64,000 nucleotides of DNA, taken from contig NZ_CP109467.1 in NCBI RefSeq assembly GCF_036227325.1, positions 5,270,001-5,334,000 on the forward strand, given 5' to 3'. The translations under genes and the position numbers were made by a program. This DNA comes from Streptomyces sp. NBC_01465. Lineage in GTDB: Bacteria > Actinomycetota > Actinomycetes > Streptomycetales > Streptomycetaceae. Positions 1-64,000 of the stretch are shown here, in pieces (the stretch's first letter is position 1; every line of letters starts with the position of its first letter). Below the pieces are notes generated by a model, which made no database searches, was not told where the DNA came from, and was given only the letters and a program-made list of their open reading frames with translations.

Positions 1-1265
1 AGGGGTACGAACCGCCGCCGCACCACCGCCCCCTGGCCTCGGGCTCGTACGCCGCCCACCAGGCGCTCGGCGCCGCGGCCGACCGCAGGGCCAGGACCCG
101 CTCGGCCCTCACCTCGTACAAGAAGCGCCTGCGCACCCGCGCCATGCGCACCGCCTACCGCGCCGACCTCCGCACCAGCGGCCTCGACCCCAACCTCGCG
201 GTCTACGGCGCCTACTGGAACCGCGGAGTCTCCTGCAACCCGGCCGCGATCGCCGCCGCCGCCCGCGAACTCGCCCCGAACATCCGCCCCGTGTGGGCGG
301 TCAGCAGCCGCCACGTCGACCGGCTGCCGCCCGGGACGCCGTACGTCATCGAGGGATCCCGCGCCTACTGGCGGGCGATGGCGAGGGCGACGTACCTGGT
401 CAACAACTCCAGCTTCCCCGGCGGCTTCACGAAGCGCCCGGGCCAGCTCTACCTCCAGACCCACCACGGCACCCCGCTCAAGACCATGGGCCTGGACCAG
501 CGCCGCTACCCCGCCTGCGCGGGCGGTACGGACTTCGAGAAGATCCTCGCCCACACCGACCAGTGGGACTTCAGCCTCTCCTCCAACCCGCACTCCACCG
601 AGGTCTGGGACCGGGTCTACCCCTCGACCGCGTACCAGCACCTGGACCTCGGCTACCCGCGCAACGACGTCTACTTCACGACAACTCCCGCCGAGATCAC
701 GGCACTCCGCACCGGCCTGGGCATCGAGGCCGGCCAGACGGCGCTCCTCTACGCGCCCACGCACCGCGACTACGAGAAGGGCTTCGTGCCCCATCTCGAC
801 CTGGAGCGGCTGTCACGCGAACTCTCCGACGAGTACGTCCTGCTGGTCCGCGCGCACTACTTCTACGGCCGCACCTCCGCCGGGCGCGGCGCCCGCGTCA
901 TCGACGTGACGTCCCACCCGTCGACCGAGGAACTCGCCCTGGCCTCCGACGTGTTGATCACGGACTACTCGTCCCTGATGTTCGACTACGCCTGCCTGGA
1001 CCGCCCCATCGTCGCCTACGCCCCCGACTGGCCGGCCTACCGCGCCTCCCGCGGCACCTACTTCGACCTGCTCTCCGGCGAGGCGGGCGAGACCCCGGGC
1101 GCGGTCGCCACCACCGAGGACGAACTCCTCGACCTCCTGGCGTCCGGCGCCTGGGACACCCGCGCCACCAGCGCGCTCCGTCAGGCGTTCAGGGCACGGT
1201 TCTGCCCGTACGACGACGGGGGAGCGGCGGAGCGGGTGGTGCGGCGCCTCTTCCTCACTTCGTGA
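1..1265 (+). CDS. CDP-glycerol glycerophosphotransferase, 5' truncated by window edge
   Basis: The frame is open to the left edge (first full codon at 3), so the N-terminus lies outside the window. The visible part is the TagF/TagB-type domain that transfers glycerol-phosphate from CDP-glycerol to a growing teichoic-acid-like chain at the inner membrane face. Seen: HHGTPLK near 460-480, GYPRND near 652, YAPTHRDYE near 750, an RAHYFY motif, and the C-terminal TDYSSLMFDY block near 960. These are the conserved His and Asp/Ser motifs of the family. The two complete genes at 14954 and 18240 have the same domain preceded by a GT2 domain, so this one is probably a GT2 fusion too (inference). Its last 11 bases overlap the end of the convergent glycosyltransferase gene. 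Confidence 0.85.
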   Translation, partial: GYEPPPHHRPLASGSYAAHQALGAAADRRARTRSALTSYKKRLRTRAMRTAYRADLRTSGLDPNLAVYGAYWNRGVSCNPAAIAAAARELAPNIRPVWAVSSRHVDRLPPGTPYVIEGSRAYWRAMARATYLVNNSSFPGGFTKRPGQLYLQTHHGTPLKTMGLDQRRYPACAGGTDFEKILAHTDQWDFSLSSNPHSTEVWDRVYPSTAYQHLDLGYPRNDVYFTTTPAEITALRTGLGIEAGQTALLYAPTHRDYEKGFVPHLDLERLSRELSDEYVLLVRAHYFYGRTSAGRGARVIDVTSHPSTEELALASDVLITDYSSLMFDYACLDRPIVAYAPDWPAYRASRGTYFDLLSGEAGETPGAVATTEDELLDLLASGAWDTRATSALRQAFRARFCPYDDGGAAERVVRRLFLTS

Positions 1266-2892
1266 GGGCGCGGCGCACCCGGCCCAGCGGGCGGCGCACC
1301 GACCTGGGTATGTGCGCCTTCCAGTCGTGGCGCGGCAGCGCGTCCATCCGGTGGTAGAACTCGCCCATGTCCAGGGCGAGATGACCGCCTCCGGTCCAGT
1401 ACGGGATGGCCGCGGTGCCACCCACGCGCACCGCACCGGCCGCCGTGCGCGCACTGCGCGGGGTGCCGCTGATCCGGGCGCTGCGGCCGATTCCGAGGAG
1501 CTGGAAGGAGGCCTGGACGTCGTACACCCCGCGCTCCAGCGGGCTGCCGCCCGCGGCGGTCAGCGGGTCGATCTCCAGATGGCCGGTGACCACGGCCTGC
1601 TTGCGGCCGGGTCCCGCGTCCTGCAGCTCCACGCGCAGCCCCTTCGGGTCGGGGAACCAGCCCATGTGCCGCGTCCGGTCCTTGAGCAGCAGCCGCCCCT
1701 CCGCCGCACGCAGCGGATCGCCGACCTCCCACTCGTCGACGCCCGTCACGCCCTCCAGCAGCGCGGGGTCGAACAGGAGCCGCCCGTCGCGCTCCACGAG
1801 GGTCACCGGGCTGCCGTCCGCGTGGTTCAGGGTGAGCCGCAGCGGGGCGCTCAGCACTCCGTCGCGCCAGCGGAGCCGGCCCACCTCGGCGTGCGAGCGG
1901 ATCTGCCGGGTCCGCTCCGCGAGCGCCTTCAGATCGCCCAGGCGATTCGCTTCGAGGAGGTGGGCGCGCAGCTGGGCCAGGGGGTTGAGTCCTTCGCGTA
2001 CACCGTCGGTGAACTCCTCGGTCACGAGCCGGCGGACCGCCTCGTACCGCTCCTCCACCCACGATGCCTTGCTCAGCACCCGCGGTTCGCTCGCCTGCCG
2101 GAGGATCTCGACCCGGTAGGTGCGCCGCAGCAGGTGGTCGCGCTGCTCGCCGGGCTCGGTGCCGGCCTTCACCGCGTGGATGACCTTGCGCAGGTCCTCG
2201 TAATAGCTGAGATCGATCTCCGCGCTGCTGTTGTTGCCCTTGTCCTCGCGGCGCATCCAGTAGTAGCAGGGATAGTCGGCGAGTACGGAGACCCGCTCGG
2301 CGGCGACGTAGGCGCGGGCCATGAAGAGCTGGTCCTCGAGCCGTACCCGCCCTTCGGGGAACTCGATGCCGTTCTCCAGCAGGAAGTCCCGCCGGAACAT
2401 TTTGTGCGGGGTCAGGGATTCCATCAGTGGATGGTCCTGCGCAGTGCAGACTTCGACATTGTCTGCGAAGACGCTGCTCGGCCCCTGCATGGTTCCCGCG
2501 ACCTTGCCGAGCACGACGTCGGCCTCGTTGCGCTCCCCCATCGCGCACAGCCGCTCCAGCGCTTCGAGCCCCAACGCGTCGTCCTGGTCAACGAATTGGA
2601 TGTACCGGCCGCGGCTGAGACGCACCCCCACGTTGCGCGGCTTGCCCGGCCACCCCGAGTTCTCCTGGTGGTGCACGCGGACATGCGGATGGGCGGCGGC
2701 GAGCTTCTCGAGCCGCTCGGCGGAGTCGTCCGTCGACCCGTCGTTAACATAGATGACTTCGTAGTGGTCCGCGCCGATGCTCTGCCGCAGCAGGGACTCG
2801 GACGAAGTGTCGATGTACTCGCCCGCGTTGTATACGGGAACGACGATGCTCGCCCGCAAGGTTGTGCTGGATTCCGAACTTTCGCGATCCAT
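1255..2892 (-). CDS. GT2 family glycosyltransferase with long C-terminal extension
   Basis: A 545-residue cytoplasmic protein with a GT-A domain in its first ~230 residues: VVPVYN at 17-22, nucleotide-binding NDGSTDD at 50-56 and metal-binding DQDD at 102-105. The remaining ~300 residues include a beta-rich segment without enzyme motifs, of the kind seen beside glycopolymer polymerases. Unlike its neighbours it lacks the glycerophosphotransferase domain. It is divergent from the gene at 3152 and convergent with the gene ending at 1265. The start is the ATG at 2892, which leaves VVPVYN close to the N-terminus as usual for the family. It probably adds a sugar to the wall polymer; donor and acceptor cannot be read from the sequence. 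Confidence 0.82.
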   Translation of the reverse strand: MDRESSESSTTLRASIVVPVYNAGEYIDTSSESLLRQSIGADHYEVIYVNDGSTDDSAERLEKLAAAHPHVRVHHQENSGWPGKPRNVGVRLSRGRYIQFVDQDDALGLEALERLCAMGERNEADVVLGKVAGTMQGPSSVFADNVEVCTAQDHPLMESLTPHKMFRRDFLLENGIEFPEGRVRLEDQLFMARAYVAAERVSVLADYPCYYWMRREDKGNNSSAEIDLSYYEDLRKVIHAVKAGTEPGEQRDHLLRRTYRVEILRQASEPRVLSKASWVEERYEAVRRLVTEEFTDGVREGLNPLAQLRAHLLEANRLGDLKALAERTRQIRSHAEVGRLRWRDGVLSAPLRLTLNHADGSPVTLVERDGRLLFDPALLEGVTGVDEWEVGDPLRAAEGRLLLKDRTRHMGWFPDPKGLRVELQDAGPGRKQAVVTGHLEIDPLTAAGGSPLERGVYDVQASFQLLGIGRSARISGTPRSARTAAGAVRVGGTAAIPYWTGGGHLALDMGEFYHRMDALPRHDWKAHIPRSVRRPLGRVRRALTK

Positions 2893-2934
2893 TTTCGCGG
2901 TGCCCCCACCCTTGAATTACCAGTCATTGCAATG

Positions 2935-2962
2935 CCTGAGGTATGTGGGGGAATACCTCAGG
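2935..2962. promoter_or_regulatory. 10-bp inverted repeat in divergent promoter region
   Basis: CCTGAGGTAT (2935-2944) and its exact complement ATACCTCAGG (2953-2962) are separated by 8 bases, between two divergent glycopolymer genes (starts at 2892 and 3152). Placement suits an operator or a leader hairpin. No regulator gene lies next to it. Confidence 0.45.
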
Positions 2963-3151
2963 TGTTGTCCCGGGAAAGATACGGCAAAGGCTGCCCGAAC
3001 GCATCATCGGCAGTTCAGGAGCCCGTTGGGCCGAAGGAGTGACTCCTGGTGCACCTGCGGGTGGCGTGGCGGTGAAGCGGACAACTGCGTGAGGTAACGG
3101 GCAGTTGGACCCAGTTGACCAGCCACCCGCCGGAAAGGTTGTGCCTGAACC

Positions 3152-6100
3152 ATGCCGCCACGTCTCAGCGTCGTCGTCCCCATCTACAACGTCGAGGACT
3201 ACCTCGGGGAGTGTCTCCGCTCGCTGGCCGAACAGACCTTCCCCGACCTCGAAGTTGTCATGGTCGACGACGGTTCGCCCGACGGCAGCGCGGACATCGC
3301 CCGCCGGTTCGCCGCGCAGGACGCCCGGTTCCGGCTGGTGGTCCAGGAGAACGCCGGCTTGGGGGCGGCCCGCAACACCGGGGTTGCGCACGCCGATCCC
3401 GAGGCCGAGTTCCTGGCCTTCGTCGACAGCGACGACGTGATCCCGCCCGATGCGTACGCGCTGCTCGTCGCCGCCCTCGACGGTTCGGGTTCCGACTTCG
3501 CGTCGGGGAACGTGATGCGGCTGCGGACGAGCGGCAAGCTCCAGCAGTCGCCCAACTTCCGCAGGCCGATGGCCTCCACCCGGATGCGGACCCACATCAC
3601 CAGGGACTGGGACCTGGCCGCCGACCGGATCGCCTGCAACAAGGTGTTCCGCAGGGCCTTCTGGGAGAAGCACTCCTTCGCCTTCCCGGTGGGCAGCCTG
3701 TACGAGGACATCCCGGTCGTCCTGCCCGCACAGTTCCTCGCCGAGTCGGTCGACGTCGTGAAGAACACCGTCTACCACTGGCGCGACCGCGACGGATCCA
3801 TCACCACCCGGCGTGCGGTCGTCAGGGGCATCGAGGACCGGGTGGCCCATGTGACGCACGTCAGCACCTTCCTGAAGGAGCGCGGCGACACCGGGCACAA
3901 GGCGCACTACGAAGCGCACGTCCTGGCCAACGACCTCTGGTACTTCATGGAGGTGCTGCCGGACGGAAGCAGTGACTACCAGCAGGCGTTCCTCACCTGT
4001 GCCAATGCCTTCGCCGACCAGACGGAACCCGGGGTCCTGGAAGGTCTCCCCGTACGACTGAGGCTGATGTGGCACCTGGCGCGCGAGCGCCGTCTGGAGG
4101 AGCTCCTCGGGCTCCTCGCCTTCGACAAGGCCAACCCGGGTGCCTTCGCCGTACGCGGCATCCGCCGGCGGCGCGCCCAGTACCCGCCCCTGCAACGCCC
4201 CGTCCCTGCCTCCGTCCTGCGCGTCGCCGACACCGATCTGCCGCTCACCGCACGGCTGTTGGAGGCGTACTGGCGCGACGGCAAGCTCCAGCTGCGCGGC
4301 TTCGCCTACGTCCGCAACCTCCCCGCGGCATCGCGCCGGAGCGAGGTGAAGGCCGCCTGGCTGAGGGCGGGCGGGCGCAAGGTGCTGCCCCTGCGGGTGC
4401 GGACCGTTGCGGACGCCGAGGCCACCGCGCGCTCACGGCAGCGGCTGCACCGCTACGACTGGGCGGGGTTCGAGACCGCCGTCGACCCCGGCCGGCTGTC
4501 GTCCGAGGGCGACGGAACGGCCTGGCGCCTGGAGATCGGCGTCGCCGGCCACGGCATGCTGCGCCGCGCAGCCCTCGGCCCGGCCGACGCCCCGACCCCG
4601 CCCGCCGTGCACCGGCCCGACGCGACGTCGCGCATCGTCCCCGCCTTCGAGGACGGAAAGCTGGTGCTGTACGCCGAGCCGGTACGGTCCAGGATCGACA
4701 CCCACCGGCTCTCCGGCGACACGGTCCTGCTGGAGGGGACCCTGGTCGGGGAAGGCCCGGGCCAGGGCCCGTTCACCCTGCGCCTCAAGCACCGCCACTC
4801 CGCCGCGGTCGTCGACTGCCCGGTCACGGTCCGCAAGAGCGCCTTCACTGCGGAGGTCGCGCTCGCCGCCGTGGCGGACGTGCACAAGACGGAGGCCAGG
4901 CCCGTCGATCCGTACAGCGTCCACCTCGTCGACCGCACCGGACGCCGGACCCCGGTCGACGCCCCCGGGACCTTCCAGCCCGGCCGCTACCCCCTCGGCG
5001 ACGGAGGGCGCGAGCTGTGCGTCACGGCGAGCGCCCGCGGCAATCTGCAGATCGGCGACCAGACGGTGCAGCCCCTGGTCGACCGGGCGGGCTGGAGCGG
5101 CGAGGGCGAGCTGGTCATGGAGGGCTCGTACCCCCAAGGTGCCTCGTACAACGTGGAGTTGGTGGCCCAGCACAGCGTCCACCGCGAGGAGATCGTCTTT
5201 CCCGCCCAGTACGAGAACGGGCGCTTCCGTGCCGCACTGCACCCCCACGCCGTGACCGGCCCCGGCGGCGACCTGCCGCTGGCGGAGGGCAACTGGTACT
5301 TCTTCCTGCGCGCACCCGGGAGCGAACAGGACTCGCCCGGCGTCCCGATGCGCCTGCTCCCCGCCCTGCACGCCGCCGTCCCCGCCCAACGCAGGCTGAA
5401 CGAACGCGACTTCACCCTGGAGCGGCGCTACCACGACCAGCTGCTGCTGACCTCGGGATCCGTCCTCGCCGCCGAGGAGCGCGGCACTCACGGACAGCAG
5501 CGCCTGCAGGAGACCTACCGCGCCGCCCGCACCGAACCGCTGAAGCCCGCCGTCCTCTACAGCAGCTTCGACGGCCGCCAGCACTCGGACTCACCCCGCG
5601 CCATCCACGAGGAACTCCTCTCCCGTGGCGGGGAGTTGGAGCACCTGTGTGTCGTACGCGACCAGCAGGCCCAGCTGCCCACCGGAGCCCGCGCCGTGGC
5701 CCATGGCTCCACCGCCTGGCACGAGGCGCTCGCCCGCTCCCGGTACGTCGTGACCAACACCCAGCTGCCGGAGTGGTTCGAGCGCCGCGAGGGCCAGTAC
5801 GTCGTACAGACCTGGCACGGCACCCCGCTCAAGCGCATCGGGATCGACCTCAGCGGCACGGTCCAGGCCAACGAGCCGTACATCGCGTCGCTCCCGCAGC
5901 GGGCCCGCCAGTGGAACCTGTTGGTCTCGCCCAACCGCTTCAGCACCCCCGTCCTGCGGCGGTCCTTCGGGTACGAGGGCGAGGTCCTGGAGAGCGGCTA
6001 CCCGCGCAACGCCCTGCTCCACGCACCGGACCGCGAGAAGATCGCCGCGAGCGTACGGGAGCGGCTGGGCATCCCCGAGGGCAAGCGTGTCGTGCTGTAC

Positions 6101-6631
6101 GCCCCGACCTGGCGCGAGGACCGCCCGGCGGGAGGCGGCCGTTACGCACTCGACCTGCGACTGGACCTCACCGCCGCCGAGGAGGCGCTGGGCGGTTCCA
6201 CCGTCATGCTGGTGCGCCGCCACTACCTGGTCACCGACCGGCTGCCGGGCACCGGCGACGGCTTCGTCCGGGACGTGTCGCGCTACCCGGACGTCGCGGA
6301 ACTCATGCTCATCAGCGATGTGCTCGTCACCGACTACTCCTCGCTGATGTTCGACTTCGCCCACACCCGCCGCCCGATGCTGTTCCACACGTACGACCTG
6401 GAGCACTACCGGGACACCCTGCGCGGCTTCTGCTTCGACTTCGAGTCCCAGGCGCCGGGCCCGCTGATCCCCGGCTCCACCGACCTCATCGAGGCGCTGC
6501 GCGCCCCCGCCACGGCGACGGAGTCCTACGCGGAGGCCTACGAGGCGTTCCGCGAGGTCTTCTGCGACCTCGACGACGGGACGGCCGCGGCCGCGGTGGT
6601 GGACCGGATGCTGGCGGCCGACGGCGCATGA
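3152..6631 (+). CDS. Bifunctional GT2 / CDP-glycerol glycerophosphotransferase, large form
   Basis: A 1159-residue protein. The N-terminal GT2 domain has VVPIYN at 8-13, DDGSPDGS at 39-46 and DSDD at 92-95, so its metal site is intact. The C-terminal TagF-like domain starts near residue 775 with an SSFDGRQ/DSPRAIHEEL stretch and has HGTPLK at 889-894, a YAPTWRE block and TDYSS at about 1060-1064. Between them lie roughly 430 residues of beta-rich sequence without enzyme motifs, about 400 more than in the paralogues at 14954 and 18240. That part may bind polymer or measure chain length (inference). One protein could make both a glycosidic and a phosphodiester link, as expected for a sugar-glycerol-phosphate repeat. 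The ATG at 3152 leaves VVPIYN at the normal distance. Confidence 0.88.
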   Translation: MPPRLSVVVPIYNVEDYLGECLRSLAEQTFPDLEVVMVDDGSPDGSADIARRFAAQDARFRLVVQENAGLGAARNTGVAHADPEAEFLAFVDSDDVIPPDAYALLVAALDGSGSDFASGNVMRLRTSGKLQQSPNFRRPMASTRMRTHITRDWDLAADRIACNKVFRRAFWEKHSFAFPVGSLYEDIPVVLPAQFLAESVDVVKNTVYHWRDRDGSITTRRAVVRGIEDRVAHVTHVSTFLKERGDTGHKAHYEAHVLANDLWYFMEVLPDGSSDYQQAFLTCANAFADQTEPGVLEGLPVRLRLMWHLARERRLEELLGLLAFDKANPGAFAVRGIRRRRAQYPPLQRPVPASVLRVADTDLPLTARLLEAYWRDGKLQLRGFAYVRNLPAASRRSEVKAAWLRAGGRKVLPLRVRTVADAEATARSRQRLHRYDWAGFETAVDPGRLSSEGDGTAWRLEIGVAGHGMLRRAALGPADAPTPPAVHRPDATSRIVPAFEDGKLVLYAEPVRSRIDTHRLSGDTVLLEGTLVGEGPGQGPFTLRLKHRHSAAVVDCPVTVRKSAFTAEVALAAVADVHKTEARPVDPYSVHLVDRTGRRTPVDAPGTFQPGRYPLGDGGRELCVTASARGNLQIGDQTVQPLVDRAGWSGEGELVMEGSYPQGASYNVELVAQHSVHREEIVFPAQYENGRFRAALHPHAVTGPGGDLPLAEGNWYFFLRAPGSEQDSPGVPMRLLPALHAAVPAQRRLNERDFTLERRYHDQLLLTSGSVLAAEERGTHGQQRLQETYRAARTEPLKPAVLYSSFDGRQHSDSPRAIHEELLSRGGELEHLCVVRDQQAQLPTGARAVAHGSTAWHEALARSRYVVTNTQLPEWFERREGQYVVQTWHGTPLKRIGIDLSGTVQANEPYIASLPQRARQWNLLVSPNRFSTPVLRRSFGYEGEVLESGYPRNALLHAPDREKIAASVRERLGIPEGKRVVLYAPTWREDRPAGGGRYALDLRLDLTAAEEALGGSTVMLVRRHYLVTDRLPGTGDGFVRDVSRYPDVAELMLISDVLVTDYSSLMFDFAHTRRPMLFHTYDLEHYRDTLRGFCFDFESQAPGPLIPGSTDLIEALRAPATATESYAEAYEAFREVFCDLDDGTAAAAVVDRMLAADGA

Positions 6632-6637
6632 GCCGGT

Positions 6638-6673
6638 GAGGTGCTGTGCGGGCACTCACCCGCGCAGCACCTC
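6638..6673. terminator. Bidirectional hairpin between convergent genes
   Basis: Arms 6638-6652 and 6659-6673 pair over 15 bp with one G-U and a 6-base loop. The hairpin sits just after the stop at 6631 and covers the end of the minus-strand gene. No T tract, as is common in Streptomyces. Confidence 0.6.
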
Positions 6674-8137
6674 GCTCTCCTGCCGGGGAGCCTCCTGGGC
6701 GGGCGACGGCACGGCCGCCTGCGTGTCGGCCGCGCGGCGCCGGGTCAGGTACGCGCTCGCGACGAGCACCAGCGCGACGGTCCCGGAGAGCGCGGGCCAG
6801 TACAGATAGCGGAAGTTGGACTCGGGCGCCGTGGGCAGGTAGGCGAGGATGTAGACGACCGAACTCGCCCCGATGAGACGCAGTTCCCTGCTGTACGGGC
6901 CTGGCCAGCGGCGGCGCAGCACGAGCACGAGGGCGACGGCCAGCCAGAACCAGCCCTGGAAGAGCATCGGCAGGTCGCGTACGGCGCCCATCACGTAGTT
7001 CTGGAGGGCGTACCTCAGGGTGTCGTCGGGCGGCGACTTCTTCAGGATCTCCGGTACGGGGCTGCCGGGCAGCAGCCGGTTGCCGTTCAGGAAGGGCTGG
7101 TTGGTCCGGAAGAGCACCTTGGTGAAGACCCGGACCCGGTACGCGGCGTACCCCTTCCAGTGCTCCGGCATCTGCTCCGTCCACATCCGGTCCAGCGCGT
7201 CGGCGTTGCGGCTCAGCTCCATCAGGTCGAACGGGCCCTTGCGCGGATAGCACTCCAGGTACGCGTTGGACGTGAGCTCCCGCTTCCGGCAGTCGACGGC
7301 GGCGGCGACCATGCGGTGCGTGAAGTCCGCGCTGCCGCCCGCCTGTTGGGCTGCGTCCCGCACCTGGGCCGGGGTCAGCACATGGGTGAGGTCGTCCACC
7401 GGGATCACCGCGTACACCCGGGTGGACAGCGGATGGGCGGCCGCCGACACCCCGATGCTTCCGGCGACGGTGACGGCGACGAAGATCCCCGTGGCGGCCA
7501 GCCAGCGGCGGCGGCCGGGGGTGGGCCATGCCGCGAGGACCAGCAGGGCGAACACCGGGAGGACGGCGGGGAATCCGTTCTTCCTGACCATGCCCGCGTA
7601 CACGATGAACAGTACGCCGAGCACCACCAGCGCCCAACGGGTCCAGGTCCGCTCCCGCGGCAACTCACGTGCGGTCAGCGCGATCGCGCAGACCGCGAGC
7701 AGCGCGTACGCGAGGTGCACGTCCTTCCACACCACACCGGTGAAGTTCATGATGTGGGGTGCGAGGCCGACGGCCAGCATCGCGAGCGAGAGACCGCGGC
7801 TGCCGGTCTTCTTCCAGACCAGACGGGCGAGGACCCACAGCGATCCCCACAGCAGGGCGGTCTGCAGGTCGGCCATGGCCGAGAGGGCCCCCGTCGTCCG
7901 GAGGAGAACGCGCCACACCAGCGCCAGCACCGGCGGGTGCCAGTCGCTCATCGGCTCGTACCCGAGCGCCTGCAACAGCTGGAAGTGGCTGTCCGCGCTG
8001 AAGTACCCGGGGTGGAAGACGGTGGCCACGGCACTGCCGCAGAGTGCCGCGATCGCTGCCAGGCACCACGGCCAGAGCGTGCCCTGGCGCCAGGCACCGC
8101 GCAGAGCCGCGCTCGCCTGGGTGATCGTTCTGGACAT
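6656..8137 (-). CDS. Polytopic membrane protein, possibly GT-C-type
   Basis: A 493-residue protein with about ten hydrophobic segments. The first extracytoplasmic loop is acidic (YFSADSHFQLLQ near residue 48), followed by a WHPPV segment near 66-70. An acidic first loop followed by a His-Pro-Pro stretch is typical of membrane glycosyltransferases that use polyprenyl-phosphate sugars. A soluble-looking loop at roughly 255-345 may face outward. It lies 51 bp downstream of rmlA on the same strand, so the two are probably co-transcribed. I do not recognise a characterised family, so the glycosyltransferase role is inference from topology and context. Confidence 0.65.
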   Translation of the reverse strand: MSRTITQASAALRGAWRQGTLWPWCLAAIAALCGSAVATVFHPGYFSADSHFQLLQALGYEPMSDWHPPVLALVWRVLLRTTGALSAMADLQTALLWGSLWVLARLVWKKTGSRGLSLAMLAVGLAPHIMNFTGVVWKDVHLAYALLAVCAIALTARELPRERTWTRWALVVLGVLFIVYAGMVRKNGFPAVLPVFALLVLAAWPTPGRRRWLAATGIFVAVTVAGSIGVSAAAHPLSTRVYAVIPVDDLTHVLTPAQVRDAAQQAGGSADFTHRMVAAAVDCRKRELTSNAYLECYPRKGPFDLMELSRNADALDRMWTEQMPEHWKGYAAYRVRVFTKVLFRTNQPFLNGNRLLPGSPVPEILKKSPPDDTLRYALQNYVMGAVRDLPMLFQGWFWLAVALVLVLRRRWPGPYSRELRLIGASSVVYILAYLPTAPESNFRYLYWPALSGTVALVLVASAYLTRRRAADTQAAVPSPAQEAPRQESEVLRG

Positions 8138-8188
8138 GTGGGCGGAGACCTTTCAGGAGCGGTCGGGCACCGGGGCGCGGCGGGCGCG

Positions 8189-9256
8189 TCAGCCGGAGAT
8201 CTGCACCCTGCTGTGGTCCCCCAGGACCAGCCGGTGGGCGGCCGGGATGCTGGGCGCGGGCGTGATCTCGACGTCCCGGCCGATCAGGGACGCCTCCACG
8301 CGCCGTACGCCGTTCAGCGACGAGCCGCTCAGGACGATCGAGTACTCGATCTCGCTGTCGGTGACCCGGCAGTTCTCGGCGATCGACGTGGAGGGCCCGA
8401 TGTAGGAGTTCTCGACGGTCGTACGCGGCCCGATGATCGCCGGGCCCACGATGCGCGAGCCGCGCACGACGGCACCCTCACCGATCCGCACCCGGCCGAT
8501 GATCTCGGTGGCGTCGTCGACCGTCCCCTCGTCGCTTGGGTCGAGCAGCTCCAGCACGGAACGGTTCACCTCCAGCATGTCGGCGACGTTCCCGGTGTCC
8601 TTCCAGTAGCCGGAAATGACCGTCGAACTCACCATCCGTCGCTGGTCGATGAGCCACTGCAGGGCGTGCGTGATCTCCAGCTCGCCGCGCGCCGAGGGCT
8701 CGATGGACCGTACGGCCTCGTGCACGGCCGGGGTGAAGAGGTACACCCCGACCAGCGCCAGATCGCTCTTCGGCTCGGCCGGCTTCTCCTCCAGATTCGC
8801 CACCCGGCCCGTCCCGTCCAGCTCCGCGACACCGAAGGCGCGCGGGTCGGGGACGCGGGTCAGCAGGATCTGGGCGTCGGGGCGCGTGGCGCGGAACTCC
8901 TCGACCAGCGACGTGATGCCGCCGACGATGAAGTTGTCGCCGAGGTACATCACGAAGTCGTCGTCGCCGAGGAACTCCTGGGCGATCAGCACTGCGTGGG
9001 CGAGCCCGAGCGGCGACAGCTGCGGGATGTACGTCACCTCCAGGCCGAAGCGGGAGCCGTCACCGACCGCGGCCTCGATCTCCGGGGCGGTGTCGCCGAC
9101 GACGATGCCCACCTCGCGGATGCCCGCCTCGGCGATCGCCTCAAGGCCGTAGAAGAGCACGGGCTTGTTCGCGACCGGTACGAGCTGCTTGGCCGAGGTG
9201 TGCGTGATCGGCCGCAGCCGGGTGCCTGCGCCACCGGAGAGTACGAGTGCTTTCAC
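8189..9256 (-). CDS. rmlA: Glucose-1-phosphate thymidylyltransferase, long (StrD-like) form
   Basis: Makes NDP-glucose, most likely dTDP-glucose, from glucose-1-phosphate and a nucleoside triphosphate in the cytoplasm. The signature GGAGTRLRPIT starts at residue 9 and the active-site Lys region AKQLVPVANKP follows. The 355 residues exceed the ~290 of short RmlA because of a C-terminal left-handed beta-helix (hexapeptide-like repeats, about 245-345), the StrD/long-form architecture. Start is GTG at 9256. It is the only sugar-activating gene in this cluster, and no rmlB, rmlC or rmlD is visible. The activated sugar may be used directly or be completed by genes elsewhere. Substrate is inferred from family, and other hexose-1-phosphates remain possible. 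Confidence 0.85.
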   Translation of the reverse strand: MKALVLSGGAGTRLRPITHTSAKQLVPVANKPVLFYGLEAIAEAGIREVGIVVGDTAPEIEAAVGDGSRFGLEVTYIPQLSPLGLAHAVLIAQEFLGDDDFVMYLGDNFIVGGITSLVEEFRATRPDAQILLTRVPDPRAFGVAELDGTGRVANLEEKPAEPKSDLALVGVYLFTPAVHEAVRSIEPSARGELEITHALQWLIDQRRMVSSTVISGYWKDTGNVADMLEVNRSVLELLDPSDEGTVDDATEIIGRVRIGEGAVVRGSRIVGPAIIGPRTTVENSYIGPSTSIAENCRVTDSEIEYSIVLSGSSLNGVRRVEASLIGRDVEITPAPSIPAAHRLVLGDHSRVQISG

Positions 9257-9365
9257 TGGTTGGACCCGTCGTCAAAGCTGCGAAATGGCTGTGCGTGTGC
9301 CGCACAAGGGACAGGTAGTGAACGAGAGTTGAAGCACAGGATTACGGGTTGGCCTGCGCCGTATG

Positions 9366-9402
9366 GGTGATTCACCTGAAGTGATGTGCGGAGAGATCCG
9401 CA
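9366..9402. promoter_or_regulatory. Two small palindromes between rmlA and the GT-C operon
   Basis: GGTGATTCACC (9366-9376) is an 11-bp palindrome. TGCGGA-GAGA-TCCGCA (9387-9402) is a 16-bp inverted repeat. Both lie in the 225-bp divergent region between starts at 9256 and 9482. Operators are possible, but I saw no -35/-10 pair I trust. Confidence 0.35.
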
Positions 9403-9481
9403 GGAGAGCGAACTTCCTTGCGGGAATAGTGATTTCATCCCTCCGGAACGATTGCCCCGATGGTTGCTACGTTCGGCGGCC

Positions 9482-10720
9482 ATGAGCTTGCAGAAATCTC
9501 GGAAGGCCTGGGGTGCGCGCCGCGGCATGGCCGTCGTCGTACTGGTCGCGGCCATAGGACTCGTCGGGAAGATGACGCTCGCCGCATCCACCGGGGGACC
9601 GGCCGACGTCCGGTTCTTCCGGGGTTTCGCGCAGAACATCGCCGCGGTCGGACCGGTGCGGATCTATGACCACCCCATGCCGCACCTTCCGGTCTACAAC
9701 CACCCGCCGCTGGCGGGGTGGATGCTCCTCGTACTCGATGAACTCGCGGGCCGTGTCGCCGACTTCAGCACACTCATTCGCCTTCCGGCCTGCCTGGCCG
9801 ATTTCGTGTGCAGCATTCTGGTGTTCGAAATCGTACGCAGGCGGAGCTCGGTGCGGACGGCCGTGGCCTGTGCGATCGGGGTCACCCTCTCGCCCGTATT
9901 GATTCCGACCTCCGGATTCCACGGGAACACCGATTCGGTCGCGGTGATGTTCGCGCTGGCCGCCGCGCATCTGCTCGCCGACCGGAAGAGCCCCCTCGCC
10001 GCCGGGGTGTGCGCCGCGCTCTCCATCAGCGTCAAGTTCGTGCCCGTCGTGGCGCTCCCCGCACTGGTGATTGCCGCGTTCCGCGGTGGACGGCCGGTGT
10101 TCGTGCGGTTCTGTGCCGGGTTCGGCGCGCTGTTCCTGCTCGTCTGGGGGCCTGTCCTCGTGACCGTACCCCTGGCGCTCAAGGAGAAGGTCCTGGAGTA
10201 CGAGGGCGGCCCGTACCGCCTCTGGGGCCTGGTGAAGTTCGCCGACTGGCTCGGTGCGCCCGAGCCGGTGATCGGCTTCATGCGCGGCGACGGGCACTTC
10301 CTGGTGGTCCTCGCCTGTGTCGCGGCCGGGGCGTGGCTGGCCTGGCGGCGGCCCTCCGAACTGCCCGGCGTGGTCGGCGTGACCATGGGCCTCCTCCTGC
10401 TGCTCTCCACCGCCTCCGGAGTGCAGTACCTGGCCTGGCCCGTGGCCGGCCTGTTCGTCATCGGCCTCTGGGAGGGGCTGAGTTACAGCCTCGTCGTCGG
10501 CGCCCTCGCCTCCTGGGTCTATTGGGTCCACCGGGCCGTCAAGTGGAACTCCGTCGAGCTCGCCGTCGGCGCCGTCGGCTGGCTGATCCTCGCGCTCGGT
10601 GTCGCATCCGCGATCCGCAAGGTGCTCAACACGCCCCCGCCCAGCGCCGATTCCTCCCGATTCCCCCTTCAGGCCATCGCGCCCGAACACCCCCTACAGA
10701 CCGCGGAGACACGCACGTGA
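9482..10720 (+). CDS. GT-C-like polytopic glycosyltransferase (paralogue of 13938)
   Basis: A 412-residue membrane protein with about ten hydrophobic segments. Conserved loop residues are D42 in the first extracytoplasmic loop, YNHPPL at 72-77 and SGFHGNTD ending at 151. The same three blocks occur in the gene at 13938 and resemble ALG6/ALG8-like transferases that use lipid-phosphate-linked hexoses. The frame extends upstream to an ATG at 9386, but ATG 9482 places the first helix correctly and matches the paralogue. The stop overlaps the next start (GTGA at 10717-10720), showing translational coupling. Probable role: adding a sugar to the wall polymer outside the membrane (inference). Confidence 0.72.
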   Translation: MSLQKSRKAWGARRGMAVVVLVAAIGLVGKMTLAASTGGPADVRFFRGFAQNIAAVGPVRIYDHPMPHLPVYNHPPLAGWMLLVLDELAGRVADFSTLIRLPACLADFVCSILVFEIVRRRSSVRTAVACAIGVTLSPVLIPTSGFHGNTDSVAVMFALAAAHLLADRKSPLAAGVCAALSISVKFVPVVALPALVIAAFRGGRPVFVRFCAGFGALFLLVWGPVLVTVPLALKEKVLEYEGGPYRLWGLVKFADWLGAPEPVIGFMRGDGHFLVVLACVAAGAWLAWRRPSELPGVVGVTMGLLLLLSTASGVQYLAWPVAGLFVIGLWEGLSYSLVVGALASWVYWVHRAVKWNSVELAVGAVGWLILALGVASAIRKVLNTPPPSADSSRFPLQAIAPEHPLQTAETRT

Positions 10721-12252
10721 AGGAAAGCACCAGCTCCAGCCCCGGCCCCCGGATCGGGATCATGGTGGTGGCGTACAACGCCGAAACCACGCTGGAGAAG
10801 ACGCTCGACCGCATTCCGGAGGATTTCCGGTCGCGCATCGCCGAGATTCTGATCCTGGACGACGCGAGCCACGACGAGACATTCACCGCCGGATGCCGCT
10901 GGTCGCAGGCGGAGGGAATGCCGCAGACCGTGGTGATGCGGCACACCAAGAATCTCGGTTACGGCGGTAACCAGAAAGCCGGTTACGCCCTGGCCGCCGA
11001 ACGCGGTCTGGACATCGTGGTGCTGCTGCACGGCGACGGCCAGTACGCCCCGGAATCCCTGCCCGACATGATCGCGCCCATCGAACGCGGCGAATGCGAA
11101 GCGGTGTTCGGTTCGCGCATGATGAAGTCGGGCGGGGCGCGCAAGGGCGGCATGCCCATGTACAAGTGGCTCGGCAATCGCATCCTCACCCGGGTCGAGA
11201 ATTCCCTCCTCGGATCGCAGCTCACCGAATTCCACTCCGGATACCGCGCCTACAGCGTCGCGGCGCTCAAGCAGCTGCCGATCGACCGGAACACGGACGC
11301 ATTCGACTTCGACACCCAGATCATCGTCCAGCTCATCAACGCCGGAATGCGGATCAAGGAGATCCCCATTCCCACGTACTACGGCGACGAGATCTGCTAC
11401 GTGAATGGAATGAAGTACGCGAAGGACGTCATCAAGGACGTCCTCGAATACCGGCTCGCCGTCAAGGGATTCGGCACCTGCTCCTGGATTCCCAAGCCCG
11501 CCGAGTACGCCTTCAAGGAGGGTGACGGCTCCTCGCACTCCGTCATCCTCGACCGGATGCGCACCCTGCCGCCCGGCCGCGTCCTGGACCTCGGCTGCTC
11601 GGGCGGGCTCTTCGCGGAGCGCCTGGAGATGCTCGGCCACAAGGTGACCGGCGTCGACTACATCGAGGTCGAGGGCGTACGGGAGCGCTGCTCCGAGTTC
11701 TTCCTCGCCAACCTGGAGGAGGGGCTGCCCGAGGAGATCGGCGTCGACTACGACTATGTGGTCGCCGGCGACGTCATCGAGCACCTCTCGCGCCCCGAGC
11801 GGGTCCTCGCCGGGGTCGCCGACGTCCTGGCGCCCGGCGGCAAGGTCCTGCTGTCCGTACCGAACTTCAGCCACTGGTACTCGCGGCTGCGCGTGGCCTT
11901 CGGCGTCTTCGACTACGACCGCCGCGGCATCCTCGATGAGACGCATCTGCGCTTCTTCACCCGCGCCAGCCTCCGCCGCACGGTCAAGTCCGCCGGCTAC
12001 GACGTCCTCGACATCACGTCGACCGGGGCGCCCTTCTGGAACGTGCTCGGCGGCGGCATCGTCGCCCGTCTCCTCGGCGGCCTCTCCAAGCTGGCGACCC
12101 GCATCAGGCCGACGCTGTTCGGCTATCAGCACGTCGCACTGCTCACCCCGCATGCGGCCCGGACGATCATCGCTGGAGAGCACGTCGATGTCCAAGACAT
12201 TCTCAACCGCCAGTACAGCCCCGCCGACCGAGCCGACCACGTGGGCGTCTGA
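10717..12252 (+). CDS. DPM1-like GT2 fused to SAM-dependent methyltransferase
   Basis: A 511-residue two-domain protein. Residues 10-250 are a GT2 domain of the polyprenyl-phosphate-sugar synthase type: VVAYNAE at 18-24, DDA at 49-51, and HGDGQY at 105-110 in the metal-site position. Residues ~275-470 are a class I methyltransferase with VLDLGCSGG at 289-297 and an acidic residue ending the second strand (VTGVDYIE). The GTG at 10717 overlaps the previous stop. It would load a hexose onto undecaprenyl phosphate; the fused domain may methylate the sugar or the lipid-linked product. The domain combination is directly visible, but donor and methyl acceptor are not. Confidence 0.8.
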   Translation: MKESTSSSPGPRIGIMVVAYNAETTLEKTLDRIPEDFRSRIAEILILDDASHDETFTAGCRWSQAEGMPQTVVMRHTKNLGYGGNQKAGYALAAERGLDIVVLLHGDGQYAPESLPDMIAPIERGECEAVFGSRMMKSGGARKGGMPMYKWLGNRILTRVENSLLGSQLTEFHSGYRAYSVAALKQLPIDRNTDAFDFDTQIIVQLINAGMRIKEIPIPTYYGDEICYVNGMKYAKDVIKDVLEYRLAVKGFGTCSWIPKPAEYAFKEGDGSSHSVILDRMRTLPPGRVLDLGCSGGLFAERLEMLGHKVTGVDYIEVEGVRERCSEFFLANLEEGLPEEIGVDYDYVVAGDVIEHLSRPERVLAGVADVLAPGGKVLLSVPNFSHWYSRLRVAFGVFDYDRRGILDETHLRFFTRASLRRTVKSAGYDVLDITSTGAPFWNVLGGGIVARLLGGLSKLATRIRPTLFGYQHVALLTPHAARTIIAGEHVDVQDILNRQYSPADRADHVGV

Positions 12253-12301
12253 CGCCCCCGAGGGCGCCGACGATGTCCGACAAGCCGATGGGAGGCGGAC
12301 G

Positions 12302-12676
12302 TTGACTCTGCCGAGTCTCGTACTGCTGCTGTTCGCCGTCTTCTCCTCGGCGGCCGGCCAGATCATGCTCAAGCACGGCATGCGCGTCGCCGCCAAGACC
12401 ACCGAGCACGCCGGAGGGTCGCTCGCGATCCGTGCGGCGACCACCCCCTGGGTGGTCCTCGGGCTCGCGGTCTTCGGCATCTCCGCGATCGCGTGGATGT
12501 CGACGCTGGCGCAGGTGCCGCTGAGCATCGCGTACCCCTTCAACGCGCTGGGCTACCTGCTGATCGTGGTGGCCAGCTCCACCGTCCTGCACGAGAAGAC
12601 CTCCCTCTGGACCTGGGGAGGATCGCTCCTGGTGGTGGTCGGACTGGTCACGGTCTTCGCCGGCCAATCGGCCTGA
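12302..12676 (+). CDS. Four-helix SMR/EamA-like membrane protein, candidate lipid-sugar flippase
   Basis: A 124-residue protein with four hydrophobic segments, the size of EmrE/ArnE/ArnF proteins. It has AGQIMLKHGM near residue 20, and near the end an LGYLLIVV helix and LHEKTSLWTWGGSLLV. Start is TTG at 12302, preceded by GGGAGG with six-base spacing; no better in-frame start exists after the previous stop. In Arn-type pathways such proteins flip undecaprenyl-phosphate-sugar. Its position between a lipid-sugar synthase and GT-C-like proteins suggests the same job here (inference). A small drug exporter is the alternative. Confidence 0.7.
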   Translation: MTLPSLVLLLFAVFSSAAGQIMLKHGMRVAAKTTEHAGGSLAIRAATTPWVVLGLAVFGISAIAWMSTLAQVPLSIAYPFNALGYLLIVVASSTVLHEKTSLWTWGGSLLVVVGLVTVFAGQSA

Positions 12677-12684
12677 GCGTAGGC

Positions 12685-13974
12685 ATGCGGCTTCGGCTCA
12701 GCACATGGCGTGGGGCGCTCCTCATCGGGGCGCTCTTCGCGTTTCTGCAGATCCCCTCAGCGCCCGGCCATGTCTCGCCCGACACCAGCAACTACGCGGG
12801 CCAGGCCCTGCGCGTCCTGGACACACCGGGCGCGCGGCTGGCCGACGAGGTGATCGGGCAGCGCTGCGACCAGCAGCTGCGCCTGGCGCGCGAGCGGCAC
12901 GCCCTGAACGTCATGGAGTTCCGCGATCCGCTCGACGAGCGCGCGGTGAGCCGCCACTGCTTCAGGGTCCTGCGGGCGGAGGCGCTCGTACCGCTGCCGG
13001 CCCTGATGGGCCCGCCGGGACGGGCCCTCGCCCCGGCCAACCGCTGCGAGGCGATCTTCCTCTCCCGCCCCGGATACGCCTACGCCGTCGTGCCGTTCGT
13101 GGCGGCGTTCGGGCTCACCTGGGGCATGTGGGGCTTCGCCCTGCTGGTGACGCTGGCCGGCGGGGTCCTCGTCCTGCTGTTCCTACGCGTCGCCGGGGCC
13201 GCCGTTCCGGCCGCTCTGCTGGGGCAGGCGCTCTATTACGTATTGCCGACCGGCTACTGGTCGATGCGGCCCCTCGCCGAGGGTCTGGTGCTCGCCCTCT
13301 CCGCGGCGGTGCTGCTCGGGCTCGCACTGGTGTGGCGCGGGCGCAGGAGGGCGGGCTGTGCGGTGACGGCCGGGGCCTTCGCTGCCGGATTCGCCGTCAA
13401 GTACTCGCTCTTCCTGATGCTGGGCGGCTGGCTCGCCCTCGCCTGCGCCGTCGGGCTTCTGGCGGGGAGCTGGGACCGGCGCGGCGACGGGGTCACCGCC
13501 CTGGCGCTGACCGGGGGAGCGGTCGCCCTCACGGCTGCGGGTGTACGGCTCCTCGGCTGGCCCGGTGCCGACGACAGCGTGATGGAGCTCTTCACGAACC
13601 ACTGCCGGCTCCCCGACGTCCCCGACGCATGGCAGCAGTGGCGTGAACTCAGCGGAAGCTACTGGCCGTTGTGGATCCGCGACCGTCTGACGGAGCCGCT
13701 GCCGCTGCTCGTCTGGGCCGCGGGGGCCTGGTGGTCGCTGCGCCGGCCTGGCGCCGCCGGACTCTTCGTCGTGGCCACCGCGCTCTGCGGTCTGGCCACG
13801 CAGGCGGCGCACCCGGACGCGGGCGAGGCGGACCGGCTGTACGTCCACGTCTGGTTCCTGGTGGTTTGCGGTGTGCCCTTCGCGGTCGACAGATATGCAC
13901 GTCATCTGTTTCCCGCAGAGGTAGAGGAAGTAGAACGGTGCGTTCCACCACCACCGCGTCACGCCTGGCCATGA
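12685..13974 (+). CDS. Polytopic membrane protein, GT-C-like
   Basis: A 429-residue protein with about nine hydrophobic segments. A long first outer loop (about 28-125) begins HVSPDTSNYAGQA, with an Asp near residue 32 where GT-C enzymes carry a catalytic acid, and contains several Cys residues. The start is ATG 12685, nine bases after the stop of the SMR-like gene, and its last 37 bases overlap the next gene. Operon context supports a glycosyltransferase using lipid-linked sugar. No family motif is decisive. Confidence 0.62.
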   Translation: MRLRLSTWRGALLIGALFAFLQIPSAPGHVSPDTSNYAGQALRVLDTPGARLADEVIGQRCDQQLRLARERHALNVMEFRDPLDERAVSRHCFRVLRAEALVPLPALMGPPGRALAPANRCEAIFLSRPGYAYAVVPFVAAFGLTWGMWGFALLVTLAGGVLVLLFLRVAGAAVPAALLGQALYYVLPTGYWSMRPLAEGLVLALSAAVLLGLALVWRGRRRAGCAVTAGAFAAGFAVKYSLFLMLGGWLALACAVGLLAGSWDRRGDGVTALALTGGAVALTAAGVRLLGWPGADDSVMELFTNHCRLPDVPDAWQQWRELSGSYWPLWIRDRLTEPLPLLVWAAGAWWSLRRPGAAGLFVVATALCGLATQAAHPDAGEADRLYVHVWFLVVCGVPFAVDRYARHLFPAEVEEVERCVPPPPRHAWP

Positions 13975-15347
13975 TGGCGGCCGTGCTGGCCTGCGCGGGC
14001 AAGCTCTGGCTCGCCGCGCACACCCTCGGGTCGCCGGACGTGCGGACCTTCCAGGAATTCGCCCACGCGGTCCACCGGCTCGGCGTAGCCGGCGCGTACG
14101 CGCACCCCTTCTATGGCGGGATGCTCTACAACCACCCGCCCGTCACCGGCGCCTGGCTCTCCCTGGCGGACCTGGCCGGCCGCACCGGAGTCCCCTTCGC
14201 GCTGTTCATCCGGATCCCGGCCTGCGTCGCCGACCTGGGCACGGCCCTGCTCGTGTACGCGATGGTGGCCCGCGGGGCCGGGACGCGCAGGGCGGCCGCC
14301 GCCTCGGTCATGGTCAGCCTCAGTCCCGTCCTCGTGGGCGTCTCGGGATTCCACGGCAACACGGATCCGGTCTTCGTCTTCCTCACCCTGCTCGCCGTGT
14401 ACCTCCTCGGCGATCTGCGGCGCCCGGGACCGGCCGGTGCCGTCTTCGCCCTCGCGCTCGGCGTCAAGATCGTTCCCGTCGTTGTCCTGCCCGCACTCGT
14501 CGTCGTCGCGATGCTCCAAGGGCGGCGCAGTCTCCGGGTCTTCGTCCTCGGGTTCGGCGGCGCCTCGCTGCTCGTCTGGGGGCCCGCCGCCCGGTCCCAG
14601 TGGGCTGGTCTCCGCCACAACGTCTTCGGCTACGCGGGCGGCACCGGCGACTGGTGGGGGCCGAGCGAGCTGGTGAAACTCCTCGGCATCCACCCGGCGT
14701 TCGTACTGCACCTGCTGCACGGCCCGGGCCGGTTCGCCGTCGTGGCCCTCTGCGCGGCCACCGGCGCGCTCCTGGTGCGCCGCGTCCCCGGCCGGCTGCC
14801 CGCCGTCGCGGGGCTGACGCTCGCGCTCTTCCTCTGTCTGAGCACGGCCAGCGGCATCCAGTACCTGGCCTGGGCCGCCGCCGCACTCTTCCTCGTGGAG
14901 TTCTGGACGGCGACGCTCTACGGACTGACCGCCGGGGCCTGCCTCGTCCTCACCTACACGTCGGGGTGCGGCGCCCCCTGGTGCGTGATCGGACGGTCGG
15001 CGAGCGTCCGGCTCACGCTGCCGCTCTGGTGGGCGATGGCCGCCTGGCTCTGCCTGGCGGTCGCCGTGGCCGTCGGGCTGAAGCTGCTCACGGCCGGGGC
15101 GGGGGTGCGCTCGGCGAGTGGCACCAGCCGCACCGGTGTGCTGTCGCCGAGCAGGACACGGCGTACGACCCTCTCCGCCGCGTGCCCGTCGTCGTACGTA
15201 CAGAAGCGCTCACGGAACGCACCGCGCAGGACGGCGTTCTCCGCGCTGCACCAGGTGCCGTCCCGGAACACGCGCACCAGTTCGTCCGTGGAGGTCGTCA
15301 CCGCGCCGGGCGTCTCGCCCGGAGCACCCGACAGCAGGTCGAAGTAG
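13938..15347 (+). CDS. GT-C-like polytopic glycosyltransferase with antisense-overlapping 3' end
   Basis: A 469-residue frame, paralogous to the gene at 9482: D34, YNHPPV at 64-69 and FHGNTD at 138-143 align. The start is GTG 13938, preceded by GAGGAAG with good spacing. The last recognisable helix ends near 15090. About 80 further residues, rich in Ser/Arg/Thr, lack hydrophobic character and are antisense to the conserved 3' part of the minus-strand gene ending at 14954. The tail therefore looks like read-on after loss of an ancestral stop. Function as for the 9482 gene. Confidence 0.7.
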   Translation: MRSTTTASRLAMMAAVLACAGKLWLAAHTLGSPDVRTFQEFAHAVHRLGVAGAYAHPFYGGMLYNHPPVTGAWLSLADLAGRTGVPFALFIRIPACVADLGTALLVYAMVARGAGTRRAAAASVMVSLSPVLVGVSGFHGNTDPVFVFLTLLAVYLLGDLRRPGPAGAVFALALGVKIVPVVVLPALVVVAMLQGRRSLRVFVLGFGGASLLVWGPAARSQWAGLRHNVFGYAGGTGDWWGPSELVKLLGIHPAFVLHLLHGPGRFAVVALCAATGALLVRRVPGRLPAVAGLTLALFLCLSTASGIQYLAWAAAALFLVEFWTATLYGLTAGACLVLTYTSGCGAPWCVIGRSASVRLTLPLWWAMAAWLCLAVAVAVGLKLLTAGAGVRSASGTSRTGVLSPSRTRRTTLSAACPSSYVQKRSRNAPRRTAFSALHQVPSRNTRTSSSVEVVTAPGVSPGAPDSRSK

Positions 15348-17275
15348 ACGCCGCGCACCGTGCGGTAGATCTCCCAGTCCGGTGCGTGCACCACGATCGG
15401 GCGGTCGAGGTTGGCGTAGTCGAACATCACCGAGGAGTAGTCGGTGATCAGCGCGTCCGCCGCCAGACAGAGGTCCTCGACCCGGGGGTGGGCCGAGACG
15501 TCGATCAGGGAGGGGTGAGAGGGCAGGCCCGCGGCCGCGTAGAAGTAGTGCGCGCGGACCAACACCACGGTGTCCGGGCCGAGTTCACGGCAGAGCCGGG
15601 CCAGGTCGATGGTGCTGGTGAAGCCCCGTTCGTAGTCGCGGTGGGTGGGGGCGAAGAGCAGGGCCCGCTGGTGCGGCGCGATGCCGAGCTCATTCCGTAC
15701 GGCCAGGACGTCGTCGGCCGTCGCCGTGGCGAACACGTCGTTGCGGGGATAGCCCGTCTCCAGGAAGCGCACCGCGCTCGGGTGCGCGCGCGACCAGGCC
15801 TCGGTGGTGTGCGGGTTGGACGTCACCGAGTAGTCCCAGCGGTCGACCCGGGCCAGGAAGCGGCGGAAGTTGAGGCCCTGGGCGGCGGCCGGGTGGTCCT
15901 GCTGGTCGAGGCCCATCTTCTTCAGGGGGGTGCCGTGGTGGGTCTGGACGTGGATCTGGCCGGGGCGCTTGACCACCTTGTCGGAGAAGTTGACGTTGTT
16001 GACGAAGTACGTGGCACGGGCCATGGTCCGCCAGTAGCGGCGGCTGCCGGGCGCGACGTGGTCGGTCCCCGGGGGCAGTGAGCCGGCGTTCTCCTTCCAG
16101 ACGACCCAGACGTTCCTGATACCGGGCGCCAGTTCGGCCGCCTTGCGGTGGATCGCCTCCGGGTTGCAGCTCATCCCGCGGTCCCAGTACGCGGAGTAGA
16201 CGGCGAGGGCGGGGTCCAGGGGGCGCAGCCGCTGGAGGCGGTAGTAGTGCTTGACGGCGGCGCGGGCGGCCCGTTTGCGCAGCGTGCGGACCGTGCCGCG
16301 CACGGCCCTGCGGGCGCCGAGCGCGGAGTCGAGCGCCATCAGGGCCGTGGGGCGGCCGTCGGTGAGCAGCCGCTGGCGCAGTCCGGCCCGGCCGCCCGCG
16401 AGACGGTGGCCGGCCGGTCGGTACGCGGCGCTGAAGCGGGCGACCGCGCGGACGTAGGCGCGGCGGCCCGAGCGCAGGTCCTCGTACGCCTTCAGGAGCT
16501 CCTGCACGGCCCCGGTGAACAGCGGGCCGTGCAGCGGGGCGAGGCGCGGGCGGTCCGCGAGGAAGGCGAAGAGGCCCGTGTACTGGTCCACGAAGTCCAG
16601 CGGCGAGCCCGCGGGCTCCGCCGTGCCCGGCACCTGGCGGCGCTGGCGGTGGTCGACACAGGCCATGGGCAGGGCGGCGACCGTCGATGCGGCGGCGAGG
16701 GTCTTCCGGGCGAGGAGGCCCTCCGCGTACCGGCCGGGCTCGAAGGCGAGCGACTCCCTCTGCCAGAACTCCCGGCGCACCGCCCGGTTCCAGCAGACCG
16801 CGGCCAGCTCCAGCAGGCAGGGGCGGTCGACGACGGTGTGCGTGCCCTCGCCGACCGCCCGCAGCGTGGCGAGGGAGCGGCTCGGCTCCGGCTTGCCGAG
16901 GAAGGGCGTACGGATGTGGCCGAAGAGCAGCAGATCGGGGTCGCCCGTCGACGCGAGCCGCTCGGCGACCGCCTGCAGGGCGCCGGGCAGCTGGACGAAC
17001 GTCGGGTCGAGGAAGAGGAGGTAGTCGCCCTTGGCCGCCTCGGCACCGGCGTTGCGCCGCTCGCCGACGGTCACCGCCTCCGGCAGATGGACGGCCCGCA
17101 CCCGGCCGTCCCCGGCCGCGAGCGAGTCCAGCAGACCGCCCGAGCCGTCGGCGGAGCCGTCGTCGACGCCGATGATCTCGAAGTCCGCGTACGACTGCGC
17201 GAGCACCGACTCCAGGCACCCCCGCAGATATCCGAGGGAGTCATGGACGGGGACGATGATGCTGAAGCGGGGCAT
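14954..17275 (-). CDS. GT2 (degenerate) / CDP-glycerol glycerophosphotransferase fusion
   Basis: A 773-residue protein. The GT2-like N-terminus has IVPVHD at 7-12 and DDGSADGS at 38-45. The metal-binding DSDD of its paralogue is replaced by DPTF (90-93, bases 16997-17008), and the following ENxGxxxARN block is also altered, so the GT2 half may be inactive. The TagF-like half is intact: HHGTPLK at 446-452, GYPRNDV, FAPTHRDYE, RAHYFY and TDYSSVMFDY. The last ~35 residues are antisense to the GT-C gene and have no counterpart in the paralogue, which ends soon after the matching TPAPA stretch. It is the third gene of a tight minus-strand operon (18240, 17304, 14954). Confidence 0.85.
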   Translation of the reverse strand: MPRFSIIVPVHDSLGYLRGCLESVLAQSYADFEIIGVDDGSADGSGGLLDSLAAGDGRVRAVHLPEAVTVGERRNAGAEAAKGDYLLFLDPTFVQLPGALQAVAERLASTGDPDLLLFGHIRTPFLGKPEPSRSLATLRAVGEGTHTVVDRPCLLELAAVCWNRAVRREFWQRESLAFEPGRYAEGLLARKTLAAASTVAALPMACVDHRQRRQVPGTAEPAGSPLDFVDQYTGLFAFLADRPRLAPLHGPLFTGAVQELLKAYEDLRSGRRAYVRAVARFSAAYRPAGHRLAGGRAGLRQRLLTDGRPTALMALDSALGARRAVRGTVRTLRKRAARAAVKHYYRLQRLRPLDPALAVYSAYWDRGMSCNPEAIHRKAAELAPGIRNVWVVWKENAGSLPPGTDHVAPGSRRYWRTMARATYFVNNVNFSDKVVKRPGQIHVQTHHGTPLKKMGLDQQDHPAAAQGLNFRRFLARVDRWDYSVTSNPHTTEAWSRAHPSAVRFLETGYPRNDVFATATADDVLAVRNELGIAPHQRALLFAPTHRDYERGFTSTIDLARLCRELGPDTVVLVRAHYFYAAAGLPSHPSLIDVSAHPRVEDLCLAADALITDYSSVMFDYANLDRPIVVHAPDWEIYRTVRGVYFDLLSGAPGETPGAVTTSTDELVRVFRDGTWCSAENAVLRGAFRERFCTYDDGHAAERVVRRVLLGDSTPVRLVPLAERTPAPAVSSFSPTATATARQSQAAIAHQSGSVSRTLADRPITHQGAPHPDV

Positions 17276-17303
17276 TCACTCTTCCTTGGCTGCTGCGGGA
17301 CGT

Positions 17304-18230
17304 TCAGCGTGTGCGTCGTGCGGCGACGGCGCGCGTGAGGACCGGCGGGAGCAGGTCCTTCGCGAGGCGCCGGGCGAGCGAGGGCTGCGGGGTGCGCGCC
17401 GCGGGACCTGCGGCCCCGGCGGCGGTCCGCTGGGCCGGAATGGCCGCCGTGTGACGGGACTTGGGGTGGGCCGGCGGGACGGCCTTCTTGTTCGATACGC
17501 GGATCAGGGGGTGGCCCGCGACCTCCTCCACACCGTGCCAGAGCTCCGGCCTGCGGGTCTTCAGCCATGCGCGGAGGGCGTCGCGCGGGGCGGTGGGGTC
17601 GCCCCATGTTCCGTAGAACTTGGTCCCCGTCACACAGATCGGCTTCAGGCCCGCGGTGGCGACCGCGCCCCAGACGGCGGCGGCGACGCCCGGGCAGTGC
17701 TCGGAGCGGAAGTCGTCGAAGGCCACGACGCCCTCGGGGAGCAGGAGTTGGCGGGCTGCCTCGATGTCGCCGTGCACGTGCTCGTACAGGTGCGAGGCGT
17801 CGACGTGGACGAAGCGGCAGCTGGCGGGGCGGACATGGTCGGTGACGGCCGAGGTGGGGGCCTGGACGACCGTGGGGAGCGCGGGGTGGAAGGAGAGGTA
17901 GTTGGCCTCGAAGGCGCGGCGGGTGAGGGTCGCGTACGAGCGGTTCATCTCACGGGTGTTGGAGGCGTCGGGGGCCGGTGAGTCGAAGAGGTCGCAGACC
18001 GTGAACGCCTCGTCGGCTTCGAGGTAGGAGCCGAGGAAGATCGCGCTCTTGCCGAGGTACGCGCCGAGTTCGAGGAGGTCGCCGCTGAGCCGCTGCTCGC
18101 GCTGGTGGGTCAGGAACCAGTCGAAGAGCAGCTGGTCGGCGGTGAAGAACCAGCCCTTGACGTCGGAGAGCCGGGTGGGCTGGGGAAGCTGCTCGGTCGG
18201 TTCGGCGGCGGTGGGGGTGGTGCCGGTCAT
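17304..18230 (-). CDS. Class I SAM-dependent methyltransferase
   Basis: A 308-residue protein. Motif I is LLELGAYLGKSAIFL (52-66). VCDLFDS follows as the acidic motif, and a FVHVDASHLYEHV block near 136-148 resembles the TylF/macrocin-O-methyltransferase and Methyltransf_24 groups. The C-terminal ~60 residues are low-complexity and basic. It lies between two GT2/glycerophosphotransferase fusions with gaps of 9 and 28 bp, so it probably methylates a sugar or polymer end in the same pathway (inference). Polymer-end methylation sets chain length in some other systems. Confidence 0.75.
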   Translation of the reverse strand: MTGTTPTAAEPTEQLPQPTRLSDVKGWFFTADQLLFDWFLTHQREQRLSGDLLELGAYLGKSAIFLGSYLEADEAFTVCDLFDSPAPDASNTREMNRSYATLTRRAFEANYLSFHPALPTVVQAPTSAVTDHVRPASCRFVHVDASHLYEHVHGDIEAARQLLLPEGVVAFDDFRSEHCPGVAAAVWGAVATAGLKPICVTGTKFYGTWGDPTAPRDALRAWLKTRRPELWHGVEEVAGHPLIRVSNKKAVPPAHPKSRHTAAIPAQRTAAGAAGPAARTPQPSLARRLAKDLLPPVLTRAVAARRTR

Positions 18231-18239
18231 GGCGGCCTC

Positions 18240-20492
18240 TCAGCTGAGGGTGTTGGAGGGGATGTAGCCGGCGGTGGCGGCCGCCGTACGGGGGAAGTGC
18301 TGGGGCGCGGGCGCCGGGGTGCGGCTCTCCAGGGGGAGGGGTACGGGGAGGCCCGGCGTCTCGCCGAGGAAGACGTGGCGCACCACGCGCTCGGCCGCGC
18401 GCCCGTCGTCGTACGTGCAGAAGCGCGCACGGAACGCGGAGCGCAGCTGGGCGGAGCGCGAGCCGCGCCAGTGGTCGGTGGTGAAGATGTCGATCAGCTC
18501 GTCCTCGGTGCGGGCGAGGGCACCGGGGGGAGCGTCGCGGATGTCGAAGTACGTGCCGCGGGACGCCTCGTAGGCCTCCCAGTCGTCGATGTGCAGGACG
18601 ATCGGGCGGTCGAGGGTCGCGTAGTCGAACATCAGCGAGGAGTAGTCGGTGATCAGCGCGTCCGAGGCGAGGCAGAGGTCCTCGACGGAGGGGTGGGCGG
18701 AGACGTCGATGACGCGGGGGAGGGGAGTGGTGGCGAGGGGTGCCTCGTACGAGTAGTGGGCGCGGGTGAGGATCACGCAGCGCGGGCCGAGCGCGCGGGC
18801 CAGGCGCTCCAGGTCGAGGGTGCGGCGCTGGCCGGAGACGTAGTCGCGGTGGGTGGGTGCGTACAGGAGCGCGGTGAAGCCCTCGGGGATGGAGAGCGAC
18901 TCGCGGATGCGGGAGACGTCGTACGAAGTGGCGCTCTGGAAGCGGTCGTTGCGCGGATAGCCGTACTCGAGCGTGGTGTAGCGCGAGGGGTACGCGCGCT
19001 CCCAGACCAGCGTGGAGTGGCGGTTGGCGGAGAGCGTGAAGTCCCACTTGTCGGTGTTGGCGAGGAGGTCGTGGAAGTTCATGCCGTGCGAGGCCGCCGG
19101 GTGGCGCTTCAGGTCCAGGCCCATCGACTTGAGGGGGGTGCCGTGGTGGGTCTGGAGGAGGATCTGGGAGGGGCGCTTGACCAGGCGGCGGTCGAAGTTG
19201 ACGTTGTTCACGAGGTACTTGGAGCGGGCGAGCGCCGTCCAGTACGCGAAGGTGCCGGGCGTGAGGCGGCGGGTGGCGAGCGGGACCGTGTGGCGGTGGG
19301 CGGGGGCCGTGATCCACGCGGTGCGGATGTGGGGGGCGAGCTCGCGGACCTTGGCCTCCACGGCGGCCGGGTTGCAGGCGTAGCCGCCGTTCCAGTACGC
19401 GGCGAAGACGGCCGTGTTCTTCCGTACGGGCAGGCGGAGTTGGGCGCGGTAGTGGAGCTGGAGGAGCGCTGCGCGGGTGGTGCGGTGGGCGGTGGAGAGC
19501 AGGCGCTGCGCCCGGCGGCGTACGGCCAGGGCCCTGAAGAGGGTGCCGTACGTGCGGTGCGCGCCGAGGCGGACCATGGTGTGGCGGGCGCGTGTGGTGG
19601 GGCGGGGGGTCGCGCCCGGGGTGCGGTAGCGGGCGTAGTGGGCGCGGGCGCGGCGGAAGAACTCGGCGCGGCTGCCGCGGGGGAGGCGGTCGCGCTTGGT
19701 GAAGACGGTGGTGAAGTGGTCGATCATCCGGCGGAAGATCACCGGGCGCCAACTCGCCAGCTCCGGGCGGGAGTCGATGAACGCGAAGACCCGGTCGTAC
19801 TGGTCGAAGAGGTCGAAGTGCTTGCGGCTCGTGGTGGAGAGGATGTTGCCCAGGCGCCGCTGGCGGTAGTGGACGCAGACGCGGTCGAGCGTGGTGAGGG
19901 AGCCCGCGGACATCAGGACCGGGTAGGTCCAGGGGGTGTCCTCGTAGTAGCCGGGCGGGAAGGTCATGCGCCGGCTCTCGATGAACTCGCGGCGGTACGC
20001 CTTGTTCCAGACCACCATGAGGACCTTGAGGAGGCCGGGGCGGTCGGAGAGGCGGAAGGTGTCCGGGCCCTCCTCGGTGAGCTGGGACGCGCGTTCGTTG
20101 CGTACGGCCTCGCCCGACCAGTAGGTGCGCGCGTAGTCGTAGACCAGGACGTCGGGGCCGCCGGTCTCCTTGAGGCGGTCGGTGATCGCCTGGAGCGCGC
20201 CGGGGGTGAGGGTGTCGTCGCTGTCCAGGAAGAGGACGTACTCGCCGGTGGCGCGGGCGAGGGCGGCGTTGCGGGCGCGGCCCAGGCCCTGGTTCTCCGG
20301 GAGGTGGACGGCGGTGACGCGGCGGTCGCGGGCCGCGTACTCGTCGATGATCGCGCCGCATGCGTCCGGTGAGCAGTCGTCCACCGCGATGAGTTCGAGG
20401 TCTTCGAAGCTCTGGGTGAGGACCGAGTCCAGGCACTCCTGGAGGTAGGCCTGGACCTTGTAGGCGGGGACGATCACGCTGAACCGGGGCAT
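18240..20492 (-). CDS. Bifunctional GT2 / CDP-glycerol glycerophosphotransferase
   Basis: A 750-residue protein. The GT2 domain is intact: VIVPAY at 6-11, DDCSPDA at 38-44 and DSDD at 90-93, with ENQGLGRARN between. The TagF-like domain has HHGTPLK at 449-455, GYPRND, YAPTHRDY, RAHYSYE and TDYSSLMFDY. It is the first gene of the operon running toward 14954. With the genes ending at 1265 and starting at 3152 and 17275 it makes four such transferases in 20 kb. That points to a polymer whose repeat needs several distinct glycosyl and glycerol-phosphate steps. Confidence 0.88.
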   Translation of the reverse strand: MPRFSVIVPAYKVQAYLQECLDSVLTQSFEDLELIAVDDCSPDACGAIIDEYAARDRRVTAVHLPENQGLGRARNAALARATGEYVLFLDSDDTLTPGALQAITDRLKETGGPDVLVYDYARTYWSGEAVRNERASQLTEEGPDTFRLSDRPGLLKVLMVVWNKAYRREFIESRRMTFPPGYYEDTPWTYPVLMSAGSLTTLDRVCVHYRQRRLGNILSTTSRKHFDLFDQYDRVFAFIDSRPELASWRPVIFRRMIDHFTTVFTKRDRLPRGSRAEFFRRARAHYARYRTPGATPRPTTRARHTMVRLGAHRTYGTLFRALAVRRRAQRLLSTAHRTTRAALLQLHYRAQLRLPVRKNTAVFAAYWNGGYACNPAAVEAKVRELAPHIRTAWITAPAHRHTVPLATRRLTPGTFAYWTALARSKYLVNNVNFDRRLVKRPSQILLQTHHGTPLKSMGLDLKRHPAASHGMNFHDLLANTDKWDFTLSANRHSTLVWERAYPSRYTTLEYGYPRNDRFQSATSYDVSRIRESLSIPEGFTALLYAPTHRDYVSGQRRTLDLERLARALGPRCVILTRAHYSYEAPLATTPLPRVIDVSAHPSVEDLCLASDALITDYSSLMFDYATLDRPIVLHIDDWEAYEASRGTYFDIRDAPPGALARTEDELIDIFTTDHWRGSRSAQLRSAFRARFCTYDDGRAAERVVRHVFLGETPGLPVPLPLESRTPAPAPQHFPRTAAATAGYIPSNTLS

Positions 20493-20558
20493 GGCCCTGG
20501 AACGGCCGTGGGAGTGAGCTGGTTACGCCGGATGCGGCATTTGGGGGACTCGGATGTT

Positions 20559-20838
20559 TAGGGGGTGTCCGGCGGATCAGGTCGCCCTTGCTGGGCGTTG
20601 AGCTATTCGCTGCGGGTGAGCGGTGGTCTGGTGCACTGCGCTTCGCTCCGTCTCGGCTCTTAGATTCATCCTTCGGATGCCGAGCGCAGCTGCAAGGCGG
20701 AGGAGGGCGACAACGCGAATGGGGCCTCCCCTGCTCGAGCGAAGCCGAGAGCTTGGGGAAGTTGGCAACTGACGACAACGCCGCAGATGTGCGTGCCAGA
20801 CCGGCGCGACCGCGGCATGATCCGCCGGACACCCCCTA
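20559..20838. mobile_element. MITE-like element, long copy (276 bp between TA dinucleotides)
   Basis: The ends are a perfect 19-bp inverted repeat, GGGGGTGTCCGGCGGATCA at 20561-20579 and its complement at 20818-20836, each flanked by TA (20559-20560, 20837-20838). There is no transposase and no credible gene inside. A second element with the same ends and the same subterminal sequence is at 63879-63987, so this is a dispersed family. TA flanks are what IS630/Tc1-mariner-type insertion leaves. The element abuts the terminator of the sugar-transporter operon. Confidence 0.8.
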
Positions 20839-20879
20839 AGCAGGCCCGATGTGATCCGTGAGGGTGAATCGGGCCTGCT
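20839..20879 (-). terminator. Terminator of the sugar ABC transporter operon
   Basis: Perfect 12-bp arms, AGCAGGCCCGAT (20839-20850) and ATCGGGCCTGCT (20868-20879), sit a few bases beyond the minus-strand stop at 20886. The 17-base loop is long. The MITE right end touches the outer arm. Confidence 0.65.
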
Positions 20880-20885
20880 CCTTGC

Positions 20886-21767
20886 TTACTTGACCGCGCC
20901 TGCCATGACGCCCGAGACGAACTGCCTCTGGAACGCGAAGAAGACGGCCAGCGGGATCACCATCGACACGAAGGCGCCGGGCGCGAGCACGTCGATGTTG
21001 TTGCCGAACTGACGGACCTGCTGCTGGAGCGCCACCGTGATCGGTGGATGTTTGGCGTCCGCGAAGATCAGCGCGACCAGCATGTCGTTCCAGACCCAGA
21101 GGAACTGGAAGATCCCGAGCGAGGCGATCGCGGGTCCCCCGAGCGGCATGACGACCCGGGTGAAGAGCCGGATCTCGCCCGCGCCGTCCAGGCGGGCGGC
21201 TTCGAGGAGTTCGCGCGGGATCTCGGCGAAGAAGTTGCGCAGGAGGAAGATCGCGAACGGCAGGCCGAAGGCGACATGGAAGATGATCACGCCGAGGGTG
21301 GTGCCGAAGAGACCGATGTGGCCGAAGATCTTCGCCACCGGGACCAGGGCGACCTGGACGGGGACCACGAGCAGGCCGACCACGAGCAGGAACCACCAGT
21401 CCCTGCCCGGGAATTCCATCCAGGCGAAGGCGTAGCCCGCGAGCGAGCCGATGATCACGACGAGCAGAGTCGCCGGGACCGTGATCAGGACGGTGGAGAG
21501 GAGGGAGTCGGTGATGACCTTGTTGTCGAGGAGGTTGGAGTAGTTGTCGAAGTTCATCTGGGACGGGATGGAGAAGACCTTCCACCAGCCCGTCGCCGCG
21601 ATGTCGGAGGGCGAGCGGAGGGAGGAGAAGAGCAGTCCGACCGTCGGCATCAGCCAGATCAGGGCGATCAGGATCAGGAAGATCCGCATGACGCCGCCGC
21701 CGAGCCGCCCGGCGATCCTGGCCGCCAGGGACTGTTTCGCCTTCACCACCTGGAGTTGCGTGGTCAT
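20886..21767 (-). CDS. Carbohydrate ABC transporter permease, MalG type
   Basis: A 293-residue inner-membrane permease with six hydrophobic segments. The EAA loop that contacts the ATPase reads EAARLDGAGEIRLFTRVVMPLGGPA. The start is ATG 21767, which overlaps the upstream permease stop (ATGA). It pairs with the MalF-type permease and lipoprotein upstream to form a CUT1-type sugar importer. No ATPase gene is in the operon. In Streptomyces the shared ATPase MsiK energises many such importers, so it is the likely partner (established for the group, inferred here). Confidence 0.88.
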   Translation of the reverse strand: MTTQLQVVKAKQSLAARIAGRLGGGVMRIFLILIALIWLMPTVGLLFSSLRSPSDIAATGWWKVFSIPSQMNFDNYSNLLDNKVITDSLLSTVLITVPATLLVVIIGSLAGYAFAWMEFPGRDWWFLLVVGLLVVPVQVALVPVAKIFGHIGLFGTTLGVIIFHVAFGLPFAIFLLRNFFAEIPRELLEAARLDGAGEIRLFTRVVMPLGGPAIASLGIFQFLWVWNDMLVALIFADAKHPPITVALQQQVRQFGNNIDVLAPGAFVSMVIPLAVFFAFQRQFVSGVMAGAVK

Positions 21768-23122
21768 CGCCGGGCCTCTTTTCGCATGCGCCGGATGTTC
21801 ACGATCATGATCGGGATGACCAGGAGGAGCAGGATGACGGCGATCGCGCTGCCGACGCCCAGGTCCGCATCCGTACCGAAGGACGAGCGGTAGAGCTGCA
21901 GGGCCAGGACGTTGGCGTCGTCCTGGGACGATCCCGGCGCGATGATGAAGATCAGGTCGAAGATCTTCAGGACGTTGATCATCAGGGTGATGGTGACCAC
22001 GCCGAGGACCGGGCTCAGCAGCGGGACGGTGATGCGGCGGAAGACCTGCCACTCGTTCGCGCCGTCCACCCGCGCCTGTTCCTGGAGTTCGCGGGGGATG
22101 CCGGCCAGGCCGGCCGCGATGAGGACCATCGCGAAGCCCGTCCACATCCAGATGTAGCTGCCCATGATCGCCGGGGTGACGACCTTCGGGCCCAGCCAGT
22201 CGACACCGTTGTACGGCTCGTGGAAGTTGGAGTCCGGAAGCCGCAGCTGCGCGCCCGCCGCCTTCGCGGGGAGCGTGAACGTGCCGTCGGCCGCCGCCTT
22301 CGCCGTGGCGACCACCTTGCCGTCCTTGACCGCCTCGATCTTCAGCCCCTTGAGGCCGAGTTCGGTGGAGTCGATGGTGTTCGGCTTTCCGCCGCCGCCC
22401 TTGGTGAAGTCCAGCCAGGCGGTGCCGGAGATCCCTCCGCCGGAGGCCGCCCCGGGCTCCTTCGCGGGCTTCGCGTCGGACGGCATTTTCACCGGAAGTA
22501 CGCCAACCAGCGGCAGCTGTACGGGAGTTCCGGCGCTCACCGGCTGCTTCGTGACGAAGGAGCCGCTGCCGCCCGCCTTGAGCGGGGCCACCGGGAGCGG
22601 GTGTGCGCCCGGGTAGCCCGCCGACTCGGAGAACGTGTCGTGGACGCCCACCCAGACGGCGTTGGCGACGCCGCGGTCCGGGTCCTGCTCGTACACCAGC
22701 CGGAAGATGATCCCCGAGGCGAGCATCGAGATGGCCATCGGCATGAAGACGACCAGCTTGAACGCGGTGCCCCAGCGGATCCGTTCGGTGAGGACCGCGA
22801 AGATCAGGCCGATGCCGGTGGCGACGACGGGGGCGATCAGCCAGATGCCGTTGTTGACGACGGCGGTCTGGAGGGTGTCGTCGGTGAAGACGGACGTGTA
22901 GTTGTCGAAGCCCGCGAAGCCGTTGCCGGACTTGTCGAAGAAGGACCGGTAGACGGAGAACCCGATCGGGTAGACCACGAGCGCGCCGAGCAGCACCAGC
23001 GCGGGCAGCAGGAAGCCGACCGCGAACATTTTGCGTGTGCCTGTCACGCTCTTACGGGGTGAGCGATTCCCGGCGGGGGGCGCCTGGTTCAGCGCGCCGC
23101 CCGCCGCAGCGTCCGACGTCAT
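21764..23122 (-). CDS. Carbohydrate ABC transporter permease, MalF type, with inserted domain
   Basis: A 452-residue permease, about 140 longer than usual. Hydrophobic segments lie at about 32-54, 92-112 and 121-143, then resume after residue 315. The EAA loop is EQARVDGANEWQVFRRITVPLLSPV. The extra block (about 160-305) sits in an outer loop. Residues 230-297 look like one Cna-B/SdrD-like beta-sandwich: GISGTAWLDF start, a Glu-Leu-Gly-Leu-Lys-Gly-Leu centre, then ADGTFTLP. A Pro/Ala/Gly-rich linker precedes it. The domain could touch the binding protein or the wall (inference). Its GC content and codon use look like its surroundings. Confidence 0.88.
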   Translation of the reverse strand: MTSDAAAGGALNQAPPAGNRSPRKSVTGTRKMFAVGFLLPALVLLGALVVYPIGFSVYRSFFDKSGNGFAGFDNYTSVFTDDTLQTAVVNNGIWLIAPVVATGIGLIFAVLTERIRWGTAFKLVVFMPMAISMLASGIIFRLVYEQDPDRGVANAVWVGVHDTFSESAGYPGAHPLPVAPLKAGGSGSFVTKQPVSAGTPVQLPLVGVLPVKMPSDAKPAKEPGAASGGGISGTAWLDFTKGGGGKPNTIDSTELGLKGLKIEAVKDGKVVATAKAAADGTFTLPAKAAGAQLRLPDSNFHEPYNGVDWLGPKVVTPAIMGSYIWMWTGFAMVLIAAGLAGIPRELQEQARVDGANEWQVFRRITVPLLSPVLGVVTITLMINVLKIFDLIFIIAPGSSQDDANVLALQLYRSSFGTDADLGVGSAIAVILLLLVIPIMIVNIRRMRKEARR

Positions 23123-23129
23123 CGCGTCG

Positions 23130-24518
23130 TCAGCTCTTGTACGCCTTGGCCGCGTCGGCCTCCAGCTTCGCCTGGGTCCCCGCGATGTCCTTCGGGTTCT
23201 TCAGGAAGTCCTGGAGGTCCTTCCACTCGCCCTTGCCCGGCGTCCCGCCGAACGACTGGGGAGCCTGGTCGGACATGTCGAAGCGGATGTCGTCACCGGC
23301 CGCGATGAGCGCCTTGGCGATCGTGCGCTGGATGTCGTTGGGGTACGCCGCCGGGTCCAGGCCCTTGTTGGGCGAGATGAAGCCGCCCGACTCGGCCGCG
23401 ACCTTCGCCGCGTCGGTGGAGGCCAGCCAGGTCAGCAGCGCCTGGGCGCCCTTGGAGTCCTTCAGTACGACGGCCGCGTCACCGCCGGTCACCACCGGGG
23501 ACTTGGCGCCCACGGCGGGGAACGGGAAGACCTTGGCGTCGGTGCCGACCTTCGCCTTCGTCTGGCCGATGTTGACCTGGACGAAGTCGCCCTCGAACAC
23601 CATGGCGCCCTTGGGGTTGTCGCCGCCGGTGAACGTCTGGGTGACGGAGGCCGGGAACTCGACCTGCAGCGCGCCGTCGGCGCCGCCTGCGATCAGGGAC
23701 GGCTTGCCGAAGAGCTGGCCGAGGGTCGTCAGCGCGTCCTTCACGGACGGGTCGGTCCACTTGATCTTGTGGGCGGCCAGCTGGTCGTACTTCTCCGGGC
23801 CCGCCTGGGAGAGGTAGATGTTCTCGAACCAGTCCGTCAGGGTCCAGCCGTCCGCGCCGCCGACCGAGACCGGCGTGACGCCGGAGGCGGAGATGGTCTC
23901 GGCGGTCTTCATGAAGTCCGCCCAGGTCTTGGGCTCGCTGGCGCCCGCGTTGGCGAAGACCTTGGTGTTGTACCAGACCAGGGACTTGTTGGCGGCCTTG
24001 TAGTACACCCCGTACTGGGTGCCCTTGACCGCGCCGAGGTCCTGCCAGACCTTCGAGTAGTTCTTGGTCAGCTCTGCCTTGGCCTCCGGGCCCGCCGGCT
24101 TGAGCCAGCCCTTGGCGGCGGCCTGGGTGACGGCGCCCACCTGGGGCATCATCGCCACGTCGGGCGGTGAGCCGCCCGCGATCTTCGTACCGAGGAAGTT
24201 GACGATCGGGTCCTGCGCGGGGACGAAGGTGACCTTCGCCCCGGTGCGCTTGGAGAACTCGTCGAGCACCTTGACGAAGTTCTTCTGCTCCGCGCCCGTC
24301 CAGACGGCGGCGACCGTGAGCGATACGCCGTCGAGCTTGGGGAGGGTGACCCCCGACCCCGTACTGGCGCCCGCGCTGGGCGAGTTGGACCCCTTGTCGT
24401 CCGACTTCTTGTCGCTGCCCCCGCAGCCTGCGGCGAGGACGAGTGACCCTGCCGCGAGTACTGCCATTGCGGCGTTCCGTGTACGACGAGCTGTGCGAGC
24501 CGTGCGTATGGTGCGCAT
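23130..24518 (-). CDS. Sugar ABC transporter substrate-binding lipoprotein
   Basis: A 462-residue family 1 extracellular solute-binding protein. The N-terminus is an Arg-rich lipoprotein signal with lipobox LAAGC ending at Cys32, followed by a Ser/Gly/Asp linker. The mature part shows the EFSKRTGAKVTFVPAQD and W-rich C-terminal features of CUT1 binding proteins. It is first in the operon with the two permeases, separated from the MalF gene by 7 bp. The sugar cannot be predicted from sequence. ATG 24518 is the only start giving an intact lipobox. Confidence 0.9.
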   Translation of the reverse strand: MRTIRTARTARRTRNAAMAVLAAGSLVLAAGCGGSDKKSDDKGSNSPSAGASTGSGVTLPKLDGVSLTVAAVWTGAEQKNFVKVLDEFSKRTGAKVTFVPAQDPIVNFLGTKIAGGSPPDVAMMPQVGAVTQAAAKGWLKPAGPEAKAELTKNYSKVWQDLGAVKGTQYGVYYKAANKSLVWYNTKVFANAGASEPKTWADFMKTAETISASGVTPVSVGGADGWTLTDWFENIYLSQAGPEKYDQLAAHKIKWTDPSVKDALTTLGQLFGKPSLIAGGADGALQVEFPASVTQTFTGGDNPKGAMVFEGDFVQVNIGQTKAKVGTDAKVFPFPAVGAKSPVVTGGDAAVVLKDSKGAQALLTWLASTDAAKVAAESGGFISPNKGLDPAAYPNDIQRTIAKALIAAGDDIRFDMSDQAPQSFGGTPGKGEWKDLQDFLKNPKDIAGTQAKLEADAAKAYKS

Positions 24519-24691
24519 CTCTGCCCCGACCTCTCCCGTTGCGCGCGTGCGGTGCGGATCGGCGCAGCCGTGGAGCGCGTGCCGGTGGTGGCCACGTCGG
24601 CGACGCCTCTGTCCCGTGCGTCAGTCCTACGCCCGGTCCACGGGGCCCGCAATACTGCCTCAGGTGTCAACTCCCGTTCGTGATGGGCCTG

Positions 24692-24704
24692 TGACGTTAC
24701 GTCA
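24692..24704. promoter_or_regulatory. 13-bp palindrome upstream of the sugar transporter
   Basis: TGACGT-T-ACGTCA is a perfect palindrome in the 195-bp gap between the FHA/FtsK gene and the substrate-binding-protein gene. It is a candidate operator for a GntR- or LacI-type sugar regulator. No such regulator is encoded beside it. Confidence 0.45.
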
Positions 24705-24713
24705 GACGAAATG

Positions 24714-27700
24714 TCAGCAGACGAGCGGCGGTATCGGGACGGCCTCCACGGACCGTGCCGCCCGGTCGAGGGCACTGGCCAACAGGGCCAGGTCGGTGGG
24801 TCCGTTGCCCAGCTCACGGACGGGGCGGCGGGCCGGCGGATCGCCCATCCGCTCCCACTCCAGCGGTACGACGGTGGGGCGCAGGGTGGCCGTGCGCGGG
24901 ATGCGCCCGGTGACGCGCCCGCCCTGGAACGGCGTGACCCTCCCGTCGGGATGCCCGAGCCGCCCGCGCCCGGGACTGGGGTCTTCCGGTCCGGGAGAGG
25001 CGGGGGCGGGGTCGAGGACCACCCGCAGCCGGGCGATGTGGGCGAGCTCGGTGTCGGCGGTGCGGTCCGGCCGGGCGGAGGCGGCGATCAGATGCACCCC
25101 GAGCCGCTCCCCGTCCCGGGCCACGGCTTCCAGCGCCCGGACGACGGACCCGGCGGCGGGCCGCCCGGGGCTGCCGAGGGCGGGGGCGACGAGCGCGTCG
25201 AAGTCGTCGACGATCACGACGAGCCGGGGAAGCGGCCAGGCGCCGTCGACCATGTCCCCGCCCCGTGCGACGCGAAGCCGCAGCGTCCCGGAGTCGGCGG
25301 ACTCTATGTCCCCGAGCCGCGCCTGGGCCCCGACGCGGGGGGCCGTCCCGGCGGCACCCCGGGGGCTCGCCCCGGTGCCGGAGGGGGCGGTCATGCCGGG
25401 CTGCTCGCCCGGCCGGGCCCAACGCCCGCCGCCCGGGCCGCTGTTGGCGTCGGCCGTCTGGTCGTACAGCGGCCGTGCGGCTGGTTCGGAGGCCTCCGGT
25501 TCGCCACGTGGCGTGCCCGCGGGCCCCGGCCGTGCGGCCGCTTCGGCCTCACCCGGCTCCGCGCGCAGCGCGCCCGTCCAGGCGTTCTCGCCGCGGTCCG
25601 TGTCCTGCACCGCGCCGCTGACGCGCCTGCCGCCGCGCGCCGCCCCCGCGCCGGCCCAGGCCGCCGCCTCGTCGCGGCCCGCGCCCTGTGCGCTGACGCG
25701 CCTGCCGCCGGGGGCCGTGCGCTGGCCCACCATGCGCTCCGACACCTCGCGCTGCGTGTGCCATTCGGCGAAGCCGATCGAGCCGAGCAGTTCCGCGCGG
25801 CGCTTCAGTTCCGCGCCCAGCGACTGGGCGAACTCGCGCATCCGGACCGGGTCCGACGCCACCAAGTGCGTGGAGGTGTGCGGGAGTTCCGTACAGGGGA
25901 GCAGGCCGTCGCCGCCGGAGCCGTCCACCAGGATCAGCGCGAGCCGGTCCGGGCGTGCCGCTGCGGCCAGGGAGGCGGCCGCCGCGCGGAGCAGTTCCGT
26001 ACGGCCGCTGCCGGTCGGGCCCTCGATGAGCAGATGCGGTCCCTCCGCAGCCAGGTCGACGGTGAGCGGGCCGCGCGGTCCGGCCCCCAGCACGGCCAGC
26101 GCGCGCGCCCCGGGAAGGGCGGAAGCGCTGTCCCTGCGGTGCGGTTCGTCCGCGCCTGCCGCCGGGTCCTTGCCGTCCGCCGCCGAGGCCCAACGGGCCA
26201 TCAGCGAGGCCGGGGTGGCCCTCGCGAGCCCCAATTCGTCGAGCAGCCGCGCCGACCTGGGCAGCGCCGCGGCCTGCCGCGCCGCCGACTCGATCCCGCC
26301 GTCCGCCCGCAGCGGCGCCAGCGCCCGCCCGAACCGCTCGGCCCAGGCGGCCGACACCGCGTCCACCGCGGCGAGCGTGCCGTGTCCCGCGGGCTGCCCG
26401 CCCGCCGTACGCAGCAGCCGCAGCGCGGTCGCCACATCCCCGCTGAGCAGGGCGACGGCCCCGCACTCGCGGAAGGCGAGCGAGGCGGAGCAGGCCGTCT
26501 CGTACGTCGCGTCGACCGGCGAGAGCGCGGACGCGGCCGGGGTCTCGGCGAGGCAGAGCAGATGGATCCCGGCGGCCGCACCGGCGGAGGCGAGGCGCGC
26601 GGTGGTCTCGCGCAGGACGGCGGAGCCCGGATCCCCGTCCACGACGACGACCGTGCGCGGCCCCTCGTACTGTTGGGCGGCCGCGTCGACGCTGCGGGCG
26701 TCCGCGGAGGCCCATCCCGTCCCCAACGGGCCGTAGTCCAGGCGCCGTACGAGCTCGTCCGTACGGGCGGCGGCCTGCTCGCGGTCGTAGGCGAGCAGCA
26801 GCCGGCAGTCCTGTCCGTGCGCCGGCCGCAGATGCGGCAGCCAGCCGAGCCAGCCCCAGTCGGCCTTGCGCTCGGCCAGGGGGCGGCTCCGGTCCGTACT
26901 GATCAGCACGATCTCCAGACCGGCGGGGGAGTGGAGCGCCGCGAGCTGCGCCACGGCGGCCCGGGCAAGTCCGGCCAGCCGCTCGCGCGGGCCCGCGAGC
27001 CCGAGCGAACCGGCTTCGCGCAGCGACACCGTCACCGGTACGGAAGCGAGCTCGGCCCGGTCGGCGGTCCCGAGCCGCACCACCAGCGCCTCCGGGTGCC
27101 CGGGCCCGCGCTCCCACAGCCGCGCCCCGGGACCGAGCGCGGTCAGCAGCAGCGCGGCCGGATCGGGCCAGGAATCGGGGGCGCGCACGGGGGACGCCCC
27201 GAAGGTCCCGCCGGGGCCTGCGGGCTCGGCCCGCTCGGCGGGCAGGCTCTCGCGCACACTCTCCGGACGGCCCCCGGCCAGCCGCCGGGCCCAAGCTCCT
27301 ATGCCGCCGCGCCTGCCGCTCCCGGTTCCACTCCCCGTTCCGCTTCCACGCGCGCTCTCGCCGTCCCGGTAGTCCCCGTCGCTCTCGCTGCCCGCCCTGG
27401 CGTGCTCGTCGATGTCGTCGTCGCGCAGCGGCATCTGCGTACCGCGCGGAGGTGTCTCGCGGCGGGCGCGGTCGGGATCGCGGGGGGCGGCCGCAGCGCC
27501 GTACGCCGACGTCCCGTCGACAGGACCGCTGCCGTACGCGGAACTGGCCGAATCCACGCCCGGCTCCTCGTCGTCCCCGCCTCCCGTGAACCGCAGATGC
27601 CCCTCGCCGTCCGGCACCACAACTGCCGTGCCGGCAGCGCCCGAAGCGATCCGCAGCGCCGATTCGCCGATCCGCAGCAGCGCCCCGGGCGCGAGCCGCA

Positions 27701-28235
27701 CAGGCCGCCCGCCGACCGCCGCACCGTCCAGCGTCGTACCGTTCGTCGAGCCCAGGTCCGCGACCGTGACCCGCCCGTCGTCACCGACGGTGATCGCGCA
27801 ATGCAGCCGCGACACATCGGGATCGTCAAGCGGAACGTCAGCGTCCGCCGAGCGTCCGATACGGATCTGCCCACCGTGCAGCAGATGCACCCCGCCCGCG
27901 TCGGGCCCGGCCACCACATGCAGCTGCGCCGCACCCTCGTCGCCGTGCGCACCCGTCCCGTCGTCCTCCGCGGGCACCTGGAGCGAGAGCACCGCCCCGT
28001 CCACCAGCGGCGGCTCACCCAGGGCGCACCGCTGCAGGTCGAGCCGCCGGTGCCCCGCATACAGCACGACGGCGCCCGATCCGCCCGCGTCGGCGCCCGC
28101 CGCGGCGGTGGCCAGGCCGGAGGCCACGGCCGCCAGCGCCGTCCCCGCGGGGGCGGTCACCAGCACGTCGCAGGAACGCACCTCAGTAGAGGGTTGGCCG
28201 CTTCGCGGCACGAGGACGGTCAGCCGGATCTGCAT
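24714..28235 (-). CDS. FHA-domain FtsK/SpoIIIE-like ATPase
   Basis: A 1173-residue cytoplasmic protein. Residues 1-90 look ubiquitin-like (YukD type). An FHA phosphothreonine-binding domain covers about 105-195, with IGRS 126-129, SRLH 142-145 and GSTNGT 162-167. A disordered linker follows to about 390. The rest resembles the FtsK/EccC ATPase fold: GPTGSGRT (739-746) in the Walker A position and VVIVDDFD ending at 1013 as Walker B. The usual Walker A Lys is Arg, so ATP hydrolysis may be weak. The FHA domain suggests docking to a phosphorylated partner, and the kinases just upstream are obvious candidates. No EsxA/B or other type VII secretion genes lie nearby. The frame is open upstream to 28751, but ATG 28235 fits the conserved start. 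Confidence 0.8.
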   Translation of the reverse strand: MQIRLTVLVPRSGQPSTEVRSCDVLVTAPAGTALAAVASGLATAAAGADAGGSGAVVLYAGHRRLDLQRCALGEPPLVDGAVLSLQVPAEDDGTGAHGDEGAAQLHVVAGPDAGGVHLLHGGQIRIGRSADADVPLDDPDVSRLHCAITVGDDGRVTVADLGSTNGTTLDGAAVGGRPVRLAPGALLRIGESALRIASGAAGTAVVVPDGEGHLRFTGGGDDEEPGVDSASSAYGSGPVDGTSAYGAAAAPRDPDRARRETPPRGTQMPLRDDDIDEHARAGSESDGDYRDGESARGSGTGSGTGSGRRGGIGAWARRLAGGRPESVRESLPAERAEPAGPGGTFGASPVRAPDSWPDPAALLLTALGPGARLWERGPGHPEALVVRLGTADRAELASVPVTVSLREAGSLGLAGPRERLAGLARAAVAQLAALHSPAGLEIVLISTDRSRPLAERKADWGWLGWLPHLRPAHGQDCRLLLAYDREQAAARTDELVRRLDYGPLGTGWASADARSVDAAAQQYEGPRTVVVVDGDPGSAVLRETTARLASAGAAAGIHLLCLAETPAASALSPVDATYETACSASLAFRECGAVALLSGDVATALRLLRTAGGQPAGHGTLAAVDAVSAAWAERFGRALAPLRADGGIESAARQAAALPRSARLLDELGLARATPASLMARWASAADGKDPAAGADEPHRRDSASALPGARALAVLGAGPRGPLTVDLAAEGPHLLIEGPTGSGRTELLRAAAASLAAAARPDRLALILVDGSGGDGLLPCTELPHTSTHLVASDPVRMREFAQSLGAELKRRAELLGSIGFAEWHTQREVSERMVGQRTAPGGRRVSAQGAGRDEAAAWAGAGAARGGRRVSGAVQDTDRGENAWTGALRAEPGEAEAAARPGPAGTPRGEPEASEPAARPLYDQTADANSGPGGGRWARPGEQPGMTAPSGTGASPRGAAGTAPRVGAQARLGDIESADSGTLRLRVARGGDMVDGAWPLPRLVVIVDDFDALVAPALGSPGRPAAGSVVRALEAVARDGERLGVHLIAASARPDRTADTELAHIARLRVVLDPAPASPGPEDPSPGRGRLGHPDGRVTPFQGGRVTGRIPRTATLRPTVVPLEWERMGDPPARRPVRELGNGPTDLALLASALDRAARSVEAVPIPPLVC

Positions 28236-28689
28236 AGCCGTCGGCGGTCCCTTCTGCGCGGGGTGCCCGGCAGGGAAGCCGCCTGTGATCTCCCCCACCC
28301 GGCAAGTCGGCACGGAAAGAGGGGCTCCCGACCCCATCACTCCGTGCTGTGAAGCATCCTCGCACCTGCCACTGACAACACGCCCGGGGGTGGCCGGAAA
28401 GTGATCTTGAACGGTCGGCCTTGGACGTAAAAGTGCCTGGTTGGGACGGGTTCGGCAACCAACTGGGCGGCCCTTGCGTCTTCCACTCGAACACAGCGGG
28501 AACACAGCCCTGTGCACATCCGGAACTTCCCCGGCCGGTGCCCCGTTCGGCGGCACTAGAGTGGGCCGGAAACGCCGGAGCCGGATCGCGCGAGCAGCGC
28601 GGCCCCCGGAGCGGCGGCGCAGCACCGCAGCAAGAAGGTCCAGAGGATCAGGACCAGGACCAGACCCCGACCAGCAGGGAGCGCATGAC
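28236..28689. other. Divergent intergenic region between the FHA ATPase and pkaA
   Basis: These 454 bp lie between divergent starts and must hold both promoters. I see no convincing hairpin or small gene. Purine-rich AGGACCAGGACCAG just before pkaA is a short tandem repeat. Otherwise nothing recognisable. Confidence 0.5.
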
Positions 28690-30315
28690 GTGCGGCCGGT
28701 AGGCAGCAAGTACCTGCTCGAGGAGCCGCTCGGGCGCGGCGCCACGGGCACCGTCTGGCGAGCCCGCCAGCGAGAGACCGCGGGTGCCGAGGCGGCCGTG
28801 GCCGGTCAGCCCGGCGAGATGGTCGCGATCAAGGTCCTCAAGGAGGAGCTCGCGAACGACCCGGACATCGTGATGCGCTTCCTCCGCGAGCGCTCCGTAC
28901 TCCTGCGTCTGACGCACCCCAACATCGTGCGCACCCGCGACCTGGTGGTCGAGGGCGATCTCCTCGCCCTGGTCATGGACCTGATCGACGGCCCGGACCT
29001 GCACCACTACCTCCGCGACAACGGCCCCTTCTCGCCGGTCGCCGCATCCCTCCTCACCGCGCAGATCGCCGACGCGCTCGCCGCGAGCCACGCGGACGGC
29101 GTGGTCCACCGCGACCTCAAGCCGGCCAACGTCCTCCTCTCCACCAGCCCCGACGGCCAGATGCACCCGATGCTGACCGACTTCGGCATCGCCCGCCTCG
29201 CGGACTCCCCGGGCCTGACCCGCACCCACGAATTCGTCGGTACGCCGGCCTACGTGGCCCCCGAGTCCGCCGAGGGCCGCCCGCAGACCTCCGCGGTCGA
29301 CATCTACGGCGCGGGCATCCTCCTGTACGAACTGGTCACCGGACGCCCGCCGTTCGCGGGCGGCAGCGCCCTCGAGGTCCTCCACCGCCACCTCAGCGAG
29401 GAGCCCCGCCGCCCCACGACCGTCCCCGAGCCCCTCTGGACGGTCATCGAGCGCTGCCTCTCCAAGGACCCGGACCGCCGCCCGAGCGCGGAGAACCTGG
29501 CACGCGGCCTCCGTACGGTCGCCGCGGGCGTGGGCGTCCACTCCACCCCGGCCCAGGTCGACGCGGCCCTCGGGGTTGCCTCCCTGCTCGCCCCCGACCC
29601 GGCGCCCACGACCGTCCCGGACATGCCGGGCGCGGCCGACCCGACCCAGGTCCTGCCGTCCAATGCGGCCTCGTACGACCCGAACGCGCGCACCAGCGTC
29701 ATGCCGAACACCCCGCCGCGCCCCACGGCCGACCCCACCGCGGTGATGCCCAACCAGCCTCCGCAGCCCGACGGCCCGCACCCCTGGCAGAGCCAGCTCC
29801 AGGCGGCCCGCGACCGCAACGAGCAGACCCAGGTCCAGTACCTGGACCCCAGCCAGGACCCCCTGCGCCACCGCCCGCACCGAGGCCAGCAGCAGAACCA
29901 GCCCCAGGACCAGCGTTACGCGCAGCCCCAGTACCAACAGCCCCAGGACCAGCGCCCGCCCCAGCGGCAGCAGCAGCGTCCTCAGCAACAGCGCCCCCAG
30001 CAGCAACAGCGCCCGCAGCAACAGCAGTACGCGCCGCCGCAGCAGCCCCAACAGCCCCAGGCACCCGCACCCCGCGAACCGCGCCAGCCGCGTCAGCGCA
30101 GCGCGAACCCGATGAAGATCCCGGGCCTGGGCTGCCTCAAGGGCTGCCTGTTCACCTTCCTGATCCTCTTCGTAGGAGCCTGGCTGATCTGGGAGTTGAC
30201 CCCGCTCCAGGACTGGATCGGCACGACGAAGGGCTTCTTCGCCCAGATCGGCGACATCATCAGCAAGGTGAGCGACTTCGTGTCGAGCATCGGCGACTCA
30301 GGCTCGGGAAACTGA
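28690..30315 (+). CDS. pkaA: Ser/Thr protein kinase PkaA-like
   Basis: A 541-residue Hanks-type kinase: glycine loop GRGATGTV near 15-22, catalytic Lys48, HRDLKPAN 140-147, DFG 164-166, APE 190-192. There is a ~12-residue insert before the Lys strand. After the kinase domain comes a Pro/Gln-rich linker (about 400-475) with long Gln-Pro runs, then one transmembrane helix near 486-501 and a ~40-residue outer tail. It has no PASTA domain. Start is GTG 28690 with GGAG eight bases upstream. Gene order and size match PkaA of S. coelicolor, which autophosphorylates (recalled). The FHA ATPase across the promoter region is a plausible target. Confidence 0.88.
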   Translation: MRPVGSKYLLEEPLGRGATGTVWRARQRETAGAEAAVAGQPGEMVAIKVLKEELANDPDIVMRFLRERSVLLRLTHPNIVRTRDLVVEGDLLALVMDLIDGPDLHHYLRDNGPFSPVAASLLTAQIADALAASHADGVVHRDLKPANVLLSTSPDGQMHPMLTDFGIARLADSPGLTRTHEFVGTPAYVAPESAEGRPQTSAVDIYGAGILLYELVTGRPPFAGGSALEVLHRHLSEEPRRPTTVPEPLWTVIERCLSKDPDRRPSAENLARGLRTVAAGVGVHSTPAQVDAALGVASLLAPDPAPTTVPDMPGAADPTQVLPSNAASYDPNARTSVMPNTPPRPTADPTAVMPNQPPQPDGPHPWQSQLQAARDRNEQTQVQYLDPSQDPLRHRPHRGQQQNQPQDQRYAQPQYQQPQDQRPPQRQQQRPQQQRPQQQQRPQQQQYAPPQQPQQPQAPAPREPRQPRQRSANPMKIPGLGCLKGCLFTFLILFVGAWLIWELTPLQDWIGTTKGFFAQIGDIISKVSDFVSSIGDSGSGN

Positions 30316-30346
30316 CCCGATCCGACCCCACCCTGTAAACAAGTCG

Positions 30347-30377
30347 ACTTCTGCGGGCCAATTTCGCCCGCAGAAGT
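30347..30377. terminator. Perfect 12-bp hairpin between pkaA and pkaB
   Basis: ACTTCTGCGGGC (30347-30358) and GCCCGCAGAAGT (30366-30377) with a 7-base loop. There is no T run. It may attenuate read-through from pkaA into pkaB or protect the upstream mRNA end. Confidence 0.6.
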
Positions 30378-30459
30378 GAAGGTTGGCGTCTTCCGGGGCA
30401 CTGAACACCCCAGCACCCGCGTATTTTGGGTGCGATCGCCAGCCGCTGAGGGAGCAGTC

Positions 30460-31704
30460 TTGGCACGGAAAATCGGCAGCCGGTACACCGCGCACCAGAT
30501 CCTGGGGCGCGGCAGCGCGGGCACGGTATGGCTAGGCGAAGGCCCCGAGGGCCCCGTCGCCATCAAGCTGCTCCGCGAGGACCTGGCATCCGACCAGGAG
30601 CTGGTGGGCCGCTTCGTACAGGAACGCACGGCGCTTCTGGGCCTGGACCACCCCCATGTGGTGGCGGTCCGCGACCTGGTGGTCGACGGCAACGACCTGG
30701 CACTGGTGATGGATCTCGTACGGGGCACGGACCTGCGCACCCGCCTGGACCGCGAACGCCGCCTCAGCCCCGAAGCGGCGGTGGCGATCGTCGCGGACAT
30801 CGCGGACGGCCTGGCGGCGGCGCACGCGGCAGGAGTGGTCCACAGGGACGTAAAACCGGAGAACATCCTCCTGGACATGCAGGGCCCCCTGGGCCCGGGC
30901 AGCTCGCACCCGGCGCTCCTCACGGACTTCGGCGTGGCGAAACTGATCGACACCCCGCGCCGCACGCGAGCGACCAAAATCATCGGCACCCCGGACTACT
31001 TGGCCCCGGAGATCATCGAGGGCCTGCCCCCACGAGCCTCAGTAGACATCTACGCCCTCGCGACGGTCCTCTACGAACTCCTCGCGGGCTTCACGCCGTT
31101 CGGCGGCGGCCACCCGGGAGCGGTCCTCCGCCGCCACGTCACGGAGACGGTCGTCCCCCTCCCCGGAATCCCGGACGAGCTGTGGCAACTCCTGGTCCAG
31201 TGCCTGGCGAAGGCCCCGGCCTCCCGCCTGCGCGCGTCCGAACTGGGCGACCGCCTGCGCGAGCAACTCCCGCACCTGGCAGGCATTCCGCCGCTGGACG
31301 TGGACGAACCGGACGATGAGCAGCCGGAAGAAGAGCCGTACGCGGAAGACACCACGCCCACCCCGTCGTCCACTCCCCGGAGAGGCGCGGTCCCCCTGGT
31401 CCCGGGCTCGTCCCCCGACTCCAACCGCGACACCCACACGAGCATGCGGGTCCCGGCCCCCGACGAACTGGCGGGCGGCCCCCTGGGCACGGCCCGAGCG
31501 CCCCGCACGTCGGCGCAGCGCCGCCCGGGCACGGCCCGCCACAAGTCGACGACCGAGGCCGTACGACGCCGCCGCATCAAGCTGGGCGCGGCGGCGATCG
31601 TGGTGGCGGCGGCGGTAGGGGTGGGCGGCTGGCTGGCGACGTCGGGAGACGACGCTTCGAACCAGCCCCAGGACACCAAACAGTCAACCTCAACCCAGCC
31701 CTAG
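30460..31704 (+). CDS. pkaB: Ser/Thr protein kinase PkaB-like
   Basis: A 414-residue Hanks-type kinase with Lys36, HRDVKPEN 128-135, DFG 156-158 and APE 182-184. An acidic/Pro/Thr linker (about 285-375) leads to one transmembrane helix near 381-400 and a short outer tail without sensor domain. I chose TTG 30460 because GGGAG lies six bases upstream. The in-frame ATG at 30376 sits inside the preceding hairpin. Size and order match PkaB of S. coelicolor. The stop shares the CTAG palindrome with the stop of the convergent SH3 gene. Confidence 0.85.
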   Translation: MARKIGSRYTAHQILGRGSAGTVWLGEGPEGPVAIKLLREDLASDQELVGRFVQERTALLGLDHPHVVAVRDLVVDGNDLALVMDLVRGTDLRTRLDRERRLSPEAAVAIVADIADGLAAAHAAGVVHRDVKPENILLDMQGPLGPGSSHPALLTDFGVAKLIDTPRRTRATKIIGTPDYLAPEIIEGLPPRASVDIYALATVLYELLAGFTPFGGGHPGAVLRRHVTETVVPLPGIPDELWQLLVQCLAKAPASRLRASELGDRLREQLPHLAGIPPLDVDEPDDEQPEEEPYAEDTTPTPSSTPRRGAVPLVPGSSPDSNRDTHTSMRVPAPDELAGGPLGTARAPRTSAQRRPGTARHKSTTEAVRRRRIKLGAAAIVVAAAVGVGGWLATSGDDASNQPQDTKQSTSTQP

Positions 31705-32264
31705 CAGTAGGGCACGATGCTCAAATTGTCGACGTACCGAGCGGAGACCCACCCGCTCCCGTCACCGAGCATGTACCAGATCGGGTTCCCGCCGACGCTC
31801 TGCCCGTTCTTCTTGCAGTAGAGCGAGATGACCGACCCGGGCCTGAGCTCCTTCACGGAGGCGGAGGCGGTGGTGGCGCTCTTCCGGACATGCAGTTCAG
31901 TACGGGAAGTCACCCGCCCCTGAGCCCGGGTCCCACCGTTGCCCACACCGCTGTTGCAGGTCGGCACGGCGCTGAAATTGTCCACGTACTTCGCGCTGAC
32001 CCACCCACCGTCGGACAGGTTGTACCAAATCCGGTTCCCGCCGACGCTGGGCCCGTTGACCTTGCAGCTCAGGAACACGATCTGCTGATACGCGAGGACC
32101 TTGGTCACCCGGGCCGACATGGTCGGATTGCTGTGCACATTGAGCCCGGCCTGCGTACTCACCCGCCCACCGGGATCGGCGGCGGCGGCCGGCATCACGC
32201 TGGCAAAGGTGAAGAACCCTGCGGTCCCCAGAACAGCGGCCGTACCAAGCAAGGGAAGTCTCAT
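31701..32264 (-). CDS. Secreted protein with two bacterial SH3 repeats
   Basis: 187 residues: a Sec signal peptide ending near AAAADPGG, then two ~65-residue SH3b units. Each has an LNVH/LHVR start, a Cys, PSVGGN-IWY or QSVGGN-IWY and WVSAKYVDN or WVSARYVDN. Such repeats bind peptidoglycan or other wall polymers. ATG 32264 has AAGGAG eight bases upstream; the frame continues upstream but the longer start would spoil the signal peptide. It is convergent with pkaB, and the two TAG stops overlap in CTAG (31701-31704). Confidence 0.83.
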
Positions 32265-32428
32265 CACATGCTCCTTCCAGCCCCTCCAGCCAGCCTCGCC
32301 CGAGTGTCGCAAGGGCGCATGTTGATCATGAGGTACGGGAGCCTGGCGTCACGTTCCGTAGCCGGGTCCACCGGCCCGCTTGTGGCTGTCGATCTTGCCG
32401 CCCGGGGAATGCCCGCACCAGCAGCCGT

Positions 32429-32440
32429 TACGCTGGACCC
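32429..32440 (+). promoter_or_regulatory. Probable -10 for leaderless prfB
   Basis: TACGCT (32429-32434) fits the TAnnnT -10 pattern and ends six bases before the GTG start at 32441. There is no Shine-Dalgarno, which indicates a leaderless mRNA. A matching -35 is not evident. Confidence 0.5.
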
Positions 32441-33547
32441 GTGGCAGTCGTCGATGTTTCCGAAGAGCTGAAGTCCCTCTCCTCGACCATGGGGTCGATC
32501 GAGGCCGTCCTGGACCTCGACAAGCTGAGGGCCGATATCGTCGTGCTCGAGGAGCAGGCCGCGGCACCGTCCCTCTGGGACGACCCGGATGCGGCCCAGA
32601 AGATCACCAGCAAGCTTTCACACATGCAGGCCGAGGTCCGTAAGGCCGAAGCCCTGCGCGGGCGCATCGACGACCTGAGCGTGCTCTTCGAGCTCGCCGA
32701 GGCCGAGGACGACGCCGACACCCTCGCCGAGGCGGAGTCCGAGCTCGTCTCGGTCCGGAAGGCGCTGGAAGAGATGGAAGTACGGACGCTTCTGTCGGGC
32801 GAGTACGACGAGCGCGAGGCGCTGGTCAACATCCGCGCCGAGGCCGGTGGCGTCGACGCCGCCGACTTCGCCGAGCAGCTGCAGCGCATGTACCTGCGGT
32901 ACGCCGAGCGGCACGGGTACAAGACCGAGGTCTACGAGACGTCGTACGCGGAAGAGGCCGGCATCAAGTCGACCACCTTCGTCGTCAAGGCCCCGTACGC
33001 CTACGGCACCCTCTCCGTGGAGCAGGGCACGCACCGGCTCGTCCGGATCTCGCCCTTCGACAACCAGGGTCGCCGCCAGACGTCGTTCGCGGGCGTGGAG
33101 GTGCTCCCCGTCGTGGAGCAGACCGACCACATCGAGATCGACGAGACCGAGCTGCGCGTGGACGTCTACCGCGCCTCCGGTCCCGGTGGCCAGGGCGTCA
33201 ACACCACTGACTCCGCCGTGCGACTGACCCACATCCCCACCGGGATCGTGGTGTCCTGCCAGAACGAGCGCTCGCAGATCCAGAACAAGGCCAGCGCCAT
33301 GAACGTCCTCCAGGCGAAGCTCCTCGAGCGCCGCCGCCAGGAGGAGCAGGCGCTGATGGACTCGCTCAAGGGCGACGGCGGCAACTCCTGGGGCAACCAG
33401 ATGCGTTCGTACGTCCTGCACCCCTACCAGATGGTGAAGGACCTCCGGACCGAGTTCGAGGTCGGCAACCCGCAGGCTGTGCTCGACGGTGAGATCGACG
33501 GCTTCCTGGAAGCCGGAATTCGCTGGCGCAAGCAGCAGGAGAAGTAG
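32441..33547 (+). CDS. prfB: Peptide chain release factor 2
   Basis: A 368-residue RF2 that terminates translation at UGA and UAA. The codon-recognition motif SPF is at 204-206 and the peptidyl-tRNA hydrolysis motif GGQ at 249-251. It reads as one continuous frame from GTG 32441, so the autoregulatory +1 frameshift known in E. coli prfB is absent. A strong intrinsic terminator follows. RF2 matters especially here because TGA is a very frequent stop in this window. Confidence 0.97.
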
Positions 33548-33565
33548 CAGTACCTTTGTCGATAA

Positions 33566-33602
33566 GCGAACTGCCGCCCCACGGGCGGCAGTTCGCTTTT
33601 TT
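33566..33602 (+). terminator. Intrinsic terminator of prfB
   Basis: Perfect 14-bp stem (33566-33579 with 33583-33596), 3-base loop, then six T residues: a textbook rho-independent terminator. Confidence 0.93.
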
Positions 33603-33819
33603 CGTCACAGTCGTATTCCCGTACGACGGGCAATGCGGGTCATTCCGGGCATTGCGCGCGCAACGACCTTGACGCACATCTTATTTACGTGAAGGCTGGC
33701 GCGCGGCATGCGTATCACTGGGGCGCGTGTGGTCGGGGGTACGGGTACGACACCCCCTCTGGCGCTGCCGCCCCCGAACGCTGCTCCATTGACGATGAGC
33801 TACTGGGGGTAGCAAGCAG

Positions 33820-34500
33820 ATGACGAAGAAGACGCGAATCCGCGTTGCACGGATCGCGGCCGGTGCGGTGATCGCTGCGGGCGCTTCGCTCACCGCCGCG
33901 GGTGCCGCTCAGGCCGTGGGCATAGACGTGGGCGTCGGCCCGCTCAATGCGCACGCCAGCGTGGACCAGAAGGGCATCGACGCCGGTCTCGGCGTGGACG
34001 ACGACCCGACCGGTATTCCGACGGATCAGCCGACGGGTGACCCGACCGGTATTCCGACGGACGAGCCGACGGATGAGCCCACCGACGAGCCGACGGACGT
34101 CCCCACCGACGTTCCGACCGACGTCCCGACGGACGTTCCGACGGACAAGCCCACCGACAAGCCGACGGACAAGCCCACCGACAAGCCGACCCACGGCTCG
34201 TCGACGGGTGGCAACGCCAACGGTGGCAACGCCAACGGTGGCAACGAGGGTGGCGACGACGGCGACGCCGGCACCTGCACCTCGGATGCCGACACCGTCA
34301 CGTGCACCGACGGCTCGTCGAACACCAACACCGACAACCTCGGCTCGCAGCCGGTCGAGCAGGGCAAGGCCAAGGAGGAGCTGGCCGAGACCGGCGCCGC
34401 CGAGACCTCGTTCCTGATCATCGGTGCCGCGACCATGATCGCCGGTGGCATCGGCTTCCGGTTCCTGCCGCGCATCGCGGGCAACCGCACCGCTGCGTAA
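33820..34500 (+). CDS. Secreted repeat protein with LAETG sortase signal
   Basis: 226 residues: signal peptide (1-32), a short mature part, then a Pro-Thr-Asp repeat tract (about 63-124) built on PTDx with x = E, V or K. A Gly/Asn-rich segment with two Cys follows. The C-terminus has LAETG at 188-192, a hydrophobic helix and a basic tail. LAxTG is the signal cleaved by class E sortases in Streptomyces, as in long chaplins. The repeats would form an extended wall-spanning stalk. No sortase gene is nearby. Tandem 12-bp DNA repeats (about 34006-34191) could vary in number between strains. I do not know its function. Confidence 0.85.
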   Translation: MTKKTRIRVARIAAGAVIAAGASLTAAGAAQAVGIDVGVGPLNAHASVDQKGIDAGLGVDDDPTGIPTDQPTGDPTGIPTDEPTDEPTDEPTDVPTDVPTDVPTDVPTDKPTDKPTDKPTDKPTHGSSTGGNANGGNANGGNEGGDDGDAGTCTSDADTVTCTDGSSNTNTDNLGSQPVEQGKAKEELAETGAAETSFLIIGAATMIAGGIGFRFLPRIAGNRTAA

Positions 34501-34525
34501 GCACGCGGAGCACGTACGTACGTAA

Positions 34526-34563
34526 GAGAGGGCCCCGACACCTTCAGGTGTCGGGGCCCTCTC
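34526..34563. terminator. Strong bidirectional hairpin
   Basis: Perfect 17-bp stem (34526-34542 with 34547-34563) and a TTCA loop between convergent genes ending at 34500 and 34578. Short ACGT repeats flank it. Confidence 0.85.
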
Positions 34564-34577
34564 TCGTACGTAAGGGA

Positions 34578-34769
34578 TCAGACCGTCTGATGGGCCAGCA
34601 GCGCTACCGCCCCCACCAGCAGCACCAGCAGCGTGATCAGCGCGACCGGGCTCAGGCCGCCCCAGGGGCCCTCCTGCTGGAGTCGCTCCCTGTTGGCGCG
34701 GCAGACGGGGCAGCGGCCCTCGCTGACGGGTGACGCGCAGTTCGCGCAGACCAGTCGGTCGTAGGTCAT
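34578..34769 (-). CDS. Small zinc-ribbon membrane protein
   Basis: 63 residues. The N-terminus has two CxxC pairs (CANC and CPVC) typical of a zinc ribbon, then one transmembrane helix from about residue 41 to 59. ATG 34769 is preceded by GGAGG at normal spacing, which supports a real gene. Function unknown. Confidence 0.75.
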   Translation of the reverse strand: MTYDRLVCANCASPVSEGRCPVCRANRERLQQEGPWGGLSPVALITLLVLLVGAVALLAHQTV

Positions 34770-35050
34770 CCGCACTCCTCCTTCCGCACAGCCGGCTTGC
34801 GGGTCGGGCTTTACCGGTCGTTCTTTCCTTGCAACGCCCGGGGAAACGCAACCGTTCCCCATACCACTGTGCCAGCTCGGGGACGATACGGCGCGCCCTG
34901 CCTGATTTCGGCAGATCCAGGGAGCGATCGCAGGGGTTCCCGGCTGCTCCATTACGGGACATAACACGCATCCCCATACGCCGCCTGCGGGGGCGCATCT
35001 GCTTCGCGTAAGGTCACGCACACCTACTCCCGGCCGACCGTGGTGCACCT

Positions 35051-35740
35051 GTGATCCGATTCGACAACGTCTCCAAGACCTACCCGAAGCAGAACCGCCC
35101 CGCCCTGCGCGACGTCTCCCTCGAAGTCGAGAGGGGAGAGTTCGTCTTCCTCGTGGGGTCCTCCGGTTCCGGCAAGTCGACCTTCCTGCGGCTGATCCTG
35201 CGTGAGGAGCGCGCCAGCCAAGGCCAGGTGCACGTCCTGGGCAAGGACCTCGCGCGGATGTCGAACTGGAAGGTGCCGCAGATGCGCCGCCAGCTCGGCA
35301 ACGTCTTCCAGGACTTCCGGTTGCTGCCCAACAAGACCGTCGCCGAGAACGTGGCCTTCGCGCAGGAGGTCATCGGCAAGCCCAAGGGCGAGATCCGCAA
35401 GGCCGTCCCGCAGGTCCTCGACCTCGTCGGTCTCGGCGGCAAGGAAGACCGCATGCCGGGCGAGCTGTCCGGTGGCGAGCAGCAGCGCGTGGCCATCGCC
35501 CGCGCCTTCGTCAACCGGCCCATGCTGCTGATCGCGGACGAGCCGACCGGAAACCTCGACCCGCAGACGTCCGTCGGCATCATGAAGCTGCTCGACCGGA
35601 TCAACCGGACCGGGACGACCGTCATCATGGCGACCCACGACCAGCAGATCGTCGACCAGATGCGCAAGCGCGTCATCGAACTCGAGAAGGGCCGTCTCGT
35701 ACGCGACCAGTCGCGCGGCGTGTACGGCTACCAGCACTGA
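35051..35740 (+). CDS. ftsE: Cell division ABC transporter ATP-binding protein FtsE
   Basis: A 229-residue ATPase that with FtsX controls peptidoglycan hydrolase activity at the division site. Walker [10 protein letters not shown] at 36-44, signature LSGGEQQ at 139-145, and Walker B LLIADEP at 159-165. Start is GTG 35051. ftsX follows after 9 bp. The order ftsE-ftsX-protease-smpB-ssrA is typical of actinobacteria. Confidence 0.97.
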
Positions 35741-35749
35741 AAGGACGCC

Positions 35750-36670
35750 ATGCGCGCCCAGTTCGTCCTGTCGGAGATCGGCGTAGGTCTCCGCCGCAAT
35801 CTGACGATGACCTTCGCCGTCGTCGTTTCCGTCGCTCTTTCCCTTGCTCTGTTCGGCGGGGCGCTCATGATGAGCGACCAGGTCAACAAGATGAAGGATT
35901 ACTGGTACGACAAGGTCAACGTCTCCATCTACCTGTGCAGCAAGGGCGATGCGGAGACGTTCACCAAGTGTGCCAAGGGTGCCGTCACCGAGGCGCAGAA
36001 GACCGCCATCAAGGCCGACCTGGACAAGATGACCGATCTTGTCGAGACGGTGACGTACGAGTCCAGCGACGAGGCGTACAAGCACTACCAGGACCAGTTC
36101 AAGGGCACTCCGATGGCGTCGTCCATCACCCCTGACCAGCTCCAGGAGTCGTACCGCGTCAAGCTCAAGGACCCGTCCAAGTACAAGGTGATCGCGACCG
36201 CGTTCGCAGGGCGGGACGGTGTGCAGTCCGTCCAGGACCAGCGAGGGATTCTGGAGAATCTCTTCGCCTTGCTCAACGGCATGAAGGTCGCCGCGTTCGC
36301 CGTGATGGGGCTGATGCTGGTCATTGCGCTGATGCTCATCATCAACACCGTGCGCGTCTCCGCCTTCAGCCGGCGCAGAGAGACCGGCATCATGCGGCTC
36401 GTCGGTGCGTCCAGCTTCTACATCCAGACGCCGTTCATCATGGAGGCCGCCGTCGCGGGGCTCATCGGCGGTGTCGTCGCCTGCGGCATGCTGGCCGCGG
36501 GGCGGTTCTTCACCGTCTCGCACGGGCTGATGCTGCAGGACAAGCTCAACCTGATCCACTTCATCGGCTGGAGCGAGGTCATCACCAAGTTCCCGCTGGT
36601 GCTCGCGATCAGTGTGCTGATGCCGGCGCTGGCCGCCTCCTTCGTGCTGCGCAAGTACCTGAAGGTGTGA
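35750..36670 (+). CDS. ftsX: Cell division protein FtsX
   Basis: 306 residues with the FtsX topology: one helix near residues 22-44, a large outer domain (about 50-170) that contacts cell-wall hydrolases, then three helices near 175-197, 226-250 and 280-300. Two Cys in the outer domain (YLCSKGD, TKCAKG) could form a disulfide. It is co-transcribed with ftsE. The hydrolase partner is not in the window, although an S41 protease follows. Confidence 0.96.
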   Translation: MRAQFVLSEIGVGLRRNLTMTFAVVVSVALSLALFGGALMMSDQVNKMKDYWYDKVNVSIYLCSKGDAETFTKCAKGAVTEAQKTAIKADLDKMTDLVETVTYESSDEAYKHYQDQFKGTPMASSITPDQLQESYRVKLKDPSKYKVIATAFAGRDGVQSVQDQRGILENLFALLNGMKVAAFAVMGLMLVIALMLIINTVRVSAFSRRRETGIMRLVGASSFYIQTPFIMEAAVAGLIGGVVACGMLAAGRFFTVSHGLMLQDKLNLIHFIGWSEVITKFPLVLAISVLMPALAASFVLRKYLKV

Positions 36671-36675
36671 CCGAC

Positions 36676-36719
36676 ACCCCGTGCGTCGTACGGGCAACGA
36701 GCCGTACGGCGCACGGGGT
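36676..36719. terminator. Hairpin after ftsX
   Basis: 18-bp arms (36676-36693 and 36702-36719) with one G-U pair and an 8-base loop. No T tract. It separates ftsEX from the protease gene, whose own -10 lies six bases beyond. Confidence 0.7.
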
Positions 36720-36724
36720 TGGCC

Positions 36725-36730
36725 TAGAGT
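36725..36730 (+). promoter_or_regulatory. Probable -10 for the S41 protease gene
   Basis: TAGAGT ends seven bases before ATG 36738 and no Shine-Dalgarno is present, suggesting a leaderless transcript. I see no clear -35. Confidence 0.4.
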
Positions 36731-36737
36731 GGTCGCC

Positions 36738-37943
36738 ATGTCCGGCCCGGAATTCGCTTCCAGGCCCCGCCGCTCCCGCCGCGGGGCGGCCCTGACATTG
36801 GTCTTCGCGAGCGTCCTCGCCGCCTCCGCCGCGACGAACGCCTGGCCCCGGGACGACGTGAAATCGCCGCCGTCCGGCCGGACCCGCAACGTCGCCGATT
36901 CCACCCCCAGCACCGTCTCCCCGCAGGCCCTCGACAAGGCCGCAGCGGACGCCGTCGCCGACGGCAAGTCCGGTACGGAGGCCGCCGAGGAGGTCGTCAG
37001 CCGCAGCGGGGACCGCTGGGGCGCGGTGTACGACCGCGGGGAGTACGAGGAGTTCGAACAAGCCCTGGACGGTACGTACACGGGCGTCGGGCTCGGCGCG
37101 CGGCGCGCGGGGGACGGGCGCATCGAGGTCTCCACCGTCCAGCCGGGCGGGCCCGCCGCGCTGGCGGGGGTACGGGCCGGGGACCGGATCCGTACGATCG
37201 ACGGCCGGCGCGTGGACGCCAGCCCTGTCACCGACGTTGTCTCGGAACTGCGCGGGGACGGCGACTCCGGTACCTCGGGTGCGAAGGGCTCTTCCGCCTC
37301 ACCCGGTACGCCCGTGACACTCGGGCTGCAGCGCGGCACCCACACCTGGACGCGAACGCTCCGCCGGGCCCGGCTCTCGACCGAGGCCGTGACCGTGCGG
37401 TCCCTGGCCGACGGCGCCACGATGATCAAGGTCACCGCCTTCACCAAGGGCTCGGGCGAGCGGGTACGGGACGCCGTGGAGGAGTCGGCCGGCGGCATAC
37501 TGCTCGATCTGCGCGGCAATGCCGGAGGGCTGGTCACGGAGGCCACCGCCGCCGCATCCGCCTTCCTCGACGGCGGTCTGGTCGCCACGTACGACGTCCA
37601 CGGCAAGCAGCGCGCGCTGTACGCGGAGGACGGCGGTGACACCGTCAGACCCCTGGTGGTCCTGGTCGACGGCGGCACGATGAGCGCCGCCGAGCTGCTG
37701 ACCGGTGCGCTGCAGGACCTGGGGCGGGCCATCACGGTCGGCACCCGTACCTTCGGCAAGGGCTCGGTGCAGATGCCGAGCAGGCTGCAGGACGGTTCAG
37801 TCGCCGAGCTGACCGTCGGGCACTACCGCACTCCGGCCGGTCATGCGGTCGACGGGGTGGGCATCACGCCCGACCTGGTGGCGGGCGATCGGGCCGAGGC
37901 GAGAGCCGAGACAGTATTGAGTGGCCTCGGGGGTGGGTCCTAG
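36738..37943 (+). CDS. S41 family C-terminal processing peptidase
   Basis: A 401-residue exported protease of the CtpA type. One N-terminal hydrophobic segment (about 15-32) is a signal or anchor. A PDZ domain follows around GTYTGVGLGARR to RTIDGRRV. The catalytic dyad is visible: Ser316 in GGTMSAAEL and Lys341 in TFGKGSVQ, 25 residues apart as usual. It probably trims wall or divisome proteins outside the cell, and its place beside ftsEX suggests division (inference). Its stop codon is part of the hairpin that precedes smpB. Confidence 0.92.
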   Translation: MSGPEFASRPRRSRRGAALTLVFASVLAASAATNAWPRDDVKSPPSGRTRNVADSTPSTVSPQALDKAAADAVADGKSGTEAAEEVVSRSGDRWGAVYDRGEYEEFEQALDGTYTGVGLGARRAGDGRIEVSTVQPGGPAALAGVRAGDRIRTIDGRRVDASPVTDVVSELRGDGDSGTSGAKGSSASPGTPVTLGLQRGTHTWTRTLRRARLSTEAVTVRSLADGATMIKVTAFTKGSGERVRDAVEESAGGILLDLRGNAGGLVTEATAAASAFLDGGLVATYDVHGKQRALYAEDGGDTVRPLVVLVDGGTMSAAELLTGALQDLGRAITVGTRTFGKGSVQMPSRLQDGSVAELTVGHYRTPAGHAVDGVGITPDLVAGDRAEARAETVLSGLGGGS

Positions 37944-37962
37944 TGCGAAACTGTTCGCACTA
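37941..37962 (+). promoter_or_regulatory. Perfect hairpin spanning protease stop and smpB start
   Basis: TAGTGCGAA (37941-37949) and TTCGCACTA (37954-37962) pair perfectly around an ACTG loop. The left arm contains the protease stop TAG and the right arm ends on the A of the smpB start codon. It could be an operator, or an RNA hairpin limiting smpB initiation. It is not a LexA box: the CGAAC-N4-GTTCG spacing is absent. Confidence 0.6.
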
Positions 37963-38450
37963 TGGCTAAGGAAACAGGGCGGAAGCTGGTCGCCCAGCAC
38001 AAGAAGGCGCGGCACGACTACCACATTCTGGACACCTACGAGTGCGGTCTCGTACTGACCGGCACCGAGGTGAAGTCGCTGCGGCAGGGGCGGGCCTCGC
38101 TGGTCGACGGGTTCGTCCAGATCGACAACGGTGAGGCGTGGCTGCACAACGTCCACGTCCCCGAGTACACCCAGGGCACCTGGACCAACCACAGCGCGCG
38201 GCGCAAGCGGAAGCTGCTGATGCACCGGGCCGAGATCGACAAGCTGGAGTCCAAGGCGAACGAGTCGGGTCACACGATCGTGCCCCTCGCTCTGTACTTC
38301 AAGGACGGCCGGGCCAAGGTCGAGATCGCGCTGGCCAAGGGCAAGAAGGAGTACGACAAGCGGCAGACGCTGCGCGAGAAGCAGGACACCCGCGAGACGA
38401 ACCGGGCGGTCGCGGCGGTGCGCAGGCAGCAGCGGAGCCAGCACGGCTAA
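37962..38450 (+). CDS. smpB: SsrA-binding protein SmpB
   Basis: 162 residues. SmpB binds the tRNA-like end of tmRNA and brings it to stalled ribosomes. Family features: [12 protein letters not shown] near the start, [18 protein letters not shown], and the basic tail [16 protein letters not shown] that folds into the ribosome A site. Start ATG 37962 gives the standard MAKE start. ssrA, its RNA partner, lies 81 bp downstream on the same strand. Confidence 0.97.
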
Positions 38451-38531
38451 AAGATCTGGCATGGGGCGGCCCGGGTCGCGTACCATGGCAGCAGCGCACC
38501 CCGCGAGGGGCGTGCTTTGATAAAAAAACAT

Positions 38532-38917
38532 GGGGATGATCGGTTTCGACAGCGGATGTCGAAGCAGGGGAAGCGAGCCGAGGAAGCGGCAATGATCTCG
38601 TAAACCATATGTCGCAACCAATAATCGCCAATTCCAAGAGCGATTCCCAGTCCTTCGCCCTCGCTGCCTAATAAGCAGTGAGTGAGGGACCCTTAATGGG
38701 TGTCAGCCCGGGAGTGTTCCCGACCCGGATCCTGGCATAATCTAGGGGACTAAACCGTCTCGCCCGGTCACGGGGTGAGACGGGAAATCAAACAGTGACT
38801 GAGCCCGTCGGAGACTTGTTCACGAGATCACCGGGGCCGAGAAAATCACAGTGAACTGCGCTCGGAGAAGCCCTCCTTTTGCACCGTTGGACGCGGGTTC
38901 GATTCCCGCCATCTCCA
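38532..38917 (+). ncRNA. ssrA: Transfer-messenger RNA
   Basis: The 5' acceptor strand GGGGATG (38532-38538) pairs with CATCTCC (38910-38916), and a T-arm with GGTTCGATTCC precedes the latter. The CCA end is not encoded. The message part starts at GCC 38627 and reads ANSKSDSQSFALAA, then two TAA stops (38669-38674). The tag ends in ALAA as expected for Clp proteolysis. Ends are estimated from pairing. The 3' end is a common integrase target, but no integrase or island is present. Confidence 0.95.
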
Positions 38918-38939
38918 CAATTCCCATGTGAGAGAAAGG

Positions 38940-38970
38940 CCTCGACTGTTTCGGCAGTCGGGGTCTTTTT
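38940..38970 (+). terminator. Intrinsic terminator of ssrA
   Basis: CCTCGACTG (38940-38948) pairs with CAGTCGGGG (38955-38963) with one G-U, followed by five T residues. Confidence 0.85.
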
Positions 38971-39048
38971 CGTTGTGCGCGGGCACCGGTTGCCGGTCGG
39001 GATCGTGTACGTGAGGCTTGTTCCAGGGGGCGTGAGACTGGAGGAATC

Positions 39049-39249
39049 ATGGGTGAGGCCGGTATTGAGGCGCTGTGCGAGCTCGACCCGGTGACCTGGG
39101 ACGCCATGATCGACGCGATGAAGGACAACGGGGTCTCGGACGCGATGCTCGGAGCGGTCTGCGCCCAGGCCCTGGCGACGATCAATGCCACGCCGGTCGC
39201 GGTGCGCGACGAATGGCTGGCGACCGGGGTCAAGCCCTCATCGGCTTGA
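39049..39249 (+). CDS. Small acidic protein, unknown function
   Basis: 66 residues, acidic and probably helical, without a signal peptide or helix long enough for a membrane. A strong GGAGG lies five bases before ATG 39049. It overlaps the convergent LacI gene by 12 bp. I do not recognise a family. Confidence 0.6.
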   Translation: MGEAGIEALCELDPVTWDAMIDAMKDNGVSDAMLGAVCAQALATINATPVAVRDEWLATGVKPSSA

Positions 39250-40233
39250 GGCGCGGCGGGTCAGGCGCGGCGCGAGGCGCGTTGCCCCCGGGACGGGTAC
39301 GCCGTCCAGCTTTCGCATCAGGAGTTCTACGGCCTTCTCACCGACCTCCGTCGCCGGGATCGCGACCGAGGTGACGGGGACGGGGGCCTGCTCGGCTGTT
39401 TCGTCGGGGCAGATCGCCGTGAGGGCCAGGTCCTCGGGGATCCGCAGGCCCAGGGAGTGGAACGCCTCCGTCAGGGGCTTGATCAGGGGCTCGTTGTGGA
39501 TCACCAGGCCCGTGGGCGCGGGACTTTCGGACAGGAGGCGGCGGGCCAGGTCCTGTGCCGCCTCCGGAGTCGGTTCGCAGGGGTGGAACGACGTGGTGAG
39601 GCCGTGGCGGCCGGCCGCCGTGGTGAAGCCCTGGACCACGCGCTCGGCGAAGCCGGTCTCGCGTGCGTACACGGCGGGGGGCGAGCCGATCAGGGCGATC
39701 CTGCGGTGCCCCTGGGCGGCCAGGTGGTCGACGCAGGCCTCGCCCGCCGCGCGGAAGTCCAGGTCGACGCAGGTGAGGCCCGAGGGGTCGGCCGGGAAGC
39801 CGATCAGGACCGAGGGGAGGGGGAGCGTACGGAGCAACTGGGCGCGAGGGTCGTGGAGTTGGACGTCCATCACGATCGTCGCGTCGGCCATGGCCGTGTC
39901 GGCCATCCGGCGCAAGCCGTCCTCGCCCTCCTCCTGGGTGAGGAGCATGACGTCCTGGTCGTACGCGCGGGCCGCCGTGACGACCGCGGCCGCGAACTGC
40001 ATCACCACCGGGACGTGGACGCCCGCGCGGAGGGGGATCATCAGCGCGATGACGTTCGTACGGCTGCTCGCGAGGGCCCGGGCGCCGGCGTGCGGGCGGT
40101 AGCCGAGTTCGCGGATGCTCTCCTCGATGCGGCGTCGGGTGTCCTCGGTGATGGGGCGTTTGCCGCTCAGTGCGTACGAGACCGTGCTGGGGGAGACCCC
40201 TGCATGCCGCGCCACGTCCGTGATCTTCACCAT
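39238..40233 (-). CDS. LacI family transcriptional regulator
   Basis: 331 residues. The N-terminal helix-turn-helix and hinge read ITDVARHAGVSPSTVSYALSG and RALASSRTNVI. The periplasmic-binding-like effector domain follows. The ATG at 40233 is chosen because the HTH begins at residue 4; the open frame continues far upstream only as a shadow of the MFS gene. It lies 32 bp downstream of the MFS gene, so it is probably co-transcribed and may regulate that transporter. Effector unknown. Confidence 0.9.
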   Translation of the reverse strand: MVKITDVARHAGVSPSTVSYALSGKRPITEDTRRRIEESIRELGYRPHAGARALASSRTNVIALMIPLRAGVHVPVVMQFAAAVVTAARAYDQDVMLLTQEEGEDGLRRMADTAMADATIVMDVQLHDPRAQLLRTLPLPSVLIGFPADPSGLTCVDLDFRAAGEACVDHLAAQGHRRIALIGSPPAVYARETGFAERVVQGFTTAAGRHGLTTSFHPCEPTPEAAQDLARRLLSESPAPTGLVIHNEPLIKPLTEAFHSLGLRIPEDLALTAICPDETAEQAPVPVTSVAIPATEVGEKAVELLMRKLDGVPVPGATRLAPRLTRRASSR

Positions 40234-40265
40234 GGGAGCCCCCTGTTCGACCGGTCGGACAGAGC

Positions 40266-41522
40266 CTAGTCCTCGGGGATGGGGCGCTTGTCGGCGCGGG
40301 TCACGGTGAGTGCGCAGAGGAGCAGGGCCAGGGCTGCCGCGGCGACCGGGGTGAGGAAGGCGGTGGCGGGGGTGGTGCTGTCGATGAGGTGGCCCGCTGT
40401 CGCTGAGCCTGTCGCTATGCCGCCCAGAAGTGCGGTGACTGCGAGGGTCATCCCTTCGTTCAACTGGCCCTGGGGGGTGAGGCGTTGGACCAACGTCATG
40501 CCGGTGACCATCGTGGGGGCCGTTGCCGCGCCTGCGAGGAGGAGGGCGGCTGCCAGGGGGATGAGGGAGGTGGTCGTACTGGCTGCTGTGAGGGGCGCCG
40601 TCATCAGGGCCGTCATCGCGGCCAGGCAGGCCAGGAGGCGGCGGGGGACGTTCGGGGAGGGGCGCAGGGTGCCGTAGAGGAGGCCTGCCGCGCAGGAGCC
40701 GGCTGCTTGGAGGGCGAGGACCGCTCCTGCCGATGATTTGTGGTTCTGGGCGTCGGCGAAGGCGATCGTCGTGACCTCCATCGCGCCGAAGACCGCGCCC
40801 GTGCAGAGGAAGACGGCGAGGAGGGCGGGGAAGCCGGGGGTGCGGATCGGGGAGCGGGTGGTTGTGGTGCGGGCGGTGGGCGGGGGTTCGGTGGAGCGCT
40901 GGGCGGCGAAGGTCAGGATGCCGGTGACGAGGAGGATCGCGCCGATGAGGGTTCCTGCTTCGGGGAAGAGCGCCGAGCAGAGGAAGGCGGCGATCACCGG
41001 GCCGGTCATGAAGCAGAGTTCGTCGACGGCCTGCTCGAAGGAGTTGGCCGTGTGGAGGGTCGCGGGGTCGTCGCGGTGGAGGTGGGCCCAGCGGGCGCGG
41101 GACATGCCGCCGGTGTTGGGGGTGGTGGCTGTCGCCGCGTAGGAGAGGAAGAGGGTCCAGGTGGGGGCGTCGAAGTGGACGCAGAGGAGGAGGGCGAGGG
41201 AGCCGAGGGCGGCGAACAGGGTTGCTGGGACGGCTACTCGGGCCTGGCCGTGGCGGTCGATGAGACGGGCGGTCCAGGGCGCGACGGCCGCGGTGGCTGC
41301 GAGGCCGGTGGCGGTGACCGCGCCTGCGAGGGCGTAGGAGTCGTGGGCGCTCGCGATCATGAAGACGGCGCTCACGCTGAACATGCCCATGGGGAGGCGG
41401 GCGATGAGGTTGCCTAGGGTGAAGGCGCGGGCGCCGGGGGTGGAGAGGAGGCGGCGGTAGGGGGTGACGGGGGTTGTGCGGGTGGGGGTGGTGGGGGGTG
41501 TTGTGGTGGTCGTTTGCGGCAT
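40266..41522 (-). CDS. MFS transporter
   Basis: 418 residues with a Thr/Pro-rich N-terminus and twelve predicted hydrophobic segments. The motif-A region reads APWTARLIDRHGQAR after helix 2. It heads a likely operon with the LacI regulator and is divergent from the LysR gene at 41882 across 359 bp. Exporter of a drug or sugar is likely, but the substrate cannot be told. Confidence 0.85.
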   Translation of the reverse strand: MPQTTTTTPPTTPTRTTPVTPYRRLLSTPGARAFTLGNLIARLPMGMFSVSAVFMIASAHDSYALAGAVTATGLAATAAVAPWTARLIDRHGQARVAVPATLFAALGSLALLLCVHFDAPTWTLFLSYAATATTPNTGGMSRARWAHLHRDDPATLHTANSFEQAVDELCFMTGPVIAAFLCSALFPEAGTLIGAILLVTGILTFAAQRSTEPPPTARTTTTRSPIRTPGFPALLAVFLCTGAVFGAMEVTTIAFADAQNHKSSAGAVLALQAAGSCAAGLLYGTLRPSPNVPRRLLACLAAMTALMTAPLTAASTTTSLIPLAAALLLAGAATAPTMVTGMTLVQRLTPQGQLNEGMTLAVTALLGGIATGSATAGHLIDSTTPATAFLTPVAAAALALLLCALTVTRADKRPIPED

Positions 41523-41650
41523 GGATCAAGGGTCGGGGTGGGGTGCGGGCTTGGTCCAACACCTGTTCGGGGCGGATTTACGCGGGTGGGTTGTTAACCG
41601 GGGGCGGGTGTGGCCTGGGGTGCCGCTGCGCGGAGCAGGTCCCCAATCCC

Positions 41651-41790
41651 GCCCCTTCCCGAAACTGGGGCTGCGCCCCAGACCCCCTGGCCCCGGTGTG
41701 GTGTGCGGGGGCTGCGCCCCCTGCGCCCCCGATTCGGGGGCTCTGCCCCCGGACCCCCGCTCCTCAATCGCCGGAGGGGCTTGATTTTGC
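41651..41790. repeat. GC-rich multi-hairpin intergenic repeat
   Basis: The 359-bp gap between the divergent MFS and LysR genes is largely filled by overlapping hairpins: CTGGGGC-TGC-GCCCCAG (41665-41681), CCCCC-GATTC-GGGGG (41726-41740) and GGGGGC-TCT-GCCCCC (41736-41750). The unit then ends with TCAATCGCCGGAGGGGCTTG. From memory, very similar stretches recur between genes in many Streptomyces. The promoters of the two genes must flank it. Confidence 0.7.
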
Positions 41791-41881
41791 CCGGCGTGGG
41801 CTTGGAAGCGCGGGAGGGTTTTGGTCGGCGTGGGCTGGTACGCGCCCAGTGCGCGGATCTTGCTCGCGATAAATTCAGCCC

Positions 41882-42835
41882 GTGCCCCACGACATAGACC
41901 CCCGGCTGCTCCGCGCCTTCCTCGCCGTTGCCGAGGACCTTCACTTCACCCGCGCCGCCGCCCGCCTCTATGTCGCCCAGCAAGCCCTGAGCCGTGACAT
42001 CCAGCGGCTCGAGCGTGAGCTCGGGTGTGTGCTCTTCGTGCGGACCACCCGGCAGGTCTCCCTCACCGAGGACGGTCTGCGCCTCCTGCCCTACGCCCGT
42101 CGCGTCCTCGGCGCCTACGACGAGCTCTCCGCCGCCTGGGCCGACGGGGTGCGGCCGCTCCTCGTCGATGTGGGGGCTCCTGTCGGGACCGCCTTTGAAC
42201 TCCTTCAGCACGTACGGGAGTTGGCTCCCGGCCTCGAGTTCGTCGCCCGCTTTCACAGTGGGCTCACCGGGGCCGCCGCCGAGATCGCCGCCGGGCGGCT
42301 CGATGTGTCGGCCGGGCGCATCGCCGGGCTTCCCGAGGCGCTGCGCGGCGCGCTGGAGCACCGGCCCCTCCGCTACGAGCGGATGGCCGTCCTCCTTCCC
42401 GACGGGCATCCACTGGCCGCCCTGGAGCAGGTTCCGCTCGGTGCGCTCAGTGGAGAGACCCTTTACGCCGCCGCCGGCAATCCCGCCACCGCCGAGTGGA
42501 CCGACCTCGCCGAGCGGCTGTTCGACGGGCGGGGGATCCTGCTTGCCGCGCCCTATCCCGAGATCGACGGCGCGGAGGAGTTCGTGCGCGTCATCCGGAA
42601 GCGGGGGTGGTCCGTGCTGGCCAGCACCGAGTTCATCGCCGTCGAGGGCATGGTGCTGCGGCCCCTCGTGGATCCCGTGCCGCTGTCCCCGATCTCCCTC
42701 GTATGGCGAAAAGGTTTGCGGCATCCGGCACTCGATGCGATTCGAGAGGCCGCAGATGCGCTGGTCGCCGAGCGCGGGTGGCTGAAGCGGCCCCCGGGAG
42801 CGTGGATTCCGGTCGTTGACCGGACGTACATGTGA
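41882..42835 (+). CDS. LysR family transcriptional regulator
   Basis: 317 residues. The HTH lies near the N-terminus (LRAFLAVAEDLHFTRAAARLYVAQQALSRDIQRLE, read in two blocks around residues 8-45). The substrate-binding domain follows from about 90. GTG 41882 is the start that gives the usual short leader before the HTH. Divergent from the MFS gene, which may be its target, although the co-transcribed LacI protein is a competing candidate. Confidence 0.88.
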   Translation: MPHDIDPRLLRAFLAVAEDLHFTRAAARLYVAQQALSRDIQRLERELGCVLFVRTTRQVSLTEDGLRLLPYARRVLGAYDELSAAWADGVRPLLVDVGAPVGTAFELLQHVRELAPGLEFVARFHSGLTGAAAEIAAGRLDVSAGRIAGLPEALRGALEHRPLRYERMAVLLPDGHPLAALEQVPLGALSGETLYAAAGNPATAEWTDLAERLFDGRGILLAAPYPEIDGAEEFVRVIRKRGWSVLASTEFIAVEGMVLRPLVDPVPLSPISLVWRKGLRHPALDAIREAADALVAERGWLKRPPGAWIPVVDRTYM

Positions 42836-43002
42836 GCAAGTGTGGACACTGGCGTCAGGCGGGTGTGGTGGTGCGCTACATTCGCGGTCCGGATTCACAA
42901 GGGATAGGGGCGCTCGCACGGGGTGGGGACTCCGTTGCCGGGCGGTGAGTGTCCGGGCCATGACGCGCATGCGACAAGGGCCTGGGGGGAGTGCGTTCAG
43001 CA

Positions 43003-43701
43003 GTGGTGGACAAATGGCAAGAAGGCGCCCAGTTCGGGCACATGTACGAGCCGCCCGATGTGACCGTCCAACGGGACGGTCTCGGGCGGGAGTTGGCGGA
43101 ATCGTCCGTCGAGGAGACGCTCGAGTCCGTCGTGGGCGAGAGTCCTGACGCGGGGCCCGTCTTCGTCGACGCCAGCGGGCGCAGAGGGCGGAAGATCCGG
43201 CGCCTCGGATGGCTCGCCGGGATCGTCTGCGCCTGTTACGCGGTGATGCTCGTCGCCACCGTCCTCGGCGGCAATTCGAGCGCGCCCTGGCTGCTCATCC
43301 CGGGCCCCTCCGACGACGGCAAGAAGGCCGCGGACACGGTACGGATCCCGCCCAACGCCGACGCCTCGCAGGGTGCGGTCGCAGCCCCGGGCCAGACGTC
43401 CGGTACGTACGGCGCCGCCAGTACGCCGGGCGCGGCCACCCCCACCGGCACCGCGGCCGCGAGCCCCGCAGCGAGCGGCAAGGCCGGCGCGGGCGCCACC
43501 GCCCCCGCCAAACCGGGGCAGCAGCCCACCGCCAAGGGCAGCCCGGACGTCGCGGGGCCGCTGCCGGGGGGATCCCAGTCCTCGGCCCCCGCGGCCAGCC
43601 CGTCGGCCTCGGCCTCGCCGGATCCCGGGCCCAGCGCGAGCTCCAGCCCGCCGCCCGTCGAATCGTCGCCGCCCGCTCCTCCCGCGGCGGGAGCACCGTA
43701 A
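43003..43701 (+). CDS. matA: MatA-like membrane-anchored accessory protein
   Basis: 232 residues: a ~70-residue cytoplasmic N-terminus, one transmembrane helix near residues 70-90 and a long Ala/Pro/Ser/Gly-rich outer tail. GTG 43003 lies nine bases after GGGGGAGTG; GTG 43006 is equally possible. It ends at TAA 43701, immediately followed by the GTG of the next gene. Position before matB and topology fit MatA, which with MatB is needed for mycelial aggregation in S. coelicolor and S. lividans (recalled). Its own activity is unknown. Confidence 0.72.
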   Translation: MVDKWQEGAQFGHMYEPPDVTVQRDGLGRELAESSVEETLESVVGESPDAGPVFVDASGRRGRKIRRLGWLAGIVCACYAVMLVATVLGGNSSAPWLLIPGPSDDGKKAADTVRIPPNADASQGAVAAPGQTSGTYGAASTPGAATPTGTAAASPAASGKAGAGATAPAKPGQQPTAKGSPDVAGPLPGGSQSSAPAASPSASASPDPGPSASSSPPPVESSPPAPPAAGAP

Positions 43702-45843
43702 GTGACAGGCCGACGCGCCGCCGCACGGCGCACGTTCCCGATGCGGCTGCTGCTGCCGCCGCTCTTTCTGGTCGCGCTCTTCGCGATGCTGCTCGTCCGC
43801 GGATACGTCCACAACGAGATCGTTCCGGACCACCGGATCCGCCCCGAAGCAGGGACCGGGGAGGTGCCCGACCGGATCCTCGACGGCGGACCGGTCATCG
43901 ACGCACGTTCCCGGTCCCACCCCACCAGCCTGCAGATCCCGGACCACAGGCTGGTGCTGACCTTCGACGACGGGCCCGACCCGAAGTGGACGCCGAAGAT
44001 CCTGGATGAGCTGAAGAAGCACCACGCGCATGCGGTCTTCTTCGTCACCGGCGCCAACGCCTCGCGCTATCCGGACCTCGTGCGGCGGATGGTCGACGAA
44101 GGGCACGAGGTGGGGGTGCACACCTTCAACCACCCTGATCTCTCCTACCAGTCGAAGAGCCGCATAGACTGGGAGCTCTCCCAGACCCAGCTCGCCCTCG
44201 CGGGCGCCGCCGGCATCCGCTCCTCGCTCTTCCGGCCGCCGTACTCCTCCTTCGCCGACGCGATCGACGACGAGAACTGGCCGGTCATCCAGTACGTCGG
44301 CAGCCGCGGATACATCACCGCGCTCGACTCCACCGACAGCGAGGACTGGCAGAAGCCCGGCATCGCGAAGATCGTCGAGAATGCGACGCCCGCCGGTGGC
44401 AAGGGCGCCGTGGTGCTGATGCACGACGCGGGCGGCGACCGTGCCGAGACCGTCGCCGCGCTCGACCGCTTCCTGCCCGAACTCCAGGCGCAGGGCTACA
44501 AGTTCACCAATCTCACCGATGCGCTCGGCGCCCCCAGCGCGCACACCCCGGTCACCGGGCTCGCCCTCTGGAAGGGCAAGGCCTTCGTCACCGTCGTCGG
44601 CGTCTCGGAGCGTGCCACCGACATCCTGGTCGTCTGCCTCGCCGTCATCGGCGTCCTGGTCTTCGTCCGCTTCGGGCTGATGCTGATCCTCGCCGCCGTC
44701 CACGCGCGGCGGGTGCGCCGGCGCGGATTCCGCTGGGGGCCCGAGGTCACCCGGCCCGTCTCGGTCGTCGTCCCCGCGTACAACGAGCGCGAATGCATCG
44801 CCAACACGGTCCGCTCCCTCGCCGCGAGCGATCACCGCATCGAGATCATCGTCGTCGACGACGGGTCGACCGACGGCACCGCGGACATCGTCGACGCGCT
44901 CCGGATGCCGTACGTGAGAGTCGTGCGCCAGCGCAATGCGGGCAAGCCCGCCGCCCTCAACAACGGGATCGCGCACGCCCGTTACGACCTCGTCGTGATG
45001 ATGGACGGCGACACGGTCTTCGAGCCGTCGACCGTACGCGAACTCGTCCAGCCCTTCGGCGACCCGCGCGTCGGCGCCGTCGCGGGCAACGCCAAGGTCG
45101 GCAACCGCGACTCGCTCATCGGGGCCTGGCAGCACATCGAGTACGTCATGGGCTTCAATCTCGACCGCCGCATGTACGACATGCTCGGCTGCATGCCCAC
45201 CATCCCCGGCGCGGTCGGCGCCTTCCGCCGCGACGCCCTCGACCGGGTCGGCGGCATGAGCGAGGACACCCTCGCCGAGGACACCGACATCACCATGGCG
45301 CTGCACCGCGACGGCTGGCGCGTCGTGTACGCGGAGAACGCGCGCGCCTGGACCGAGGCCCCCGAGTCCGTGCAGCAGCTCTGGTCGCAGCGCTACCGGT
45401 GGTCGTACGGCACCATGCAGGCCATCTGGAAGCACCGCCACGCGGTCGTCGAGAGCGGGGCGTCCGGGCGCTTCGGACGGGTCGGGCTGCCGCTCGTCTC
45501 CCTCTTCATGGTGCTTGCCCCGCTGCTCGCGCCCCTGATCGACGTCTTCCTCCTGTACGGCCTCGTCTTCGGGCCCACCGCCCGAACTGCCGCCGCCTGG
45601 GGGGCGGTTCTGGCCCTGCAGGCCGTCTGTGCCGCGTACGCCTTCCGGCTCGACCGCGAGCGGCTCACCCATCTCGTCTCGCTCCCGCTGCAGCAGATCC
45701 TCTACCGGCAGCTGATGTACGTCGTGCTGCTCCAGTCGTGGATCACCGCTCTCACCGGCGGCCGGCTGCGCTGGCAGAAGCTCCGCCGTACCGGAGTGGT
45801 CGAGGCGCCGGGCTCGATCCCGCAACGGAGGCCGGTCGCATGA
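43702..45843 (+). CDS. matB: MatB-like polysaccharide deacetylase / processive GT2 synthase
   Basis: A 713-residue membrane protein with two enzyme halves. The outer NodB-type deacetylase has TFDDGPD at 87-93, His140 and His144 (HTFNH) and a FRPPYSS block. After helices near 285-330 comes a cytoplasmic GT2 domain: VVVPAYNE ending at 362, MDGDT at 434-438, AEDTD, and QRYRW at 563-567, the mark of processive synthases. C-terminal helices complete the channel. The same activities are split between PgaC and PgaB in other bacteria. MatB is reported to make poly-beta-1,6-N-acetylglucosamine in Streptomyces (recalled). It is translationally linked to the genes on both sides. Confidence 0.88.
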   Translation: MTGRRAAARRTFPMRLLLPPLFLVALFAMLLVRGYVHNEIVPDHRIRPEAGTGEVPDRILDGGPVIDARSRSHPTSLQIPDHRLVLTFDDGPDPKWTPKILDELKKHHAHAVFFVTGANASRYPDLVRRMVDEGHEVGVHTFNHPDLSYQSKSRIDWELSQTQLALAGAAGIRSSLFRPPYSSFADAIDDENWPVIQYVGSRGYITALDSTDSEDWQKPGIAKIVENATPAGGKGAVVLMHDAGGDRAETVAALDRFLPELQAQGYKFTNLTDALGAPSAHTPVTGLALWKGKAFVTVVGVSERATDILVVCLAVIGVLVFVRFGLMLILAAVHARRVRRRGFRWGPEVTRPVSVVVPAYNERECIANTVRSLAASDHRIEIIVVDDGSTDGTADIVDALRMPYVRVVRQRNAGKPAALNNGIAHARYDLVVMMDGDTVFEPSTVRELVQPFGDPRVGAVAGNAKVGNRDSLIGAWQHIEYVMGFNLDRRMYDMLGCMPTIPGAVGAFRRDALDRVGGMSEDTLAEDTDITMALHRDGWRVVYAENARAWTEAPESVQQLWSQRYRWSYGTMQAIWKHRHAVVESGASGRFGRVGLPLVSLFMVLAPLLAPLIDVFLLYGLVFGPTARTAAAWGAVLALQAVCAAYAFRLDRERLTHLVSLPLQQILYRQLMYVVLLQSWITALTGGRLRWQKLRRTGVVEAPGSIPQRRPVA

Positions 45844-47045
45844 GCAGTACGCAACGCCACGTCAGCGTCCCGGCCGCCCGCCGCAGCCACAAGGCGGAGC
45901 GGCCCGCCGCGCGTGCCGCCGCCCCCGGCCGCGACCGCTACCTCGACCTGCTCCGGTCCGTCGCCCTCTTCCGGGTCGTCTTCTACCACCTGTTCGGCTG
46001 GGGCTGGCTGTCGGTCGTCTTCCCGTCCATGGGTGTGATGTTCGCCCTCGCCGGCTCCCTGATGGCCCGCTCCCTCTCGCGCCCCGCGCTCGGCGTGGTC
46101 CGCGGCAGGCTGCGGCGGCTGCTGCCGCCGATGTGGGCGTTCGGGGCGGTGATGCTGACGACGATGCTGTACGCGGGGTGGCGGCCGTCGTGGACCAAAC
46201 TGCTGATGTACGTCCTGCCGGTCGGCGCCCCCGGCTACCCCGACACGCTCGGCGACGACGGCGGGCTCTTCGACGCCACCTGGCCCGACCAGGCGGTGGG
46301 CCCGCTCTGGTACATCCGCGCCTATCTGTGGTTCGTGCTGCTCTCCCCGCTGCTGCTGAAGGCGTTCCGCCGGATGCCGTGGCCGACGCTCCTCGCCCCG
46401 CTCGGCCTGACCGCGCTGCTCTCCACCGGACTGGTCTCGGTTCCCGGCGAACCGGGGCTCGCGCTCACGGACTTCGCGGTCTTCGGCTCCTGCTGGATGC
46501 TGGGCTTCGCCCACCAGGACGGGCTGCTGCAGCGGGTGCCGCGCTACTTCCTGGTGTCGTGTGCCGTCCCGGTGATGGTCTTCGGTCTGTGGTGGGCCTC
46601 GGGCCATCTCGGGCCCGACGGCTGGGACTTGAACGACATTCCTCTCGCCCAGGCGGCGTGGTCGTTCGGGGCGTGCGCGATCCTGCTCGCGTACTCGCCC
46701 TCGTGGCAGCAACTGCCGGGCAGACTCGCCAAGTTCGACAAGTGGATCACTCTGTCGAACAACCGGGCGGTGACGATCTACCTCTGGCACAACACGCTGA
46801 TCATGGCGACGGTGCCGCTGATCGACCAGCTGTACAACATCCCCTGGCTGGACGATCATTTCGACGCCCAGCTCACCTCCCTGTCGAGCGTGCTGATGTT
46901 CGTTCTGGTCTGGCCGCTCATCGGGCTGATGATCCTGGCCGTGGGGTGGATCGAGGACGTCGCGGCAAAGCGGCGGCCGCGGCTGTGGCCGACGGGTGGG
47001 GGCAAGAAAACCCTGGTTGACCAGGCAGGAAGCCCCGGGCGATAG
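45840..47045 (+). CDS. Acyltransferase 3 family membrane protein
   Basis: 401 residues with about ten hydrophobic segments of the AT3 family, beginning RDRYLDLLRSVALFRVVFYH, with the conserved Arg and His in the first helix. A WYIRAYLWF motif lies near 160 and a TIYLWHN motif near the end. The ATG overlaps the matB stop (ATGA). The coupling suggests it O-acylates the MatB polysaccharide or its precursor, as AT3 enzymes do for other exported glycans (inference). Confidence 0.83.
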   Translation: MSSTQRHVSVPAARRSHKAERPAARAAAPGRDRYLDLLRSVALFRVVFYHLFGWGWLSVVFPSMGVMFALAGSLMARSLSRPALGVVRGRLRRLLPPMWAFGAVMLTTMLYAGWRPSWTKLLMYVLPVGAPGYPDTLGDDGGLFDATWPDQAVGPLWYIRAYLWFVLLSPLLLKAFRRMPWPTLLAPLGLTALLSTGLVSVPGEPGLALTDFAVFGSCWMLGFAHQDGLLQRVPRYFLVSCAVPVMVFGLWWASGHLGPDGWDLNDIPLAQAAWSFGACAILLAYSPSWQQLPGRLAKFDKWITLSNNRAVTIYLWHNTLIMATVPLIDQLYNIPWLDDHFDAQLTSLSSVLMFVLVWPLIGLMILAVGWIEDVAAKRRPRLWPTGGGKKTLVDQAGSPGR

Positions 47046-47100
47046 TGGCGCGAGCCGCCGAGGGGATCGGCGGCTGAACCAGGGGTGGGGAACAGCGCAC

Positions 47101-48528
47101 ATGCAGGACGAGAGCACTGAGGTCATACCGGCGCGCGCGAAAGCGGAGGCGCTGCTGCGGGCGGGCCGGTTGAGCGAGGCACGGGGGGCCGCGCGGGACG
47201 GGCTCTCCGGGGAGGGGTCCGACGCGGGGCTGTACGCGGTGCTGGGGCGGGCCCACGCGGCGGAGGACGACGACGACCACGACGACCGGGCGGAGGCCGT
47301 GTTCAAGGAGGGGCTCGCGTCCTTCCCGGACGATCTGGACCTGCTGGCCGCGTATGCGGAGTTGTGCGCGCGGGCGGACTACATGGAGCGTCCGGTACGC
47401 CACCGACTGCGCGGTGAGCTGGCGGCCCGGCTCCGGGAGCTGGCCCCCGATTCGCCGCAGGCGCTTCAGGCGGCGCAGACCGCGGGTGGCGGCGGGTCGG
47501 GCGGACCGAAGCCGCCGTCCGCGGTGCGGGTGCAGAGACTCGAGGCGCAGCGGGTGATCCGGCGGGGCGCGGGCGAGCGGGAGCGTGTACGGGAGTTGGC
47601 CGCTGCCCGGCCGCTGGACGCGCGTCTTGCCGTACTGGACGAGACGCTCACGGCGCTGGAGCGCCGCGGGCGGGGGCTGTTGCGGTTCATCGTGCGGGCG
47701 CCCGGGACGTACGCCCTGGTGCTGCTGGTGTTGTACGTCGCGGTGCTGCTGGCCGTGCCGGTGTTCCGGCTGCCATGGTGGGTGATGGGCGCGGGGGTGC
47801 TGCTTTCGGTGCCGGGGGTGGCGCTGAAGCGGCTGCTGAAGGGGGCCCGGGAGCGTGCTGTACGACGTGAACTGCCCTCCGGGGCTGTGGAGTCGGCGGA
47901 GGACGAGGCCTCGCTGCTGCCACCCGTGCCCGGGTACACCAGGCGTGATCAGCTGCAGATGGCGGCGGCGCTCACCGTGCTCCTGGCGGCGGCTGTCGGC
48001 AGCGGCGTGTGGCAGAACGCCCAGTACCGGGAGTACCCGCACTACACGGCCTCGGTGCCGGACACCTTCCGCGGGCTGCAGGAGGTCGTGGACGCCCCGA
48101 TCCTGGACACCCTCGACTCGGAGCTGGGCGGAGACCTGGGCCGGGAGGGCATCGAGTCGTTCAGGAAGGTCTACGTGGACGATCCGGATGGGGAGCCCGC
48201 CGGGACCATAGCGGTCCTGTTCGGCGTGCACGGAGACATGCACGAGATGTCGGCCCGCGACGTCGACAGCTTCCTGGACGCCCTGCAGGGCGGCCTGGTC
48301 CCGACGACGTCCGATCGGTGGGACGCCGCACCCGGCGCCTACGGCGGCTGGATGCGCTGCCTGACCGCCACCTATCCGACGGGTGAAGTCATGGGCGCCT
48401 GCACCTGGGGCGACAAGGGCAGCATGGGTACGGTCATGCTCGCCGGCAGTGACTTCGACCAGCACGACAGGAAGGGCGTCGAGGACTTCACCCGCGCCCT
48501 GCGGCAGACTGTCCTGCACCCCGCCTGA
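47101..48528 (+). CDS. TPR-like membrane protein, unknown function
   Basis: 475 residues. The N-terminal ~120 residues look like helical TPR repeats (RAKAEALLRAGRLSEARGAARDGL). A basic coiled segment follows, then two close hydrophobic helices (about 195-240), a third near 282-300 and an outer domain of ~175 residues with two Cys (MRCLTATY, GACTWGD). ATG 47101 follows GGGGTGGGGA. It lies 55 bp after the acyltransferase, so it may belong to the mat operon. No family recognised. Confidence 0.72.
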   Translation: MQDESTEVIPARAKAEALLRAGRLSEARGAARDGLSGEGSDAGLYAVLGRAHAAEDDDDHDDRAEAVFKEGLASFPDDLDLLAAYAELCARADYMERPVRHRLRGELAARLRELAPDSPQALQAAQTAGGGGSGGPKPPSAVRVQRLEAQRVIRRGAGERERVRELAAARPLDARLAVLDETLTALERRGRGLLRFIVRAPGTYALVLLVLYVAVLLAVPVFRLPWWVMGAGVLLSVPGVALKRLLKGARERAVRRELPSGAVESAEDEASLLPPVPGYTRRDQLQMAAALTVLLAAAVGSGVWQNAQYREYPHYTASVPDTFRGLQEVVDAPILDTLDSELGGDLGREGIESFRKVYVDDPDGEPAGTIAVLFGVHGDMHEMSARDVDSFLDALQGGLVPTTSDRWDAAPGAYGGWMRCLTATYPTGEVMGACTWGDKGSMGTVMLAGSDFDQHDRKGVEDFTRALRQTVLHPA

Positions 48529-48553
48529 CCCGCACCCCGAAGGGCCCCGCACC

Positions 48554-49366
48554 ATGACCGAAGCCCCCGCCCCCGCCGCCCTCCGCGGTGACTGCGCCAA
48601 CTGCTTCGGGCTCTGCTGCGTGGCCCTTCCCTTCGCCGTCTCCGCCGACTTCGCCGTCACCAAGCCCGCCGGGAAGCCCTGCGCCAACCTCCAGCAGGAC
48701 TTCCGCTGCGGGATCCACACCCGCCTCCGCGACCAGGGCTTCTCCGGCTGCACGGTGTACGACTGTTTCGGCGCCGGCCAGAAGGTCTCCCAGGTCACCT
48801 TCGGCTCCAAGGACTGGCGGCAGGCCCCCGACACCGCGCCGCAGATGTTCGGGGTCTTCCCCGTCGTACGCCAGCTCCACGAGCTCCTCTTCTACGTCAC
48901 CGAGGCCCTGGCCCTGGAGCCCGCCCGCCCCCTCCACCCTGAACTCCGCCTTCTGCGCGACGAGACCGAGGCCCTCACCCTCCTCGGGCCCGACGCGCTC
49001 GCCGCCCTCGACGTCGGCGCCCAGCGGCAGAAGGTCAACGCCCTTCTCCTGAAGGCCAGTTCGCTCGTCCGCGGCAACCCCGGCAAGAAGAAGAACCGGC
49101 GCGGCGCCGACCTCATGGGCGCCCGTCTCCGCAAGGCCGATCTGCGCGGCGCCGACCTCCGGGGCGCCTATCTCATCGCCGCCGACCTCTCCGGCGCCGA
49201 CCTCCGTACCGCCGACCTCATCGGCGCGGACCTGCGCGACACCAACCTCGCCGGGGCGGACCTCACCGGAGCCTTCTTCCTCACCCAGCCGCAGCTGAAC
49301 GCGGCCCGCGGCGACTCCGTCACCAAGCTGCCCAAGGCGCTCGTGCGCCCGGCGCACTGGGGCTGA
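48554..49366 (+). CDS. Cys-rich pentapeptide-repeat protein
   Basis: 270 residues. The N-terminus has CANCFGLCC (from Cys14) and further Cys in FRCGIH and GCTVYDCF, a pattern like the YkgJ metal-binding group. Residues ~184-245 are pentapeptide repeats (A[D/N]LxG type) that would form a short right-handed beta-helix. The two parts are joined by a helical region. The combination suggests a metal- or redox-responsive scaffold, but no function is known to me. Confidence 0.8.
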   Translation: MTEAPAPAALRGDCANCFGLCCVALPFAVSADFAVTKPAGKPCANLQQDFRCGIHTRLRDQGFSGCTVYDCFGAGQKVSQVTFGSKDWRQAPDTAPQMFGVFPVVRQLHELLFYVTEALALEPARPLHPELRLLRDETEALTLLGPDALAALDVGAQRQKVNALLLKASSLVRGNPGKKKNRRGADLMGARLRKADLRGADLRGAYLIAADLSGADLRTADLIGADLRDTNLAGADLTGAFFLTQPQLNAARGDSVTKLPKALVRPAHWG

Positions 49367-49498
49367 CCTCACCGTCCCTTCCGCTCCCGGGTGAGCGCAA
49401 GGTTGCGCGCCGGTCACGTACAGCCACGAACCCGAAACCCCAGGTCCCTACGGTCAGTTGTCTGTCATCGGACGGACAACACCCCCCGTGGAGGCGTG

Positions 49499-50842
49499 AT
49501 GAGTGGCCGCTGGATCGAGCAGTGGGACCCGGAGGACGAGACCTTCTGGAAGGGGGGCGGGGAGAAGATCGCCAACCGCAATCTGCTCTTCTCCGTCCTC
49601 TCCGAGCACATCGGATTCTCCATCTGGACGCTGTGGTCGGTGATGGTCCTGTTCATGGGGCCGAAGTACGGGGTCGACCCGGCCGGCAAGTTCTTCCTGA
49701 TCTCGATGGCCACCCTGGTCGGAGCGATCGCCCGCGTCCCGTACACCTTCGCCGTCGCCCGCTTCGGCGGACGCAACTGGACGATCGTCAGCGCGGCCCT
49801 CCTGCTCGTGCCGACCATCGCGGCCTACGCGGTCATGAAGCCCGGAACCTCGTACACGACCTTCATGGTCGTCGCGGCCCTCACCGGTGTCGGCGGCGGG
49901 AACTTCGCCTCCTCCATGACCAACATCAACGCCTTCTTCCCCCTGCGCAAGAAGGGCTGGGCGCTCGGCCTCAACGCGGGCGGCGGCAACATCGGTGTCC
50001 CCGTCGTCCAGCTCGTCGGTCTCCTCGTCATCGGTACGGCGGGCGCCACCCACCCGCGCATCCTGCTCGGCATCTACATCCCGCTGATCGTCCTCGCCGC
50101 CGTCCTCGCCGCGCTGAAGATGGACAACCTCGCGCCCGTCAAGAACGACACCGGCGCCGCCAAGGACGCCGCGCGCGACCCGCACACCTGGATCATGTCC
50201 TTCCTGTACGTGGGGACCTTCGGCTCCTTCATCGGCTACAGCTTCGCCTTCGGTCTCGTCCTGCAGACCCAGTTCGGCCGCACCCCGCTGCAGGCCGCGT
50301 CGCTCACCTTCATCGGCCCGCTCCTCGGCTCGCTCATCAGGCCCGTCGGCGGCTGGCTCGCCGATCGGCACGGCGGGGCGCGGATCACCCTGTGGAACTA
50401 CGCGGCCATGGCGGTGGCCACCTCGGTCGTCATCTACGCCTCCGTGCAGAAGTCCCTCGGGATCTTCCTGGTCGGCTTCATCGCGCTCTTCGTGCTGAGC
50501 GGCCTCGGCAACGGGTCGACGTACAAGATGATCCCCGGGATCTTCCAGACCAAGGCCCTGGCGCAGGGCATGACCGGTGAGGCGGCGGCCGCGCACGGTC
50601 GCAGGCTGTCCGGGGCTGCCATGGGGCTCATCGGGGCGGTCGGCGCGCTCGGCGGGCTCGCCATCAACCTCGCGTTCCGGCAGTCGTTCCAGACGGCCGG
50701 CACCGGGACGGCGGCCTTCGTCTCCTTCCTCGCCTTCTACGCAGCGTGTTTCGCGGTCACCTGGGCGGTATACCTTCGCGGATCCCGTCGCACCGCACCC
50801 GCCACGGCGGCAACTCCGCAGCTCAGCTACGCCGAGGTGTAG
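49499..50842 (+). CDS. narK: Nitrate/nitrite transporter NarK
   Basis: 447 residues, twelve hydrophobic segments. The NNP-family nitrate signatures are visible: GVGGGNFASSMTNINAFFP in helix 5 and NAGGGNIGVPVVQL nearby, with the second Gly-rich signature GNGSTYKMIPGIFQTKA near 340-360. ATG 49499 has GGAGG four bases upstream. The next gene is the nitrate regulator nnaR, 76 bp downstream. Confidence 0.93.
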   Translation: MSGRWIEQWDPEDETFWKGGGEKIANRNLLFSVLSEHIGFSIWTLWSVMVLFMGPKYGVDPAGKFFLISMATLVGAIARVPYTFAVARFGGRNWTIVSAALLLVPTIAAYAVMKPGTSYTTFMVVAALTGVGGGNFASSMTNINAFFPLRKKGWALGLNAGGGNIGVPVVQLVGLLVIGTAGATHPRILLGIYIPLIVLAAVLAALKMDNLAPVKNDTGAAKDAARDPHTWIMSFLYVGTFGSFIGYSFAFGLVLQTQFGRTPLQAASLTFIGPLLGSLIRPVGGWLADRHGGARITLWNYAAMAVATSVVIYASVQKSLGIFLVGFIALFVLSGLGNGSTYKMIPGIFQTKALAQGMTGEAAAAHGRRLSGAAMGLIGAVGALGGLAINLAFRQSFQTAGTGTAAFVSFLAFYAACFAVTWAVYLRGSRRTAPATAATPQLSYAEV

Positions 50843-50856
50843 TCGGCGGGACAGTC

Positions 50857-50894
50857 GTAACAGCGCCGAAATCCCCGCGAACCGAACCCGTCAC
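50857..50894 (+). promoter_or_regulatory. Probable GlnR binding site upstream of nnaR
   Basis: GTAAC-n6-GAAAT (50857-50872) matches the GlnR gTnAC-n6-GAAAC pattern. Weaker elements continue at the same 11-base phase: GAACC 50879-50883 and GTCAC 50890-50894. nnaR is a reported GlnR target in S. coelicolor (recalled). The site ends 24 bases before the start codon. Confidence 0.6.
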
Positions 50895-50918
50895 GCACCC
50901 TTGGGACGCTTCACCATC

Positions 50919-52067
50919 ATGCGAGACGAAGAAACAACCGCACCCCGGCCCCTGGCGGGATTCACGGTCGGCGTCACGGCCGCCCGCCGGGCCGAGGAGC
51001 TCGGGGTGCTGCTCGAGCGGCGCGGGGCGGTCGTGCAGCACGCGCCCGCCCTGCGGATCGTCCCGCTCGCCGACGACACCGAACTCCTCGACGCCACCAA
51101 GGAGTTGATCGTCCACGCACCGGACGTCGTGATCGCCACCACCGCGATCGGCTTCCGCGGCTGGGTCGAGGCGGCCGACGGCTGGGGGGTCGGGGACGAG
51201 CTCCTCGCCGTACTGCGCCGGGTCGAACTCCTGGCCCGCGGGCCCAAGGTCAAGGGCGCCATACGGGCCGCCGGTCTCACCGAGGAGTGGTCGCCCGCCT
51301 CCGAGTCCATGGCCGAGGTCCTCGACCGGCTCCTCGGGGAGGGTGTCGACGGGCGGAGGGTCGCCATCCAGCTGCACGGGGAGCCGCTGCCCGGGTTCGT
51401 CGAGGCGCTGGAGGCCGGGGGCGCCGAAGTCGTCGCCGTACCCGTGTACCGGTGGATGCCGCCGGAGGACATAGGGCCGCTGGACCGGCTCCTCGACGCG
51501 ACGGTCGCCCGCTCGCTCGACGCCCTCACCTTCACCAGCGCGCCCGCCGCCGCGTCCCTTCTCGCCCGGGCCGAAGTCCGGGGCATGGAACGGGAGTTGC
51601 TGGCCGCGCTCCAGCACGATGTGCTCGCCGTCTGCGTCGGCCCCGTCACCGCGCTGCCGCTGCAGGCCGTGGGCATCGACACCGTCCAGCCGGAGCGCTT
51701 CAGGCTCGGCCCGCTGGTCCAGGTCGTCTGCGGCGAACTCCCCTCCCGCGCCCGCCTGTTGCCGATCGCAGGGCATCGGGTCCAGATCCGCGGACACGCG
51801 GTCTGCGTCGACGACGACCTCCGTCCCGTGCCGCCCGCCGGGATGTCCCTCCTGCGCGCCCTCGCCCGCCGCCCCGGCTGGGTCGTCTCGCGCGCGGACC
51901 TGCTGAAGGCGCTCCCCGGCTCCGGCCGCGACGAGCACGCCGTGGAGACGGCGATGACCCGGCTGCGGGCGGCCCTGGGAGCGCCCCGGCTGATCCAGAC
52001 GGTGGTCAAGAGGGGTTACCGGCTCGCGCTGGATCCGGCGGCGGACGAGAAGTACGCGGGCTCCTGA
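50919..52067 (+). CDS. nnaR: NnaR: uroporphyrinogen-III synthase-like domain with DNA-binding domain
   Basis: 382 residues. Residues ~10-270 resemble HemD (uroporphyrinogen-III synthase), and ~280-375 form an OmpR-type winged helix (AGMSLLRALARRPGWVVSRADLL, then AVETAMTRLRAALG and VVKRGYRL). The combination is that of NnaR, which activates nitrate/nitrite assimilation genes with GlnR in S. coelicolor (recalled). Next to narK, so context agrees. The last 52 bases overlap the convergent DUF1772 gene. Start ATG 50919 lies downstream of the GlnR-like site. Confidence 0.9.
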   Translation: MRDEETTAPRPLAGFTVGVTAARRAEELGVLLERRGAVVQHAPALRIVPLADDTELLDATKELIVHAPDVVIATTAIGFRGWVEAADGWGVGDELLAVLRRVELLARGPKVKGAIRAAGLTEEWSPASESMAEVLDRLLGEGVDGRRVAIQLHGEPLPGFVEALEAGGAEVVAVPVYRWMPPEDIGPLDRLLDATVARSLDALTFTSAPAAASLLARAEVRGMERELLAALQHDVLAVCVGPVTALPLQAVGIDTVQPERFRLGPLVQVVCGELPSRARLLPIAGHRVQIRGHAVCVDDDLRPVPPAGMSLLRALARRPGWVVSRADLLKALPGSGRDEHAVETAMTRLRAALGAPRLIQTVVKRGYRLALDPAADEKYAGS

Positions 52068-52624
52068 AGCGGCGCGGGCCGCGTGTTCTTCCCGTACCGC
52101 CCGTAGAGGAAGAGCGCCCGACCGAGGCAGCCGACGGCCGCGATCGTGAGCACGCCGCGTACGTGGTTCCACGCGACCCAGGTGCCCTCGAACTTCTCGC
52201 GTACGGCGGCCGGATCGGCGATCCGCGCCGGGTTCCCTGCCTGTGCCAGCTCGTCGTTGAGGGGGACGTTCACGCCGGAGGTGAGGAGGAAGACGGCCGC
52301 GTACAGGACGAGCGCGGCCAGCACCCACCAGCGGGCCGCGGACTTCCTCAGCTGCCAGTACGAGATGCCGGTCAGTATCAGCGCCCCGAAGAAGGCCAGG
52401 AAGAAGACCGGGTTCTCGATGCGGTCGTTGATGCGCTGCATGACGTCGATGAAGGTGCGGTCGCCCGCGTCGCCGAGGGCGAGCATCACCGACGTCGAGT
52501 ACGCGTACCAGACGCCCGAGACGATCCCTGTCAGCACGAGCGCGACCCCGAGGACGAGGCCGGCGGTGCTGGTCTTCCGCTGCTGCTGCTGCTGCTGTGT
52601 GGTGTGGTGCGTGTTCTGTGTCAT
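52016..52624 (-). CDS. DUF1772-type membrane protein
   Basis: 202 residues with four hydrophobic segments. A Gln-rich N-terminus (six Gln in a row) comes from a CTG/CAG repeat. NDRIENPVFFLAFFGALILTG and NVPLNDELAQAGNP fit DUF1772 (anthrone-oxygenase-like) proteins. The last residues overlap nnaR antisense by 52 bp. Physiological role unknown. Confidence 0.78.
   Translation of the reverse strand: MTQNTHHTTQQQQQQRKTSTAGLVLGVALVLTGIVSGVWYAYSTSVMLALGDAGDRTFIDVMQRINDRIENPVFFLAFFGALILTGISYWQLRKSAARWWVLAALVLYAAVFLLTSGVNVPLNDELAQAGNPARIADPAAVREKFEGTWVAWNHVRGVLTIAAVGCLGRALFLYGRYGKNTRPAPLQEPAYFSSAAGSSASR
52580..52597. repeat. CTG triplet repeat (six units)
   Basis: Six perfect CTG units encode the Gln run at the N-terminus of the DUF1772 protein. 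Such tracts can slip, changing repeat number without shifting the frame. Confidence 0.9.
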
Positions 52625-52701
52625 GTACGCCAGTCAAGCGGCTTCCGGGCCCGATCGACATGGCCCAGACGCTCACCTCCATGCGCGAACGTCCATGGCC
52701 C

Positions 52702-54033
52702 TCAGGCCGGTTCGCCGCGCCAGTCGCCGTCGCGGCGGGCCCAGCGCACGGCGGGCGCGAAGCCGAGGCCCGCTGCGGTGAAGAGGACCGCGAGCACGAT
52801 CCAGCCCGCGGTGCCGTGGTCGATGGCGGTGAGGGTGATCAGGGCGGGGCCCGCCATGGTGGCGGCGGAGAAGCCGGTGGAGTACACCCCCTGGTAGACG
52901 CCCTGGGCGCGGGCGTCGGCCAGTTCGTAGCCGATGGTCCAGCCGCCCGCCGCCGAGAGGACCTCGGCGAAGACCTGGATCACCGCGCCGACGGCGAGGA
53001 CCGCGACCGCCCAGAGCGGGGACAGGCCGGCGGTGAGGGCGAAGACCAGGCAGCCCAGCCCGAGCAGGACGCCCGCGCGGCCCATCGCCCCGACCGCGCG
53101 CGGGAGATCGTCGATCCGGCGGGTGACACGGACCTGGAGCAGCGCCACCAGCGCGCAGTTGAGGATCGCGATCAGGGCGACCGACCAGCGCGGGGCGTCG
53201 GTGTTCTGCACGACCCAGAGCGGCAGGCCGACCTCCAGGAGGCCGTACTGGAGGGTGATCACGCCGTTGAGGACGGTCACGGCGAGGAACGGGAGGTCGC
53301 GGACGGCCCGCCAGCAGCTCACCGCCTCGCCGGACTCCGCGACCGCCTGGGCCACCGTGCGGCGCACCGGCAGGCGCCACACGAGCAGCGCACCGCCGGA
53401 GAAACAGGCCGCGTTGATCAGCAGCATCACCGTGTACGCGGTCCGGGTGTCGGACTGCAGCGCCAGCATGCCCAGCGCGCCGCCGATGCCCATCGCCACA
53501 TTGGTCACCATGCGCAGATGGGCCCGGCCCTCGACGCGCGTCGCCGGGTCCATCACGTCCGCGTAGAGCGCGCTGCGCACCCCGGTGCTCGACTGGTTGG
53601 CGACCGCGAAGAAGATCACCGCGACGAGGAAGGCCGCGTACGAACTGATCAGGGTGTACGAGGCCATCACCGTGCCGCAGCCCAGCCAGAGGGCGGTCAG
53701 GACCGGGCGGCTGCCGAAGCGGTCGGAGGCCCGGCCCGCGGCAACCCCCGCGAACAGTCCGCAGGCTCCGGCGATCGTCAGGCCGACGCCGACCGAGGTG
53801 GTGGACAGGCCCACGATGCGGGTGAAGTACAGGACCATCAGCGGGAAGACCAGGCCGCGGCCGAAGGCGTTGAGGAGGGTGAGCAGGGAGAGGCGGCGCA
53901 GGACCGGGTCGGCGGGGAGGAAGCCGGCGAGGTGGGTGGGGCGCGGGGCTTTTGGTGCGGCGGTCTCGGGTGCGGGGGCGGCAGGCGTAGTGGTCACTGC
54001 CACATCCCAGACGACTGCCGCCGCGATCGGCAT
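52702..54033 (-). CDS. MFS transporter, divergent from ArsR-type regulator
   Basis: 443 residues with an Ala/Pro-rich N-terminus and twelve predicted hydrophobic segments. The motif-A region is AAGRASDRFGSRPVLTA after helix 2. The ATG at 54033 lies 20 bases from the divergent start at 54053, with only the palindrome between. If this start is real the mRNA must be leaderless; an alternative is GTG 53997, which gives MAVTTT-like coding after the operator. Likely efflux pump controlled by the neighbouring regulator. Confidence 0.83.
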   Translation of the reverse strand: MPIAAAVVWDVAVTTTPAAPAPETAAPKAPRPTHLAGFLPADPVLRRLSLLTLLNAFGRGLVFPLMVLYFTRIVGLSTTSVGVGLTIAGACGLFAGVAAGRASDRFGSRPVLTALWLGCGTVMASYTLISSYAAFLVAVIFFAVANQSSTGVRSALYADVMDPATRVEGRAHLRMVTNVAMGIGGALGMLALQSDTRTAYTVMLLINAACFSGGALLVWRLPVRRTVAQAVAESGEAVSCWRAVRDLPFLAVTVLNGVITLQYGLLEVGLPLWVVQNTDAPRWSVALIAILNCALVALLQVRVTRRIDDLPRAVGAMGRAGVLLGLGCLVFALTAGLSPLWAVAVLAVGAVIQVFAEVLSAAGGWTIGYELADARAQGVYQGVYSTGFSAATMAGPALITLTAIDHGTAGWIVLAVLFTAAGLGFAPAVRWARRDGDWRGEPA

Positions 54034-54035
54034 TG

Positions 54036-54054
54036 ATTTAGTGTGACACTAAAT
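54036..54054. promoter_or_regulatory. Perfect 19-bp palindromic operator between divergent genes
   Basis: ATTTAGTGTGACACTAAAT is a perfect palindrome with one central base. It fills the 19-bp gap between the two start codons. Each half contains TAGTGT, which fits a TAnnnT -10 in both directions, so bound regulator would block both promoters. It is far more AT-rich than its surroundings. Confidence 0.82.
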
Positions 54055-55051
54055 GATCGAGTTCCTGTTCGGTGTCGACGACTTGGCCCGTACGTCGTTC
54101 GCGTACTCGCCGCTCCAGGAGGCCGCGTTCTCGCTGCGGGCCTGGCGCGACCCGGTGCGCTACCCGTTCCAGCGGCCCTGGCTGCGGCGTATGCGCAGCG
54201 CCTACGACCGCCAGGACCTGGAGATCCTCGACGCCATGCTCACCGGGCGGATGTGGATACCGGACTTCCTGACACCGCGCCCCAGCCGCGCACGGCCCAC
54301 CTTCGCCGAGGAACTGGCCCTGCTGCGGGCGACCCCGAGCTCCGTCGTCGCCTCGGGGCTGCGGGACGCGTACAGCGACGGCGAACCGCTGCCCGCCGTA
54401 CTGGCCGGCGACCCGGAGCGGGTCCTCGCCCGTACCGCCGACGCCCTGGAGTCGTACTGGACCGACTGCCTCGCGGACGCCTGGTGGCCGCGCGCCCAGG
54501 CGGTCTTCGAGGCGGACCTCGCGCACCGGGGCCGGGTCCTCGCCGAGGAAGGCGTCGACGCGCTCTTCGCCGGGCTCGACCCGCGGCTCACCTGGGACGG
54601 CGAACACGCCGTACTGCGCCTCATCTCCCCTTACCGCGACGGCGGTTGGTGGCGCGAGCAGGTGGCCGTCGCGGGGCGCGGCATGGTCCTCACCCCCACG
54701 CTCTTCGCACGCGGCGCCCAGCCGCTCTGCACCCCCGAGCTGCCGCCCGCCCTCTTCTACCCGGCGCGCGGACGCGCCCAGCTCGGCGAGACCGAACCCC
54801 CGCCCCCGGTCGCCGACCACACCCTGACCCGGCTCCTCGGCGCCCCGCGCGCCCGGATCCTGCTGCTCCTCGCCGAACCCGCGTCGACCACGGAACTCGC
54901 GCTGCGGATCGGCGTCACACCGGGCGCGGTCAGCCAGCATCTGTCGCTGCTGTTCGACGCGGGGCTCCTGGTACGGGCCCGGACCGGGCGCAGCGTGCGC
55001 TACCGCAGGAGCAAGCTCGGTGACGGACTCTGCCGCCCTCGTGGCGCTTGA
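54053..55051 (+). CDS. ArsR-like winged-helix regulator (DUF5937 type)
   Basis: 332 residues. A long N-terminal domain of unknown structure (about 1-250) is followed by an ArsR-like winged helix: LTRLLGAPRARILLLLAEPASTTELA, then VTPGAVSQHLSLLFDAGLLVRAR. The ATG lies in the right end of the operator, so the mRNA is probably leaderless. No Cys metal site is visible, so the inducer is probably organic. It should control itself and the divergent MFS pump. Confidence 0.85.
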   Translation: MIEFLFGVDDLARTSFAYSPLQEAAFSLRAWRDPVRYPFQRPWLRRMRSAYDRQDLEILDAMLTGRMWIPDFLTPRPSRARPTFAEELALLRATPSSVVASGLRDAYSDGEPLPAVLAGDPERVLARTADALESYWTDCLADAWWPRAQAVFEADLAHRGRVLAEEGVDALFAGLDPRLTWDGEHAVLRLISPYRDGGWWREQVAVAGRGMVLTPTLFARGAQPLCTPELPPALFYPARGRAQLGETEPPPPVADHTLTRLLGAPRARILLLLAEPASTTELALRIGVTPGAVSQHLSLLFDAGLLVRARTGRSVRYRRSKLGDGLCRPRGA

Positions 55052-55084
55052 GCGTCGCCCCGCCCGGTGCGCAAGGATGGAGGC

Positions 55085-57097
55085 ATGCCCAACCGACTCG
55101 CGCACGAGACGTCCCCGTACCTCCTCCAGCACGCCGACAACCCGGTGGACTGGTGGCCGTGGTCGCCCGAAGCCTTCGAGGAGGCGCGGCGCCGGGGTGT
55201 GCCGGTGCTGCTGAGCGTCGGATATTCGAGCTGCCACTGGTGTCATGTCATGGCGCACGAGTCCTTCGAGGACATCGTCACCGCGGCGTACGTGAACGAG
55301 CACTTCGTCTCCGTCAAAGTCGACCGGGAGGAGCGCCCCGACGTCGACGCCGTCTACATGGAGGCCGTCCAGGCGGCCACAGGACAGGGCGGCTGGCCGA
55401 TGACCGTCTTCCTCACCCCGGACGCACAGCCCTTCTACTTCGGTACGTACTTCCCGCCCTCGCCCCGCCACGGCATGGCCTCCTTCCGGCAGGTCCTGGA
55501 GGGCGTGCACGCGGCTTGGACCGACCGGCGCGGGGAGGTCGACGAGGTCGCCGGGAAGATCGTGCAGGACCTGGCGGACCGTTCCCTCGCCTACGACTCC
55601 CCGGAGATGCCCGGTGAGAACGATCTGACGCAGGCGCTGCTCGGGCTGACGCGCGAGTACGACACGAAGAGCGCCGGGTTCGGGGGTGCGCCCAAGTTCC
55701 CGCCGTCCATGGCGCTGGAGTTCCTGCTGCGGAACTACGCGCGGACCGGCTCGGAGGGCGCGCTGGAGATGGCCGTCGGCACCTGCGAGGCGATGGCGCG
55801 CGGTGGGATGTACGACCAGCTCGGGGGCGGTTTCGCGCGGTACTCCGTGGACCGCGAGTGGGTGGTCCCGCACTTCGAGAAGATGCTCTACGACAATGCG
55901 CTGCTCTGCCGGGTGTACGCCCACCTCTGGCGCACCACGGGCTCCGACCTCGCCCGCCGCGTCGCCCTCGAAACAGCGGACTTCATCGCCACCGAACTCC
56001 GCACCAACGAGGGCGGGTTCGCCTCGGCGCTCGACGCCGACAGCGACGACGGTACGGGCAAGCACGTCGAGGGCGCGTACTACGTCTGGACGCCGTCGCA
56101 GCTGCGCGAGGTGCTCGGCGACGAAGCCGGGGACCAGGCCGCCCGGATCTACGGGGTCACCGAGGAAGGCACCTTCGAGGAGGGCGCATCGGTGCTCCAA
56201 CTCCCGGGCGCCGAAGCCGATCCCGAGGTCCGCGCACGCCTCCTCGCCGCCCGCGCCGCACGCCCCGCCCCCGGCCGCGACGACAAGGTGGTCGCCGCCT
56301 GGAACGGGCTCGCGATCGCCGCGCTCGCCGAGGTAGGGGCGTACTTCGAGCGGCCCGATCTGATCGAGCGCGCCACGGAGGCCGCCGATCTTCTCGTACG
56401 CGTGCACATGGACGCCGGTGCGCGTCTTGCCCGTACGTCCAAGGACGGTCAAGTCGGCGCGAATTCCGGGGTGTTGGAGGACTACGCCGATGTGGCGGAG
56501 GGGTTCGTCGCGCTGGCGTCCGTCACCGGGGAGGGTGTCTGGCTGGAGTTCGCCGGGTTCCTGCTCGACCTCGTCATCGACCAGTTCGTCGGCGAGAACG
56601 GCACCCTGTACGACACCGCGCACGACGCCGAGAAGCTGATCCGCCGCCCCCAGGACCCCACCGACAACGCCACCCCGTCCGGCTGGACCGCCGCCGCCGG
56701 AGCGCTGCTCTCGTACGCGGCCCACACCGGCTCCGAGGTCCATCGCACCACCGCTGAAAGGGCGTTGGGCGTGGTCAAGGCGCTCGGCCCGCGCGCGCCC
56801 CGCTTCATCGGCTGGGGTCTGGCCGTCGCGGAGGCGGCGCTCGACGGGCCGCGCGAGGTGGCGGTCGTCGGGCCCCAAGGGGACGCCAGGACAAGGGAGT
56901 TGCACCGCGCCGCACTGCTGTCGACCGCACCCGGGGCCGTGGTCGCCGTGGGGGAGCCGGGCAGCGACGAGTTCCCGCTGCTGGCCGACCGGCCGTTGAT
57001 CGACGGGGGTGGCGCTGCGTACGTATGTCGCAACTTCGTGTGTGCGGCTCCGGTTGACAACGTCGCTGACCTGGGACGAAAGCTTTCGGAAGCATAA
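55085..57097 (+). CDS. Thioredoxin-fold DUF255 protein (YyaL/SPATA20 family)
   Basis: 670 residues. The N-terminal thioredoxin-like domain has [17 protein letters not shown] and the active-site-like CHWC in SSCHWCHVM. The remaining ~480 residues are an (alpha/alpha) barrel resembling N-acylglucosamine epimerases. ATG 55085 has AAGGA seven bases upstream; GTG 55067 is a weaker alternative. Widely conserved but without settled biochemical function. It may act on proteins or sugars. Confidence 0.9.
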
Positions 57098-57196
57098 GCG
57101 AAGCACAGATTTTCCCTCCCAGAGTCACTGATCTTCACTTATTCCCGATATTCTCCGCACAGTTGAGGAGAGAGTGACGCGCGCACTGGGGAGTGC

Positions 57197-58552
57197 GTGC
57201 GGGGGATGCAGGGGACAGCGCGGCAGGTGACTCGCCGTGTGCTGCCCTCTGCTCACAGGGGGGATCGACCGTTGGTGCTGTCGCTGTTCGTTGCTGCCGT
57301 TTCGCTGGCGCTGTTCTGGATGGCGGGCTTCACGCTGTGGTGGCAGATGCACGCCTGGCGTACGCCCGAGACGCTCGCCGCGACCCGCTTCGACGCCCCG
57401 ACCGAGGCGTCGGGGCTGTCGTTCTCGCTGCTTCTGCCCGCCCGCCACGAGCAGTTGGTGCTGCGGCACACCATCGAGCGGCTCCTCGAATCCACCCACC
57501 GGAACTTCGAGATCATCGTCATCGTCGGCCACGACGACCCGGAGACCGCGGCCGTCGCCGAGCAGATGGCCGCCCACGACCCGCTGCGGGTGCGCGTCGT
57601 CGTCGACACGCACGAGAAGAAGAACAAGCCCAAGGCGCTCAACACCGCGCTGCCGCACTGCCGCGGTGACGTGGTCGGGGTCTTCGACGCCGAGGACCAG
57701 GTCCACCCCGAACTGCTCGCCCACGTCGACCACGCCTTCGTCTCGACCGGCGCGGACGTCGTCCAGGGCGGCGTACAGCTGATCAACTTCCACTCCAGCT
57801 GGTACGCCCTGCGCAACTGCCTGGAGTACTTCTTCTGGTTCCGCTCCCGCCTCCACCTGCACGCCGAGAAGGGCTTCATCCCGCTCGGCGGCAACACCGT
57901 CTTCGTCCGCACAGACGTCCTGCGCGAGGCGGAAGGATGGGACCCGGAGTGCCTCGCCGAGGACTGCGACCTGGGCGTACGGCTCTCCTCCGTCGGCAAG
58001 AAGGTCGTCGTCGCGTACGACGCCGACATGGTCACCCGCGAGGAGACCCCCGGCACGCTGCTCTCGCTCCTCAAGCAGCGCACCCGCTGGAACCAGGGCT
58101 TCCTCCAGGTCTACCGGAAGAAGGACTGGAAGCAACTGCCCACCTGGCGACAGCGGTTGCTCGCCCGCTACACCCTCACCACCCCGTTCATGCAGGCGTT
58201 CACCGGCGTGATCATTCCGCTGAACATCGCCGTGGCGCTCTTCCTCGACGTGCCCGTCGGCATAGCGGTCGTCACCTTCCTGCCGCTGATCACCGCGATG
58301 GTCACGTTCGTCTTCGAGATCGTCGGCCTGCACGACTTCGGCCGGCAGTACGGCCTCCGTGTCCGCCTCGTCCACTACCTCAAGCTCATCGTCGGCGGCC
58401 CCTTCTACCAGATGCTCCTCGCGGGCGCGGCGATCCGCGCGGTCTGGCGGGAGCAGAAGGGCCGCACCGAGTGGGAGCTGACCAGCCACTCCGGCGCACA
58501 CCTTCCCGGTACCGGCGCCGGTAACAGCATCCGAGAGGACATCCGCCAGTGA
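57197..58552 (+). CDS. Processive-type GT2 membrane glycosyltransferase
   Basis: About 451 residues: one N-terminal helix (26-48), a GT2 domain with LLLPARHE near 79-86, DAED at 164-167 and QRTRW at 294-298, then several C-terminal helices. DxD plus QxxRW is the pattern of cellulose/chitin/hyaluronan-type synthases. GTG 57197 and ATG 57206 are both possible starts. The stop overlaps the next start (GTGA at 58549), so the four-gene operon begins here. Product polymer unknown. Confidence 0.82.
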   Translation: MRGMQGTARQVTRRVLPSAHRGDRPLVLSLFVAAVSLALFWMAGFTLWWQMHAWRTPETLAATRFDAPTEASGLSFSLLLPARHEQLVLRHTIERLLESTHRNFEIIVIVGHDDPETAAVAEQMAAHDPLRVRVVVDTHEKKNKPKALNTALPHCRGDVVGVFDAEDQVHPELLAHVDHAFVSTGADVVQGGVQLINFHSSWYALRNCLEYFFWFRSRLHLHAEKGFIPLGGNTVFVRTDVLREAEGWDPECLAEDCDLGVRLSSVGKKVVVAYDADMVTREETPGTLLSLLKQRTRWNQGFLQVYRKKDWKQLPTWRQRLLARYTLTTPFMQAFTGVIIPLNIAVALFLDVPVGIAVVTFLPLITAMVTFVFEIVGLHDFGRQYGLRVRLVHYLKLIVGGPFYQMLLAGAAIRAVWREQKGRTEWELTSHSGAHLPGTGAGNSIREDIRQ

Positions 58553-60219
58553 CCTCCCTCGCGCCCACGCCCCCGCCCGCTCCCACGATCGCGACCACGG
58601 CTGCGCCCACGACGATCCCCGTCCAGCGCGACCGCCGCGCGACCCACCGCCTCCCGCACGAGCCGCGCCCCGTCGTACGCTTCCGCCGCTCGCGCCCCGA
58701 TCTCGCCCTGTGCGCAGGCCTGTTGACGGTCATCATGGTGGTCCAGGGCTGGAACATCACCCGCTTCCCTGCCCTCAGCGACGACGAGGGCACCTACCTC
58801 GCCCAGGCCTGGTCGGTCCAGCAGGGCACCGGCCTCGCGCACTACACGTACTGGTACGACCACCCGCCGCTCGGCTGGATCCAGATCGCGTTCCTCACCT
58901 GGATCCCCTCGCTCTTCTCGCCCGACAACATGACCGTGGCCACCATGCGCTGCGCGATGCTGCTGGTCAGCGCGGCGAGCGCGGTCTTCCTGTACGTACT
59001 GGCGCGCCGGCTCTTCCTGCCGCGCTGGGCCTCGGCCCTGGCGATGGCGCTCTTCGGCCTCTCGCCGCTCTCCGTGGTCCTGCAGCGCGAGATCTTCCTC
59101 GACAACATCGCCGTCATGTGGATGCTGCTCGCCTTCTGCCTGGCCGCATCGCCCAACCGCCATCTCTGGCACCACTTCGCGGCGGGCGTCGCGGGCGCGG
59201 CCTCGGTTCTCTCCAAAGAAACGATGCTGCTCGTCCTGCCCGCGCTCCTCGTCACGATGTGGCGCCACAGCCACCGTGACACCCGCAAGTACGCGGTCAC
59301 CGGCGCGATCACCGCGTGCGTGCTGATAGGGCTCGCCTATCCGCTCTACGCCCTGCTCAACAACGAACTGCTCCCCGGACCCGGCCATGTGTCGCTGATC
59401 GACGGCATCACGTACCAGATGAGCCGTCCGGGCTCCGGCTCGATCTTCGACTCCGCGTCCGGCTCGCACGGCGTCTTCCACTCCTGGCTGTACTACGACC
59501 GGATACTGCCGCTCGGCGGACTGGCCGGGGCGCTGCTGCTCCTGCTCACCCTGCGCTGGTCGATCACCGCGCGGGCGCTCGCGGGCCCCGCCCTGGTGGT
59601 GGCGATCCTCGCCGCCGTCGCGATGCGGCCCTCCGGCTATCTGCCCGCGATGTACGTCATCCAGGCGCTGCCGTTCCTCGCGCTGGTGCTGGCCGGCGGT
59701 GCGGCGAGCATCGCGCATGCCGTACTGCGCAAGGGAGTTGGCCCGGAGCGCCCGCGTATCCCGATGGCCGCCCGCTGGACGGTCGCCGTCGTGCTGGCCG
59801 CCTCGGCGCTCGCGTACACCGTGCCGCGCTGGTACGACGGCAACCGCGACGCGCTCACCGTCGACGCCAACGCCCCCTACCGGGAGGCCGCCGCCTGGAT
59901 GAAGACCCAGGTGAAGGACCCCGCCTCCACCCGCGCCCTGGTCGACGACGCGCTCTGGCTGGACCTGGTGCACGCCGGATACCAGCCGGGCGACGGCGCG
60001 ATCTGGTTCTACAAGGCGGACCTCGACCCCGCCGTCACCAAGACGATGCCGCACGGCTACCGCGACCTCGACTACGTCGTCGCCTCGCCGACCGTGCGGC
60101 GCGACGCCCGCGATCTGCCCAACGTCAAGGCCGCACTGGACCATTCGGCAGTCGTCGCCACCTTCGGCACCGGCGAGGACCGGATCGAGATCCGGAAGAT
60201 CGTGGGGGGTGTGCGATGA
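58549..60219 (+). CDS. GT39/ArnT-like membrane glycosyltransferase
   Basis: 556 residues: a Pro/Thr/Arg-rich cytoplasmic start, about eleven helices and an outer C-terminal domain from about residue 415. The first outer loop has the catalytic-type acid motif SDDEGTY (DDE at 78-80), followed by WYDHPPLGW. These are features of PMT/ArnT transferases that take sugar from polyprenyl phosphate outside the membrane. GTG 58549 overlaps the preceding stop, and its own stop overlaps the next ATG. The next gene probably makes and flips its donor. Confidence 0.83.
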   Translation: MTSLAPTPPPAPTIATTAAPTTIPVQRDRRATHRLPHEPRPVVRFRRSRPDLALCAGLLTVIMVVQGWNITRFPALSDDEGTYLAQAWSVQQGTGLAHYTYWYDHPPLGWIQIAFLTWIPSLFSPDNMTVATMRCAMLLVSAASAVFLYVLARRLFLPRWASALAMALFGLSPLSVVLQREIFLDNIAVMWMLLAFCLAASPNRHLWHHFAAGVAGAASVLSKETMLLVLPALLVTMWRHSHRDTRKYAVTGAITACVLIGLAYPLYALLNNELLPGPGHVSLIDGITYQMSRPGSGSIFDSASGSHGVFHSWLYYDRILPLGGLAGALLLLLTLRWSITARALAGPALVVAILAAVAMRPSGYLPAMYVIQALPFLALVLAGGAASIAHAVLRKGVGPERPRIPMAARWTVAVVLAASALAYTVPRWYDGNRDALTVDANAPYREAAAWMKTQVKDPASTRALVDDALWLDLVHAGYQPGDGAIWFYKADLDPAVTKTMPHGYRDLDYVVASPTVRRDARDLPNVKAALDHSAVVATFGTGEDRIEIRKIVGGVR

Positions 60220-61439
60220 GCATCTGGCCGATGGATGCGACGGGTTCGGACGAGGACGAGGACGCGCACGAACTGGGCGACCCGGCCCTGCGGGGAGCCG
60301 AGGTCTCCGAGCCGGGCGCGGTCACGATCATCATCCCGACCTTCAACGAGGCGGGAAACGTAGGGGAGTTGCTGCGCCGCCTCACCGAATCGGTGCCGTC
60401 CCGCCTCCCCTGCGAGGTCGTCTTCGTCGACGACTCCACCGACGACACCCCGGCCGTCATCGCGGCCGCCGCCCAGGACTGCCCCTTCCCGGTCGCCGTC
60501 ATCCACCGCGACGAGCCGCTCGGCGGCCTGGGCGGGGCGGTCGTCGAGGGGCTGCGCACGGCGGGCTCCGACTGGGTCGTCGTCATGGACGCCGACCTGC
60601 AGCACCCGCCCGCGCTCGTCCCCGAACTGGTCGCGGCGGGCGAGAGCACCAATGCCGATCTGGTCGTCGCCTCGCGCTACATCGCGGGCGGCAGCCGCGC
60701 CGGCCTGGCCGGCGGCTACCGCATCGCCGTCTCGCGCGGCGCGACCTGGCTGACCAAGGCGCTCTTCCCGCGCCGCCTGCGCGGGATCTCCGACCCGATG
60801 AGCGGCTTCTTCGCGATCCGCCGCAGTGTGGTGACGGCGGACGCGCTCAAGCCGCTCGGCTACAAGATCCTCCTGGAGCTGGCGGTGCGCTGCCGCCCCT
60901 CGGAGGTCGCGGAGGTGCCGTTCGTCTTCCAGGACCGGTTCGCGGGCGAGTCCAAGTCGTCGGCGAAGGAGGGGATGCGCTTCCTGCGCCATCTCGTCGA
61001 GCTGCGTACGGCCTCGCCCGTCGCCAGGATGCTGGTCTTCGGGCTGATCGGCCTCTCGGGCTTCGTACCGAACCTCCTCGCCCTGCACGCACTGAACAAC
61101 GCCGGGATGCACTACCTCCCGGCCGAGATCCTCGCCAACCAGGCGGGCGTCGCCTGGAACTTCCTCCTCATCGAACTGCTGCTCTTCCGCTCGCGGCGCG
61201 GGCACCGGCACTGGGCGGACCGGGTGGGCCGGTTCGCGCTGATCGCCAATGCCGATCTGGTGCTGCGGATCCCGCTGATCGCCCTGTTCGTGGGGGAGTG
61301 GGGGATGGGCGTACTGACCGCGACGGTGGCGGCGCTGCTGCTGACGTTCGTGCTGCGGTTCGCGGGGACGGAGGCGCTGGTCTATCTGCCGCGCCGCAAC
61401 CGTAGTGGCCGTAACAACCGGGACAGGAAGGTCGCATGA
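60216..61439 (+). CDS. DPM1-like GT2 fused to GtrA-like flippase domain
   Basis: 407 residues. The GT2 part has IIIPTFNE at 38-45, VDDSTDD at 71-77 and DADLQHPP at 125-132, typical of polyprenyl-phosphate hexose synthases. From about residue 270 come four hydrophobic segments matching GtrA (MLVFGLIGLSGFVPNLLALH, then NQAGVAWNFLLIE). One protein could therefore make undecaprenyl-phosphate-sugar and move it across the membrane. Coupled by ATGA to genes on both sides. Confidence 0.88.
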   Translation: MSIWPMDATGSDEDEDAHELGDPALRGAEVSEPGAVTIIIPTFNEAGNVGELLRRLTESVPSRLPCEVVFVDDSTDDTPAVIAAAAQDCPFPVAVIHRDEPLGGLGGAVVEGLRTAGSDWVVVMDADLQHPPALVPELVAAGESTNADLVVASRYIAGGSRAGLAGGYRIAVSRGATWLTKALFPRRLRGISDPMSGFFAIRRSVVTADALKPLGYKILLELAVRCRPSEVAEVPFVFQDRFAGESKSSAKEGMRFLRHLVELRTASPVARMLVFGLIGLSGFVPNLLALHALNNAGMHYLPAEILANQAGVAWNFLLIELLLFRSRRGHRHWADRVGRFALIANADLVLRIPLIALFVGEWGMGVLTATVAALLLTFVLRFAGTEALVYLPRRNRSGRNNRDRKVA

Positions 61440-63835
61440 GACGTACGAGCCGCACGACCCGCCGCATATCCGCTCTGGCGGCGATCGGGGCGATGACCGC
61501 CGCCCTGCTCGCCGCCGCCCAGGCCCCCGCATCGGCGGCGAACCTCATCTCCAACCCCGGCTTCGAGACGGCCGGTACGGACGGGATGCCGCAGTGCTGG
61601 GAGAAGTCGGGCTGGGGCGACAACGACTTCACGATCGCCACGACCACGGACGCGCACGCGGGCACGAAGGCGATGAAGGTGAACGTCACGCGCCGCGTCG
61701 AGGGCGACCGCAAGGTGCTGATCACGGAGAGCGCGGCGTGCGCCCCTGCGGTGACGCCGGACAGCCAGTACGACCTCTCGCTCTGGTACAAGTCGACGAC
61801 CCCGGACGCCTCCATCACGCTCTTCCGGCACGATGCGACGGCGGGCTGGCAGTACTGGACGGACCTCAAGACCCTTGATCTGAGCGCGAGTTACGCACAG
61901 GCGACGGTGCGTACTCCTGCCGTCCCCGCGGGCACGGACCGCATCACGTGGGGCGTCTCCGTGTACGGCACGGGGGCGGTCACCACGGACGACTACGCGA
62001 TGGCGGAGGTCACGCCGCCGCCCGTGGACCCGGTCTGCAGCGGTACGGCGCAGGAGTGCGCCAAGGGCAAGTGGAACGTGCTGCCGACGCAGAACCCGGT
62101 CCGCTCGATGCACTCGGTCGTCCTGAAGAACGGCAAGGTGCTGCTGATCGCGGGCTCGGGCAACGACCCGGCGGCGTTCGCGGCGGGCACGTTCACCTCG
62201 GCGGTGTACGACCCGGTGAAGGGCACGTACAAGACGATCCCGACGCCCGCCGACATGTTCTGCTCCGGCCATGTGCAGCTGGCCGACGGGCGGGTGCTCG
62301 TGATGAGCGGCAACAAGGCGTACCCGACGGCGGACGGGAAGGTGGGCTACGAGGGGCTGAAGGACTCGTACCTCTTCGACCCGGACACCGAGACGTACAC
62401 GCGCACCAACGACATGAACGACGGCCACTGGTACCCGTCGGCGACCGTGCTCGGCAGCGGTGACGTGGTGTCCTTCGGCGGGCTGCGCGAGGACTCGACG
62501 GGGTCGGTGACGGCGGAGAAGTTCTCGGCGGCGCAGAACAAGTGGCTGCCGATGAACCAGGTCAACCAGACCTGGTCGTACTGGGGCCTCTACCCCTCGA
62601 TGATCCTCATGCAGGACGGCCGGCTCTTCTACAGCGGGAGCCATGTCTTCGGCGACGGGACCCCGGGGTCGGGCGCCTCGGTCTACGACTACGACGCGAA
62701 CACGATCACCGACGTCCCCGGTCTGCAGAACAAGGACCAGCGCGACCAGTCGGCGAGCGTGCTGCTGCCTCCGGCACAGGACCAGCGGGTGCTGACGATG
62801 GGCGGCGGCAACGTCAACACGAACCCGGAGGGCAACCGCCTGACGGACATCATCGACCTCAAGGCCGCCAACCCCTCATATGTGGCAGGTCCGTTGCTGC
62901 CGCAGGGGACGGTCGACCAGGGGACGGGTCCGAAGCCGGAGACGGGTGCGCAGGGGAAGATGTACGTCTCGGCGGTGCTGCTGCCGGACGGGAACGTCTT
63001 CGAGACGGGCGGCGGTCTGCACGACCGGGCGGACCCGGTGTACGAGGCGTCGATGTTCGACCCGACGACGAATGCTTTCACGCCGATGGCCCCGGACCCG
63101 CAGAAGCGGACGTACCACTCCTCGTCCTTCCTGCTGCCGGACGGGCGGGTGATGTCGACGGGCGACAACCCGGGGAACGGCACGTGGAACCACAACGTGT
63201 CGATCTACACGCCGCCGTACCTGCTGAAGGGCGCGCGTCCCTCGATCACGTCGGTCATCAACTCCCAGTGGAAGTACGGCGATACGCAGCGGATCACGGT
63301 GGACCGCCCGATCGCGAAGGCGGAGCTGATCCGCCCTGCGGCGGTCACGCACTCCTCCGACCCGAACCAGCGGTTCGTCGACCTGCCGATGTCGGTGATC
63401 AACGGGAAGACGATCGACCTGAACGTCACGAGCAACCCGAATCTGGCGCCGCCCGGCTGGTACATGCTGTTCGGGGTGGATGCGAACGGGATTCCCTCGG
63501 TGGCGCAGTGGGTGCATCTGGGGGGACCGACGGCGCTGGACGCGACGGCGTCGGCGGCGCATGTCCACTCCTTCGCCGACGATCTGTCGGCGTCGCCCAA
63601 GTCCCGTACGAAGAAGCGGGCTTCGGCGCCGGTGTCGACGACGATCTCGGGCTGTGACCGTCACTACGGGACGGTGAACGTGTGCGTCCCGACGGTGTTC
63701 CCGGCGACGGTGAAGCGGACGACGGCGGCGCGGTGTGCGTGGCTGGGGTCGCACGGGTACGGCCGCCTGAAGGTGAACGGCGACGATCCCTTGCGCCTGG
63801 ACCCGGACCGGAACGGGGTCGCCTGCCGGAGCTGA
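61436..63835 (+). CDS. Secreted galactose/glyoxal oxidase-like copper-radical oxidase
   Basis: 799 residues: signal peptide (1-35), a carbohydrate-binding-like beta-sandwich (about 36-195), a seven-bladed Kelch propeller, a DUF1929-type C-terminal domain and an Excalibur-like calcium motif (DPDRNGVAC) at the very end. The AA5-type copper site can be assigned by motif: Cys276 (MFCSGH) and Tyr333 (HWYPS) as the thioether pair, Tyr560-His561 (TYHSS) and His639 (VTHSSD). It should oxidise an alcohol or aldehyde on a sugar outside the cell and release H2O2. It is the last gene of the glycan operon (ATGA overlap), so the new glycan is its likely substrate. In Streptomyces the related GlxA acts with the CslA synthase (recalled). 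Confidence 0.9.
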   Translation: MRRTSRTTRRISALAAIGAMTAALLAAAQAPASAANLISNPGFETAGTDGMPQCWEKSGWGDNDFTIATTTDAHAGTKAMKVNVTRRVEGDRKVLITESAACAPAVTPDSQYDLSLWYKSTTPDASITLFRHDATAGWQYWTDLKTLDLSASYAQATVRTPAVPAGTDRITWGVSVYGTGAVTTDDYAMAEVTPPPVDPVCSGTAQECAKGKWNVLPTQNPVRSMHSVVLKNGKVLLIAGSGNDPAAFAAGTFTSAVYDPVKGTYKTIPTPADMFCSGHVQLADGRVLVMSGNKAYPTADGKVGYEGLKDSYLFDPDTETYTRTNDMNDGHWYPSATVLGSGDVVSFGGLREDSTGSVTAEKFSAAQNKWLPMNQVNQTWSYWGLYPSMILMQDGRLFYSGSHVFGDGTPGSGASVYDYDANTITDVPGLQNKDQRDQSASVLLPPAQDQRVLTMGGGNVNTNPEGNRLTDIIDLKAANPSYVAGPLLPQGTVDQGTGPKPETGAQGKMYVSAVLLPDGNVFETGGGLHDRADPVYEASMFDPTTNAFTPMAPDPQKRTYHSSSFLLPDGRVMSTGDNPGNGTWNHNVSIYTPPYLLKGARPSITSVINSQWKYGDTQRITVDRPIAKAELIRPAAVTHSSDPNQRFVDLPMSVINGKTIDLNVTSNPNLAPPGWYMLFGVDANGIPSVAQWVHLGGPTALDATASAAHVHSFADDLSASPKSRTKKRASAPVSTTISGCDRHYGTVNVCVPTVFPATVKRTTAARCAWLGSHGYGRLKVNGDDPLRLDPDRNGVACRS

Positions 63836-63836
63836 T

Positions 63837-63876
63837 CCCCACCCGCGGAGCCCCACTGGGGCTCCGCGGGGTGGGG
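63837..63876 (+). terminator. Strong hairpin after the oxidase gene
   Basis: Arms 63837-63854 and 63858-63876 pair almost completely (one bulged G) around a 3-base loop, one base beyond the stop. No T tract. Confidence 0.8.
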
Positions 63877-63878
63877 GC

Positions 63879-63987
63879 TAGGGGGTGTCCGGCGGATCAG
63901 GCCGCCCTTGCTGGGCATGTGCGATCTCGCCGCAGATGTGCGTGCCAGACCGGCGCGACCGCGGCATGATCCGCCGGACACCCCCTA
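63879..63987. mobile_element. MITE-like element, short copy (105 bp between TA dinucleotides)
   Basis: It has the same perfect 19-bp terminal inverted repeat as the element at 20559 (63881-63899 and 63967-63985), flanked by TA (63879-63880, 63986-63987). Left and right subterminal sequences match the long copy, but about 170 bp of its middle are missing. It sits right after the oxidase terminator. Confidence 0.8.
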
Positions 63988-64000
63988 AAGCACCAGCCCG

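Follow-up and report, generated by a model that had tools for sequence, protein, structure and literature searches.

Does Streptomyces sp. NBC_01465 encode, beside CslA-GlxA, a second machine in which a glycan synthase works together with a copper-radical oxidase? The question is raised by four genes, here called A to D, in the 64,000-nucleotide stretch of contig NZ_CP109467.1 that we analysed (the window). The original prediction read them as four genes with 4-base overlaps encoding a QxxRW-type GT2, a GT39-like transferase, a DPM1-GtrA fusion and an AA5-type oxidase, and these assignments stand on the evidence given below. All four are real open reading frames on the forward strand, each sharing 4 bases with the next, and a hairpin follows the stop codon of D (Table 1); none of 200 shuffled sequences was equally stable. 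A canonical cslA-glxA-GH6 locus, for which the original prediction had advised a search, is present elsewhere in the same genome (L113). On balance, we consider it somewhat probable that the operon is a second actinobacterial glycan machine of the synthase and copper-radical oxidase kind, in which A would export a glycan, C and B would decorate it and D would oxidise it.

Table 1 Features of the A-B-C-D locus (positions in the window).
Feature	Position	Strand	Details
A, open reading frame	57197-58552	+	
A, processive-type GT2 membrane synthase (predicted)	57272..58552	+	motifs DD, DAED, (LA)ED, QRTRW
B, PMT-like GT-C membrane glycosyltransferase (predicted)	58549..60219	+	PMT/PMT_2 kind, DDE motif
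C, polyprenyl-phosphate hexose (probably mannose) synthase (predicted)	60216..61439	+	GT2 + GtrA/DPMS membrane domain
D, secreted copper-radical oxidase (predicted)	61436..63835	+	signal peptide (by eye), N-terminal carbohydrate-binding-like module, Kelch propeller, E-set, linker, Excalibur-like tail
D, N-terminal carbohydrate-binding-like module	61541..62005	+	about residues 36-190; CBM_4_9 below cut-off
D Cys276, predicted thioether partner	62261..62263	+	aligns with GlxA FCxGH cysteine; 117/118 rows
D Trp332-Tyr333, predicted radical Tyr and Trp neighbour	62429..62434	+	118/118 rows
D Tyr560-His561, predicted copper ligands	63113..63118	+	118/118 rows
D His639, predicted copper ligand, E-set	63350..63352	+	118/118 rows
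D, Excalibur-like tail	63647..63832	+	Excalibur below cut-off; separate gene in relatives
Hairpin 3' of D stop, likely operon terminator	63836..63877	+	-42.5 kcal/mol, z -5.16

The overlaps between the four genes exceed chance. A gap of -4 recurs at A/B in 70 of 76 loci, at B/C in 72 of 76 and at C/D in 55 of 78, counts for which the start codon nearest to the window-based expectation was chosen, a choice that may favour -4. The genes keep the order T-A-B-C-D in 76 of 81 loci, and the remaining five sit on contigs ending within the set; the 80 named loci, which include those of S. coeruleorubidus and S. viridochromogenes, are 80 of the 277 confirmed, selected by similarity to D. Among 295 Streptomyces genomes, 113 carry A or D (matches above 500 bits) and 111 of these carry both, and D occurs in 112 of the 295 species sampled, about 38%. 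No p-value is given for this co-occurrence because related genomes are not independent. The 500-bit threshold leaves out a fragment of A in G043 (63%, 164 residues), a fragment of D in G124 (66%, 181 residues) and relatives of A at 43-45% in nine genomes, of which G097 and G177 have a true A as well. The linkage is kept in other Streptomycetaceae genera despite rearrangement: A and C diverge from B-D in L130-L135, L183 and L185, and the order is D-Exc-Sco-A-B-C in L186 and L187. It recurs in a second family, f90, which has C-D-Sco-A-B in all eight D-type loci examined, with A, B and C at 35-55% identity. Relatives of D also occur in Actinoplanes, Catellatospora and Micromonospora. Conservation of the neighbours, on which the original prediction had staked itself in advance, thus held up in both gene neighbourhood and co-occurrence, and chance proximity of the four genes is rejected on these data. 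Its claim of stoichiometric production is borne out in part: lineages differ in whether C is present and in which way A and C point, and the four genes therefore need not form a fixed cistron. Counting against our preferred reading, oxidase relatives of 40% identity or less outside both families have no adjoining A or B match in the nine stretches L188-L196.

C contains PF00535 and PF04138 and matches over its full length the DPMS structure 5mlz, which we take to be that of Pyrococcus furiosus (E 2.9e-54, 188 bits, residues 35-382, spanning both the GT2 and the membrane domains). It also carries the DAD and GESK motifs; ArnC (51-53 bits) and sll0501 (31 bits) are weaker matches, a ranking by score only. 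Judged by its sequence, C probably makes a polyprenyl-phosphate-hexose, with mannose as the likely hexose. The third Asp of DAD and the Lys of GESK are each conserved in 87 of 91 rows. Two findings count against the preferred reading: both residues are altered in L180 and L182, and C is the least constant member, missing or fragmentary in 6 of the 112 D-bearing Streptomyces. As C is absent or fragmentary beside A-B-D in several genomes, we reject the idea that every carrier requires it, and of the complete polyprenyl branch originally predicted, the branch is supported and its status as an essential part is supported only in part. B is above the Pfam cut-offs for PF13231 (38.3 bits, cut-off 26.1) and PF02366 (36.4 bits, cut-off 22.7). 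Among 23 orthologues scanned, PMT was matched in 22 and PMT_2 in 20, and DDE is kept in 93 of 96 rows, the other three being gapped at the site; a sequence search of the PDB with B gave no match at E 1. In 75 of the 76 loci having both genes, the start of C lies at most 200 bases from the end of B, as in a three-component glycosylation system.

The acceptor of B could be a protein. C would then make polyprenyl-phosphate-mannose, B would mannosylate secreted proteins including D, which has a Ser/Thr-containing linker, and the polymer of A would remain undecorated. The only Pfam matches of B at E 0.001 are indeed protein-mannosyltransferase families, but PMT_2 also includes transferases acting on lipids and polymers. 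C is nearest to mannose-specific DPMS, and genomes lacking C retain a GT2 match of 32-36% identity (about residues 26-270) that could supply B. Against a role confined to proteins, B adjoins A as well as D, even where B-D and A-C diverge, and it persists where D has neither linker nor tail (L180, L182, L186, L187). We therefore regard protein O-glycosylation as unlikely, and decoration of the glycan of A as the better account of B and C.

D is above cut-off for PF09118, PF07250 and Kelch motifs, and all six AA5 active-site residues are present in its Kelch/E-set fold; we take their roles to be those of the Cys-Tyr pair, the axial Tyr and the two His ligands. The alignment comprises 118 rows (102 D, 10 f90 and 6 GlxA), in which the sole row without the Cys276 equivalent is a GlxA row trimmed short, and Trp332 aligns with the residue altered in the W288A GlxA structures. 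The carbohydrate-binding domain and Excalibur end of the original prediction are matched, but both fall below cut-off (19.4 bits against 25.9 for CBM_4_9, PF02018; 13.1 against 22 for Excalibur, PF05901), and neither is accepted as a proven domain. A homologue, P0196, passes CBM_4_9 with 27.7 bits, and the distant D of L226 has three PA14 domains at the position of the N-terminal module. The tail homologue is an open reading frame of its own, with a signal-like start by eye, in L180, L181, L182, L186 and L187; the standalone copy of L186 has no Pfam match. The N-terminus of D itself resembles a cleavable signal peptide by eye.

Could the role of D be chiefly structural, supporting A in the way that GlxA supports CslA, with oxidase activity secondary? 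The near-perfect co-occurrence of A and D fits such a role, and the accessible part of PMC11022532 reports that the in vitro activity of CslA depends on GlxA and that the complex contains immature GlxA. In the same text, however, the GlxA helix 12-54 alone did not bind CslA and the construct 12-261, which includes the beta-barrel domain, did. D lacks this domain (PF21110, Domain 2), which scores 153.6 bits in the GlxA of the same genome and does not appear among the matches of D at E 0.001; its columns are gapped in 27 of 27 D rows. By eye, D also seems to lack a membrane anchor. D moreover retains its full complement of six active-site residues, and two lineages have Sco within the cluster. 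We regard a mainly structural D as improbable, more so than protein O-glycosylation. D is not a recent GlxA duplicate either, since the two fall in separate clades (support 96/99 and 99/98).

The two lineages with a gene for the copper chaperone SCO1/SenC (Sco) inside the cluster include f90, and loading of D with copper by Sco is supported by this gene linkage. Sco was found neither within the window nor in L114 or the 80 named loci, which counts against the preferred reading; the source genome has a single Sco gene, away from the operon. In S. lividans, GlxA maturation under low copper requires Sco, according to the accessible part of PMC4736821. The accessible text of Petrus 2016 states that its figure S1 gives a Frankia cslA-glxA cluster adjoining sco, and this cluster may overlap the f90 loci.

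A is above the Pfam cut-offs for PF13641, PF13632 and PF00535 and has the GT-A fold, membrane helices, ED and QxxRW of processive membrane GT2 enzymes (BcsA/HAS/CslA type), with DAED in place of DxD. The start at 57197 given originally is not favoured: translation probably begins at TTG 57272 or GTG 57275, because many orthologues start there and the database copy P0001 has 425 aa. Duplication of CslA is rejected as the origin of A, as CslA is absent from the nine own-genome matches of A (A itself counted). The nearest structural neighbours of A are synthase folds, and from fold and motifs we infer that A builds and exports a polymer. The top structural match, the mannosyltransferase PcManGT, counts against a polymer machine; a non-polymerase A that attaches individual sugar units to lipids or to a polymer of the wall, leaving the operon only to glycosylate an existing envelope glycan, is nevertheless very improbable.

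We therefore return to the glycan machine. Its fold and motifs suggest that A would polymerise a nucleotide sugar and push the chain across the membrane. By homology, C would yield polyprenyl-phosphate-hexose, probably mannose, to be flipped outward either by the GtrA-type domain of C or by a different flippase, and the GT-C enzyme B may transfer the hexose to the emerging chain. D, whose copper site is predicted from conservation, would stay close to the wall through its carbohydrate-binding-like module and its Excalibur-like tail and there convert primary alcohols on the product into aldehydes, with release of H2O2. With these aldehydes and H2O2, the glycan could cross-link or attach. We infer the acceptor, the sugars and the substrate of D. 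A broader version, which we offer as possible rather than probable, is a second, ancient extracellular glycan factory of actinomycetes. Its six parts would be A, C (polyprenyl-phosphate-mannose synthase/flippase), B as decorator, D, a secreted Excalibur-like protein, which in Streptomyces is fused to D, and Sco (clustered in some lineages, elsewhere here). The product would be a branched glycan; oxidation of its side sugars to aldehydes by D would let it cross-link with itself as a surface coat, different from the cellulose of CslA-GlxA.

These results bear on the in-cell substrate of GlxA, which is part of why Streptomyces development needs copper. The accessible part of PMC4736821 reports that GlxA acts on glycolaldehyde and that galactose and a range of mono- and disaccharides gave no significant activity; glycan oxidation is thus unproven even for CslA-GlxA, which produces cellulose in vitro according to the accessible part of PMC11022532. 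D is a sister oxidase whose conserved neighbours are a different synthase and a lipid-sugar branch, and its linkage to A and B provides a specific substrate candidate, the decorated product of these two. The data suggest that the pairing of synthase and oxidase arose with two different synthases. Since GlxA is reported as the only such oxidase in S. coelicolor (PMC3543389), strains of the S. coelicolor group should be clean hosts.

The A-B-C-D set appears to be a counterpart of CslA-GlxA conserved in many Streptomyces relatives, and no description of it was found in the literature searched (titles and abstract openings). The gsf cluster of Actinoplanes missouriensis, likewise a sporulating actinomycete, also modifies a glycan in a GtrA-dependent way and differs in its gene set; the words "oxidase" and "kelch" are absent from the accessible text of PMC13390465. 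Galactose oxidase (Fusarium; Pseudoarthrobacter 9g43) is among the closest known systems, and in the accessible part of the AA5 enzyme paper PMC11267884 the targets are fungal. B and C supply equivalents of the three-component extracytoplasmic glycosylation systems (GT-A, GtrA flippase and GT-C; PMC8035078, PMC11127046), but the GT and GtrA are fused in C, whose gene is tied to those of a synthase and a copper oxidase. C resembles the Pyrococcus furiosus DPMS over the GT2 and membrane domains and is instead bacterial and operonic. The originally proposed parallel with CslA-GlxA(-CslZ) of S. lividans/coelicolor holds in that a GT2 synthase gene is followed by an AA5 oxidase gene, cslA and glxA of the source genome likewise overlap by 4 bases, and D and GlxA share identical active-site residues and a link to Sco. 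A close likeness to GlxA does not hold: beyond the missing beta-barrel and, by eye, the apparently missing anchor, D scores 399.3 bits against the GlxA equivalog NF052501 (curated cut-off 800) and adds the N-terminal binding-like module and the Excalibur-like tail. The GH6 protein has no relative in the window, in L114 or among the 80 named loci, and, unlike CslA-GlxA, the operon contains B and C.

The four genes of the operon form a single run on the + strand, and their ORF positions bear out the 4-base overlaps between successive genes claimed by the original prediction. A Pfam scan identifies A as a GT2 (PF13641, E 1.8e-40), B as a GT-C protein with PMT_2 and PMT both above cut-off, C as a GT2 plus GtrA/DPMS membrane domain, and D as a putative copper-radical oxidase of Kelch/E-set make-up. 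A likely starts at one of two codons (TTG 57272 or GTG 57275), because many orthologues begin there; its database copy is 425 aa. T, the gene preceding A, is syntenic with the operon and set apart from A by a median gap of 173 bases. A strong hairpin lies directly 3' of D. The repeat AGGGGGTGTCCGGCGGATCA, which bounds the short element of the table, has 22 copies in the genome (at most 1 mismatch), arranged as 11 facing pairs of 107 to 278 bases, and a control had 0 occurrences; the element is a member of a MITE-like family. The 713 aa protein, ~11 kb upstream of the operon, is 29% identical to A, and we take it to resemble MatB of the PNAG system.

Features of the window around the operon
Feature	Position	Description
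713 aa protein	43702-45843 (+)	polysaccharide-deacetylase half (PF01522) and GT2 half (PF13641)
T	55067-57097	PF03190, DUF255/thioredoxin-like
Short element	63880-63986	bounded by 20-base inverted repeat

The proposed genome-neighbourhood survey found the neighbours conserved together: T, A, B, C and D stand in this order on one strand in 76 of 81 loci (the window and 80 loci kept of 277 by similarity to D). In the other five (L016, L035, L037, L055, L056), the contig begins within C, within D or immediately ahead of D. The gap is -4 bases for A/B in 70/76, B/C in 72/76 and C/D in 55/78 loci; L057, L062 and L072 each have one gap above 200 bases. Among 295 Streptomyces genomes including this one, A and D (>500 bits) are each found in 112 and together in 111; only G073 has A without D, and only G152, which is fragmented, D without A. 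Fragment matches fell under this cut-off for A in G043 and D in G124. A search at E 1e-60 recovers C or a close relative from 114 genomes, 105 of which also have A and D. Six have D without C at this threshold (G002, G021, G035, G111, G219, G258), and eight have C without D (G137, G163, G175, G180, G198, G213, G277, G291). Relatives of C also stand alone in L136-L140, L142 and L143, and beside T in L141; those of L136-L140 and L142 are from Streptomyces, are 58-76% identical and have none of A, B and D near them in the stretch. As the eight genomes and the stand-alone relatives show, C-type synthases serve other loci as well.

Rearranged versions occur in other Streptomycetaceae. Where D is ~60% identical, the strand that carries A and C is opposite to that of B-D (L130-L135, L183, L185); in this clade, C is a short remnant in L129 and is missing beside A in L184, whose genome (G388) encodes a C relative at another site. 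Among 121 family genomes, own genus included, eight, belonging to four other genera, have a D that is 60-70% identical. A and B are also present in seven of these loci (L179, L180, L182, L183, L185-L187), six of them with C, and L181 has D and the tail gene alone within 19 kb.

The original prediction gave D an Excalibur end; the score of this tail against the Excalibur Pfam is under cut-off. In L180-L182, L186 and L187, D ends at ~690-696 residues, and the short gene next to it, whose start is signal-like, is homologous to the tail of the window D; the L186 homologue has no Pfam match. This separate gene after a shorter D shows the tail to be an independent partner that has become fused to D in Streptomyces. 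Among the matches listed, proteins of Actinoplanes, Catellatospora, Amorphoplanes and Micromonospora endophytica share 66-70% identity with the Kitasatospora D (L180); their length of 670-698 aa indicates that they probably have no tail.

A class search at E 1e-100 matched 33 of 394 genomes, of which 15 belong to the same genus and 18 to a second family, f90. All eight f90 loci examined with a D-clade oxidase contain C, D, A and B (identities: A 35-48%, B 37-45%, C 41-55%), with a SCO1/SenC copper chaperone (Sco) between D and A (family checked in L224). An Excalibur-like match lies between D and Sco in five; in L222 such a match adjoins a second oxidase. L222 (G797) holds two D-clade oxidases within 16 kb; the second is cut by the contig end, and in the tree it is the sister of the whole set of 20 Streptomycetaceae D rows. 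In L226, the N-terminal half of D carries three PA14 domains instead of a CBM-like module. In L229 (f90 genome G1029), a GlxA-clade oxidase is followed by two CslZ-like matches and a SCO1/SenC-like protein; this genome has a D-type cluster (L227) on a different contig. Fifteen loci have a Sco match: the eight f90 loci, L186 and L187 (both D-Exc-Sco-A-B-C, Exc being the tail gene), L218-L220 (second cuts of three of these ten), L221 (a short cut of a further f90 genome holding C, D and Sco) and L229. None of the window, L114 and the 80 loci contains a SCO1/SenC gene; the genome of the window has a single one, which lies elsewhere.

D matches at E 1e-20 in 34 of 396 phylum-wide genomes, own genus included, and among these matches relatives outside both families are at most 40% identical. 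Neither A nor B was found beside them in nine stretches (L188-L196), among which L193 has a 31% C match and L190 CslA-like and GH6-like matches.

The gene set, its linkage, its domain make-up, the conserved predicted active site of D and the Sco linkage are established at the level of sequence. A would export a polymer, C-B would transfer mannose to the chain, D would oxidise it, and cross-linking would follow.

We found no description of the A-B-C-D set among the open-access papers listed by our searches. The cslA-glxA pair, whose presence was to be checked, is found elsewhere in the genome: the second E-set oxidase is canonical GlxA, with a convergent GH6 gene (L113). PMC4736821 implicates Sco, ECuC and DtpA in the maturation of GlxA in S. 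lividans; it also reports that glycolaldehyde is oxidised by GlxA, that galactose or the sugars tested are not oxidised significantly, and that sco adjoins a cslA-glxA cluster in Frankia. PMC11022532 reports that CslA-GlxA makes cellulose in vitro and that CslA is bound by GlxA 12-261, not by GlxA 12-54. Liman et al. (PMC3543389) describe one oxidase in S. coelicolor and additional copies of cslA-glxA in S. griseus, S. albus and S. roseosporus; some of these additional copies could be the present operon. The operon may work similarly to CslA-GlxA, with a different oxidase in place of GlxA and an added three-component decorating branch.
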